From NCBI GenBank assembly GCA_003280245.1, contig QCFN01000009.1:1-47343 (forward strand): DNA of 47,343 nucleotides. The letters run 5' to 3'. The first letter of the stretch is position 1. Each line of letters begins with the position of its first letter. Positions 1 through 47,343 of the stretch are shown here, piece after piece. The DNA is from Prochlorococcus sp. AG-363-J23. Its GTDB lineage: Bacteria; Cyanobacteriota; Cyanobacteriia; PCC-6307; Cyanobiaceae. Both the position numbers and the translations under genes were made by a program. A model generated the notes under the pieces. The model ran no database searches. It was not told the DNA's origin and saw nothing but the letters and a program-made list of their open reading frames with translations.

Positions 1-810
1 CTTATAGGCTATAGAACATTTTATTCCTGTTGTGCTTATTTTAATATCTTCTGGTCTAACACACTTAACAAAATTTGGATTATCCCTAAAAATATTTATC
101 TGAGGTCTGCCAATAAAGCTAGCAACAAATAATGTCCGAGGTTTTTCGTATAATTCTTGTGGAGTTCCTATTTGCTCAATTGAACCTTTATTAAGAAGAG
201 CTATCCTATTTGAAATTGCCATTGCTTCATGTTGGTCATGAGTAACATAAATGATTGGTTGATTACCATTTAATATTATGCTACGCAATTCTGGTCTTAA
301 GTCTTCTCTTAGCTGAGCATCAAGATTGCTCATTGGCTCATCTAGTAAATATATATCAGGATCTCTTAATAATGCTCTTGCAAGGGCAACTCTTTGCCTT
401 TGTCCGCCTGAAAGTTTTGCTGGAAGTTGATTAGAATAATCTTCTAATTTCATTAACCTTAGAACATCTGAAACTTTCCTTATACGTTCTGGTTTTGATA
501 TTTTTCTAATCTTTAAACCGATTAATAGATTTTCTGCAACACTTAAATGAGGGAAAAGAGCATAACTTTGGAAAACCATACCTACTTTGCGATTTACGGA
601 GGAAATACCTTCAATATTCCTACCATTAATAAATATCGAGCCTTCATCAAGTTTTTCTAAGCCTGCAATTAGTCGCAATGTTGTGCTTTTTCCACAGCCA
701 CTTGGACCTAGTAAAGCTACACATTCTCCATCCGAAACTTCTAGGTTTAAATCTCTTACGATCCATTGCCTTCCATACTTTTTCCCAAGATTACTAATGA
801 TAAGGCTCAT
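1..810 (-). CDS. ggtA: ABC transporter ATP-binding subunit, GgtA-like (3' end cut by window edge)
   Basis: Cytoplasmic ATPase of a sugar/compatible-solute importer. The first 270 residues are visible; no stop is reached before base 1. It begins MSLIISNLGKKYGRQ. Walker [10 protein letters not shown] lies at about residues 35-43, the signature is LSGGQRQR, and Walker B LLDEP is followed by the D-loop and an H-loop in VTHDQHEA. After the ATPase core comes the start of the C-terminal regulatory region of the MalK/UgpC type (IGRPQINIF, VRPEDI). Its start overlaps the ggtD stop by four bases (ATGA), so translation is probably coupled. The GgtA name, rather than another sugar ATPase, rests on the operon with ggpS; the substrate is inferred. 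Confidence 0.85.
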   Translation of the reverse strand, partial: MSLIISNLGKKYGRQWIVRDLNLEVSDGECVALLGPSGCGKSTTLRLIAGLEKLDEGSIFINGRNIEGISSVNRKVGMVFQSYALFPHLSVAENLLIGLKIRKISKPERIRKVSDVLRLMKLEDYSNQLPAKLSGGQRQRVALARALLRDPDIYLLDEPMSNLDAQLREDLRPELRSIILNGNQPIIYVTHDQHEAMAISNRIALLNKGSIEQIGTPQELYEKPRTLFVASFIGRPQINIFRDNPNFVKCVRPEDIKISTTGIKCSIAYK

Positions 811-1622
811 CCTTTGATTGCTCCTTGCGTAAGACCAGAGACTATCTTTCTCTGATAGATTAAAACTAGAATTAATAGTGGAACTGATCCCATAACAGTT
901 GCTGCAGCATAAAGTCCATATGGAATTGAGTAAACAGATGATCCCGCTATTCTAGCCATGGCAACTGGTAGTGTAAGTAAGTTCGAATTACTTATCCATG
1001 TTAGAGCTATTGGAAATTCATTCCATGAGAAAATAAATACCAAAATAGATGTACTAGCTATAGCAGGCCATAGAATCGGGAGCAAAATTAATTTTAATCG
1101 TTGAAATAAATTAAATCCCTCTAAAATTGAAGCCTCTTCTAGTTCGGTTGAGATTTCTTTAAATGCCGCGGAAAGCAATAAGATTGCAAGAGGAAGTGAT
1201 AAAGCTGTATAAGGAATTGATAAAGCAAATAAGTTGTTACCAAGATTAAATTCTCTGGCAATTTGCAAAAGGGATAGGAATAAGAGTACATAGGGAAATA
1301 ATGCGACTCCAAATAGTATTAATCGAATACCCTCTGTAGTTTTTGTTTTTGATCTAGCTAAAGCATATGAAGCTGGTATAGATATAATTAGGGTCAGAAA
1401 GGTTGTAATTAGTCCTAAAATTGTACTGTTGAAAAGATATACCCAAAAAGGTGGATTTAAATTTAAAATTTGCCTGTAATTTTCAAGGGTCCACCTTTCG
1501 CTAATACTTGAGAAAGGTCTAATTAGAGCTTCTGGTGTGGACAATGATGTATAAAGCTGGAATATAAGTGGAAGTAAGGACCACATCAGAATTATAGTAA
1601 GCAAAGCTGATTTCCGTCTCAT
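807..1622 (-). CDS. ggtD: ABC transporter permease, GgtD-like
   Basis: Inner-membrane permease of the importer, MalG-like, 271 aa from the chosen start. It has about six hydrophobic segments, and the cytoplasmic EAA loop reads EEASILEGFNLFQRLK followed by LILLP, which contacts the ATPase. An upstream in-frame start at 1682 is possible. I prefer ATG at 1622 (MRRKSALL) because it gives an ATGA overlap with the ggtC stop, like the other junctions of this operon, and puts the first membrane helix near the N-terminus. It pairs with the neighbouring permease GgtC. Substrate inferred from context: glucosylglycerol and perhaps sucrose or trehalose, as known for Ggt systems. Confidence 0.82.
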   Translation of the reverse strand: MRRKSALLTIILMWSLLPLIFQLYTSLSTPEALIRPFSSISERWTLENYRQILNLNPPFWVYLFNSTILGLITTFLTLIISIPASYALARSKTKTTEGIRLILFGVALFPYVLLFLSLLQIAREFNLGNNLFALSIPYTALSLPLAILLLSAAFKEISTELEEASILEGFNLFQRLKLILLPILWPAIASTSILVFIFSWNEFPIALTWISNSNLLTLPVAMARIAGSSVYSIPYGLYAAATVMGSVPLLILVLIYQRKIVSGLTQGAIKG

Positions 1623-2488
1623 GGTTTTTGATTTGATATTAAACTTTTGGTTTGATTTATTATTAGATATGCCAGAAAACAAGAAGTTGATAATAATAAA
1701 AAACTTCCAATCATGATGGTAGCACTGTATCCAAAGTCAAGAAATCTCATTGCATTTATATAAGCATACATTGCAATGCTTTCAGTGCTACTGGCAGGAC
1801 CTCCTCCGGTCATGACTTGTATTAAGTCAAAAACACCAAAAGCTTGAGCAAGACGAAATACTAAGCTGAGAAATATATATGGGCTAATTAAAGGAATGGT
1901 AATTTTAATAAATGCGGAATATTGGTTCCCTCCCTCAAGTCTTAATGCTTCATAAAGGTCATAAGGAATTGATTGTAATCCGGCTAAAATAATTAATGCT
2001 ATAAATGGGGTAGTTTTCCATACATCAGCAATCACAGTTGCCATCCAAGTTATTTCTGGAGTGGATAAAATATTTATTGGTTCTAAACCCAAGAGACTAG
2101 TAATTTGTTCAATTGGCCCATAGGGTGAATTGAAAATCCACCTCCATCCAAGCGCCATGACGGCTGTAGGTAAAGCCCATGGAAGAAGAGTAATAGCTCG
2201 AATTAAACCTCTACCTTTTATTCTTTGATCTAAAATTATGGCTATGATAATTGCGAGTAACAATTCTAATGAGACAGAAGTTATAGCAAAACGTGTTGTT
2301 TGATAAATATCCTGCCAAAATCTTTGATCATTTAATAACCTAATCCAATTAGCCCCATTGTTATTTATAGCTACTAATCCAGTCATTACAGAAAATGCTT
2401 TGGAACTTAGCCATAAATAATGTACTAATGGGAATAGAAAAACCAAAGAGATTAATAGTGCTGCAGGGAGAATAAGGATAAGTGTCAT
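1619..2488 (-). CDS. ggtC: ABC transporter permease, GgtC-like
   Basis: Second permease of the importer, MalF/UgpA type, 289 aa. It opens with a hydrophobic helix (LILILPAALLISLVFLFPL) and has further membrane segments. A typical EAA loop, EALRLEGGNQYSAFIKITIP, lies in the second half. Its ATG overlaps the ggtB stop by four bases (ATGA, 2485-2488), and its own stop overlaps the ggtD start in the same way. It should form a heterodimeric channel with GgtD, powered by GgtA and fed by the periplasmic protein GgtB. The permease assignment is firm; the exact sugar is inference from the ggpS neighbour. Confidence 0.82.
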   Translation of the reverse strand: MTLILILPAALLISLVFLFPLVHYLWLSSKAFSVMTGLVAINNNGANWIRLLNDQRFWQDIYQTTRFAITSVSLELLLAIIIAIILDQRIKGRGLIRAITLLPWALPTAVMALGWRWIFNSPYGPIEQITSLLGLEPINILSTPEITWMATVIADVWKTTPFIALIILAGLQSIPYDLYEALRLEGGNQYSAFIKITIPLISPYIFLSLVFRLAQAFGVFDLIQVMTGGGPASSTESIAMYAYINAMRFLDFGYSATIMIGSFLLLSTSCFLAYLIINQTKSLISNQKP

Positions 2489-3762
2489 TGAAATCTTCCC
2501 GCTGATGAAGATAGAATATTTTCACTATTTTTTTGAGCTAAACTTAAGCCTTCATTGACAGATTTCTTGTCTGTTAATATAGCACTAAGTTCCCTTTGGA
2601 TTACATCACTAAATTGAGCATATAAAGGTAACTGAGGTCTTGAAACTGTTAAATTAAGTGCATTATATAAGTCCATAATTATTTCAGATTGATGAATTAA
2701 TTCACTATCTTTGAATAATTTTATATTTGTTGGTGTATATCCAAAATTTAGGAATAGTTCCTCTTGAGACTTAACTGATGTCAAATATTCAATAACTTTT
2801 GCAGAAGAATCTTTCTGAGTTGATTTTTCCATTATAGAAAAACCCCAACTACCTAGTGTTGATGAACTCTTTACCCCTGGTAGACTAACCATAGTTGTGA
2901 TCCCAACTTTCCCTCGTACAGCGCTGTCTTCCTTTTGTAGTTCGGCCCAGGCATATGGCCAATTACGCATTAAAGCTGAATCACCACTTTTGAAAACCTG
3001 AAGAGCTTCTGGCTCCGCAAAGTTAGTTACAGATGTAGGTGATATATCTTTATCAATAAGTTCTTTGAGCCAACTAACTGCATTTTTGCTTTCAGGCAAA
3101 TTAAGTCCGATTGCGTTTCCATTAATCCAATTTCCACCAAATCCTTTTAAAACTTCGAGAAATACACAACTTAAGCCTTCATATTGTCTTCCTTGCCAAA
3201 CGAATCCATGCTTAACCTTATTTCTGTTTTGAAGAATTTGGGTAATTTCTATAAGTTCATTAGGAGTTTTCGGTGGCCTTTCCATTAAATCTGTACGCCA
3301 ATAAAGTAATCCCATATCAGCTACGAATGGCCACCTAAATAAATTATTTTTATAGTAATTCCCAATCATTGCACCAGTTACTATTTCTTCTGTCTTTTCT
3401 TTATTAAACCATTGATTTAGGTCAACTAGCCATCCTGCCTCTGCATATTTGGCTAACCATGTTACATCCATAAGTATTATGTCATAAGGACTATTGTCAA
3501 GAATTAGACTGCTAATTGCTAAGTCAGACATTGCCTCTGTCTCCATAGGGCCTCTCGTCACATGGACTTTTATCTTTCCATGAAAATCTTTATTAAATCT
3601 TTCAACTATTTCGGTTGTTGAGTCTGCAAATGGTGCTGGCATAAGAACATTTATATGATCTACTCTTAAAAAGCTTGCAAAGCCAGCTAATAATGAGGTG
3701 ACAATTAAGATTAATCCTAGTGCTAATGAAATGGATATTTTTTTATACATTAGTTTGTTCAT
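2485..3762 (-). CDS. ggtB: Periplasmic sugar-binding protein, GgtB-like
   Basis: Solute-binding protein of the ABC importer, 425 aa. Residues about 8-30 form a hydrophobic signal/anchor segment. The rest resembles family 1 extracellular binding proteins: VLMPAPFADSTTEIVERFNKDF near the N-terminus, then YDIILMDVTWLAKYAEAGWLVDL and DSALMRNWPYAWAE. I see no lipobox cysteine after the signal segment (it reads LLAGFAS), so it may be soluble or held by an uncleaved N-terminal helix. The start overlaps the ggpS end by 20 bases; an internal ATG at 3750 would shorten the overlap to 8. Solute specificity is inferred from ggpS next door. Confidence 0.8.
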   Translation of the reverse strand: MNKLMYKKISISLALGLILIVTSLLAGFASFLRVDHINVLMPAPFADSTTEIVERFNKDFHGKIKVHVTRGPMETEAMSDLAISSLILDNSPYDIILMDVTWLAKYAEAGWLVDLNQWFNKEKTEEIVTGAMIGNYYKNNLFRWPFVADMGLLYWRTDLMERPPKTPNELIEITQILQNRNKVKHGFVWQGRQYEGLSCVFLEVLKGFGGNWINGNAIGLNLPESKNAVSWLKELIDKDISPTSVTNFAEPEALQVFKSGDSALMRNWPYAWAELQKEDSAVRGKVGITTMVSLPGVKSSSTLGSWGFSIMEKSTQKDSSAKVIEYLTSVKSQEELFLNFGYTPTNIKLFKDSELIHQSEIIMDLYNALNLTVSRPQLPLYAQFSDVIQRELSAILTDKKSVNEGLSLAQKNSENILSSSAGRFQ

Positions 3763-5233
3763 TTAACTCGGAAATTTGTTCTTGTGCCCAATCGTTTACA
3801 GTATAGGAATCAACAGCTTTAGTCATTGATTTCATTCTTTCAATTTGCTCTTCTTGTTTCATTGAAATTGCATCTTCAATGGCCTTATCCATTCGTTTGT
3901 GTGAATAGGGATTAGTTAATAGAGCACCATCTAAAAGTACAGATGCTCCTGTAAACTCTGAAAGTACGAGCACACCTCCTAATCCTTTTCTGGCAGCTGC
4001 ATATTCTTTGGCAACTAAATTAAGTCCGTCCCTTAGTGGTGTTATCCAACAGATATCAGCTTGAGTAAACCATGCAACCATCTCTTCGTATGGGATTCTT
4101 CTTGTTGAAAAGTTTATAGGATTCCAGTTAATCAAGCTAAACCGTCCATTTATTCTGCCGGCCATTTCTTCTATTGACCTTTGAGTTTCTGTATATACAT
4201 TCATTCCTGAAGCAGCTGCTACACATGCAAGCATCAGAACAACTTTACCGTGAAGATCTTTTCTTTTTTCTAGTAACCTTTCGAATGAGAGAAGAAGCTC
4301 CTCATTTCCTTTCGTATAATCTACTCTGCTAGCTGAAAGTATAAGCTTTCTTCCCTTTTTTGTTCCGTCCTCTATTCCTTTTGAATATTCAATAACTTTC
4401 TTAGTCTTTATTAATTGCTGTATTAGTTCAGGGGAGGTTCCTACAGGTGAGGAAACAAGACGGATAGATCTACCAGCATGATATAAAAATTTAGTTGCAG
4501 ATGGCTCTGTAAGTGCACTGCCTACTGCTATGAATTTAGGACTTACTGGTATTTTTTCTCCCTTTTGGGCTCCAACAAGACAGTTTGCAGCTCTAGCAAA
4601 ATTCTCGGTATATCTTGGTATATGAAAACCAACAACATCGCAGCAGAGTAAGCTTTCTACAATTTGTCTTCTCCAAGGTAATATTGCAAATACATCATTT
4701 CCTGGAAATGGAGTGTGATGAAAGAAGGCTATCTTTAGATCTGATCTTTTTGCTCTAATATATCCTGGTACTAACCATAAATTATAATCATGAATCCATA
4801 TTGTAGCTCCATCAGCTGCACGTTTACAAGCTGATTCGGCGAACTTTTTATTAACTTCTTCGAAAACACCCCAGTCAGCATTGTTGACATTAAAGTAGGT
4901 AGGAAATGTATGTAATATTGGCCAGAAGGATTCCTTAGAGGTTACATGGTAAAAACTTGATACTTGCTTTTCAGTTAATGCGATTCTTACTAAATTAAAT
5001 TTTGATGGTTTATTCATAGATATTTCTTCGTCTTCTTTTTTATCTTCCATTTCTACTTTTCTCCATGCAATCCAAGTTCCACTAGGATTGCTCCTAAATA
5101 GATTTCTTAATGTTGGTATGATCCCATTAGGGCTTTTCTGATCTACCCATTCCCTTGAGCCATCCTCTCTTTTTACTTCATCAAAAGGAGTTCTATGATA
5201 TAGAAGAATAAATTGGCTTTTTTGTTCAATCAT
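3743..5233 (-). CDS. ggpS: Glucosylglycerol-phosphate synthase
   Basis: Glycosyltransferase family 20 enzyme that joins ADP-glucose to glycerol 3-phosphate to make glucosylglycerol-phosphate, a salt-stress osmolyte precursor. It has 496 aa, close to the family length. It opens FILLYHRTPFDEVKREDG, the start style of GgpS rather than OtsA. Family blocks include IWIHDYNLWLVP (about 147-158), FFHHTPFPG, and the C-terminal DGLNLVAKEY donor-site motif. An insert EMEDKKEDEE near residue 61 is unusually charged. It is the first gene of the overlapping ggpS-ggtBCDA run. The phosphatase for the next step (GgpP/StpA) is not in this window. OtsA-type trehalose-phosphate synthase is the alternative, but less likely. 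Confidence 0.85.
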   Translation of the reverse strand: MIEQKSQFILLYHRTPFDEVKREDGSREWVDQKSPNGIIPTLRNLFRSNPSGTWIAWRKVEMEDKKEDEEISMNKPSKFNLVRIALTEKQVSSFYHVTSKESFWPILHTFPTYFNVNNADWGVFEEVNKKFAESACKRAADGATIWIHDYNLWLVPGYIRAKRSDLKIAFFHHTPFPGNDVFAILPWRRQIVESLLCCDVVGFHIPRYTENFARAANCLVGAQKGEKIPVSPKFIAVGSALTEPSATKFLYHAGRSIRLVSSPVGTSPELIQQLIKTKKVIEYSKGIEDGTKKGRKLILSASRVDYTKGNEELLLSFERLLEKRKDLHGKVVLMLACVAAASGMNVYTETQRSIEEMAGRINGRFSLINWNPINFSTRRIPYEEMVAWFTQADICWITPLRDGLNLVAKEYAAARKGLGGVLVLSEFTGASVLLDGALLTNPYSHKRMDKAIEDAISMKQEEQIERMKSMTKAVDSYTVNDWAQEQISELNEQTNV

Positions 5234-5270
5234 AATAATTAGAATCTTTAAGAAAGGTTTTTTTATAGCT

Positions 5271-5840
5271 TTATTTCATAAGCTTTGTTTTTCGAAGACT
5301 TTTTTTCTGCTCTAGTTTCAAGGCGCTAATTACTTCCTCTGCATGTTTGTAAGGTTTAACGTCTGTCCAACTTTTCATTATTAATCCATTGGGGTTTATT
5401 AAATAGGTATTCCTTAGAGAACGTCCATTCATATAAGAGCCATAGGATTTACTTACTAAACCTTCTTTATCGGCAACAAGAGGGAAGGATAGTGCTTCTT
5501 TTTGACAGAAGGAAGTATGCTTTTCTATATCATCTACACTAATACCTACGACCTTTGCTCCAAGCTTATTTAGTTTATTTATATTTTCTTGAAAGCTTCT
5601 TGCTTCTAATGTACACCCCATTGTAAAATCTTCGGGATAAAAATATAGTATTAGCCAGCTATTCTTAAATGATGATAGACTTACATTACTTGGAGTTTTG
5701 TTCTCCTTGCTAATTCCTGGGAGGTTAAAATCAGGAGCCTTAGACCTATTTGTAATAGATCCAGCTCCAACTTGTTGTATATTTATAGTATATGTTGCGC
5801 TAATTATAAGTATTGTGAAAATTAATTTAGATTTACTCAT
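5271..5840 (-). CDS. PrxQ/BCP-type peroxiredoxin with N-terminal export signal
   Basis: Thiol peroxidase of the AhpC/TSA-Bcp family that would reduce hydrogen peroxide and organic peroxides. It has 189 aa. Residues 6-20 are hydrophobic, followed by VGAGS, suggesting export to the periplasm or thylakoid lumen. The active site is FTMGCTLEA with Cys76 as the peroxidatic cysteine and Thr73; the usual Pro is Met. The conserved Arg sits in SLRNTYLI. There is no cysteine five residues after Cys76 (it is Arg81), but Cys112 lies 36 residues downstream, where some PrxQ proteins carry their resolving cysteine. It lies 37 bases upstream of ggpS on the same strand and could share a transcript with it. Confidence 0.85.
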   Translation of the reverse strand: MSKSKLIFTILIISATYTINIQQVGAGSITNRSKAPDFNLPGISKENKTPSNVSLSSFKNSWLILYFYPEDFTMGCTLEARSFQENINKLNKLGAKVVGISVDDIEKHTSFCQKEALSFPLVADKEGLVSKSYGSYMNGRSLRNTYLINPNGLIMKSWTDVKPYKHAEEVISALKLEQKKSLRKTKLMK

Positions 5841-5892
5841 ATAGTTAACTATTTACAGGGATTTAGAAAAAGACAAGGAATATCTATTATCA

Positions 5893-6129
5893 CTAGATCT
5901 TTGAAAGGTTAATACCAAGTGATTTTGCATAAGGACCAAGTCCTTTCTTTTGAATTGTTTTGAGAGCTCTAGTAGTTACTCTTAGGTTTACCCATTTTTT
6001 GCCTTCAGACCACCATAGTCTTCGCTGCTGAAGATTCGCCTGCTGAAGCTTTTTTGTCCTGATATGGGAATGACTTACGGCCATCCCGTTGTTTGCTCTG
6101 GTGCCTGTGAGTTGGCAAACTCTTGACAT
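5893..6129 (-). CDS. rpmB: 50S ribosomal protein L28
   Basis: Large-subunit ribosomal protein L28, 78 aa, the normal bacterial length. It begins [20 protein letters not shown] and continues with SHIRTKK, the hallmark N-terminal block (CxxTGK-like, then SHSxxRTKR). It is rich in Lys and Arg and contains [16 protein letters not shown]. Only one of the zinc-type cysteines is kept, as in cysteine-poor L28 forms. It sits 53 bases downstream of htpG on the same strand, with a purine-rich AGAGG before the ATG, so read-through from htpG is possible. Confidence 0.96.
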
Positions 6130-6182
6130 TGAAATGCCTCTTATTCTTTTTCCTATAAGTAAATCATATCAAATTCAGGTGA

Positions 6183-8090
6183 TCAGAGTGTTTTTTGAAT
6201 GAGTTTGCCCATTAATGAAGCACATCTTGCCTGAAAACCGTTGATCTCACTAGCTTCTATGCCACCAACCCCTAGAAGTGCCATTTCGTATATGTGTATA
6301 GCGATCTCTTTTGCAAGATCGTCACTAGGAGATGTTGTTCCAGCTCCTACGAGAACAGATCCGGTTTTTATTTTTAGTAATCCCTTAACTAGTTCGTGAT
6401 TTGTATTGATAAGAAAAACATGATGGTCAGGAAGGCCAGGAAGACGTTGCTCCATGAGTGCGCCCATGTCATTTATTCTTCTCATTTGCTCTGGTAGAAG
6501 AATCATTCCTGCAGGAGAGTCATCTCCAAGTAGTCCTTGAACTTGGATTGTGATTTTTTCATTATCAAGTGCTTTTTTTATAACATCTCTAATTTCTTCA
6601 GAGGAGCTTTTACCATCTATATCTTTTATTTCTGAGGTAGATTCCTTTATTGTATTACTTAAATCTGAGTCTACTCTCTGGAACTTTACGTCTTCATATT
6701 TGCTCTCTAACCAAGGAATAAATTGAGTATCAATTACTGTTTCTGCAAATAATATTTCAGCGCCCTGACTCTTCCATATATTTAGAGCACCATGCTGAGA
6801 TATCTCATCAGTACAATAGATTACTTGTTTATTTGAAGTTGAACTATCAAGTCTATTTAAATATTCCTTTAGGGTAGTAAATTTCTTTATATCTGTAGAA
6901 ATTATCCCATCCTGATCGCCAAGGTTTTCATTAATTCCAGTTGTAGCAAATAATATTAAATCCTCGACTTGGTCTGAGAATTTAGGATCTTCCATGGCCC
7001 CTATTTTGATAAATGGAGAAATTGATTCCCAAATATCTGCATATTGAACACTATTATCATCCTTAAGAGATTTAAGTTTGTCAGCTACTTTCTTAGATAT
7101 GAAATTTCCTATCGAGATTACTCTTCTGTCTGTTTGCAATGCACTCCTGCTTACATTTAAGGGAATATCTGGAGAATCTATTGCACCTCTAAGAGGTAAT
7201 AAATAGTGGGGAACGATCTCTTTTATTGAATCGCTTACAAAAACTTGGTTGCAGAATAGCTTGATTTCTCCTTTTTCCCAGTCTGCTCTGCCTGCCTGCT
7301 TTGGGAAGTAGAGAATTCCTTGTAAATTGTATGGATAATCTGTATTTAGGTGAATCCAAAGCAATGGATCACCCTGATATGGATATAAGTAATTGTATAA
7401 GTCTATATATTCTTGGTCACTAATCTTTTTTGGATCTTTTTTCCATAATGGAGTTTTTTTATTTATTGTTTCGCCTTCCAGCTTTATTTCAACTGGCATG
7501 AAGTCACAATATTTGGTTATTAGCGAACGAATCCGAGATGGTTCAATGTATTCAATCTCTTCATCCATAATATGTAGGATTATGTCTGTCCCTATTTCTT
7601 CTTTATCAGTACCTTCTAATAGGAATTTAGGAGATCCGTCGCATTTCCATCTAACTGCAGATGATGATTCCTTTGCTGATTTAGTAATTATCTCTACTTC
7701 TCTGGAAACCATAAAACTAGAATAAAATCCTAAGCCAAAGTGTCCAATTATTGAGTCATTGTCTTTTTGGTATTTTTGCAAAAACTCCTCAGCACTTGAA
7801 AAGGCTACCTGATTAATATACTTTTTTACCTCTTCAGATTCCATACCTATTCCATTATCTGAAATTTTTATTGTTTTAGATTCTCTATCTATTGTTATAT
7901 TTATTGTACCTTCTTCACCTTCTATACAGTCACCTGAAATTGCTGCCATTCTCCTTTTAGTTATTGCGTCAAGGCTATTACTTATTAGTTCACGCAGAAA
8001 TACTTCATGGCCTGAATAGACGGCCTTTTTAATTATTGGAAATATGTTTTCAGTATGAATTTGAATTTGACCTTCTTCAATTAATGTCAT
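6183..8090 (-). CDS. htpG: Molecular chaperone HtpG (Hsp90)
   Basis: Cytosolic ATP-dependent chaperone, 635 aa, full length for bacterial Hsp90. The N-terminal GHKL ATPase domain shows FLRELISNSLDA with the catalytic Glu and Asn (about 33-44), DNGIGM (about 78-83) and GHFGLGFYSSF with the ATP lid. The middle domain carries FCNQVFVSD and the Arg-containing block SPDIPLNVSRS. The C-terminal dimerisation region ends LIQKTL, without the MEEVD tail of eukaryotic Hsp90. In cyanobacteria HtpG supports heat and light-stress tolerance and interacts with phycobilisome linkers and tetrapyrrole enzymes. rpmB follows on the same strand and a ferredoxin gene precedes it. Confidence 0.97.
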   Translation of the reverse strand: MTLIEEGQIQIHTENIFPIIKKAVYSGHEVFLRELISNSLDAITKRRMAAISGDCIEGEEGTINITIDRESKTIKISDNGIGMESEEVKKYINQVAFSSAEEFLQKYQKDNDSIIGHFGLGFYSSFMVSREVEIITKSAKESSSAVRWKCDGSPKFLLEGTDKEEIGTDIILHIMDEEIEYIEPSRIRSLITKYCDFMPVEIKLEGETINKKTPLWKKDPKKISDQEYIDLYNYLYPYQGDPLLWIHLNTDYPYNLQGILYFPKQAGRADWEKGEIKLFCNQVFVSDSIKEIVPHYLLPLRGAIDSPDIPLNVSRSALQTDRRVISIGNFISKKVADKLKSLKDDNSVQYADIWESISPFIKIGAMEDPKFSDQVEDLILFATTGINENLGDQDGIISTDIKKFTTLKEYLNRLDSSTSNKQVIYCTDEISQHGALNIWKSQGAEILFAETVIDTQFIPWLESKYEDVKFQRVDSDLSNTIKESTSEIKDIDGKSSSEEIRDVIKKALDNEKITIQVQGLLGDDSPAGMILLPEQMRRINDMGALMEQRLPGLPDHHVFLINTNHELVKGLLKIKTGSVLVGAGTTSPSDDLAKEIAIHIYEMALLGVGGIEASEINGFQARCASLMGKLIQKTL

Positions 8091-8171
8091 GGAAATTAAT
8101 TAATCAATTAAACTATATTATTAAATCTTCGAGGCCTCAAGCCCGTGAGTGGTGAGTTCTCCGTACCTCTA

Positions 8172-8399
8172 TTAGGTTGGAGTTTTTTGCAGCTCACTAC
8201 GCTCATCATTTATAACTGCTCCTTCAACAGGACATACCTGTAAACAGATCCCGCAATCTATGCATGTGGAAAAGTCAATCCAATAAAAGTCTGTACCTTT
8301 TTTATTTTTTCCATTCCCTGGCTTAATACAAGCTACAGGGCAGGCATTCACGCAATCACTTACACCTTCACAGATTTCTGAAACTATAGTATGTGGCAT
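8172..8399 (-). CDS. Dicluster bacterial-type ferredoxin (2[4Fe-4S])
   Basis: Small soluble electron carrier, 75 aa, with eight cysteines: Cys10, 16, 20 and 24 in a CEGVSDCVNACPVAC block, and Cys46, 49, 52 and 56 in a classical CIDCGICLQVCP block. The two CP cysteines should cross over, as in Clostridium- and PsaC-like ferredoxins. A linker of about 20 residues rich in Lys and Gly separates the motifs. The first motif has an unusual C-x5-C spacing, so one cluster could be 3Fe-4S or unusual. It lies 24 bases downstream of hisZ and 81 bases upstream of htpG, all on the minus strand. The partner enzyme is unknown; it is not the plant-type PetF ferredoxin. Confidence 0.88.
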   Translation of the reverse strand: MPHTIVSEICEGVSDCVNACPVACIKPGNGKNKKGTDFYWIDFSTCIDCGICLQVCPVEGAVINDERSELQKTPT

Positions 8400-8423
8400 C
8401 GGTCTTTTCTGATATAGAATTGT

Positions 8424-9596
8424 TTATATCCACTCAACTTTAGTACAACCTCTAGAAATCATTAAGGTTTTTGCTTCATTTAAATTTTTACATGCCTTTA
8501 GCTCAAGAACTGCTTGGATACCTTTTTTATGAAATTCTTTTTGTTTTTTGAATGCTTTCCCCATATCATTACCATCGTTATATGCAATTAGTATTTTTTC
8601 AGGGTTAACACGTGGTTCAGGATTTTGTGATTTGAGCTCACGAATATCATCTATAGAGAAACTAAATCCTACACCTCCAATATCATTAGTATTAGTTCTA
8701 AATTTGTCAACTAGTCCATCATATCTTCCCCCACTTGCTATTACTATTGGAGATGCTTCTCCCTTGCAGATTAGCTGAAAAACAATTCCATTATAGAGTT
8801 CAAAATGGGGCTGGAATGTTGGATCTAGTATAATCTTGACATTCAATTCTTGACTTAATCCGTTTATTTGGGTTAAAAGTCGTTCAAGATCTTCTATTAC
8901 TTTCTTTGCTCCGAAGAGTTCATTTAGAGAGTCTATTGATTTATTTGGAGTATTACGTGAGTCTAAAACTTTTTGTATAAACTTTACTTCTTCAGTATTT
9001 GATAATAAGAACTCAAGGTCAATATTATTAAATTCAATTAATGCTTTCCTAATGTTATCTTTTGTCTCTCTATCAAATTTTGAAATAACTAAGTCCATTA
9101 ATTTTGTATGACCTATTAAAAGGGTGGGTTCCGTCTCAGGCGATAAATCTAAAACTTCGAAAGCAGACAATAACAAAGAAACAAGTTCCATCTCTGCTTC
9201 AGTAGTTTCTTCTCCAATCATTTCAACACCACTTTTCAACTTTTCTTCTATAGAAAGACCGCCTTCAGCTGCTACTTTCCTTTCAAAAGTAGTGCCCTGT
9301 GCCCATAATCTTAAGGGCCTAGGCCTGTTTGCAAGTCTTGTACAAGCTGCACGAGTAATTGAAGCTGTCATTTCTGGCCTAAGTCCTAAAGGATCATCAG
9401 CAACAATTTTCACGATCTCTTTGCTCGAGATAGCCCCACCAGCGGTGAGGGTGTCTATGTGCTCAATTCTTGGCGGAGACACCTCTTCATAACCCCAAAG
9501 ACGGTATATCTCAGCTAAGCGCGAGCTTAGGCGCTGATTTTTTTCCACCTGCTGTGGATTTAAATCTCTAGCTCCCGCTGCTGGTTGCAGGGCCAT
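8424..9596 (-). CDS. hisZ: ATP phosphoribosyltransferase regulatory subunit HisZ
   Basis: HisRS-like regulatory partner of short-form HisG, which catalyses the first step of histidine biosynthesis. It has 390 aa. The class II aminoacyl-tRNA synthetase fold is visible: EVSPPRIEHIDTL, LRPEMTASITR (motif 2 region, about 72-82), LRLWAQGTTFERK, and ASGGRYDGL near residue 288. It lacks the anticodon-binding domain typical of HisRS, ending with a short Rossmann-like tail (KILIAYNDGNDMGKAFKKQ). It starts with MALQPAAGARDLNPQQ. Known family biology: HisZ is catalytically inactive as a synthetase. Main alternative is a second HisRS, but the length and context favour HisZ. Confidence 0.85.
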   Translation of the reverse strand: MALQPAAGARDLNPQQVEKNQRLSSRLAEIYRLWGYEEVSPPRIEHIDTLTAGGAISSKEIVKIVADDPLGLRPEMTASITRAACTRLANRPRPLRLWAQGTTFERKVAAEGGLSIEEKLKSGVEMIGEETTEAEMELVSLLLSAFEVLDLSPETEPTLLIGHTKLMDLVISKFDRETKDNIRKALIEFNNIDLEFLLSNTEEVKFIQKVLDSRNTPNKSIDSLNELFGAKKVIEDLERLLTQINGLSQELNVKIILDPTFQPHFELYNGIVFQLICKGEASPIVIASGGRYDGLVDKFRTNTNDIGGVGFSFSIDDIRELKSQNPEPRVNPEKILIAYNDGNDMGKAFKKQKEFHKKGIQAVLELKACKNLNEAKTLMISRGCTKVEWI

Positions 9597-9620
9597 CAGA
9601 ATTTCTTGTTAGTTGTTTCT

Positions 9621-10508
9621 CTAGGATCCTATGGAGTCAAGCTCTGGAGCGCCAAATTGATGGCCATTTAAGGGTACTGTTTTATTAAGTTCATTGATCA
9701 GTTCCTCCTCAATTCCTTTAGAGCAGGCAACAACTCTTCCGCTTCGTAAATTAAAAGACATGCCTTTATAGTCCTTAACTGAGCCACCTGCCATTTCGAC
9801 AAGACTTACACCAGCAGCAAGATCCCACGGTGATAATCCTCGTTCCCAGTATCCATCTAGTCTTCCGCATGCAATGAAGGCAAGGTCTACAGCCGCTGCA
9901 CCTCCTCGTCTTACTCCTCTGGTTTTATGGGTTAATCGACAAAACTCGGCATAATTATTGTCTAATCTGGTATGTCTATCGTAAGCGAATCCAGTTACTA
10001 ACAATGAGTCAATTAAACTGTTGGCAGTTGATACCTTAATTTGTTTATTATTGCAAAAAGTTCCTTTATTGGGATCGCACCAATAAACTTCGTTTAGAAA
10101 TGGAACTGAGACTGATCCTAATATAGGGATATCATTCCAGGTTAAACCAATTGAAGTAGCAAAGAATGGGTAGCCATGAGCAAAATTCGTAGTTCCATCA
10201 AGAGGGTCTACACACCAGACTAGATCACTATTATTGCCAATATCACCACTTTCTTCCGCTAATATTTTTATATCTGGAGTTTGGGATTTTAGATACTCAA
10301 TTATAAATTTCTCGCTAGAAATGTCTGCATTTGTAACAAGATCTCCTCTCGAGCTTTTGCTTGAAATTTCTCTAATTTGACCATAGTGGCCCATCAGAAT
10401 ATCTCCAGCTTGTTGTGCAGCATTTTTTGCTATTGTTGCTAAAGTGGATAATTCTTTATTTGATAATCCAGCTTTTGTAGAAGCATTAATGGAATTTCTG
10501 GATGACAT
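9621..10508 (-). CDS. Inositol monophosphatase family protein (SuhB/HisN-like)
   Basis: Mg-dependent phosphatase of the IMPase/FIG superfamily, 295 aa. Metal-binding motifs are present: LAEESGD (about 78-84), WCVDPLDGTTNFAHGYPF (about 92-109, the DPxDGT signature) and SPWDLAAG near residue 227. An N-terminal extension of about 20 polar residues precedes the first helix, so the true start could be slightly internal. It sits 24 bases upstream of hisZ on the same strand. The family hydrolyses inositol-1-phosphate, histidinol-phosphate or other sugar phosphates. The hisZ neighbour makes histidinol-phosphatase a possibility, but sequence alone does not settle the substrate. Confidence 0.87.
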   Translation of the reverse strand: MSSRNSINASTKAGLSNKELSTLATIAKNAAQQAGDILMGHYGQIREISSKSSRGDLVTNADISSEKFIIEYLKSQTPDIKILAEESGDIGNNSDLVWCVDPLDGTTNFAHGYPFFATSIGLTWNDIPILGSVSVPFLNEVYWCDPNKGTFCNNKQIKVSTANSLIDSLLVTGFAYDRHTRLDNNYAEFCRLTHKTRGVRRGGAAAVDLAFIACGRLDGYWERGLSPWDLAAGVSLVEMAGGSVKDYKGMSFNLRSGRVVACSKGIEEELINELNKTVPLNGHQFGAPELDSIGS

Positions 10509-10753
10509 TTAAGCCTGCTTTGATAAAATAAATATAATTTGGAAATAAGATATTGTCTATTAAGTAAAACCAAATGCAATGAATTAATTCTATTTATTGA
10601 TATCATTGACTTTATGATCTGTAAATCTAGCGTAGGCAAAGGTTTTGCAATGATTTTTAGAGATTTGAAAGTTATTGTTTAATATTTCTCTTTACAGTTG
10701 ACATATCATTGGTTTGTAAATCCTTGCAAGATTTGTATGAGCGGCTTATTTCC

Positions 10754-10762
10754 TGCTAGATT
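10754..10762 (+). promoter_or_regulatory. Possible extended -10 promoter for tRNA-Ser
   Basis: TGCTAGATT fits an extended -10 element (TGN followed by TAGATT). Initiation about 6-7 bases downstream, near 10769, would leave a short leader before the tRNA at 10783. No well-spaced -35 box is seen; TTGACA at 10698 and TTGCAA at 10724 are both too far upstream. Inference only. Confidence 0.3.
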
Positions 10763-10782
10763 CTATAAGCTCGAAAGTCTCT

Positions 10783-10869
10783 GGAGAGGTGGCCGAGTGG
10801 TTTAAGGCGCAGCACTGGAAATGCTGTATAGGGGCAACTCTATCGAGGGTTCGAATCCCTCCCTCTCCG
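10783..10869 (+). tRNA. tRNA-Ser (anticodon GGA)
   Basis: An 87-nt class II tRNA. The acceptor stem pairs GGAGAGG (10783-10789) with CCTCTCC (10862-10868), discriminator G at 10869. The anticodon stem CAGCA/TGCTG encloses loop CTGGAAA with anticodon GGA at 10817-10819. A long variable arm follows, typical of serine tRNA. The T arm is GAGGG-TTCGAAT-CCCTC. CCA is not encoded; the next bases are TTT. It reads UCC/UCU serine codons. It lies between the divergently oriented IMPase gene and the end of pstB, whose stop is 9 bases beyond the tRNA on the other strand. Confidence 0.97.
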
Positions 10870-10878
10870 TTTAAGATT

Positions 10879-11712
10879 TTATCCGAATTTACCTGAGATA
10901 TAGTCTTGTGTTGATTTCTGTGCAGGAGAGTTAAATATCTTTTGAGTGTTATTGAATTCAACTAGATATCCAACCTTACTTCCTCCTGTTTCTGAGCCTT
11001 CGGCATTAAAAAAGGCTGTCATATCACTTACTCGCACGGCTTGCTGCATATTATGAGTAACTATAATAATCGTAAAAGATTCTTTTAATTCATGAATTGT
11101 TTCTTCGATTTTTAATGTTGAAATAGGATCAAGTGCTGAACAAGGTTCGTCCATAAGAATAACCTCTGGTTGGATAGCAATTGTCCTAGCAATGCATAGC
11201 CTTTGTTGTTGACCACCTGATAAAGAATATCCACTTTCATTTAACTTGTCTTTACATTCATCCCATACGGCTGCCTTCTTAAGTGAGCTCTCTACTAGTT
11301 CATCCATATTCCCTGTATAGCCATTGATGCGAGCGCCGAATGCAATATTTTCATATATGCTTTTAGGAAAGGGGTTGGGTTGTTGGAAAACCATTCCAAT
11401 TCTTCTTCTAACCTCTACGGGATCTATAGATTTTTCATAGATATCAACACCATCAAAAACTAATCTGCCCTTAAGAGTACATCCTTCGATTAAGTCATTC
11501 ATTCGATTTATTGCTCTTAGTACAGTGGATTTTCCACAGCCAGATGGACCTATAAATGCGGTAACTTTTTCTTTAGGAATCTCACAGTAGATATTTCTAA
11601 CTGCAGTTTTATTCTTATAGCTGATCGTGACATTCTGGAGAGATATGCACGTTGGCTTAGATTCCCTTCTGTTGTTAGCATTTTGATTTTTTTTGGGAAA
11701 CTTTGATGACAT
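10879..11712 (-). CDS. pstB: Phosphate ABC transporter ATP-binding protein PstB
   Basis: ATPase of the high-affinity phosphate importer PstSCAB, 277 aa. Walker [10 protein letters not shown] at 55-63, the Q-loop with the PstB-typical [18 protein letters not shown] (about 109-126), signature LSGGQQQR at 164-171, Walker B VILMDEP at 184-190, and the H-loop in [10 protein letters not shown]. An N-terminal polar extension of about 20 residues precedes the core. It is the last gene of pstC-pstA-pstB and lies 52 bases downstream of pstA. No pstS or phoU is adjacent. The operon would be expected to respond to phosphate starvation. Confidence 0.96.
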
Positions 11713-11764
11713 ATTTAAGGATAAGTAAGAAATAAATACAATATTAGATAGTTTTAATTTATTA

Positions 11765-12658
11765 TCATGATTTTCGTGCCCAGAGTTTTGTAATTATATT
11801 CATAATTAAAATAATAGAAACTAGAATAAGAGATGCAGCCCACGCTAATTGATTTTGAGCTTCATATGGCTCTAGTGCAAAATTATATATTAAAACTGAT
11901 AATGATGCTATTGGTTCAAGAATAGATGTTGGAGCTTCAAACCAGTAAAAAGAGAAAAGTGCTGTAAAAATAAGTGGAGCAGTTTCTCCTGCTGCTCTAG
12001 CTATTGCTAGTATTATTCCTGTTGTTATTGGTTTAATTGCAGCTGGTAAAGTTACTTGGGTAATGGTTAGAAATTTTGATGCTCCAACACTTAGGGCCCC
12101 TTTTCTTAAGTCATCAGAAACAAGTTTCAATCCTTCATCTGTTGTTTTAATTACAGTAGGTAGCATGAGAATAGACAAGGAAATGCCTCCAGCTAAAGCA
12201 CTATAAGTACTATTGAAAATTATTTTTGTGGATACAATAATGCCATATATAAATACACCAGCGATAATTGAAGGAACTCCAGATAACACATTTGTCCCAA
12301 ATCTTATGAATGAGGCAAATTTACCATTTCTCGCATATTCCGCTAAGTAAATTCCACCGCCAACACCTATAGGGACGGCAATAGAAGAGGCTATCAGAGT
12401 TATAATTATAGTTCCCTGAAGAGCATTGCCAATTCCACCTGCATTTAAAAGATCGTCTCCTGGTGGTTCTGGAAGATTTGATAGTAATGAAAGATTTATT
12501 TGAGTTGCACCTTTAATAAACACATATGAAAGTAATAGGATTAGTGGCAATATAGATAAGATGGTAAAAACCACTGAAATGAACGTGAATAAACTGTTGT
12601 AAATATTTCTCTTAAGACTGGCTTTGTATTTAAGTCTAGAGTTATTGTTGAAAGTCAT
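11765..12658 (-). CDS. pstA: Phosphate ABC transporter permease PstA
   Basis: Inner-membrane permease, 297 aa, with about six transmembrane helices. The family block [20 protein letters not shown] and the downstream [18 protein letters not shown] are typical of PstA. The EAA-like loop reads [24 protein letters not shown], followed by the conserved [18 protein letters not shown]. It follows pstC with only two bases between, so the two are surely cotranscribed and probably translationally coupled. It forms the phosphate channel with PstC. Confidence 0.95.
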
Positions 12659-12660
12659 AA

Positions 12661-13638
12661 TTAGTATTTAAGACTTAGTCGCTTAACTAGCCAATTTGCT
12701 GCTAAGTTGACTGTGAGTGTTATTATCATCAGTATAAATGAAGCGTACATTAGAGAAGAAACTTGATTGCCATCTGCTTCTCCAAATTGATTAGCAAGCA
12801 TAGAGGATATGGTGTAACCGGGAGAGAATAAGGACAAGCTAAAGTTATTAGAGTTGCCTATAATCATAGTTACTGCCATTGTCTCTCCTAAAGCTCTACC
12901 TAATGCTAGTAGTATGCCTCCAGTTATTCCAGATATAGCAGCTGGTAGTATTATATTAATTATGGTTGTTGATCTAGTTGCACCAACGCCATAAGCAGCT
13001 TGTCTTAGTCTAAATGGAACTTGATTAAGTGAGTCTCTTGATATTGCAGTGATGATTGGTAAAATCATTATGGAAAGGATCAAAATTGCAGGTGCTATGC
13101 CTGCACCAATTGGTTCGGATGAGAAGAAAAATATCCATCCAAGCTTTTTATGAATAAGAGCAAATAAAGGTCTAAGAAATGGTTCCATAACAAAAATTGC
13201 CCACAACCCAAGGATTACAGATGGTATTGCTGCCAATAATTCAACCAATACGCTAATAATTTCTCTTAATTTTCTTGGTAAAATATCTTCGGTAATAAAA
13301 ATTGCTGTACCAATTCCGAGTGGAACTGCAATTGCCAATGAAAATATTGAAGTTATGATTGTGCCATATATAGCTGCAAAAGCTCCATACTCATCCGTAA
13401 TTGGATTCCAATTTGATGTTGTTAAAAACTTTAAGCCGTACCTAGACATTGATTCTATTGATCCTATAAATACAACTACAAATATTGCTATAAGAAATAC
13501 TGCGACCATCGATGCCATTAGATATACAGCATCTTTGAAACCTGTATCAACAACTTTTTCAGAATGCGGACGCTGTCTTAATTTGTAGAGTGACTCAGGC
13601 AAATTGGGAGCCTTTGATTTAGGTATTTGATTTGACAT
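12661..13638 (-). CDS. pstC: Phosphate ABC transporter permease PstC
   Basis: Inner-membrane permease of the phosphate importer, 325 aa from ATG at 13638 (MSNQIPKSKAPNLPESL). The open frame runs further up to a TTG at 13680, but the ATG start is preceded by a purine-rich AGGG and gives a normal length. The first helix is near residues 35-60. Family blocks are FGAFAAIYGT-like (DEYGAFAAIYGTIITS), VELLAAIPSVILGLWAIF, LRQAAYGVGATRSTTIINIILPAA (EAA loop) and GRALGETMAVTMIIGN. It is first in the pst run and is divergent from dnaK; the shared region carries two ATTGCAAT palindromes. Confidence 0.94.
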   Translation of the reverse strand: MSNQIPKSKAPNLPESLYKLRQRPHSEKVVDTGFKDAVYLMASMVAVFLIAIFVVVFIGSIESMSRYGLKFLTTSNWNPITDEYGAFAAIYGTIITSIFSLAIAVPLGIGTAIFITEDILPRKLREIISVLVELLAAIPSVILGLWAIFVMEPFLRPLFALIHKKLGWIFFFSSEPIGAGIAPAILILSIMILPIITAISRDSLNQVPFRLRQAAYGVGATRSTTIINIILPAAISGITGGILLALGRALGETMAVTMIIGNSNNFSLSLFSPGYTISSMLANQFGEADGNQVSSLMYASFILMIITLTVNLAANWLVKRLSLKY

Positions 13639-13690
13639 TATATGTTTTTTCCCTAAAAGAGGATTAAGGGTTCCTTTCAACTATCAGGAT

Positions 13691-13712
13691 ATTGCAATAT
13701 ACAAATTGCAAT
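13691..13712. promoter_or_regulatory. Two ATTGCAAT palindromes between pstC and dnaK
   Basis: ATTGCAAT occurs at 13691-13698 and again at 13705-13712, a centre-to-centre distance of 14 bp. Each is a perfect palindrome, and the first is embedded in the longer palindrome ATATTGCAATAT (13690-13701 region). They lie in the short divergent gap between the pstC and dnaK starts, where both promoters must sit. They could be operator sites, but AT-rich DNA produces such words by chance fairly often. Confidence 0.35.
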
Positions 13713-13744
13713 CGCAGTTACGATGGAGGTTCACAAAAAACAGT

Positions 13745-15754
13745 ATGGGGCGAATCGTAGGTATTGACTTGGGTACTACCAACTCTGTAGTTGGTGTTCT
13801 TGAGGCTGGCAGGCCTCAGGTAATAGCTAATGCAGAGGGAACAAGAACTACGCCGTCGGTAGTTGGATATACCAAAGACTCTGATTTGGTTGTTGGTCAG
13901 CTGGCCCGTCGGCAGTTAGTCCTTAGTCCTAGAAATACATTCTCAAACCTTAAGCGTTTTGTAGGAAGAAGCTGGGAAGAGCTAGATGATGCAAGTCTTT
14001 CTGTGCCATATACAGTTCGTTCCAATTCACAAGGAAATATTCGCATCCCATGTCCAATCACAGAACGCGAGTATGCACCAGAAGAACTAGTTGCTTCAAT
14101 TGTTAGGAAGCTGGTAGATGATGCAGAGACTTACCTAGGGGAACCTGTAGAAGCTGCAGTTATTACTGTTCCTGCGTATTTTAATGACTCTCAACGGCAA
14201 GCGACTCGAGATGCAGGCCGTTTAGCAGGCATTTCCGTTGAGCGAATATTAAATGAGCCTACTGCAGCAGCTTTGGCTTATGGTTTTGATCGAAGTGCAG
14301 CTCGACGTGTACTGGTATTTGATTTGGGAGGAGGAACTTTTGATGTTTCATTAATGCGAGTATCTAATGGAGTTTTTGATGTAAAAGCAACTAGTGGTGA
14401 TACTCAGTTAGGGGGTAACGATTTTGATTTAAGAATTGTTGATTGGCTTTCTGAAAATTTTAAGAAGGAGCATGGTCTAGATCTTCGTCGTGATCGACAA
14501 GCACTTCAGCGCTTAACTGAATCTGCGGAAAAAGCTAAGCAAGAACTTTCAGGGGTGCAATCAACACAGATATCACTACCTTTTATTGCAACTGGCCCAA
14601 ATGGACCATTGCATATTGAAACTACAATTAGTCGAAATACATTTGAAAATCTTTGTCCTGATTTGATAGATCGACTGCTAGTTCCTGTTCAAACAGCAAT
14701 TACTGATTCAGGATGGAATCCAGATCAAATTGATGAAGTTGTTCTAGTTGGAGGTAGTACCAGAATGCCTATGGTTCAACAATTAGTTAAGACAATAGTT
14801 CCACCACCGCCTTGTCAGTCAGTTAATCCCGATGAAGTAGTTGCAATAGGTGCAGCAGTTCAGGCAGGAATTCTTACTGGTGAATTACGAGATTTAATGC
14901 TTAATGACGTAACACCTCTTTCCCTAGGGTTGGAAACTGTAGGAGGTCTGATGAAGGTTTTAATACCTAGAAATACTCCAATTCCTGTTAGACAATCCGA
15001 TGTATTTAGCACATCTGAACCGAATCAATCTTCAGTTGATATTCATGTATGGCAAGGGGAAAGACAACTTGCATCAGATAACAAATCGTTGGGTAGATTT
15101 CGCCTATCTGGCATACCCCCTGCACCAAGAGGTGTTCCTCAAGTACAAGTGGCTTTTGATATCGATTCAAATGGAATGCTTGAAGTAAGTGCAACTGATA
15201 GAACTACAGGTCGGAAGCAATCTGTAAGCATTCATGGAGGCTCAAATCTCAACGAAGAAGAGCTAAATTCGATTTTGGCTGAGGCTGAAGCTAAGGCAGG
15301 TGAAGACCGTAAAAAACGAGCTTCTATAGATAGGCGTAATAATGCATTGACTCTTATTGCGCAGGCTGAGAGAAGATTGAGGGATGCTTCCTTGGAGTTA
15401 GGGCCTTATGGTGCTGAGCGACAACAGCGTTCAGTTGAATTAGCTTTGAGAGAAGTTCAAGATAATTTAGAACAAAATGATTTACAAGAATTGGAACTTT
15501 CAGTCTCTGCATTACAAGAAGCATTATTTGGTTTAAATAGAAAGTTGTCGGTTGAAAGAAAGATTGATTCCAATCCTCTACAAGGAATTAAGAACACTTT
15601 TGGCTCTTTAAAGGACGAGCTGTTCTCAGATGATTATTGGGATGATGATCCATGGGATGTACCAGATAGATCAGCAAATGAACGAGGAAGATATGAGCGA
15701 GGTCGTTATAGCAGAGGAAATCAAGATCCTTGGGATGATGACTTCTACCGTTAA
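13745..15754 (+). CDS. dnaK: Hsp70 chaperone DnaK (cyanobacterial paralogue)
   Basis: ATP-dependent chaperone, 669 aa from ATG at 13745 (MGRIVGIDLGTTNSVVGVLE). The frame extends up to TTG at 13706, but the family starts at MGR/MGK. A GGAGGT lies 14 bases before the ATG, a long spacing. Hsp70 signatures: IDLGTTNS, VFDLGGGTFDVSLMRV (about 194-209) and VVLVGGSTRMPMVQQLV (about 331-347). The substrate-binding domain has DVTPLSLGLETVGG. The helical lid ends in a tail of about 50 residues, rich in Asp, Trp, Arg and Tyr, with two DPWD words and ERGRYERGRYSRG repeats, in place of a DnaK2-like end. Cyanobacteria have several DnaKs; this one looks DnaK1- or DnaK3-like. dnaJ overlaps its end. Confidence 0.93.
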   Translation: MGRIVGIDLGTTNSVVGVLEAGRPQVIANAEGTRTTPSVVGYTKDSDLVVGQLARRQLVLSPRNTFSNLKRFVGRSWEELDDASLSVPYTVRSNSQGNIRIPCPITEREYAPEELVASIVRKLVDDAETYLGEPVEAAVITVPAYFNDSQRQATRDAGRLAGISVERILNEPTAAALAYGFDRSAARRVLVFDLGGGTFDVSLMRVSNGVFDVKATSGDTQLGGNDFDLRIVDWLSENFKKEHGLDLRRDRQALQRLTESAEKAKQELSGVQSTQISLPFIATGPNGPLHIETTISRNTFENLCPDLIDRLLVPVQTAITDSGWNPDQIDEVVLVGGSTRMPMVQQLVKTIVPPPPCQSVNPDEVVAIGAAVQAGILTGELRDLMLNDVTPLSLGLETVGGLMKVLIPRNTPIPVRQSDVFSTSEPNQSSVDIHVWQGERQLASDNKSLGRFRLSGIPPAPRGVPQVQVAFDIDSNGMLEVSATDRTTGRKQSVSIHGGSNLNEEELNSILAEAEAKAGEDRKKRASIDRRNNALTLIAQAERRLRDASLELGPYGAERQQRSVELALREVQDNLEQNDLQELELSVSALQEALFGLNRKLSVERKIDSNPLQGIKNTFGSLKDELFSDDYWDDDPWDVPDRSANERGRYERGRYSRGNQDPWDDDFYR

Positions 15755-16649
15755 ACCAGATTATTGGTCACTTTTGGGTGTTTCTCCTGATTGTGATGCA
15801 AACCAACTGAAAATAGCCTTTCGAAGAGAAGCTCGCAAATGGCATCCGGATTTAAATGGTAATGATCTAAATGCTGAAGAAAGATTTAAATTGATAAATG
15901 AAGCTTATGCAGTTTTAAGTGATCCAAGGAAAAGAACTTTGTGGGAAAGATCTCAAACAATACCAACTAATCAAGATCCTTTCTCCTTTGGTTTTCCAGA
16001 ATTCAGTCATTATTTAGATGTCGTTTTAGGCATTGAAAATTTAGAGAATGAAAATCTGGAGAGTAAAAAAGATTTTTATGAATATGAGGGAACTAGTTCT
16101 ACCTGGCCTAGATCTACTTCTATTCCTCAACAGTCATCTCCAGTACCAGTTTATGAAGATATGGAAACTATTATTGAGTTAACTCCAGAACAAGCGTTGG
16201 AAGGTTCAGTAGTAGAACTTGAACTTCCTGATGGAATAGTTGTTGAGGTAGATACACCACCTCTGTGTGGTGATGGTTGGAGATTAAGACTTCCTGGAGT
16301 TGCCAAAGGAGGATCTGATCATTTTTTGCAAGTTAGGGTTCAGACAGAGGATGGACTAAGGATTGATGGATTGAGAGTTTTGTACAAGCTTGAGTTGTTC
16401 CCTCCTGATGCAGTTTTAGGATGTTCAGTAGAAGTACCAACTCTTTCAGGACCGGTAATACTTCAAGTTCCTCCTGGGTCCTCTAGCGGCCGACTATTAC
16501 GATTGAGAGGACGTGGTTTAGAGCTTGATGAAAGACGAGGTGATCAGTTGGTCGAAATTGTTGTTGTAATTCCTGCAGACATTGGAGATGCTGAGATGGC
16601 GCTTTATCAGCGACTGCAAGAACTTTCATTAGAACCAGACTCAATTTGA
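15738..16649 (+). CDS. DnaJ/CbpA-type J-domain co-chaperone
   Basis: Hsp40 that stimulates the ATPase of DnaK; 303 aa. The J domain is at about 8-72 (DYWSLLGVSPDCDANQLKIA) with the HPD motif in KWHPDLNG. A linker of about 90 acidic and Ser/Pro-rich residues follows. The C-terminal domains I and II are recognisable (IIELTPEQALEGSVVELELP, LQVPPGSSSGRLLRLRGRG), without a cysteine zinc finger, so type II (CbpA-like). I chose ATG 15738; ATG 15735 in the same frame is equally possible. It overlaps dnaK by 17 bases, so this DnaJ is presumably made with, and acts with, that DnaK. Confidence 0.9.
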   Translation: MTSTVKPDYWSLLGVSPDCDANQLKIAFRREARKWHPDLNGNDLNAEERFKLINEAYAVLSDPRKRTLWERSQTIPTNQDPFSFGFPEFSHYLDVVLGIENLENENLESKKDFYEYEGTSSTWPRSTSIPQQSSPVPVYEDMETIIELTPEQALEGSVVELELPDGIVVEVDTPPLCGDGWRLRLPGVAKGGSDHFLQVRVQTEDGLRIDGLRVLYKLELFPPDAVLGCSVEVPTLSGPVILQVPPGSSSGRLLRLRGRGLELDERRGDQLVEIVVVIPADIGDAEMALYQRLQELSLEPDSI

Positions 16650-16699
16650 AAACAAATAATTTCTTATTTATGAGAGAATATTCCTTATTAATTAGCCTT

Positions 16700-17089
16700 A
16701 TGCGTGTTCACGTTCTTTTATTTAATTCTGGTGAGAATGAAGAAGGGATTCATTCTTTAGAGTTGGCAGGGAAAACAGTCGTTTTAATGTTTGAGAATCC
16801 GGATGATGCTTTCAGATATGGTGGATTGCTAGAGGCCCAGGATTTTCCATTGCCCAAAGTTGAAGAACTCGATCGCCAAGAAGTCGAAACCTTTTGTGAG
16901 GAAGCAGGCTATGAGGCCAGACTTGTAGAAGCAGGATTTTTGCCCACAAATGAGGAAGATCGACTTTTAATTTCTCCTCCTGAGACAAATTTGGACATTA
17001 CCAATTGGGATCAAGATGGTTCACAAACTGAGAGATCGCAAGTTGATGATGTAGATGAGATCCGCCGCCGACTTGAAGGATTACTTTAA
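16700..17089 (+). CDS. DUF3110 domain protein
   Basis: Conserved cyanobacterial protein of unknown function, 129 aa from ATG at 16700 (MRVHVLLFNSGENEEGIHSL). The frame is open back to about 16646, but the domain begins at MRVHVLLFN. The DUF3110 core covers about residues 1-80: VVLMFENPDDAFRYGGLLEA, then EVETFCEEAGYEARLVEAG. The C-terminal half is acidic and ends DEIRRRLEGLL, probably a helix. No signal peptide or membrane segment. It follows dnaJ by 50 bases on the same strand, so it may be part of the chaperone transcript. Confidence 0.8.
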   Translation: MRVHVLLFNSGENEEGIHSLELAGKTVVLMFENPDDAFRYGGLLEAQDFPLPKVEELDRQEVETFCEEAGYEARLVEAGFLPTNEEDRLLISPPETNLDITNWDQDGSQTERSQVDDVDEIRRRLEGLL

Positions 17090-17102
17090 CTTTTATTTTT
17101 TT

Positions 17103-18053
17103 ATGAATAATCATGATTTCAATTTGCAACCCTCAGTGGATCGCGGTCACCTGACTACTGAATTGGTTAATGCCAAGAGTATAGATCTAGAGGAAAGGGA
17201 TACTCAAAGCTTAGTAGATATATTTGTTAAGGAGGATATTAACCCTCAGTTAGCTGTTTCAAATGCAAAAGATGATATTGTAAGAGCAATAGATGAAATT
17301 AGTTCAAGATTAAAAACTGGTGGAAGACTTTTTTATTTAGGAGCAGGCACTTCAGGAAGATTAGGAGTTTTAGATGCAGTTGAATGTCCTCCTACATTTT
17401 GTACTGACCCAAATTTAATACAAGGTATTATTGCGGGTGGAGAATCAGCATTAATTAGGAGTTCAGAAGGACTTGAAGATCAAGACTTTGCTGGTAAGAT
17501 TGATCTCAAGAAAAAAAATTTTAATTCTAAGGATAGCTTAATTGGAATTTCTGCTGGAGGAACAACACCTTATGTTTTAGGTGCATTGAATTATGCCCTT
17601 TCAATTAATTCATTAACTATCTCGATTACTTGTGTACCAAAAAGCCAAGTATCTATGAGAAGCGATATAGATATTCGGCTGGTTACAGGCCCTGAACTGT
17701 TGACAGGGTCTACAAGACTGAAAGCCGGTACAGCCACTAAAATGGCTTTAAATATTATTAGTACATGTGTAATGGTACGTCTAGGAAAAACATATTCGAA
17801 TTATATGGTTGATTTATCTGCAACTAACGAAAAATTATTAGATAGATCTCTAAGAATAATTCGTGATTTAGCAAATATAGATAGAAATACTTCCTTACAT
17901 TTGCTGTCTCAAAGTAAGGGATCTGTAAAAAAAGCTCTATTAATGGCAATTAGCGGAATTAGCGATCTTGAGAAGATCGATCAATTACTTGTTGATAATA
18001 ATGATAATTTAAATGAGGCAATTGCTTCAATAAAAAAGAATGAATCTAGATAG
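17103..18053 (+). CDS. murQ: N-acetylmuramic acid 6-phosphate etherase
   Basis: Cytoplasmic enzyme that removes D-lactate from MurNAc-6-phosphate to give GlcNAc-6-phosphate, in recycling of peptidoglycan sugars. It has 316 aa from ATG 17103 (MNNHDFNLQPSVDRGHLTTE). The MurQ opening GHLTTELVNAKSIDLEERDT is present. The SIS domain shows FYLGAGTSGRLGVLDAVECPPTF (about 76-98), IGISAGGTTPYV, and the family signature GPELLTGSTRLKAGTATKMALN. The C-terminal UBA-like helices follow. It starts 13 bases after the DUF3110 stop. No muramate kinase (AnmK) or MurNAc transporter is seen nearby, so the recycling route here is incomplete in this window. Confidence 0.93.
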   Translation: MNNHDFNLQPSVDRGHLTTELVNAKSIDLEERDTQSLVDIFVKEDINPQLAVSNAKDDIVRAIDEISSRLKTGGRLFYLGAGTSGRLGVLDAVECPPTFCTDPNLIQGIIAGGESALIRSSEGLEDQDFAGKIDLKKKNFNSKDSLIGISAGGTTPYVLGALNYALSINSLTISITCVPKSQVSMRSDIDIRLVTGPELLTGSTRLKAGTATKMALNIISTCVMVRLGKTYSNYMVDLSATNEKLLDRSLRIIRDLANIDRNTSLHLLSQSKGSVKKALLMAISGISDLEKIDQLLVDNNDNLNEAIASIKKNESR

Positions 18054-18115
18054 TCAACATAGGCTCTAAGCTAATAATCATTGATTTTCATTTAATAACG
18101 ATGAGAATTATTTTA

Positions 18116-18144
18116 TAGACAATTAATCTTATTTGGTTTATAAT
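18116..18144 (+). promoter_or_regulatory. Sigma70-like promoter upstream of the cyclophilin gene
   Basis: TAGACA at 18116-18121 (5 of 6 to TTGACA), a 17-base spacer, and a perfect TATAAT at 18139-18144. Transcription would start near 18151, only about 16 bases before the GTG start at 18167, giving a very short leader with no clear Shine-Dalgarno sequence. Confidence 0.55.
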
Positions 18145-18166
18145 TTAAAAAATCACTAAATTACTT

Positions 18167-18610
18167 GTGACTAAAGTACAGCTAGAAACAGACGCAGGGC
18201 TAATTCTAATTGAGCTATTTAATGATGACGCACCCAATACGGTCGCAAATTTTATCAAGCTGGTCAATGATGGCTTTTACGATGGTCTTTCTTTTCACAG
18301 GGTTATAGATGGATTTATGGCACAAGGTGGTTGCCCGAATACCAGAGAAGGAGCAAAAGGTATCCCTGGAACAGGAGGCCCTGGCTATACCATTAATTGT
18401 GAGATCAATAGTAAAAAACATTTAGCAGGCTCTTTGTCCATGGCTCATGCTGGAAAGGATACTGGCGGTAGTCAATTCTTTTTAGTTCATGCACCTCAGC
18501 CGCATCTTGATGGTGTTCATACAGTTTTTGGTCATACCTCTAATATGGAAGTTGTTTTGGCACTGAAAAATGGATCGAGGATTAATCGAGCCAAAGTTAT
18601 AAATTCATGA
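18167..18610 (+). CDS. Peptidyl-prolyl cis-trans isomerase, cyclophilin type
   Basis: Protein-folding enzyme of the cyclophilin family, 147 aa, near the minimal bacterial length, no signal peptide, so cytoplasmic. It begins at GTG ([16 protein letters not shown]). Conserved blocks: [33 protein letters not shown] (catalytic Arg in FHRV), [29 protein letters not shown] (Gln in GSQFF) and [12 protein letters not shown] promoter with TATAAT lies just upstream. Its stop is two bases from the end of the oppositely oriented ribBA, so the two transcripts must overlap at their 3' ends. Confidence 0.95.
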
Positions 18611-18612
18611 AC

Positions 18613-20328
18613 TTATTCTTTTTTCCATATTGTTAAAGTTGGTTCCTTGTTACTAATCAACTTAGATATTGCACTAGTTTCTAATTCTATTTTATCAACA
18701 ATATTAATTACTGGCTCTATATTTAGAGAAGGGTGAAGTGCTTGTTGTATACCTTCGGTAATCAGAAGTCCGATTCTATTTGTGAGTGGATCTAAATATA
18801 ATTGTTTGATTAATGTTTCGATTGATTTAGTATTATTTGTAATACTATCACCATTTTCCGATTTTATATAATCTAACTTCCATATAAAGGTTGGATTTTC
18901 GAGAATTGCAAGCAATCTAGGAGAATATTCTGGAGTAAGAATTATTCCGCATTTATTCGAAATATATTTAACCTTCTGTCTGATCTCTGCTAATGAATCT
19001 TTGTTAGAATAGCCATTCCATGAGATAACTTTATATATTGACTTGGTTTCTATTCCTTGATTCTTATTTTCGATTTCAATTAAGTGTCCTAATTTTTCCC
19101 TTTTTACTTTTAGGTATGCAGCATTATGATCTCCAGGGCATATAACTAGTGGAACTCTACTTTCTACTCTTAGTCCATAACCACCAAGGCCTGCTATTTT
19201 CCGGGGATTATTTGTTAATAACTTTAGGCGATGGATTCCAAGGTCTGTGAGGATTTGCGCACCTACACCGTAGTTTCTTAAATCTGCTGGAAAACCCAGC
19301 TTCTCGTTTGCCTCAACTGTATCTAGTCCACCATCTTGAAGACTATAGGCTTTTAATTTGTTAATTAATCCAATACCTCTGCCTTCTTGTCTTAGATATA
19401 CCAAGACACCTTCACCTTCTTGTTCAATTCTTGCTAATGCAGCCTCTAATTGAGGCCTGCAGTCACACCTTAAGGATCCAAAAGCATCACCAGTTAAGCA
19501 TTCAGAATGCATTCGAACTAATACAGGTTCTTTAAGTCTTCTTGGATCTCCCTTGATAAGTGCTACATGTTCAGATCCGTCAATTTCATTTTTATAGCCT
19601 ATCGCACTAAACCCCCCAAATACACTTGGTAAGTTTGCAGTAGCCTTTCTATAGACAAATCTTTGATTTTCTAATCTGTATCTAATTAGATCTGCAATAC
19701 TGATTAAACGTAATTTCCAATCGTTGGCATATTTATATAACTCTGGAAGTCTTGCCATTGATCCATCTGAGTTTTGTATTTCACAAATAACTCCAGATGG
19801 GTCAAGTCCTGCCATTTGAGCTAAATCTACCGCAGCTTCAGTATGTCCAGCTCTTTTCAGCACACCTCCTTGTTTCGCTCTTAAAGGAAAAATGTGACCT
19901 GGTCTACGTAGGTCTTGAGGCTTTGTTTTTGTATTTAGAACAACTTGTATAGTTCTGGCTCTATCTTCAGCAGATATTCCGGTTGTTACTCCGTGTTCAG
20001 GACCCGCATCAATGCTTACTGTGAAGGCGGTTTGATTTGAGTCTGTGTTTCTATCAACCATTAATGGAAGGTCTAGCTCATCTAGTCGACTACCTTGCAT
20101 TGCTAGACAAATTAGTCCTCTGGCTTCAGTAGCCATAAAATTAATTTGCTCTGGTGTTGCAAACTGTGCCGCACAGATCAAATCACCTTCATTTTCACGG
20201 CGTTCATCATCCACTACCACTACGCATTCTCCATTGCGTATTGCGGCAAGGGCATCAGCTATGTCATCAAAGCGAATTTCAAATGACTCGTTTGATTTGA
20301 ATTGGTTTTTCAGTGTCCCAGAATTCAA
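18613..20328 (-). CDS. ribBA: Bifunctional riboflavin enzyme: DHBP synthase / GTP cyclohydrolase II
   Basis: Makes both precursors of riboflavin: 3,4-dihydroxy-2-butanone-4-phosphate from ribulose-5-P and the pyrimidine from GTP. 571 aa. The RibB domain (about 20-220) shows [18 protein letters not shown] and [13 protein letters not shown]. The RibA domain (about 225-420) shows the zinc site [31 protein letters not shown], and NNPRKIAGL. About 150 extra C-terminal residues follow, of no function I can name. The frame opens with TTG at 20328; an ATG at 20341 with a plausible start is out of frame, so the N-terminus is uncertain. It is divergent from argC. Confidence 0.92.
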
Positions 20329-20379
20329 CTACTTCTTTCATTATTGACACTCTTACAATCTACTGACGAAGAATGTGAA

Positions 20380-21486
20380 ATGACTGACCCAAAAATGTCG
20401 TCAACTATGTCCCAATCTGAATCATCTGTGTTGAGAGTGGCTGTAATTGGTGCTACTGGCTATGGGGGGCTCCAAACAGTGAGATTGATTGAATCACACC
20501 CCAATTTCAAAATTTCTTTTCTTGGTGGAGAACGTTCAGCAGGTAAAAGCTGGAATACACTGTTCCCTTTTCAAAGAATTGCAGAAGATAAGATTATCCA
20601 AGTTCCCGACCCTAATGCGATTGCTGATACATCAGATTTTGCAATACTTAGCTTGCCGAATGGAGTAGCAAGTACCTTAGTTCCAGATTTATTAAAGAGA
20701 CATGTACGGGTAGTTGATTTGTCAGCTGATTATAGATACAAATCTCTGGCTCAATGGAAAGAGGTCTACAGAGCAGAGTCACTGAAGTATCGAAGAGTCG
20801 ACGAGGATTTATGCTTAAATGCAATTTATGGTTTGCCTGAGTGGAATCAACTAGAAATAAGCAAAGCTAATTTAGTTGCAGCACCAGGATGTTTTCCTAC
20901 TGCAAGTCTAATTCCACTCCTCCCATTTTTAAAACAAGGACTTATTGAATGTGAAGGATTGATAATTGATGCAAAATCTGGAACATCTGGAGGAGGGAGA
21001 AATCCCAAAGAGAATCTATTACTTGCCGAATCATCTGAATCAATTACTCCCTATGGGGTGGTTGGTCATAGGCACACTTCGGAAATTGAACAAATGTCTG
21101 CAATTGTTGCTGGCAAGCCAATACAAGTACAATTCACTCCACATCTAGTTCCAATGGTCAGAGGACTTTTGTCCACTGTTTATTCAAGACTTAGAGATCC
21201 AGGGATTACAGCTGAGGATTGTAGAACTGTATTAGAGACTTTCTATCGTAATCATGAGTGTGTTGATGTTTTGCCCGTAGGAATATATCCAGCAACAAAA
21301 TGGGCAAGGTTTACTAATAAGGCAATTCTTTCAGTACAAGTAGATAACAGAACTAGTAGGCTGATTTTAATGAGTACAATAGATAATCTATTGAAAGGAC
21401 AAGCTGGTCAAGCTATTCAAAGCTTAAATCTAATGGCAGGATATGATCAAATAAAGGGTTTACCTCTAAATAGTTTTTATCCATGA
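20380..21486 (+). CDS. argC: N-acetyl-gamma-glutamyl-phosphate reductase
   Basis: NADPH-dependent third step of arginine biosynthesis, 368 aa from ATG 20380; ATGs at 20395 and 20407 are also in frame and cannot be excluded. The N-terminal Rossmann motif VAVIGATGYGGLQTVRLIE lies close to the start. The active site AAPGCFPTASLIPLLPF carries the catalytic Cys. DAKSGTSGGGRNPKENLL and GHRHTSEIEQ with the catalytic His are typical of ArgC. The open frame extends back to 20302, over the ribBA start, but that part is not ArgC-like. Its end overlaps the convergent purN end by 10 bases. Confidence 0.94.
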   Translation: MTDPKMSSTMSQSESSVLRVAVIGATGYGGLQTVRLIESHPNFKISFLGGERSAGKSWNTLFPFQRIAEDKIIQVPDPNAIADTSDFAILSLPNGVASTLVPDLLKRHVRVVDLSADYRYKSLAQWKEVYRAESLKYRRVDEDLCLNAIYGLPEWNQLEISKANLVAAPGCFPTASLIPLLPFLKQGLIECEGLIIDAKSGTSGGGRNPKENLLLAESSESITPYGVVGHRHTSEIEQMSAIVAGKPIQVQFTPHLVPMVRGLLSTVYSRLRDPGITAEDCRTVLETFYRNHECVDVLPVGIYPATKWARFTNKAILSVQVDNRTSRLILMSTIDNLLKGQAGQAIQSLNLMAGYDQIKGLPLNSFYP

Positions 21487-22121
21487 TTATTTACGCCTCT
21501 CCATCTTAAACCAGCTACTAAAATGCCAATAGGCAATATTTTATGTTCCATTTTTTGTATTCTTTTATGTAATGAATTATCATCGTCATCTAAATAGACT
21601 GGAACGGCAGCTTGTGCAAGGATTTCTCCTGAATCAACCTCTTCTTCAACTAGATGGACAGTACAACCAGAAATCTTTACAGAATGATTAATTGCTTGAG
21701 TAATCGCGTTCATCCCTTTAAAGCTAGGAAGAAGTGAAGGATGAATGTTTAATATCCTTCCAGGGAATGCATTTATTAATTCCTTAGTTATTATTCTCAT
21801 CCAACCTGCCATAATTATTCCTTCAATTTGTAGTGATTGGAATTTTTTTATTAGAGCTTTATCAAAATCCTCTCTACTTGGATAATTAACCTGTTGTAAG
21901 AAGAGATAAGGAATATTATACTTTTTTGCTATTTGAACAGCACCACAAGTCAAATTGTTTACAATTAATATTTCTATAGTTATGTCAATTAAATTTAATT
22001 TTGAGGCTAAAACCAAGGATTCAAAATTTGTACCATTACCCGAAGCCATTACGGCTAATTTTAGTGGAGGATTGAATTTATGCTGGATCTCATTAAATGG
22101 AAAAAAAATGGCTTCTTCCAT
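21477..22121 (-). CDS. purN: Phosphoribosylglycinamide formyltransferase PurN
   Basis: Third step of purine biosynthesis: transfers formyl from 10-formyl-THF to GAR. 214 aa, normal length. Motifs: LAVMASGNGTNFESL (phosphate loop, about 23-37), GIIMAGWMRII, and RILNIHPSLLPSFKGMNA with catalytic Asn and His. GCTVHLVEEEVDSGEILAQ carries the catalytic Asp. The N-terminus has an extra 20 residues (EEAIFFPFNEIQHKF) before the core. The gene converges on argC with a 10-base overlap and diverges from the M61 peptidase gene. Confidence 0.93.
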   Translation of the reverse strand: MEEAIFFPFNEIQHKFNPPLKLAVMASGNGTNFESLVLASKLNLIDITIEILIVNNLTCGAVQIAKKYNIPYLFLQQVNYPSREDFDKALIKKFQSLQIEGIIMAGWMRIITKELINAFPGRILNIHPSLLPSFKGMNAITQAINHSVKISGCTVHLVEEEVDSGEILAQAAVPVYLDDDDNSLHKRIQKMEHKILPIGILVAGLRWRGVNNHG

Positions 22122-22287
22122 TGAAAATATTTGGATTTGCTATTGCTTCTTTATCTTAGCAGGAATTAACTTTCTGAGATGAATAATTTGATGAATTAAG
22201 GGTCGTGTAATCTTAGGTAAAGTCAAGCGTGTACTTGAAACAACAAAATACATAATTCTTTATTTTATATTATTATATAGGAGAATT

Positions 22288-22308
22288 ATGAAATACACAG
22301 GAACTTGA
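22288..22308 (+). CDS. Six-codon upstream ORF or leader before the M61 peptidase
   Basis: ATG at 22288 has a strong AGGAG at 22279-22283, four bases upstream, the best ribosome site in this gap. It encodes only MKYTGT and stops at TGA 22306-22308, which overlaps the TTG (22305-22307) that opens the peptidase frame. Either a translated leader couples to the peptidase, or a one-base deletion has separated the true ATG from its gene. See findings. Confidence 0.35.
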   Translation: MKYTGT

Positions 22309-24002
22309 ATAAGGGAGTCCGCATTTGCCTAGATCTTACTAGGCCTAACACTCAAACAGTTTTTGTCCGGATTATTTGGAATCCAACAGAATGTACTCAA
22401 TTCTTTTCTCTCCCAGCATGGACTCCAGGATCTTATACGATTAGAGACCATGTTCAATTTATGCATAGTGTTAATGCAAAACAAAATAATAAGAATATAG
22501 AAATAAAAAGACTATCAGTTAATACATGGCAGTTGGAAAGTTCTGTAAATCTGCCATTAGAACTTGAGTATGAAATAGAAGCCAGATCTTTAACTGTTAG
22601 GACATCATATATGGATAATAATTTTGCTTCTTTATGTTTAGCTTCTATTTTAGTTGAAGTTAAAGGGTTTAAAAAATCTCAATATTTAATTGAGATTAAC
22701 AAACCAATTAATTGGGATTTAGTTACTCCATTAAAAGGAAACGGTGTGCTTCAAGCAGATAATTTTGATGAGTTGGTAGATTCCCCAATTCACCTTGGTA
22801 ATTTTGATAGATTAGATTTCTCTGTAAGAGGATATGCACATCAAATAAATATTCATGGCACTACACCACAAGCTTTACCTAAAAGCTTACTAAGTGATAT
22901 TTCTAGAATTTGTGAGACCACTTGTAATTTAATACAGACAGATCCCCCATCCGGAGATAGATATCAGTTTATATTGCTTTTATTAGACCAAGGTTACGGT
23001 GGTTTAGAGCATGATAACTCCTGTGTTTTACACTATTCATGGAAAAGGCTTTGTGAGCCTTCTGGCTATAGAAAACTTCTTCAACTTATCGGACATGAGT
23101 ATCTTCATCAGTGGAATATTAGAAGATTAAGACCAGATGACTATATTATATATAACTATAATGAAGCTAGAATTTCAGATACTTTATGGTTCGTTGAAGG
23201 AGTTACAAGCTATTTTGATTTGGTTTTACCTTATATTGCTGGGTTATCAAAATTAGATGACTTGTTAGAAGATTTCTCTGACGAAATAAAGAGGTTTTAT
23301 TCAACGAATGGAAGGAAAATACAAACACTAAATGATAGCTCAAGAGAAGCTTGGGTCAAACTATATAAATCAACAAAAGCAAGCCTTAATACTCAAATAA
23401 GTTATTATAATTATGGTACAATTATTGCATTATGCTTGGATATTAAATTAAGAATAGTAGGTTCATCTCTAGCTAGTATTCTTCGACAGATGTGGAAAAA
23501 TTTTGGTGAATCATCAATTGGATATCGTAATCACGATATATTTAAATTAATTAATAGTTTAGATATAAGTATATCGTCCCAGCTTGAATCATGGCTTGAT
23601 ACAACTGATACTCTTGAACTTGAACCAATTCTTAGTCTTGTTGGACTAACTCTTTCTAGCTCATCAGAAATCCTAAGTAATATAGGACTTGAATTGAATG
23701 AACAAGATGATCATGTAAATATAGAAAGAGTAGATCTTAATTCGCCTGCTCAGGCTGCAGGACTAGTTTCCGGAGATATTTTAATATCTATTAATGAATT
23801 TCATATAAGATCAATTCATGTCTCCAAGTTAGTCTTTAAAAATTTTGATGAATATACTATCCTTTATTCAAGGACAGGAAGGATTTACAAAACTAAAATT
23901 CAAGGCATTACTATTAAAGAGAATGCTTGTCAAGTTTCAATAAATCAAAACGCAAATAAGGCTCAGAAGGAATTCAGAGAGAAGTGGTTAGAGTTTTTCT
24001 AA
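22305..24002 (+). CDS. M61 family peptidase (glycyl aminopeptidase-like) with PDZ domain
   Basis: Zinc metallopeptidase of family M61, 565 aa. The N-terminal beta-domain begins almost at once (NKGVRICLDLTRPNTQTVFV) with FFSLPAWTPGSYTIRDHVQF. The zinc site is LIGHEYLHQWNIRRLRPDD (about 261-279), with HEYLH as HExxH, and LWFVEGVTSYFD supplies the third ligand Glu. A PDZ domain covers about 445-525 (VDLNSPAQAAGLVSGDILISIN). No signal peptide, so probably cytoplasmic. The frame opens with TTG at 22305 and has no ATG nearby in frame; the start is unresolved. Natural substrates are unknown; the family cleaves N-terminal Gly or Ala. Confidence 0.85.
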   Translation: MNKGVRICLDLTRPNTQTVFVRIIWNPTECTQFFSLPAWTPGSYTIRDHVQFMHSVNAKQNNKNIEIKRLSVNTWQLESSVNLPLELEYEIEARSLTVRTSYMDNNFASLCLASILVEVKGFKKSQYLIEINKPINWDLVTPLKGNGVLQADNFDELVDSPIHLGNFDRLDFSVRGYAHQINIHGTTPQALPKSLLSDISRICETTCNLIQTDPPSGDRYQFILLLLDQGYGGLEHDNSCVLHYSWKRLCEPSGYRKLLQLIGHEYLHQWNIRRLRPDDYIIYNYNEARISDTLWFVEGVTSYFDLVLPYIAGLSKLDDLLEDFSDEIKRFYSTNGRKIQTLNDSSREAWVKLYKSTKASLNTQISYYNYGTIIALCLDIKLRIVGSSLASILRQMWKNFGESSIGYRNHDIFKLINSLDISISSQLESWLDTTDTLELEPILSLVGLTLSSSSEILSNIGLELNEQDDHVNIERVDLNSPAQAAGLVSGDILISINEFHIRSIHVSKLVFKNFDEYTILYSRTGRIYKTKIQGITIKENACQVSINQNANKAQKEFREKWLEFF

Positions 24003-24166
24003 AGTCAATTTATTAATAAGCTTTTTAAAATCATAACAATTCTTTGAAATGGCATTTGATGTTGTTCTCTTGATTTAATTAGATCTTTCCGTTCAAATCA
24101 GGCATGCTAGGTAGTGAGGAAAACTTGGCCTATTAGCTTTAAGCTTTCCCCAGCACTATTAGCAGT

Positions 24167-25774
24167 ATGATGAACTTCCCAGACTTTGATTCAGAAAATC
24201 CGCAGGTACTTTGGCAACGTTTTTGTGATTTGCTTTGGTATGACGAGGATTTAGGGTTTTGGCTAGATATAAGTAGGATGAATTTCTCAAGTTCAGATCT
24301 CCTCGGATTCACTGATCAGTTTGAGAATGTAGTGGAAGCTATGAAATCCTTAGAAAGTGGTTCAATTGCAAATCAAGACGAATCGCGACAGGTTGGACAT
24401 TATTGGTTGCGCAATACATCTATTGCTCCAAGCAAATCGATATCAAACGAAATCGACAAAGAGATTAATTCTATAATTGATTTTGCGAATGATGTTCTTG
24501 ATAAAAAGTTATTAGCTCCTAATTCTAAGCCTTTTACTCATGTTCTATGGATTGGTATTGGAGGAAGTGGCTTAGGTCCACTCCTTATGACCAAAGCTTT
24601 AAAGAAGAAAAATAAAGGTCTTGATTTTTTGTTCTTAGACAATGTTGATCCAAATGGAATGCGGGCAACATTTGATGATCTTGGTTCAGATATATTAAAT
24701 TCCTTGATTGTTACTGTTAGCAAGTCAGGCTCTACTCCAGAGCCAAGGATGTGCATGCAACAGGCAAAAGAACACCTGAATAATATGGGAGGAAACTGGT
24801 CTAAGCAAGCCGTTGCAATAACTATGAAAGATAGTAATTTAGATCGTTTAGCTATTAAAGAAAAATGGATAAAGCGCTTCGATCTTCCTGATTGGGTAGG
24901 TGGTAGGACTAGCATTACTAGTTCTGTCGGACTCTTGCCAGGAGCTTTACTTGGAATTGATATAAATGACTTCCTGCTAGGAGCTTCCAAAATGGACCAA
25001 GCTACAAGAGAAAGAGAGGCTAAAAATAATCCTGCTGCTCTTTTAGCATTCTCCTGGTATATGGCAGGTAAAGGTCAAGGTAAACGTGATATGGTTGTCT
25101 TGCCATATAGAGATGGTTTAGAACTTTTTAGTAGATATTTACAACAATTAGTTATGGAATCTTTAGGGAAGAAATTCAATAGAAATGGAGCTGTTGTTAA
25201 TCAAGGATTATCTGTATATGGGAATAAAGGCTCAACAGATCAGCATGCTTATGTACAGCAACTTAGGGATGGAATAGATAATTTCTTTGCAACTTTTATT
25301 GAAGTTTTAGAGGATACTGAATCTATTCAGCCGATCGATGGTGAAAGAACAGGTGATATTCTCTCTGGTTTCCTTCAAGGTACAAGAGCAGCCTTGACTG
25401 AAGGTGGCAGACAAAGTGTAAGTATTACTATGAAGGCTTTAAGTCCATTCAGTTTAGGAGCTTTAATTGCATTATTTGAGAGGGCTGTAGGTTTTTACGG
25501 AGAATTGGTAAATATTAATGCCTACCATCAGCCAGGTGTAGAGGCAGGAAAGAAAGCAGCAACTTCAATAATCGACTTGCAGGCAAAGATAGAGACTCTT
25601 CTCTCTGATGGAAGGTCTAGATCTATTGCTGATTTACATAAGGAATTAAATAATAATTCTGAGGAGGATATCTTTTGGATATTGCGTCATATAATTTCTA
25701 ACTATAAGCATTACTCTATAAATGGTTCATGGAAGGATCCATTATCCTTAACAATTACCAACTCATTAGTTTAA
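24167..25774 (+). CDS. pgi: Glucose-6-phosphate isomerase
   Basis: Interconverts glucose-6-P and fructose-6-P, cytoplasmic, 535 aa, typical of cyanobacterial Pgi. The phosphoisomerase SIS domains are recognisable: VLWIGIGGSGLGPLLMTKAL (about 126-145), TVSKSGSTPEPRMCM, DWVGGRTSITSSVGLLPGA, and STDQHAYVQQLRDG with the catalytic His region. A GVEAGKK block with the catalytic Lys lies near residue 462. Start at the first of two ATGs; no clear Shine-Dalgarno sequence. It ends 5 bases before the convergent leuS stop. The product feeds glycogen and compatible-solute synthesis or the oxidative pentose pathway. Confidence 0.96.
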   Translation: MMNFPDFDSENPQVLWQRFCDLLWYDEDLGFWLDISRMNFSSSDLLGFTDQFENVVEAMKSLESGSIANQDESRQVGHYWLRNTSIAPSKSISNEIDKEINSIIDFANDVLDKKLLAPNSKPFTHVLWIGIGGSGLGPLLMTKALKKKNKGLDFLFLDNVDPNGMRATFDDLGSDILNSLIVTVSKSGSTPEPRMCMQQAKEHLNNMGGNWSKQAVAITMKDSNLDRLAIKEKWIKRFDLPDWVGGRTSITSSVGLLPGALLGIDINDFLLGASKMDQATREREAKNNPAALLAFSWYMAGKGQGKRDMVVLPYRDGLELFSRYLQQLVMESLGKKFNRNGAVVNQGLSVYGNKGSTDQHAYVQQLRDGIDNFFATFIEVLEDTESIQPIDGERTGDILSGFLQGTRAALTEGGRQSVSITMKALSPFSLGALIALFERAVGFYGELVNINAYHQPGVEAGKKAATSIIDLQAKIETLLSDGRSRSIADLHKELNNNSEEDIFWILRHIISNYKHYSINGSWKDPLSLTITNSLV

Positions 25775-25779
25775 TTAAA

Positions 25780-28413
25780 CTAGATTACAAGATTAATTAG
25801 TTTATCTGGAATAAATATAATTCTTTTTGGCGTTTTATTGTCTAGCCATTTTTTAGCGATCGAACTATCTAGAACCTTTTTTTCTACTAAAAGTTGCTCA
25901 GATCCACGTTCTACTTCTATTGCTCCCCTTACTTTCCCTTGGATTTGAATTACTATTTTAACATTATCTAGTTGTAAATATTCTTGAATGTATTTTGGCC
26001 ATTGTTGTTTATGCACACTTTCTTTCCCTCCAAGTAAAGACCATAACTCTTCTGCAATGTGTGGCGCAAATGGAGCAAGTAACCTTATAAGAACAGAAAA
26101 CGCTTCAGCTCTAAGATTAATATTGACGCCATCAAGAGATGAATACATAGAATTTGTTAATTTCATAAGTTCTGATATCGCTGTATTAAATTGAAAATCC
26201 TCTGATAAATCTTCGGTTACTTCTTTAATCGCTTTGTGAATTGATGTTCTTAGGCTTTTTTCTAATGCATTTAGATCTGAGTTGTCAGTTTTATTAGGTT
26301 CATTAAATTTAGGAATTAAATTACGAATATCATGAGAGTTGAATTTGTTAAGTAATCTCCAGATTCTCTGTAAAAATCTGTGTTGGCCTTCAACATCTGC
26401 ATCATTCCATTCTAGATCTTTTTCTGGAGGAGCCTTAAATAGTACAAACATCCTAGCTGTATCAGCTCCATATTTGTCTATGACGCGACATGGATCTACA
26501 CCATTATATTTTGATTTTGACATTTTCTCGTAGAGAACTTCTAATTCATCTCCGGTTCTGGGGTCTCTCGGCTCTCTAGTATTTTTAACTTCTTCTGGAG
26601 CAATATATTTTCCCGTGAAAGTATTTTTATAGGTAATCCCCTGAACCATTCCTTGAGTTAAAAGTCTCTTAAATGGCTCATCAATAGATATCAAGTCTGC
26701 TGAGTTGAGAGCCTTTGTTATGAATCTTGAATATAGAAGATGGAGAATGGCATGTTCGATTCCGCCTACATATTGATCAACAGGTAACCAATGATTTATA
26801 ACATCCTTATTAAATGGTTCTTTATTATTAGATGAGTCAGTAAATCTAAGAAAGTACCAAGAAGAACACATGAAAGTGTCCATAGTATCCGTTTCCCTTC
26901 TTGCTTCAAGATTACATCTTGGACACTTGATATTTACCCAGTCTTTATAACTACTTAGATCTGAGACTATTGTTTGCGAGGATGTTGAAGCCGATGGTAA
27001 CTCTACAGGAAGGTCTTTATTATCTATTGGAATTGTCCCACATGAGTTGCAATGAATTATGGGGATTGGGCAGCCCCAGTACCTTTGCCTAGATATTAAC
27101 CAGTCTCTGAGTCTATACTCAACTTTATATTTCCCCCATCCTTTTTTAATTCCTTCTTCAATTATATTTTTTTTGGCTTCACGTGTGGTTAATCCCGTTC
27201 TTTCATTTGAATTAATTAGGACTCCTTCTTCTAAATAAGGTTTGTTGGAATCTTCCACTGAATAATTTTTACTATTCGAAATTACCTGGCTAATCGTTAA
27301 TTTATATTTTTGGGCGAATTCATAGTCTCGCTCATCATGTGCTGGCACACCCATTACGGCACCAGAGCCATAATCAGTAAGGACATAATTAGCAATCCAT
27401 ATTGGAATATTTTGATTGTTTATTGGGTTCTTGACATATGCTCCAGTGGAAACACCTGACTTCTCTTCCTTTATTGATGTTGAACACTTTATATCTTTTT
27501 GATTAAGCATGTTTATATATTCTGCAACTTTAGTTTTATTTTCCTCTTGGGTTATTTCGTCTATAAAAGGATGATATGGGGATAATACTATATAAGAAAC
27601 ACCGTATATTGTATCTGGCCTAGTGGTGAAAACGTTTATAGTTTTATTTGGAAATCCGATTACATTGAAATTTATTTCCATGCCTTCAGAGCGGCCTATC
27701 CAATTAGTTTGCATTGTTTTTACTCTTTCTGGCCACTCCTTTAGCTTTTGAATATCTTTAAGTAGATCTTCCGAGTAATCAGTTATTCTTAAGAACCATT
27801 GCTTAAGTTCTTTTTGTTGAACAACTGCTCCAGATCTCCACGATCTTCCATCAGCATCTACCTGTTCATTTGCTAGTACGGTCTTATCAATTGGATCCCA
27901 ATTAACTTTTGCCTTTTTTTGATAGGCAAGTCCTGAATTGAATAACTTAAGGAAAATATATTGTGTCCATTTATAATAGTCAGTATGGCAAGTAGTAAGC
28001 TCTTTATTCCAATCAATTGACAGTCCAAGTCGTTTTAACTGCTTTTTCATTTGTGCAATATTTTTTTCTGTCCAATCACTAGGCTGAATACCTCGTTCTA
28101 TTGCGGCATTTTCAGCTGGAAGTCCAAATGAATCCCAGCCCATAGGATGGAGAACGGCAAAACCATCCATTCGACGCTTTCTTGCAATAACGTCTGTTAT
28201 TACATAATTCCTTACATGCCCCATATGGAGGTTTCCAGAGGGGTATGGAAACATTGAAAGGGCATAAAACCGCCTTTGGGAATCTTTGGGCATTGGAGTC
28301 TTGTAAAGATCCTCACTTACCCATTTTTTTTGCCATTCATCCTCCAGTAGAGAATGCTTATATGGCCGAGAGCTAGCGTCTGGGCTAGTTTTGTCAGTAG
28401 AATGCTCCTTCAC
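25780..28413 (-). CDS. leuS: Leucyl-tRNA synthetase
   Basis: Class I synthetase that charges tRNA-Leu, 877 aa, usual bacterial length. The HIGH motif is HMGH at 63-66 (SGNLHMGHVRNYVITDVIAR). The CP1 editing domain is present (TTRPDTIYGVSYIVLSP, and GVPAHDERDYEFA with its Asp). A zinc-type CP insertion is seen in HCNSCGTI and CPRCNLEARRE. KMSKS is near residue 630 (EKMSKSKYNGVDP). The anticodon-binding and C-terminal domains follow. The start is GTG at 28413 with a purine-rich AAGGAAAC upstream. Divergent from dapF. Confidence 0.97.
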   Translation of the reverse strand: MKEHSTDKTSPDASSRPYKHSLLEDEWQKKWVSEDLYKTPMPKDSQRRFYALSMFPYPSGNLHMGHVRNYVITDVIARKRRMDGFAVLHPMGWDSFGLPAENAAIERGIQPSDWTEKNIAQMKKQLKRLGLSIDWNKELTTCHTDYYKWTQYIFLKLFNSGLAYQKKAKVNWDPIDKTVLANEQVDADGRSWRSGAVVQQKELKQWFLRITDYSEDLLKDIQKLKEWPERVKTMQTNWIGRSEGMEINFNVIGFPNKTINVFTTRPDTIYGVSYIVLSPYHPFIDEITQEENKTKVAEYINMLNQKDIKCSTSIKEEKSGVSTGAYVKNPINNQNIPIWIANYVLTDYGSGAVMGVPAHDERDYEFAQKYKLTISQVISNSKNYSVEDSNKPYLEEGVLINSNERTGLTTREAKKNIIEEGIKKGWGKYKVEYRLRDWLISRQRYWGCPIPIIHCNSCGTIPIDNKDLPVELPSASTSSQTIVSDLSSYKDWVNIKCPRCNLEARRETDTMDTFMCSSWYFLRFTDSSNNKEPFNKDVINHWLPVDQYVGGIEHAILHLLYSRFITKALNSADLISIDEPFKRLLTQGMVQGITYKNTFTGKYIAPEEVKNTREPRDPRTGDELEVLYEKMSKSKYNGVDPCRVIDKYGADTARMFVLFKAPPEKDLEWNDADVEGQHRFLQRIWRLLNKFNSHDIRNLIPKFNEPNKTDNSDLNALEKSLRTSIHKAIKEVTEDLSEDFQFNTAISELMKLTNSMYSSLDGVNINLRAEAFSVLIRLLAPFAPHIAEELWSLLGGKESVHKQQWPKYIQEYLQLDNVKIVIQIQGKVRGAIEVERGSEQLLVEKKVLDSSIAKKWLDNKTPKRIIFIPDKLINLVI

Positions 28414-28443
28414 GAATGTTTCCTTCGGAGATTAAATAGTGAC

Positions 28444-28542
28444 ATACGAAAGGGGATATTTTCGTATTCAAGTCTTCTGCTAATGGTATAGCTTAAAGAT
28501 AATGACGCCAAATCAACTGATTATCTGAAGTAATTTTCGTAT
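28444..28542. repeat. ATACGAAA/TTTCGTAT inverted repeat with a third copy (leuS/dapF gap)
   Basis: ATACGAAA (28444-28451) and TTTCGTAT (28460-28467) form a perfect 8-bp inverted repeat with an 8-base spacer. A third TTTCGTAT lies at 28535-28542, just before the dapF ATG. The shared word is 11 bases long, ATTTTCGTATT, at 28458-28468 and 28533-28543. Position between two divergent genes suggests binding sites for a regulator. Function inferred. Confidence 0.45.
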
Positions 28543-28545
28543 TAA

Positions 28546-29415
28546 ATGACACTTATGAACAAATTTTTCAAATATCAAGGATTAGGGAATGACTTCATCA
28601 TTTTTGATTGCCGTGATGAGGTGCCTAGAGCTTTATTGCCTGAAAACCATTCTACTTTGATGAAGACCCTCTGTGATCGTCACTTTGGGATTGGCGCAGA
28701 TGGAGTAATTCTTGTTCTTCCTCCTAAGGATGGAAATGATTCAAGAATGAGGATTTTTAATTCTGATGGAAGTGAAGCAGAAATGTGCGGCAATGGTATT
28801 AGATGTATGGCTAAATATCTCTCCCATTGTGACTCAAGCCTGCCTGGAACTTCTTGGAATATAGAAACAAAAGCAGGTGTAATAACTCCCCTATTAGTAG
28901 ATAGTTCTAGTATAAGCGTCAATATGGGACTTCCCCTCCTTGAATCTAGAGATATTCCAACTACATTTCCTATAGGTTCTTATGGCTTGCCTCAAGACAT
29001 ACTAATTCTAGATGGACAGGAATTTCAAGCTGCTTCAGTTGGGATGGGGAATCCTCATTTGATGATTTATGTTGATGATTTAGAAAATATTCCAATTAGT
29101 AGGTGGGGAGCAATGCTTGAATGTCACGCTTCTTTCCCTGCCAATACAAATGTACATTTTGTTCAATCTATTACGAAAACCTTGTTAAAGGCTTTGGTTT
29201 GGGAAAGAGGATCTGGCCCAACATTGGCTTGTGGTACTGGAGCCTGTGCAATTTTAGTCGCTTCATGTTTATTAGGCCTCTCTTCATCAAAAGCAGATAT
29301 AGAGCTGCCAGGCGGAAGGCTGAAAATTAACTGGCCTAATTTTAAATCTCCAGTAATAATGACAGGGCCAGCAGAGTTAGTTTATGAAGGCTCAATTAAT
29401 CTAAATACACTCTAA
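28546..29415 (+). CDS. dapF: Diaminopimelate epimerase
   Basis: Converts LL- to meso-diaminopimelate for lysine and peptidoglycan. 289 aa; ATG at 28555 (MNKFFKYQGLGNDF) would match the family start more closely than 28546. It begins FFKYQGLGNDFIIFD, and the two active-site cysteines are in SEAEMCGNGIRCMAKYL (about 75-91) and GSGPTLACGTGACAILVAS. Duplicated DapF fold. It heads a plus-strand run with a cysteine desulfurase, a DUF1995 protein and a PBP4-type carboxypeptidase. The direct repeat upstream ends only three bases before the first ATG. Confidence 0.96.
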   Translation: MTLMNKFFKYQGLGNDFIIFDCRDEVPRALLPENHSTLMKTLCDRHFGIGADGVILVLPPKDGNDSRMRIFNSDGSEAEMCGNGIRCMAKYLSHCDSSLPGTSWNIETKAGVITPLLVDSSSISVNMGLPLLESRDIPTTFPIGSYGLPQDILILDGQEFQAASVGMGNPHLMIYVDDLENIPISRWGAMLECHASFPANTNVHFVQSITKTLLKALVWERGSGPTLACGTGACAILVASCLLGLSSSKADIELPGGRLKINWPNFKSPVIMTGPAELVYEGSINLNTL

Positions 29416-29436
29416 TGAGATTATTTTTTGGTCATT

Positions 29437-30636
29437 ATGATACATAGAGAGATTGCTAGAAAAAAAACAATTTACCTTGATGCATGTGCTACAACACCAC
29501 CAAGAGAAGAAGTTATAGAGTTAATCAGTTCGTTGCAAAGAACGAATTGGGGAAATTCATCAAGCATTCATTTGCAAGGACTAAAGTCCTCTGAAATTAT
29601 TGAAAGAAGTAGATTTTCGATTTCTAAAATTTTTAATTGTCTTCCTGAAGATTTAATATTTACATCAGGAGCTACTGAATCTATACATCTTGGAATCATA
29701 GGATCAGCAAGATCTATGTCTTCAGGCAGGATAGTTGTATCCGCAGTTGAACATCCAGCTGTTATTTCTGCAGCACAAATTCTTGCTAAGGAAGGGTGGG
29801 ACGTAGCTTACTGGCCAGTTGACTCTAAAGGCTTAATTAAATTAGAATTTCTAGATGAGCTTCTTAGTAAGCCTACTAAGATTGTATCTATTATTTGGGC
29901 TCAGCCTGAGGTAGGTACAATTCAGCCAATAGAGTTAATTTCAAACGAATGTCGAAAAAGAAATATTATTTTTCATACAGATGCTACTCAATATATAAGT
30001 TATTTTGGCCTGGATCTTGGTTTATTAAACATTGATTTACTTAGTTGCTCTGCCCATAAGCTTCAGGGACCAAAGGGGATAGGAATGCTAATAAAGAGAA
30101 CTAATAGTGACTTCAAATTACAATACCTACAGGGAGGTGGTTCTCAGGAAGGAACTTATAGAGCAGGTACTCAATCTACTGAACTTATTGCAGGCTTTAA
30201 TCTTGCATTGCAACTTCGCCAATATTCAATTTCTCAAGGAGGTATGTTTCATTCTTTTGATCATAAGCTAATTTCTACTTACTCTTGTTTTCTTAGGCAG
30301 AAATTGTCAGAAATATCTGGTATTACATTTACAGGAGATCTCTATAAGCGGTTGCCAAATCATATTTCCTTTTTGATTTCCGATAAATTTGATAGACCTA
30401 TTTTAGGCAATAGAATGGTTAGAGAACTTTCTACCCAAGGAATATATGTTAGTAGTGGTACAGCATGTCAGTCAGGAAGTAATGGAGCTAGTCATGTATT
30501 AATGGCCATGAATATTGAAAATAGTCGGTGTATGTCTGGATTGAGATTGAGTTTGGGAGCTTGGTTATGCGAAGAAGAGATAAGATCTGTACCTAAACAA
30601 GTAGAAATTGCGTTGCGTAAGTTTTCGAATGAATAG
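29437..30636 (+). CDS. Cysteine desulfurase, NifS/IscS-like (class V aminotransferase)
   Basis: PLP enzyme that releases sulfur from cysteine for Fe-S clusters and other thio-cofactors, 399 aa from ATG 29437 (a TTG at 29428 is less likely). It begins with IYLDACATTPPREEVIELI. The PLP-Lys is in SCSAHKLQGPKGIGML, and the pyridine-N Asp is in FHTDATQYI. The catalytic Cys loop is SSGTACQSGSNGASHVL (about 342-358), as in group I (IscS/NifS) enzymes. It lies 21 bases after dapF, so probably cotranscribed. No iscU or iscR is adjacent; the scaffold partner is unknown from this window. Confidence 0.88.
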   Translation: MIHREIARKKTIYLDACATTPPREEVIELISSLQRTNWGNSSSIHLQGLKSSEIIERSRFSISKIFNCLPEDLIFTSGATESIHLGIIGSARSMSSGRIVVSAVEHPAVISAAQILAKEGWDVAYWPVDSKGLIKLEFLDELLSKPTKIVSIIWAQPEVGTIQPIELISNECRKRNIIFHTDATQYISYFGLDLGLLNIDLLSCSAHKLQGPKGIGMLIKRTNSDFKLQYLQGGGSQEGTYRAGTQSTELIAGFNLALQLRQYSISQGGMFHSFDHKLISTYSCFLRQKLSEISGITFTGDLYKRLPNHISFLISDKFDRPILGNRMVRELSTQGIYVSSGTACQSGSNGASHVLMAMNIENSRCMSGLRLSLGAWLCEEEIRSVPKQVEIALRKFSNE

Positions 30637-30662
30637 TATAATACTCATATAAACAGGATATT

Positions 30663-31292
30663 ATGTCTATTCTTCCTAAGGATTTGTTTGCCGCAGAAGA
30701 CGCAGCGTTAAATTCTTTATTGTCATGTTTAAAGGATGAAAGCCATAGAAGAATAGAAATTAATCTTAAATTTGAAGGATTACGTATTATGCCTGTAGCT
30801 CTAAGACTTGCTAAGCAACTTGAAAGTAATAGTATTAAAATTAATTTGTTTTGGCCTGACGCAGGTGCCACAGCACTAGCCCAAAGAGATCAGCCTGAGC
30901 TCAAAGATCAAATCTTTTCTTTTTCTGAATCAAGCAAAGATGGTTTTGTTATTGATAATGATGTAATTGTAATTGCTGTCGCACCATCTGCTTTTGATTA
31001 TGAAGAATTTTCTAATCTATGTAATTCATTGTCTAATAAAATAATAGTTATAAATCCAAAACTAGAGGATTTAGCTGTTGGTATAGGAAGTGTAGCAAGA
31101 CAACGAAGAAAAACATTTTTATCTCAATGGTTTAACGTGTATTGGTTGGAGCCAATACAGAATGGCGCTTTAAAGCATCAATACCCTGAGAAGTGGAGCT
31201 TGTTCAAGTTATATGAAAATGGGTATAAACTCATACAAAGTTTTGATAGAAAACCAGACAGTGATTTAATATTTAACTCAATGTTGATGTAA
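30663..31292 (+). CDS. DUF1995 family protein
   Basis: Cyanobacterial and plastid family of unknown biochemical function; the plant member LPA3 assists photosystem II assembly. 209 aa, no signal peptide. Typical features are an N-terminal helix (LPKDLFAAEDAALNSLLSCL), an alternating alpha/beta middle (INLKFEGLRIMPVALRLAKQLE), a long RQRRKTFLSQWFNVYWLEPIQNGAL block (about 145-169) that is the family hallmark, and a short C-terminal helix (WSLFKLYENGYKLIQSF). It follows the cysteine desulfurase by 26 bases. The assignment is by pattern, not by search. Confidence 0.75.
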   Translation: MSILPKDLFAAEDAALNSLLSCLKDESHRRIEINLKFEGLRIMPVALRLAKQLESNSIKINLFWPDAGATALAQRDQPELKDQIFSFSESSKDGFVIDNDVIVIAVAPSAFDYEEFSNLCNSLSNKIIVINPKLEDLAVGIGSVARQRRKTFLSQWFNVYWLEPIQNGALKHQYPEKWSLFKLYENGYKLIQSFDRKPDSDLIFNSMLM

Positions 31293-31351
31293 ATCAAATT
31301 TATATTTTCTGTTACCAATAGTTCATTGACTTTCTGTTTTTAAATAAATTC

Positions 31352-32623
31352 ATGAAATTATTAAAATTTAAATATATTTTATTTGCTATCTTAGCTTTTT
31401 TTGTTTATCGATCTACTTATTCAAATCTTATTACTGTTCTAGACCATAATAATAAGTCTAAGAGTATTCGTGATTTAAGTTTGTTAACTAAGTCACAAGA
31501 GTGTAGAGATTTAAGACTTAAGCTTAAATCAACAATGTTAAATCAATCAGATAATTGGAGTTTAAGCTTGGTTAGCTCTACAGGAGATATTTTAATTGAT
31601 ATAAATGGCAACACCAAGAGGATACCGGCATCTAATCAAAAATTATTATCCTCCGCTTTTGCCTTGGATAAGCTTGGAGAAGCCTTTAGGTTAAGGACAA
31701 CTGTAATTTATAGAAGGGATGGAATTTACGAAATCATAGGTTCTGGGGATCCTGATATAGGTTTAGAAAATATGCAAAGTATTTCATCAGCTATTGTCGA
31801 ACATTTTTATCGTAATAAATTAAATCTTAGGCATAACATTAGTATCTATCTAAATGAGGTACCTCCTGCACAGTGGTGGCCTGCGGACTGGATCGAATCT
31901 GATCGTTACCATTCATATGGTGCTCCAATCACGTCATTGGCATTATCTAGTAATGCTAACGAAATGGCAATGTTAAATCCGCTCTTAAATGTGAAGTCAA
32001 TTTTGTCCAATCAATTTCAGGTTTATGGATTGTACCCAACAATTAAATTTAACTATAAATCTCCTTTTAGAGGTTTTGTTAGCAATAAAAATGTAATTTA
32101 TTCAATTGAATCTGCTCCAATGAGTTCACTCTTAACTCTTACTAATTCTGAAAGCCATAATTTCCTAGCAGAAGTCCTTTTGCGTCATGCCGCCCTTTCT
32201 TGGAATATAGAACATGCTTCATTGAAACTAATGTTATGGTTGAAAAGTTTGGGGCTGAATACCGATGAGATTTACATTTCAGATGGTAGTGGACTTTCAC
32301 GAACTAATCAGATAAGTACAAACTTCCTTGCGTCTTTTTTATATCGGTTTTCCATTCATAGGGATTTCTCTAAGTATCTCTCATCTATGGCAATTATTGG
32401 AAAAAGAGGAACTCTAAGGTTTATAAATAATGATCCAACCTTTAATATAGACTTTATAGGCAAAACGGGAACATTAAGCGATGTTAGATCACTTACAGGT
32501 ATGTTGAAAAGGAACGAACATTCATATTTCCTAAGCATAATTTGTAACGGTGAATACATTTCAAACCCTGTAATGATGAATGTTTTACGAATTTTAGTTG
32601 AATCTAATAAGTGCTTAGCTTAG
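31352..32623 (+). CDS. Serine-type D-Ala-D-Ala carboxypeptidase (PBP4/DacB, family S13)
   Basis: Periplasmic enzyme that trims or cleaves peptidoglycan peptides, 423 aa, a little short for DacB (about 480). The N-terminal signal-like segment FKYILFAILAFFVYRST is at about 5-21. The S13 motifs are present: SxxK in IPASNQKLLSSAFALDKLG (about 91-109), SxN as SHN in LTNSESHNFLAEVLL (about 268-282) and KTG in FIGKTGTLSDVRSLTG. The insert domains are shortened. It follows the DUF1995 gene by 59 bases. The same strand carries dapF upstream, another cell-wall gene. Confidence 0.86.
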   Translation: MKLLKFKYILFAILAFFVYRSTYSNLITVLDHNNKSKSIRDLSLLTKSQECRDLRLKLKSTMLNQSDNWSLSLVSSTGDILIDINGNTKRIPASNQKLLSSAFALDKLGEAFRLRTTVIYRRDGIYEIIGSGDPDIGLENMQSISSAIVEHFYRNKLNLRHNISIYLNEVPPAQWWPADWIESDRYHSYGAPITSLALSSNANEMAMLNPLLNVKSILSNQFQVYGLYPTIKFNYKSPFRGFVSNKNVIYSIESAPMSSLLTLTNSESHNFLAEVLLRHAALSWNIEHASLKLMLWLKSLGLNTDEIYISDGSGLSRTNQISTNFLASFLYRFSIHRDFSKYLSSMAIIGKRGTLRFINNDPTFNIDFIGKTGTLSDVRSLTGMLKRNEHSYFLSIICNGEYISNPVMMNVLRILVESNKCLA

Positions 32624-32625
32624 TT

Positions 32626-32641
32626 ATTGCTTTTAAGCAAT
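32626..32641. terminator. Short hairpin between convergent dacB-like and coiled-coil genes
   Basis: ATTGCTT (32626-32632) and AAGCAAT (32635-32641) form a small perfect inverted repeat, right after the dacB-like stop and at the end of the opposing gene. A short stem and weak T-run make it a modest bidirectional terminator candidate. Confidence 0.3.
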
Positions 32642-33529
32642 TTAGGCTGCATCACTTAAGTTGTCTGCCTTACTGTTCATCTTATTTACTTTATGATTAT
32701 TCTTCTTGTTGCGATTGCTAATAATTTCTTGTCTACTTGCATTCACCTGGTTTAAAAGTTTTTTTAGATTATTTTCTATTTCCGAGAGTGACTTGTCCGC
32801 ATAATCATTCATGCAAATTTGCAAACTAGCTACTTGATGCTCAGTATTAGTATATTTTGATTTACATCGTTGTTGAGTTATTAACATTAATTTTTTCGTC
32901 TCATTTTTGATTCTATTAGACTCGGCTTCTGCTTCTTTTTTAATCCGAATTGATTCTTGTTTTATACTTTCTAATTCTTTTAGACCATTGTAGATTAATG
33001 CTTTATTCCTATTTATGTAGGCTTCTTTATTGCGCAGATACTCTTCATCTAATTCTCTTTTCTTTTCTGTTGCTTGAGTTTTTAAGAATTTATTTAATCG
33101 TAAATATTTTTCTTTAAGATCAATACGTTCTTTAGCTAAATTAGCTTGAATCCTCGCGGATTCTTTCTGAGTTGAATCTATTAAGGAATCACACATTTTT
33201 TTTGTATCAGACTTCATTTTTAATATCTGTCTATTGGCTTCTTGTTGGATGCCTATAGAGCTAACCATTTCGTTCCTCTGTAATTCAGCGGTTTTAATTA
33301 TTTCTTGGGCTATTTGTTTTCTCTCTTCTATAAACTGCCTTGTCCGAAGAATTATCTCATGTGATTGATTTATTTCTTTTGGAAGCTTTGTACGTAATAA
33401 ATCAATAAGTTGAATAACATCTTGATCATTTATTAATTTTCCACTGCGGAAAGGAACTCGGCTACCTTCCAGGACAATATCTTCCAGTTCATCTAGTAGA
33501 TCAATAATGGTTCGGTAGTCAGCTTCCAT
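32642..33529 (-). CDS. Coiled-coil protein of unknown function
   Basis: I cannot name a function. 295 aa. A globular N-terminal part of about 50 residues (TIIDLLDELEDIVLEGSRVP) is followed by a long, highly charged helical region, about 55-270, rich in Glu, Lys, Gln and Arg and probably coiled coil. The last 25 residues are polar and basic (NRNKKNNHKVNKMNSKADN). No signal or membrane segment. Four bases separate its ATG from the coaD stop upstream, so the two form an operon. It resembles DivIVA-like or filament-forming cyanobacterial proteins in general character only. Confidence 0.75.
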   Translation of the reverse strand: MEADYRTIIDLLDELEDIVLEGSRVPFRSGKLINDQDVIQLIDLLRTKLPKEINQSHEIILRTRQFIEERKQIAQEIIKTAELQRNEMVSSIGIQQEANRQILKMKSDTKKMCDSLIDSTQKESARIQANLAKERIDLKEKYLRLNKFLKTQATEKKRELDEEYLRNKEAYINRNKALIYNGLKELESIKQESIRIKKEAEAESNRIKNETKKLMLITQQRCKSKYTNTEHQVASLQICMNDYADKSLSEIENNLKKLLNQVNASRQEIISNRNKKNNHKVNKMNSKADNLSDAA

Positions 33530-33533
33530 TCTT

Positions 33534-34019
33534 TTACGTTAAAGCCGAATTAAAGAGCCTTAAGAGGTCTTTGGCTACTGCTTCTGGAACCATATGTCGC
33601 ACTTCCCCTCCAAACCTAGCAACTTCCTTAACTACTGAGCTACTCAAAAAGCTTTGATGCGCTGATGATGCGAGGAAAATGGTTTCAAATTCAGGAGAGA
33701 GTGTTCTGTTGGTGTGAGCTATTTGCAATTCGTATTCAAAATCACTTAGTGCTCTTAGGCCTCTGAGGATTAGGTCAACCTTTTGCTCCCTTGCGCAAGT
33801 AACTGTTAGGCCATCAAAGCTTATGACTTCAACCTTTTTTAAGTGAGATGTTGAGTTGCTGATGTGATGGATCCTTTCTTCCAAGTTAAATGTTGGTGCT
33901 TTTTGAGGGTTAGAAAGTACTGCTACAACTACCTCTCCGAATAAGATAGAAGCTCTTTCAATTAGGTCTAGATGACCTAGAGTTAAAGGATCGAAACTGC
34001 CTGGATAAAGGATTCTCAT
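33534..34019 (-). CDS. coaD: Pantetheine-phosphate adenylyltransferase
   Basis: Fourth step of coenzyme A biosynthesis, making dephospho-CoA from 4'-phosphopantetheine and ATP. 161 aa, normal length. Nucleotidyltransferase motifs: [21 protein letters not shown] with TLGH at about 15-18, [23 protein letters not shown] (about 79-101) and [16 protein letters not shown] with the S-S-x-V-K loop. Cytoplasmic hexamer in known homologues. First gene of a two-gene minus-strand operon with the coiled-coil gene; divergent from the flavin-reductase gene. Confidence 0.97.
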
Positions 34020-34091
34020 GAATTCATTTCAGAAAAACGGGCTTCTGATGCAAGGGTCTGTATAGAGTTGGATTACTTCAAGGAAGATTAA

Positions 34092-34574
34092 ATGGGACTC
34101 GATCTTGAATCAAAGAAAATTCTCCTACGTAAGATCCCTCATGGTCTTTTCATTTGTGGTGTTCGTGAAGGAGATGAAATTAATGGCTTCACTGCTAGCT
34201 GGGTTACCCAGGGATCTTTTGAACCCCCTCTTATTGTGATGGCTGTTAGATCGGAAGGCAGTAGTCATGGAATAATTCAAAGAACCAAACTCTTTTCCTT
34301 AAATTTCCTACGATCTGATCAAAAAGACTTGGCTGCAACTTTCTTTAAACCCCAGTCTGCATTGGGAGGTAGGTTTGAAGCTGCTCCATTTAAATATGGA
34401 GAATATGGTTTACCCATAATTGAAGATTGCATTGGTGGTGTTGAGTGCTCAGTAATTGGTAAAGTTGTGCATGGAGACCACTCAGTATTTGTGGGAGAAG
34501 TTAAATCTAGTTATCTTCATCAAGACTGTGATGCTTTGAACCTTGCTTCAACAGGATGGACTTATGGTGGATAA
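34092..34574 (+). CDS. Flavin reductase-like domain protein
   Basis: FMN-binding split-barrel protein, 160 aa. The domain occupies the whole chain: ILRKIPHGLFICGVREGDEINGFTASWVTQGSFEPPLIVMAV near the N-terminus, then SLNFLRSDQKDLAATFF, and a GDHSVFVGEV block in the C-terminal part. It resembles the flavin reductase domain at the C-terminus of cyanobacterial diflavin flavoproteins, but stands alone here. It may be an NAD(P)H:flavin reductase or simply FMN-binding. The uvrC frame opens 5 bases after its stop, so the two are probably one transcript. Confidence 0.8.
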   Translation: MGLDLESKKILLRKIPHGLFICGVREGDEINGFTASWVTQGSFEPPLIVMAVRSEGSSHGIIQRTKLFSLNFLRSDQKDLAATFFKPQSALGGRFEAAPFKYGEYGLPIIEDCIGGVECSVIGKVVHGDHSVFVGEVKSSYLHQDCDALNLASTGWTYGG

Positions 34575-34578
34575 TTAA

Positions 34579-36516
34579 TTGATTAACATAATACGAAATG
34601 AAGCACTAATCAATAAGAATGATCTTCTAGAGGCAAGGCTCAAGGAAATACCAACAGAACCTGGCTGTTATTTATTCAAAGACTCTCAGGATAATCTCTT
34701 ATATGTTGGAAAGTCTAAATCATTAAGAAGTAGGGTTAGAAGTTACTTTAGAACAAATAATAGCCATAGTCCAAGAATCAGATTAATGATAATGCAGATA
34801 GCCGATATACAAATAATAATTACAGATAGCGATTCTGAAGCTCTTGTTCTTGAATCAAATTTAATAAAAAATCAACAACCATATTTTAATGTTCTGTTAA
34901 AAGATGATAAAAAATATCCTTATTTGTGCATTACTTGGAGTGATGAGTATCCTCGATTATTTATAACAAGAATGCGAAATAGTAAAAATCTAAAAGATAA
35001 ATTTTATGGGCCCTATGTTGATGTATCCCTTTTAAGGCAGACTTTGATGTTAGTCAAGAAATTATTTCCTCTAAGGCAAAGGCCAAGACCTCTTTATGCG
35101 AATAGAGCCTGCCTAAACTATTCAATTGGACGATGCCCTGGTGTTTGTCAGAAAAAAATATCTTCAGAAGAATATCATAAAATAGTACAGAGAGTTTCTA
35201 TGATTTTTCAGGGAAGATCTGAAGAATTAACTTCATTGCTCTATCAACAAATGAGGAACTATTCGGAAAATTATGATTATGAATCTGCTGCTTATGTTAG
35301 AGATCAAATTAGGGGAATAGATCAATTAACTCAGAGTCAGAAAATGATTATACCTGGTAAAACTTTAAGTAGAGATATCATCGCGCTTGCTTCTAATGAT
35401 AAGCTTGCTGCTATTCAAATTTTTCAGATGAGATCTGGCAAATTAGTAGGAAGACTAGCTTATACTTCGGAGATAGGAAATAAGTCCAGCCAGGAAATTC
35501 TTCAAATTGTTCTTGAGCAACACTATAGTAATGTTGAGCCCGTAGAGATTCCTAATGAAATTTTAGTTCAATATCAACTTCCTAAGGAAAATTTAATCTC
35601 AGTATGGTTAAGTGACATCAAGGGACGCAAAGTAAATATCTCCTATCCTAAAAGGAAAGAGAAATTAGAAATAATTGATTTAGTAGTAAAAAATGCAAAC
35701 TTTGAGCTTACCAGGTCAGTTAAGGCTAAAGAATATCAAACAATTGCATTAGAGGACTTAACTCAATTATTAGAGCTCAGTAATATTCCTAGAAGAATTG
35801 AATGTTATGATATCAGCCATATTCAGGGAGCCCACGCTGTTGCTTCTCAAATAGTTTTCATCCAAGGATTGCCGGCTAAGCAACATTACAGAAAATATAA
35901 TATAAAAAGTAGTTCGATAACTCCTGGACACAGTGATGATTTTATGTCTATGGCTGAGATTGTTAGAAGGAGATTTAGAAAGTGGTCACTGGCAAAGTTA
36001 GAAGGAGTTGATATAAGTACGTTAAAACAACGTTCTGATGACCCATTGAATATAGATGGATTAAATGACTGGCCAGATTTAATTGTTATTGATGGAGGTA
36101 AGGGCCAATTAAATGCTGTGATGGAAGCTCTAAGGAAATTAAAATTAGAGGAGGAAATTACAGTTTGTTCTCTAGCAAAGAGAAATGAAGAGGTATTTGT
36201 ACCTGGGAGCTCCGAACCTTTAGAAACTGAGGCATCGCAACCGGCCTTAATTCTACTGAGAAAACTACGTGATGAAGCTCATAGATTTGCGGTGAATTTT
36301 CATAGGCAAAAACGTTCTATTGCTATGAAGAGGTCACGACTTAGCGAAATTCCTGGCTTAGGGGTAAAACGTAGAAAGGAGTTACTAGCTCATTTTCGTT
36401 CGGTTGAGGCAATTCAGTTGGCCACTTTTGAAGAACTGGTAGCTTTGAATGGTTTTGGTAAATCAACTGCTAGGCAGGTTTGGTCTTACTTTCATCCTGA
36501 GGTCGATATAAATTAG
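34579..36516 (+). CDS. uvrC: Excinuclease ABC subunit C
   Basis: Nuclease of nucleotide excision repair, makes both incisions with UvrAB; 645 aa. The GIY-YIG domain is at about 24-105 (EPGCYLFKDSQDNLLYVGKS), a Cys cluster of the 4Fe-4S kind is in NRACLNYSIGRCPGVCQKKI (about 175-194), the UVR motif is in YDYESAAYVRDQIRGIDQL, and the RNase H-like domain has CYDISHIQGAHAVAS and LIVIDGGKGQLNAVMEAL. Tandem helix-hairpin-helix motifs end the chain (LSEIPGLGVKRRKELL, ALNGFGKSTARQVW). The frame opens with TTG at 34579, directly after an in-frame stop at 34576, and has no in-frame ATG nearby. Confidence 0.95.
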   Translation: MINIIRNEALINKNDLLEARLKEIPTEPGCYLFKDSQDNLLYVGKSKSLRSRVRSYFRTNNSHSPRIRLMIMQIADIQIIITDSDSEALVLESNLIKNQQPYFNVLLKDDKKYPYLCITWSDEYPRLFITRMRNSKNLKDKFYGPYVDVSLLRQTLMLVKKLFPLRQRPRPLYANRACLNYSIGRCPGVCQKKISSEEYHKIVQRVSMIFQGRSEELTSLLYQQMRNYSENYDYESAAYVRDQIRGIDQLTQSQKMIIPGKTLSRDIIALASNDKLAAIQIFQMRSGKLVGRLAYTSEIGNKSSQEILQIVLEQHYSNVEPVEIPNEILVQYQLPKENLISVWLSDIKGRKVNISYPKRKEKLEIIDLVVKNANFELTRSVKAKEYQTIALEDLTQLLELSNIPRRIECYDISHIQGAHAVASQIVFIQGLPAKQHYRKYNIKSSSITPGHSDDFMSMAEIVRRRFRKWSLAKLEGVDISTLKQRSDDPLNIDGLNDWPDLIVIDGGKGQLNAVMEALRKLKLEEEITVCSLAKRNEEVFVPGSSEPLETEASQPALILLRKLRDEAHRFAVNFHRQKRSIAMKRSRLSEIPGLGVKRRKELLAHFRSVEAIQLATFEELVALNGFGKSTARQVWSYFHPEVDIN

Positions 36517-36652
36517 TCTATCAATTTATAATTTCTTATGGTAAAGAAGCATTTTAAGTGATTACTTACAATTATTTTTGTAAAACCACTTATAGAAAAG
36601 CTGCTAAAAAGATAAAAAACCATCAAAATATAAAAATCACACTGCAATTCCT

Positions 36653-37243
36653 GTGCTTCTCTTACCATTCGGCTTAACTCTTCCACCTGAATCATATCTA
36701 TGGTTTAAGACTCTCCATATAATAGGAGTTGTCGTTTGGTTCGCAGGTCTATTTTATTTGGTTAGGTTATTTATTTACCATGTAGAGGCTAAGGAAATGG
36801 AAGAGTCCATAAGGGAATCTTTTGAAAGTCAGTACCAATTAATGGAAAGAAGGCTTGCAAACATAATTACTACTCCTGGAATGATATTAACATTGTCTAT
36901 GGCTATTTGTTTGTTAGTAAGTCAACCAGTTTGGCTTCAGCAAACATGGATGCAAGCAAAACTATTCTTTGTAGCATTACTTCTTGGTTATCACTTTTTA
37001 TGTTATCGACTTATGAGCCAATTGCAAGAGAAGACATGTTTGTGGTCTCCACGGCAACTAAGGGCTCTGAATGAATTGCCAACATTACTTCTCGTAGTAA
37101 TTGTGATGTTGGTCGTTTTCAAAACACAATTTCCTACCAATGCTGCTACATGGTTGATAGCTGGACTAGTTATTTTTATGGCAGCTTCTATACAATTTTA
37201 TGCTCGTTATCGTAGGCTTAGATCCCTTAATGCTAATGATTAA
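36653..37243 (+). CDS. hemJ: Protoporphyrinogen IX oxidase HemJ
   Basis: Membrane enzyme that oxidises protoporphyrinogen IX to protoporphyrin IX, used for heme and chlorophyll in cyanobacteria. 196 aa from GTG 36653. Close to the Synechocystis HemJ pattern: YLWFKTLHIIGVVVWFAGLFYLVRLFIYHVEA (conserved His at about 22), MERRLANIITTPGMILTLSMA, and LRALNELPTLLLVVIVMLVVF. About four or five transmembrane helices. No ATG precedes the LWFKTLH block in frame; the GTG start has no clear Shine-Dalgarno site. Its end overlaps the next gene by 14 bases. Confidence 0.9.
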   Translation: MLLLPFGLTLPPESYLWFKTLHIIGVVVWFAGLFYLVRLFIYHVEAKEMEESIRESFESQYQLMERRLANIITTPGMILTLSMAICLLVSQPVWLQQTWMQAKLFFVALLLGYHFLCYRLMSQLQEKTCLWSPRQLRALNELPTLLLVVIVMLVVFKTQFPTNAATWLIAGLVIFMAASIQFYARYRRLRSLNAND

Positions 37244-37895
37244 AAATACCTATAATGTAGAAGTAAATCAGCTGATTAACGCTCTAAGGGATTTAAAGCC
37301 TGAAGATTGTCCTTATAAAATCAATCTACACTGTCATACAATCATAAGTGATGGAAGCCTCTCTCCTGAGGATTTAATACAACAAGCTACTCAAATGGGA
37401 GTTAGCATCCTATCTGTTACTGACCATCATTCAACAGAAGCCTATCCAAGGATTAAAGATTGGATTAGTTTATATAATTCTCCGGTCCGACTTATCAGTG
37501 GAATTGAAATAAGCTGTCTTTTAAGTAAATGTCTTGTCCATGTCTTGGGATTTGGGTTTAATGTTTATGATAAAAGTATGAGAAATTATAGTCAAGGCTC
37601 CTCACCCACCGGGAAATTTTTACAAGCGGACTTCGTTGTTAACTCAATTCATGAAGCTGGTGGTTTAGTTGTTCTGGCCCATCCTGGTAGATACAGACTA
37701 CCTTTTGAAAAGTTGATTAGAGATGCGTCTGCCTTAGGTTTTGATGGTGTAGAAGTTTGGTACGACTATGAACATAAAGAGTTTTGGTCATATTCTCCCT
37801 TTATTTGTTCAAGAATTCAAAAGGAAGTTCAGGCTTTAGGTTTATATAGTACCCTTGGGACAGATACTCATGGCTATAAATTGACTGGTAGATAA
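37230..37895 (+). CDS. PHP-domain metal-dependent phosphoesterase
   Basis: Cytoplasmic hydrolase of the PHP family, 221 aa from ATG 37230 (MLMIKNTYNVEVNQ); ATG 37236 is also in frame. Metal-binding motifs: INLHCHTIISDGSLSPEDLI (HxH...D), VTDHHST, LISGIEISC, VLAHPGRY and GTDTHGY near the C-terminus. This is the arrangement of YciV/TrpH-like 3',5'-nucleotide or oligonucleotide phosphatases, but the substrate cannot be told from sequence. It is a single PHP core, without the insertions of larger family members. It overlaps the hemJ end by 14 bases, and converges on cobN. Confidence 0.85.
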   Translation: MLMIKNTYNVEVNQLINALRDLKPEDCPYKINLHCHTIISDGSLSPEDLIQQATQMGVSILSVTDHHSTEAYPRIKDWISLYNSPVRLISGIEISCLLSKCLVHVLGFGFNVYDKSMRNYSQGSSPTGKFLQADFVVNSIHEAGGLVVLAHPGRYRLPFEKLIRDASALGFDGVEVWYDYEHKEFWSYSPFICSRIQKEVQALGLYSTLGTDTHGYKLTGR

Positions 37896-37912
37896 ATAAT
37901 CCTTGATGTAAA

Positions 37913-40900
37913 CTATTTAATATTTCTATTGACTTCATAACATTCTATTATGTGATCTGCACTGCAGATTATTTCCTTTAATTTTTCTCGTTGTAAAGTT
38001 GTAGCTTCTTTCCATAATTGTCTATTATGCGCTTCAAGTAGTCTCTCTGAAATGTCTCTTAATGCCCAAGGATTATGGTCTTTTAGAAAGGATATGATTG
38101 ATTCATCAGATAGCCATGTTTCTAAAATCGATGAATAACACCAGTCGGGAACAATATTTGTAGTGGCATCATAGGAGAACAAATAGTCAAGGGATGCTCC
38201 CATTTCAAATGCTCCTTTGTATCCATGTCTTTTCATTCCTTCTATCCATTTTGGATTTAATATCCTGCTACGAACTACTTTATCGATTTCAGTTTTAAGA
38301 CTATATACTTTTGGTCTTTCACGTCTCGACATGTCTCCAAATAATATTTTGGGCATTTGCCCAGAGATTTTACCTACAGCAGAAGATAGACCACCATGGA
38401 ATTGGTAGTAATCGTCAGAATCAAGTATATCGTGTTCTCTGTTGTCTTGATTGTGCATAACAATTTCAACATCTTTAAGGCCATGTTCTAAGCCAGTTCT
38501 GTCTAATTTAGGTTCCTCATTTCCTTCGTATCTCCATTGACTCCAGGTTATGTATGCCTCAGCTAAGTCATCTCTAGTTTCCCAATTCCCAGAATCAATT
38601 AAGGATTGAAGTCCAGCTCCGTATGAACCAGGCCCAGAACCATAAATTCTACCCTGTGCTCCAAATTCTTTTACAGTTGCAGCCAAGGGATTTAGATGAG
38701 TGGGCTCATCTAAATTTGAAATCATTGTTTGAGCTCTATGTACGAGGCTAATTAATTGCGGGAAGGCATCTCTAAACAGTCCTGAAATTCTAAGTAAAAC
38801 ATCTACACGAGGCCGTTGAAGTATTTCAAGTGGAATGACTTCGATATCTAATAATCTTCTGGTTGGACCGTCCCAAATTGGTTGTATTCCAATCAATGAT
38901 AATAATTGTGATATATCTTCTCCACCATTTCTCATTGTAGATGTGCCCCATACGGATAAGGCAAGTTTTTTTAGATGCTCACCTTCATCCTGTAAATGTA
39001 GTTCTAGAATCTTTTCTGCACTTCTCTTCCCTAATTCCCAAGCTGACTCTGTCGGCAATCCTCTAAGATCAACTGAATAGAAATTTCTTCCGGTAGGAAG
39101 TACATTAATACGTCCTCTTGTTGGTGCGCCTGATGGACCGCTAGGTAATCTTTCTCCTGATATTACCTTCATTAATCCATCCTTTTCATGCTTAGCACAG
39201 TGCTTTAAACTACACCATACATTATCTCTTACGTAAGTAATATAGGGATCATCTTTGTTTGCATAGATCCATTCCTTTAGTTTAGGGCAAAGATGTGTTG
39301 GCTTGGTGTTCGTTGTATTGTAATTTCTAGTTATACCTATTATTTCCTCTAAGAAATGGAAAGCTTGATCTTCAATCCAAGTTATTGCATCTCCTATTAA
39401 TCGATAGTTTCCCTGTGTGTAAGTGAGTATTTGATTTAGGCATTTTTGTGATAATAGGTCACTTTCGTTGTCAGCCCAAGGATCTATGTCAATTTCGAGT
39501 ATTGATGCAAGTATTTGTGTTATACCCGCATAAGATGAATTTGGACATCTCATTATAGAAAGTAATAATTCAATTAGTTTTTCTTGTTTGGGTAATTCTC
39601 CAAGAATATGTAAACCTGTTCTGATCTGTCTTTCTTTAAGTTCACATAGAAATGAATCAGCAAAATTAATTTTGGAGTTTATGTCGTCTTTATTAGTATC
39701 AACTAGGTTGTCTAAGTTTAGAGATTTTGTAACAACTGATATTTTTGATTCAATAATCTCACATCTCTCTGAGTTTATATGTCTTGCTTCAAAATATTCA
39801 TCAAGTAAGTTTTCTAGTTCTAAGTACTGACCATATAATTCTGCTCTTCCTAATGGTGGAGTCAGATGATCTAAAATTACAGCATTACCCCGTCGTTTAG
39901 CTTGTGATCCTTCTCCAGGATCGTTAACAATAAATGGATATAAATGAGGGATATCACTCAAAACTATTGATGGAAAGCAAGATTTACTTAAGCCTACGCT
40001 TTTTCCTGGCAGCCATTCAGCACTTCCATGCTTGCCTAGGTGTATTAGTATATTTGAGATATTAATTTTACTAATCCAAAAATATTGAGCTAGATATCTA
40101 TGGGGTGGTGCCAGATCTGGAGAATGCAAGTCTGACAAATCTTCGTATTCATATCCTCGACTTGGCTGTATCAATATTGAAATGTTTCCTAATTTTAATC
40201 CATGGATTGCAAAACCTTCTTCTTCTAAATCGACAGCTTTTGAGGGTGTACCCCATTTTTGTTCAACTTTTTTTCTTGTAATTTCGTCAAGTGTATTCCA
40301 ATATTCGAGATATGTTTTAAGTCCTAGATATCCAAGTGGTTTTCTTTGGAAACTTTCAGGACTATTAGTTCGACCTGATAGAATCAATTTTATTAAATCA
40401 GTTGGAGTATTAGGAATCTGAGTTTTACCAAGGTCGTAATGGTTTTCTTGCAGCCATTTAAGAACATTTAGTAAGCTTTTAGGAGTATCAAGACCAACCC
40501 CATTTGCAATTCTTCCATCCCTTATGGGGTAATTAGCTAATGTTATGCATACTTTCCTTTTAGATGCCACATGATTCTTTAATTCAATCCATTTATAAGC
40601 ATGAGAAACAACCCATGAAATCCCAGGCATATATGGCTTGTTTTTATAAATTACTGTGGAAAGATTTTTGCTCTCCTCATCAATACATTTAAAGGCACAT
40701 GGTTTTGAAGTGATTCTTCCATCTAGCTCAGGCAAAACTACCTGTAGTGTTAAGTCTTGTGGATTAAGACCGCGAGAGCTTTTTTCCCATCTTTCTATTT
40801 CTTCATTGCTAGTTAATGCTTGAATGATAGGTACATTTAAATTATCCCATAGACAACCTTCATGTTTCGATTCATTGAATCTTATAGAGGCAAATGATGT

Positions 40901-41674
40901 TACTGTTATAACTATTGATACATTTTCTTGTTTGAAAATCTTTAGTACAGCCTCTTGAATGTTTTTTTGCCTAAGGCCGCTAATCCATAATAGTCTTGGA
41001 GATATCCCTTTAGATCTAAGAGAACGATTTAACTCTTTCGCTAATTCTATATCACCTGACTGAAAAATAGATCTATACATTAAAATTCCGGCTTTATTAT
41101 TGTATTCTTCTTTCTTCCAATCCCATTTTAATGGATCTTCTATATCCTTTATTTTTATGTCTTTTGCATTAATATTATGGCCTTTGATAATTCTTTCTAG
41201 TATTCTGAAAAGTTCAATGTAGTTATCTAGACCACCAACTCTAAGTAATAAAGCTAGTTTGCCTATCGCCTTAGTATTTATGCTGCTTAATTGTTCTAAC
41301 TCAACCTCTTCTTCTGGTGTACCTGATAGGACAAGTAAATTACGAGCTTTTGATTTTCTTTGCCACATCTCCAATTGTTCAAGGCCATAACTCCAATGGC
41401 CTCTTCCTCCCAGCAACCGAACCACAATAAGTTTTGAGAATTTTGCAGTAGTTGATAAATAATGATCAATCTGAGCTTGATGTCCTAGGTTTGACAGAGC
41501 TAGAGCTCTGATTCTTCCTTCCCATCCACTTAACTCACTGTTGCGTAAACAATTTGCAATTGTTGCAATATCCGAAGACGCACTTGTAAGGAACAGAACC
41601 TCAGCAGGAGGTTGTTCTACTAGGGAAATCCCTTCGTTTTCGGCTTTTCCTGGTAGGGATGAAATTCTGTGCAT
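37913..41674 (-). CDS. cobN: Cobaltochelatase subunit CobN
   Basis: Large subunit of the ATP-dependent cobaltochelatase that inserts cobalt into hydrogenobyrinic acid a,c-diamide in corrinoid synthesis. 1253 aa, family length. Recognisable blocks: an N-terminal region LFLTSASSDIATIANCL, LSGTPEEEVELEQL, CITLANYPIRDGRIANGVGLDTP (about 370-395), NILIHLGKHGSAEWLPGKSVGLS and DPGEGSQAKRRGNAVILDHLTPPLGRAELYG. LPTGRNFYSVDLRGLPTESAWELG lies further on, near residue 850-880. ChlH (Mg-chelatase) is a paralogue; the length and NYPIRDGRIANGVGLDTP variant favour CobN. No cobS/cobT neighbours; ChlI/ChlD may serve in cyanobacteria. Divergent from ilvE. Confidence 0.9.
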   Translation of the reverse strand: MHRISSLPGKAENEGISLVEQPPAEVLFLTSASSDIATIANCLRNSELSGWEGRIRALALSNLGHQAQIDHYLSTTAKFSKLIVVRLLGGRGHWSYGLEQLEMWQRKSKARNLLVLSGTPEEEVELEQLSSINTKAIGKLALLLRVGGLDNYIELFRILERIIKGHNINAKDIKIKDIEDPLKWDWKKEEYNNKAGILMYRSIFQSGDIELAKELNRSLRSKGISPRLLWISGLRQKNIQEAVLKIFKQENVSIVITVTSFASIRFNESKHEGCLWDNLNVPIIQALTSNEEIERWEKSSRGLNPQDLTLQVVLPELDGRITSKPCAFKCIDEESKNLSTVIYKNKPYMPGISWVVSHAYKWIELKNHVASKRKVCITLANYPIRDGRIANGVGLDTPKSLLNVLKWLQENHYDLGKTQIPNTPTDLIKLILSGRTNSPESFQRKPLGYLGLKTYLEYWNTLDEITRKKVEQKWGTPSKAVDLEEEGFAIHGLKLGNISILIQPSRGYEYEDLSDLHSPDLAPPHRYLAQYFWISKINISNILIHLGKHGSAEWLPGKSVGLSKSCFPSIVLSDIPHLYPFIVNDPGEGSQAKRRGNAVILDHLTPPLGRAELYGQYLELENLLDEYFEARHINSERCEIIESKISVVTKSLNLDNLVDTNKDDINSKINFADSFLCELKERQIRTGLHILGELPKQEKLIELLLSIMRCPNSSYAGITQILASILEIDIDPWADNESDLLSQKCLNQILTYTQGNYRLIGDAITWIEDQAFHFLEEIIGITRNYNTTNTKPTHLCPKLKEWIYANKDDPYITYVRDNVWCSLKHCAKHEKDGLMKVISGERLPSGPSGAPTRGRINVLPTGRNFYSVDLRGLPTESAWELGKRSAEKILELHLQDEGEHLKKLALSVWGTSTMRNGGEDISQLLSLIGIQPIWDGPTRRLLDIEVIPLEILQRPRVDVLLRISGLFRDAFPQLISLVHRAQTMISNLDEPTHLNPLAATVKEFGAQGRIYGSGPGSYGAGLQSLIDSGNWETRDDLAEAYITWSQWRYEGNEEPKLDRTGLEHGLKDVEIVMHNQDNREHDILDSDDYYQFHGGLSSAVGKISGQMPKILFGDMSRRERPKVYSLKTEIDKVVRSRILNPKWIEGMKRHGYKGAFEMGASLDYLFSYDATTNIVPDWCYSSILETWLSDESIISFLKDHNPWALRDISERLLEAHNRQLWKEATTLQREKLKEIICSADHIIECYEVNRNIK

Positions 41675-41747
41675 TTAGTTATTGTCCTTCTTTCTTCAGA
41701 TTTAGGGTTAAGTAATGAGAAAATTGGCACGTGAGTTCAACAGATAA

Positions 41748-42671
41748 ATGCATAACTTCCTTCCATTTGCTTGGTTTCAAGGAAAGTGTGTTCCTTTTCA
41801 GGATGCAAAACTTTCTATAGCAACTCATGCCCTTCACTACGGGACTGGGGCTTTTGGTGGAATGCGCGCGATTCCCGATCCTTCACAACCTAATCAGATT
41901 CTTCTTTTTAGAGCTGATAGACATGCAAAGAGACTAAGTCAAAGCGCAAGACTTCTATTGTGTGAAATCTCTGAGGAGTTCGTTATGACTTCTCTTATTG
42001 AGATGATTAGGGCCAATAAACCTTCTAAGCCTATATACCTTCGACCTTATGTCTATACAAGCGATCTTGGAATAGCGCCGCGCCTTCACAATATCGAGAC
42101 AGACTTTTTGATTTATGGCTTGGAACTTGGAGATTACCTCTCTCCTGAAGGAGTTAGTTGTCGTATTAGTAGCTGGACTAGACAGGAGGATCGTTCACTA
42201 CCCCTTAGGGGAAAGATAAGTGGTGCATATATCACAAGTTCATTGGCTAAAACTGAGGCCTTTTTAAGTGGTTTTGATGAGGCTCTATTACTTAATAGCC
42301 GTGGGAAAATAAGTGAGGCTAGTGGTATGAACCTCTTTATAGTTAGAGATGGTGAACTGATAACTCCTGGTGTTGATCAAGATATCCTTGAGGGAATTAC
42401 GCGTGCTAGTGTTATTGAATTGGCAAAATCAATGAATTTACGGGTAATTGAAAGGCCAGTAGATAAAACAGAATTATTCATTGCTGATGAGGTTTTCTTA
42501 ACTGGTACAGCAGCCAAAATTACTCCAGTTAGAAAAATCGAATCTACAGAACTTAATAATCAAAGACCCGTTATGAGCATGTTAAGAGCCAAATTGATTG
42601 CAATCACTGAGGGGAGAGACCACGATTATGATCATTGGATAACTCGTATCAATCTGGCAGAGACTAAATAG
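41748..42671 (+). CDS. ilvE: Branched-chain amino acid aminotransferase
   Basis: PLP-dependent class IV aminotransferase that makes Val, Leu and Ile from their keto acids, 307 aa. It starts MHNFLPFAWFQGKCVPFQDA, then SIATHALHYGTGAFGGMRAI. The PLP-Lys is in ITSSLAKTEAFLSGFDEALLLNS (about 161-183). GKISEASGMNLFIVRDGELITPG and ILEGITRASVIELA are class signatures, and VFLTGTAAKITPV follows. It lies 62 bases before the metH ATG, and is divergent from cobN. D-amino-acid transaminase is the other class IV option, but length and motifs fit IlvE. Confidence 0.93.
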   Translation: MHNFLPFAWFQGKCVPFQDAKLSIATHALHYGTGAFGGMRAIPDPSQPNQILLFRADRHAKRLSQSARLLLCEISEEFVMTSLIEMIRANKPSKPIYLRPYVYTSDLGIAPRLHNIETDFLIYGLELGDYLSPEGVSCRISSWTRQEDRSLPLRGKISGAYITSSLAKTEAFLSGFDEALLLNSRGKISEASGMNLFIVRDGELITPGVDQDILEGITRASVIELAKSMNLRVIERPVDKTELFIADEVFLTGTAAKITPVRKIESTELNNQRPVMSMLRAKLIAITEGRDHDYDHWITRINLAETK

Positions 42672-42733
42672 CGCAACTTTTTCTAAAAGCGTTCATTATT
42701 AATTCTAAGATAAAGGAAATTTGTTAAGCCTTG

Positions 42734-45700
42734 ATGGCATTCAATGTTCAGGAAAGCTTAGAAAGCTCTGAATTCCTAAGTCAGCTCTATGGAGAAGATT
42801 CGTCAATTCTTCTTTTCGATGGAGCAACAGGAACATCTCTTCAGCAGGCTAACCTCACTGCTGAGGATTTTGGAGGATTGAAATTAGAAGGATGTAATGA
42901 GAATCTTGTTCGAACTAGACCTGATGTAGTCAGAGAAGTTCATAAGTCATTTTTAGAAGCAGGTTGCGATGTCATTGAAACAAATACTTTTGGGGCGACA
43001 TCGATAGTACTGGGAGAATATGGATTAGAGCAATATTCTCGTGAGATCAATTATAAGGCCGCAGAAATTGCAAAACAAATAGCAATAGAATTCTCTACTA
43101 AAGAACAAAGAAGATATGTTGCTGGTTCAATTGGCCCTACAACAAAACTCCCAACATTAGGACATATCGAATTTGATATTCTTAAAGATGCTTATAAGGA
43201 ACAAGTTATAGGCTTGATTGATGGCGGTGTAGATCTTATAACATTAGAGACTTGTCAGGATGTCCTTCAGATTAAATCTGCATTGCAGGGGATAGAAGAA
43301 GGTTTCATAGGATCAAATAAAAGAGTACCAATTATGGTTTCTGTTACAATGGAGACTACTGGTACTATGTTAGTTGGAACAGATATTTCTACTGTAGTAA
43401 CAATTCTTGAGCCATTCCCTATAGATATTTTGGGTATTAATTGCGCCACAGGTCCACAAGAAATGAGAAGTCATATAAAATATTTATCTGATAATTCGCC
43501 TTTTGCAATTAGTTGTATTCCTAATGCAGGATTACCAGAAAATGTAGGTGGTGTGGCTCACTATAAACTAACTCCCATTGAGTTGAAGATGGAGATAATG
43601 CATTTTGTAGAAGACCTGGGAGTCCAAATTATCGGAGGTTGTTGTGGGACAACTCCTGACCATATTAAGTCCTTAAGTGAAATAAAAAATTGCTTAAAAC
43701 CATCAAAAAGGATTATAAGAAATTCAAAGAATAAGCAACCAAGATCGAAGCTTAATTATGAACCTAGTGCTTCTTCAATTTATAGTTTAGTCCCTTATAA
43801 ACAAGATAATTCATTCCTTATTGTTGGAGAGAGATTAAATGCAAGTGGATCTAAAAAAGCTAGAGAACTACTAATGGAAGAGAATTGGGATGGCTTAATT
43901 TCATTGGCTAAAGATCAGCTTAGAGAAAACTCTCATATCCTAGATATTAATGTTGATTATGTTGGTAGGGATGGAAATCGCGATATGAAGGAATTGGTAA
44001 GACAATTGGTAACCAATGTCAATCTTCCTTTAATGCTTGATTCAACTGACTGGCAAAAGATGGAAAGTGGACTTAAGGTTTCAGGAGGTAAATCAATACT
44101 TAATTCAACTAATTTTGAAGACGGTGAAGAACGTTTCTTTAAAGTATTGCAAATAGCTAAACAATATGGAGCTGCAGTAGTTATTGGTACAATTGATGAG
44201 GATGGAATGGCTAGAACTGCAGAAAAGAAATTGCAGATAGCTGAGAGAGCGTACAAAAATGCTTTAGATTTTGGGTTCCCCCCATATGAGCTATTTTACG
44301 ATCCCCTAGCATTACCAATTTCAACTGGTTTGGAGGAAGACCGCAGAAATGGTTTGGAGACAATTAAGGCAATAAAATTAATAAGGGAAAACTTAAATGA
44401 TGTGCATATTATTCTTGGTGTCTCTAATATTAGCTTTGGATTATCGCCAGCAGCTAGAATCTCACTAAATTCAGTCTTTCTTCATGACTGTTGTGAAGCT
44501 GGACTGGATGCTGCAATTGTTTCACCTTCTAAAATACTCCCATTAGTTAAAATTTCAGATAATCATAAGAATGTTTGCCGCGATTTAATTTTTGATAATA
44601 GAAGATTTGATAACAATAATTGTACTTATGATCCATTAACAGAATTAACTTCAATATTTATTGGTGTTACAGCTAAGGAGGCTCGTAGCTCTATAGATTT
44701 AGCTGACTTACCTGTTGAAAAAAGGTTAGAGAAACATATAATTGATGGAGAAAGAATTAACCTTGAGAAATCATTAGAGGAGGCTTTAAATGATTATACG
44801 CCATTAGATATAATCAATAAATTTTTATTAGCAGGGATGAAAGTTGTAGGAGAACTATTTGGTTCAGGTCAAATGCAACTACCATTTGTTCTGCAGTCGG
44901 CTCAAACTATGAAATCTGCCGTCTCCTTCTTAGAACCTTATTTAGAATCATCAGATCAAGATAACGCATCAAAGGGAAAATTTCTTATAGCTACAGTTAA
45001 AGGGGATGTTCATGATATTGGCAAGAATCTTGTAGATATTATTTTGTCTAATAACGGCTATGAAGTAATCAACCTTGGAATTAAACAAGATGTAGAAAAT
45101 ATAATTAACGCACAAAAGGAGATTAATGCGGATTGTATAGCTATGAGTGGGCTTCTCGTTAAATCTACAGCCTTTATGAAAGAGAATTTGGAATTATTTA
45201 ATAAGGCTAGGATTTCAGTGCCAGTTATATTAGGTGGTGCAGCATTAACACCTAAGTTCGTTACTAATGATTGTGCAAAAGTTTATAATGGAGTTGTTGT
45301 TTATGGTAAAGACGCATTTGCAGATCTTCGATTTATGGATGCTTATATGGAAGCAAAAAAAACGGAAGAGTGGAATGATAACAGAGGTTTCTCCTTTCCC
45401 TGTCCCGATGGACTGGTTTTAGGTAATAAATCTCTTTCATCTATAAATATTTCGTCTGAGTTAGATAAATCAACTAATAAAGATCAAATCTTAACTCGGG
45501 AATTTCAAAATAATAGAGAAGCTATAAGCACAAATCGCTCAACTTCCATTATCGAGGAGGCATCAATTACACCTCCTTTCATTGGTTCTAAGTGTTTATA
45601 CTCCAAGGATATTCCTATTGAGGAAATTATTTATTACTTAGATAAAAATGCATTATTCTCTGGCCAATGGCAAATGAGGAAAAATAAAGGACAGTCCAAG

Positions 45701-46366
45701 GAACAATATCTTGAATTCCTAGAAAAAGAAGCTCAACCTATATTAGAAAAAATAATTGATCAAAGTGTTAATGAATCTCTATTATCCCCATCAGTTGTTT
45801 ACGGCTATTTTAATTGCGGTAGGAAGGAAAATTCCTTAATTATCTTTGCCGAAGATTGTCTACATGAACTTGGTGAATTTGAATTTCCTCGTCAAAAATC
45901 AGGAAGGAATTTATGTATAGCTGATTTTTATAGAGATTTACTTGATAATTCCCCTAAAGATGTTCTTCCAATGCAGGCTGTTACTGTAGGGGAGGAGGCC
46001 ACTAAATTTGCGCAAAAATTATATGATAATAATGAATACACTGATTATTTATATTTTCATGGATTTGCTGTTCAAATGACAGAAGCTTTGGCTGAGTGGA
46101 TTCATGCAAGAATAAGAAAAGAGTGCGGATTTAGTCACTTAGAACCTAAGAATTCTAGAGATATTTTGGCAAGTAAATATAGAGGAAGTAGGTATTCATT
46201 TGGTTATCCAGCCTGTCCAAATGTATCTGACTCTAAGTATCAATTAGAGTGGTTAGATGCTGATCGAGTAGGTATTAATATGGATAGCGCAGATCAACTG
46301 ATTCCTGAACAAAGTACTACTGCAATTGTTGCTTTACATAGCAAGGCTTGTTACTTTAGTGCATAA
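42734..46366 (+). CDS. metH: Cobalamin-dependent methionine synthase
   Basis: Transfers methyl from 5-methyl-THF to homocysteine through methylcobalamin. 1210 aa, full length, from ATG 42734 (a TTG at 42731 is in frame). Domains in order: homocysteine-binding (about 20-330, with zinc Cys in [11 protein letters not shown] and [10 protein letters not shown]), pterin-binding (about 355-620, [12 protein letters not shown] and [15 protein letters not shown]), the B12 cap and Rossmann domains (about 665-900) with the cobalt-ligand His in [16 protein letters not shown] (about 755-770), and the AdoMet-binding reactivation domain (about 950-1200) with [14 protein letters not shown] and [12 protein letters not shown]. 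cobN is close by on the other strand. Confidence 0.97.
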
Positions 46367-46402
46367 ATAGGCTAAACTATTTATACATTGAGAATAAAAG
46401 TC

Positions 46403-46427
46403 AATAAATTGGTTTTTCCAATTTATT
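46403..46427. terminator. Bidirectional terminator candidate after metH
   Basis: AATAAATTGG (46403-46412) and CCAATTTATT (46418-46427) form a perfect 10-bp stem around a five-T loop, in the 99-base gap between convergent metH and the small acidic gene. A TTTTTTT run follows at about 46441-46449. Low G+C makes the stem weak. It is placed where both transcripts should end. Confidence 0.45.
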
Positions 46428-46465
46428 CGCTGGCAATTATTCTTTTTTTAGGCCAATAAAAATTG

Positions 46466-46696
46466 TCAGTCTATGCATAGACTCTGCATTGTTTCTATAA
46501 CTTCCTGTTGAAATTCGTCGAGGGTATCAGAATCGCTCAGGTCAATTCCTTCGCCTGCTGCGTTTTGTGTGAGCTCCTGAAAATGGAAAGCACCCTCTCC
46601 ATTAGCAAGAAACTCGATTGCAGATGTCTCACCACTCTCTCGGAAGGCGTCGCAGAGGGCAAGGAAGGCTGCGTCTTCAGTGAACTCCCAATCCAT
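46466..46696 (-). CDS. Small acidic protein of unknown function
   Basis: I do not recognise a family. 76 aa, with 19 Asp/Glu and only one Arg and no Lys, so strongly acidic. Two aromatic- and Ala-rich helices seem likely (FTEDAAFLALCDAFRESG, LDEFQQEVIETMQSLCID) around a Gly-rich middle. No signal or membrane segment. By my count the gene is about 48% G+C, well above its neighbours, and codons ending in C or G are frequent. No clear Shine-Dalgarno site precedes the ATG. The coding call rests on a continuous frame, the biased composition and a plausible upstream promoter. An opposite-strand frame covers the same place but has a less protein-like content. Confidence 0.6.
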   Translation of the reverse strand: MDWEFTEDAAFLALCDAFRESGETSAIEFLANGEGAFHFQELTQNAAGEGIDLSDSDTLDEFQQEVIETMQSLCID

Positions 46697-46719
46697 TGAA
46701 GGGACATAACTGAATGACC

Positions 46720-46748
46720 TTTAACGCCTTCCCCCCTGCATCCGTCAA
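46720..46748 (-). promoter_or_regulatory. Possible promoter of the small acidic gene
   Basis: On the minus strand TTGACG (46743-46748) is followed after 17 bases by GTTAAA (46720-46725). The -35 is 5 of 6 to consensus, the -10 only 3 of 6. Initiation near 46713 would give a leader of about 17 bases. Confidence 0.3.
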
Positions 46749-46798
46749 CCGCATAAGTGAAAACTGTGGCACTTTTAAGTACTTTATTTGTTTAATAC

Positions 46799-46838
46799 CC
46801 ATTGGTATATCTGCTGTAAACACCTGATATACCAATGG
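46799..46838 (+). repeat. Perfect 13-bp stem-loop with trailing T5
   Basis: CCATTGGTATATC (46799-46811) and GATATACCAATGG (46826-46838) are exact reverse complements around a 14-base loop. TTTTT follows at 46839-46843 on the plus strand. It may be a terminator for a plus-strand transcript or a protein-binding palindrome. The long loop is not typical of an intrinsic terminator. Confidence 0.5.
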
Positions 46839-46989
46839 TTTTTGGTGGTACAGCGCTCTTTTTTGTAATGTCAGGATAATTTGATCAATGAATGTGTAGT
46901 GATGTTGGAAATCATTCCCTTACCCTTGTGAATTGCCAAAACGAATATTTCTGTCATAGGCCCCAGATTTCACTATAGGTAGAAAATTA

Positions 46990-47062
46990 GGCTTATTTGG
47001 CCCCTTAAGGCTTATTACGGTCTAAATGGTCTTCCATTTAGCTTCAGCGCGCTTGAGGGGCT
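46990..47062 (+). ncRNA. Nested hairpin: candidate structured RNA
   Basis: An outer stem pairs GCCCCTTAAG (47000-47009) with CTTGAGGGGC (47052-47061), ten pairs with one G-U. Inside it an inner hairpin pairs CTAAATGG (47022-47029) with CCATTTAG (47034-47041) over a TCTT tetraloop. The word GGCTTATT occurs twice, at 46990-46997 and 47009-47016. No gene covers it. The boundaries and strand of any transcript are unknown; I could not match it to 6S, tmRNA, SRP or RNase P RNA. Confidence 0.4.
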
Positions 47063-47245
47063 TACAGGTGCCTTTAGTAGCTCCGACCCGAGGCTATGGG
47101 CCAGGACTATTCCAGACTATTCAGATGTCATTCTGGGGAATATACGGAATCACAGTTTGAATTGATTTAGTTACAAATTAAGCTCTATCTAAGACTATTA
47201 ATTACTTTTAATTAATTTAGATCTTAGTTGTTTTATTTTGTTTTG

Positions 47246-47279
47246 TAATCAGCCATTATAAACGACCTGTCGCTGATTA
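47246..47279. repeat. 8-bp inverted repeat in AT-rich end region
   Basis: TAATCAGC (47246-47253) and GCTGATTA (47272-47279) are perfect reverse complements 18 bases apart. It could be an operator or hairpin upstream of a gene beyond the window edge. Only position and symmetry support this. Confidence 0.3.
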
Positions 47280-47343
47280 ACAAACCATGATAAATTAATT
47301 CCGATCTCCTTTTAATTTGATTATGAGATCATATAGTCTATGG

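Follow-up and report, generated by a model that had tools for sequence, protein, structure and literature searches.

Small RNAs of the Yfr1/Yfr10 type carry a common 11-nt motif. They are short intergenic RNAs with hairpins, and the Yfr10 members differ among themselves in sequence and position, as far as the accessible part of their description goes (PMC6778093). Long intergenic hairpin RNAs also include 6S RNA (RF00013) and the bacterial small SRP RNA (RF00169). The available portions of two papers on the non-coding RNAs of Prochlorococcus name no methionine synthase, adenylyltransferase or neighbouring phosphorylase gene (PMC2518516, PMC7368042). Likewise, nothing on the spacer treated here appeared in the covered parts of the literature on DUF2237 and on Prochlorococcus metH or intergenic sRNAs, that is, in openly available main texts.

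The locus lies at the right end of a 47,343-nt stretch (the window) from the low-light, Prochlorococcus-like ocean bacterium Prochlorococcus sp. AG-363-J23, whose relatives are Prochlorococcus single-cell genomes. The window spans contig C9 from end to end; the assembly to which it belongs has 55 contigs, totals 1,314,955 bases and is 69% complete. Here, a nested hairpin stands in a long stretch that lacks genes (Table 1). We read this region, with a probability of about 0.7, as an ordinary divergent promoter spacer that would serve a 76-aa protein gene leftward and apa rightward, and that carries hairpins private to this genome.

Table 1. Features at the right end of the window (strand as +, - or unassigned, given by a point)
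Feature	Position	Strand	Remarks
metH, cobalamin-dependent methionine synthase	42731..46366	+	identified by five MetH domains in Pfam; converges on the 76-aa gene
76-aa protein gene	46466..46696	-	conserved in picocyanobacteria
divergent intergenic spacer, 626 nt	46697..47322	.	between the 76-aa gene and apa
upstream region of the 76-aa gene, conserved	46697..46772	-	alignments with relatives
GTTAAA in the upstream region	46720-46725	-	
G-tract in the upstream region	46731-46736	-	
GGTTGACG, -35-like, in the upstream region	46743-46750	-	
GTGNCACA in the upstream region	46765-46772	-	
hairpin, 13 contiguous pairs CCATTGGTATATC/GATATACCAATGG	46794..46843	.	z -2.29
nested hairpin	47000..47061	+	outer stem 47000-47009/47052-47061, inner hairpin 47022-47041
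G+C-rich patch peak	47028..47107	.	0.59 per 80 nt vs spacer interior mean 0.37
long imperfect A+T-rich hairpin directly 5' of the apa start	47199..47323	+	z -4.66
apa (Ap4A phosphorylase), first seven codons MRSYSLW	47323..47343	+	cut by contig end

An earlier, sequence-only reading had described roughly 600 bases without a gene, which is correct except for the last 21 bases (ATG AGA TCA TAT AGT CTA TGG), the apparent start of apa. The start position is supported by these seven codons only; the W at residue 7 recurs in several apa N-termini of relatives, e.g., VKNEVLW and LTTELLW. In these relatives apa was assigned by PF19327 and PF09830, and its start codons were taken from the ORF listing or, for loci L015 and L018, from a tblastn-like position. 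The next gene past the spacer is apa, divergent from the 76-aa gene, in 21 relatives, and the order metH, 76-aa gene, spacer and apa is found in 20 low-light relatives with a gap of 308-699 nt; an additional locus (L023) has the same order, its contig ending within apa. The window repeats the order seen in the relatives, with apa beginning at its right edge and diverging from the 76-aa gene. Another contig of this genome (G000:C40:8-619) carries apa from about residue 76 onward, with the match starting at base 8; this fragment is ~53% identical to the query from G001, which belongs to the same genus and is the nearest genome. Because C9 ends in MRSYSLW and C40 begins inside apa, a short assembly gap within apa most likely separates the two contigs, and this would set the spacer at 46697-47322.

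Two other long gaps of the window's ORF list, 8091-8423 and 5841-6182, look by eye like minus-strand small genes (a ferredoxin-like and an L28-like protein) and are not gene-less because of these apparent genes inside them. Between the convergent metH and 76-aa genes lies a perfect 10-pair inverted repeat (46403-46427), which together with T/A runs in 46403-46452 probably forms the terminators of both genes.

The 76-aa protein had no match in Pfam and NCBIfam searches. It is 80-95% identical among the loci compared here (the best 80 of 207), across which the neighbouring apa is near 50% identical, and about 53-65% identical in high-light Prochlorococcus. It was considered as the hyperconserved protein PSHCP and rejected, PSHCP being described in the accessible part of its report as 62 aa long and free of Cys (PMC4215834). 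Similarity to relatives extends from the 76-aa gene to 46771-46791 and not beyond. We compared 155 upstream regions, 109 of them distinct and about half of them listed; among those listed, the core of GGTTGACG and G-tract also occurs in Synechococcus, Cyanobium and high-light Prochlorococcus. The gene is preceded by GGTTGACG, five to six consecutive G and a box resembling (G)TTAAA in genomes that range from freshwater Cyanobium to high-light Prochlorococcus, and GTGNCACA stands farther upstream in many of them. A G-tract within the promoter spacer of the 76-aa gene is odd. As judged from these alignments, 46697-46772 is the predicted promoter or leader of the 76-aa gene and lies mostly outside the hairpin region.

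Re-reading the letters placed both stems of the nested hairpin exactly where they had been reported. The outer stem consists of GCCCCTTAAG paired with CTTGAGGGGC in 10 contiguous pairs, one of which is a U.G wobble on the + strand and an A.C mismatch on the - strand, and the inner hairpin is CTAAATGG-TCTT-CCATTTAG with 8 perfect pairs. The two-fold repeat noticed earlier, GGCTTATT, is likewise present, at 46990 and 47009. When 46697-47343 was shuffled 1000 times with its dinucleotides preserved, a comparable nest appeared twice, so that the observed nest is rarer than chance. None of 10 shuffles of the whole window contained one, and the actual 47 kb contains a single instance; the criterion (an outer stem of 10 pairs including no more than one GU, an 8-pair inner stem, a span of about 70) is post hoc because it was derived from the observed case. 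The 72-nt fold reaches -30.5 kcal/mol (z -4.66, in a hand-picked window), and the result is less extreme when the region is scanned for energy, 9 of 200 locally shuffled controls attaining the same value. Since one outer pair is a GU pair, the hairpin folds better on the + than on the - strand (-30.5 vs -24.5 kcal/mol in 80-nt windows). The whole 559-nt stretch also folds better than its shuffles (z -3.55, 0 of 100), and this and the rarity of the nest count against an ordinary spacer. An intrinsic terminator was not found at 47000-47061 by terminator scan and sequence, a T-run directly 3' of the stem being absent. The hairpin at 46794-46843 is followed by TTTTT on the + strand and is terminator-like there but for its 14-nt loop; the terminator scan, restricted to loops of 3-8, listed nothing at this place.

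The suggestion of an RNA that is maintained for the structure of its stems was not supported. Searches with a covariance model of the nested hairpin gave no match in the spacers of 28 related loci (best E = 4, outside the spacer), no second match in this genome, and none in 119 other genomes of the family under strict filters. Apart from tRNA, no Rfam family exceeded the gathering cut-off in the window or occurred in 18 related loci, and a permissive search of the region gave sub-cut-off matches only (best E 0.6), none of riboswitch type. Nothing aligned beyond 46791 in a DNA search of 197 genomes, its own included, except the window itself and four short matches, all within unrelated genes or A+T-rich sequence. 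Pairwise comparison of the spacer interiors of 21 relatives, covering pairs whose first locus has a number under 30 and pieces that begin past 110 nt, revealed no common sequence, nor did 22 spacers share a k-mer above shuffled controls. Syntenic spacers also fold near shuffled expectation (22 spacers, 278 windows; mean z -0.30 on + and -0.26 on -), and individual ones, e.g., that of L024, carry strong hairpins of their own. Among the genomes searched, the nested hairpin and the spacer sequence thus appear private to this genome by sequence comparison, and since the hairpin occurs in none of the relatives searched, the evidence for a conserved RNA is poor.

Other origins were considered and rejected. 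A six-frame comparison of 22 spacers for a small protein gene gave chance-level pairs only (best E 0.001 among 948 listed pairs, in A+T-rich segments). For a phage or viral origin, 46772-47343 had no match in the phage collection; the inner-hairpin pattern matched one viral contig, inside an apparent coding sequence and unrelated. The segment 47170-47247 resembles antisense pieces of the alanine racemase gene (alr) of one relative, and a remnant of this gene was rejected because an intact alr lies at G000:C10:43953-45086 and because the same A+T-rich stretch weakly matches unrelated genes of other relatives.

As other candidates, the sequence-only reading had named a small RNA and a long leader belonging to a gene past the edge. 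The positional part of the latter stands, as the edge holds the start of apa, which is read in the direction leading out of the spacer, with the stems apparently 5' of it. A long structured 5' leader, in which transcription would start at 46990 or to its left and the stems would regulate translation or termination of apa, accords with the shared strand of stems and gene, with the better fold on that strand, and with the hairpin at 47199-47323, which would include the apa start. However, a comparable hairpin directly 5' of apa is clear in L021, weaker in L016 and near zero in most other relatives, and Rfam returned no riboswitch-type match, which together leave such a leader quite improbable. 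In an ordinary divergent spacer, the right part would carry whatever drives apa, as its position suggests.

The history of the slot offers a further view of the spacer. Among the best 80 of 207 loci, 54, from Synechococcus and Cyanobium, hold a DUF2237 gene (PF09996) in this slot, always divergent and starting 111-247 nt from the 76-aa gene, and all 30 high-light Prochlorococcus loci examined have the gene there, between the 76-aa gene and apa. It is missing from the other 26 of the 80, of which 24 bear the title Prochlorococcus or that of a similar uncultured picocyanobacterium; the remaining two are L033 (titled uncultured cyanobacterium) and L022. The latter (PBDY01000004.1) bears the title of a gammaproteobacterial MAG and carries a picocyanobacterial metH and a 76-aa gene at 89% identity, and because of these two genes the contig is probably misbinned. 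Since other lineages have DUF2237 there, the spacer occupies a slot that holds a gene elsewhere. This genome has an intact DUF2237 gene at another place (G000:C11:14873-15223), as have several low-light relatives. In a tree of 40 DUF2237 proteins, the high-light slot copies separate from the low-light ones, and the deep order is not settled; we therefore infer, rather than demonstrate, that the gene was lost from the slot and not gained. High-light strains are usually placed inside low-light Prochlorococcus, and because of this nesting the pattern would require repeated relocation or return.

A decayed copy of DUF2237 would fit the slot and its size, and tblastn puts residues 24-52 and 64-71 at their expected positions in the window spacer, give or take a few bases (E 0.82 and 20). 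We nevertheless hold it to be very unlikely: a profile of 108 proteins scored no spacer above its own shuffles on the expected strand (-0.7 bits for the window spacer, with 6 of 50 shuffles equally good), and decay leaves the raised G+C unexplained.

The length and composition of the spacer require a separate account. In this lineage, which is considered streamlined, the spacers of the 21 relatives measure 308-699 nt (median 609). Of 21 spacers, 12 have an interior G+C peak above shuffled expectation (p < 0.05), located 237-495 nt from the start of the 76-aa gene, vs 3 of 17 controls; the excess (Fisher p 0.02 with the window, 0.04 without it) refers to mononucleotide shuffles, to controls taken from 17 spacers downstream of apa and to relatives that are not independent. 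One spacer (L025) was left out because it is too short. Kept length and recurrent patch also count against an ordinary spacer and fit a fast-evolving non-coding element, so they are suggestive of room for something conserved in place rather than in sequence. One such candidate, which we regard as doubtful, is an undescribed element, RNA or DNA, that low-light Prochlorococcus would keep in the vacated DUF2237 slot, with place, size and raised G+C held and sequence and folds almost free; the nested hairpin would be this genome's version. Also unlikely in our view is a fast-evolving, position-conserved ncRNA of low-light Prochlorococcus between the 76-aa gene and apa that here includes the nested hairpin. 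The patch, the kept length and the stability of the nested stem speak for it, but the G+C-richest 120-nt windows of 22 spacers fold with mean z values of only -0.48 (+) and -0.25 (-), no common k-mer emerged, the hairpin model found no match, and neither strand of the window spacer contains the Yfr1/Yfr10 motif, even when as many as 2 mismatches are allowed.

Altogether, we favour the ordinary divergent spacer, whose parts we read as follows. The left ~75 nt form the promoter or leader of the 76-aa gene, as their conservation shows. In the low-light lineage, synteny shows that DUF2237 no longer occupies the slot and sits elsewhere; its loss would have left a gene-less spacer. The nested hairpin and its two neighbours would then be lineage-specific inverted repeats in non-coding DNA, and they may lightly affect transcription, for instance if the hairpin at 46794-46843 and its T-run end + strand read-through. 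A nested hairpin can thus be striking, stand in a stretch without genes and still be a one-off, and a leader of something beyond the edge gives way to a named neighbourhood of 76-aa gene, spacer and apa. Should the G+C-rich patch turn out to be transcribed, it would exemplify an RNA that holds its position and not its sequence, of a kind missed by homology-based RNA searches.

When set against the described systems, the window spacer resembles the Yfr1/Yfr10 RNAs in its intergenic hairpin and differs in having neither their motif nor their Rfam match. It likewise matches neither 6S nor SRP RNA, and both were rejected as the content of the slot because they are found elsewhere in most relatives (26 and 27 of the 30 genomes searched, respectively); neither was found in the incomplete assemblies of G000 and G001. 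The nearest counterpart is the picocyanobacterial divergent spacer between the 76-aa gene and apa, with which the locus shares its gene order, whereas the sequence and the hairpins of the window's spacer differ.
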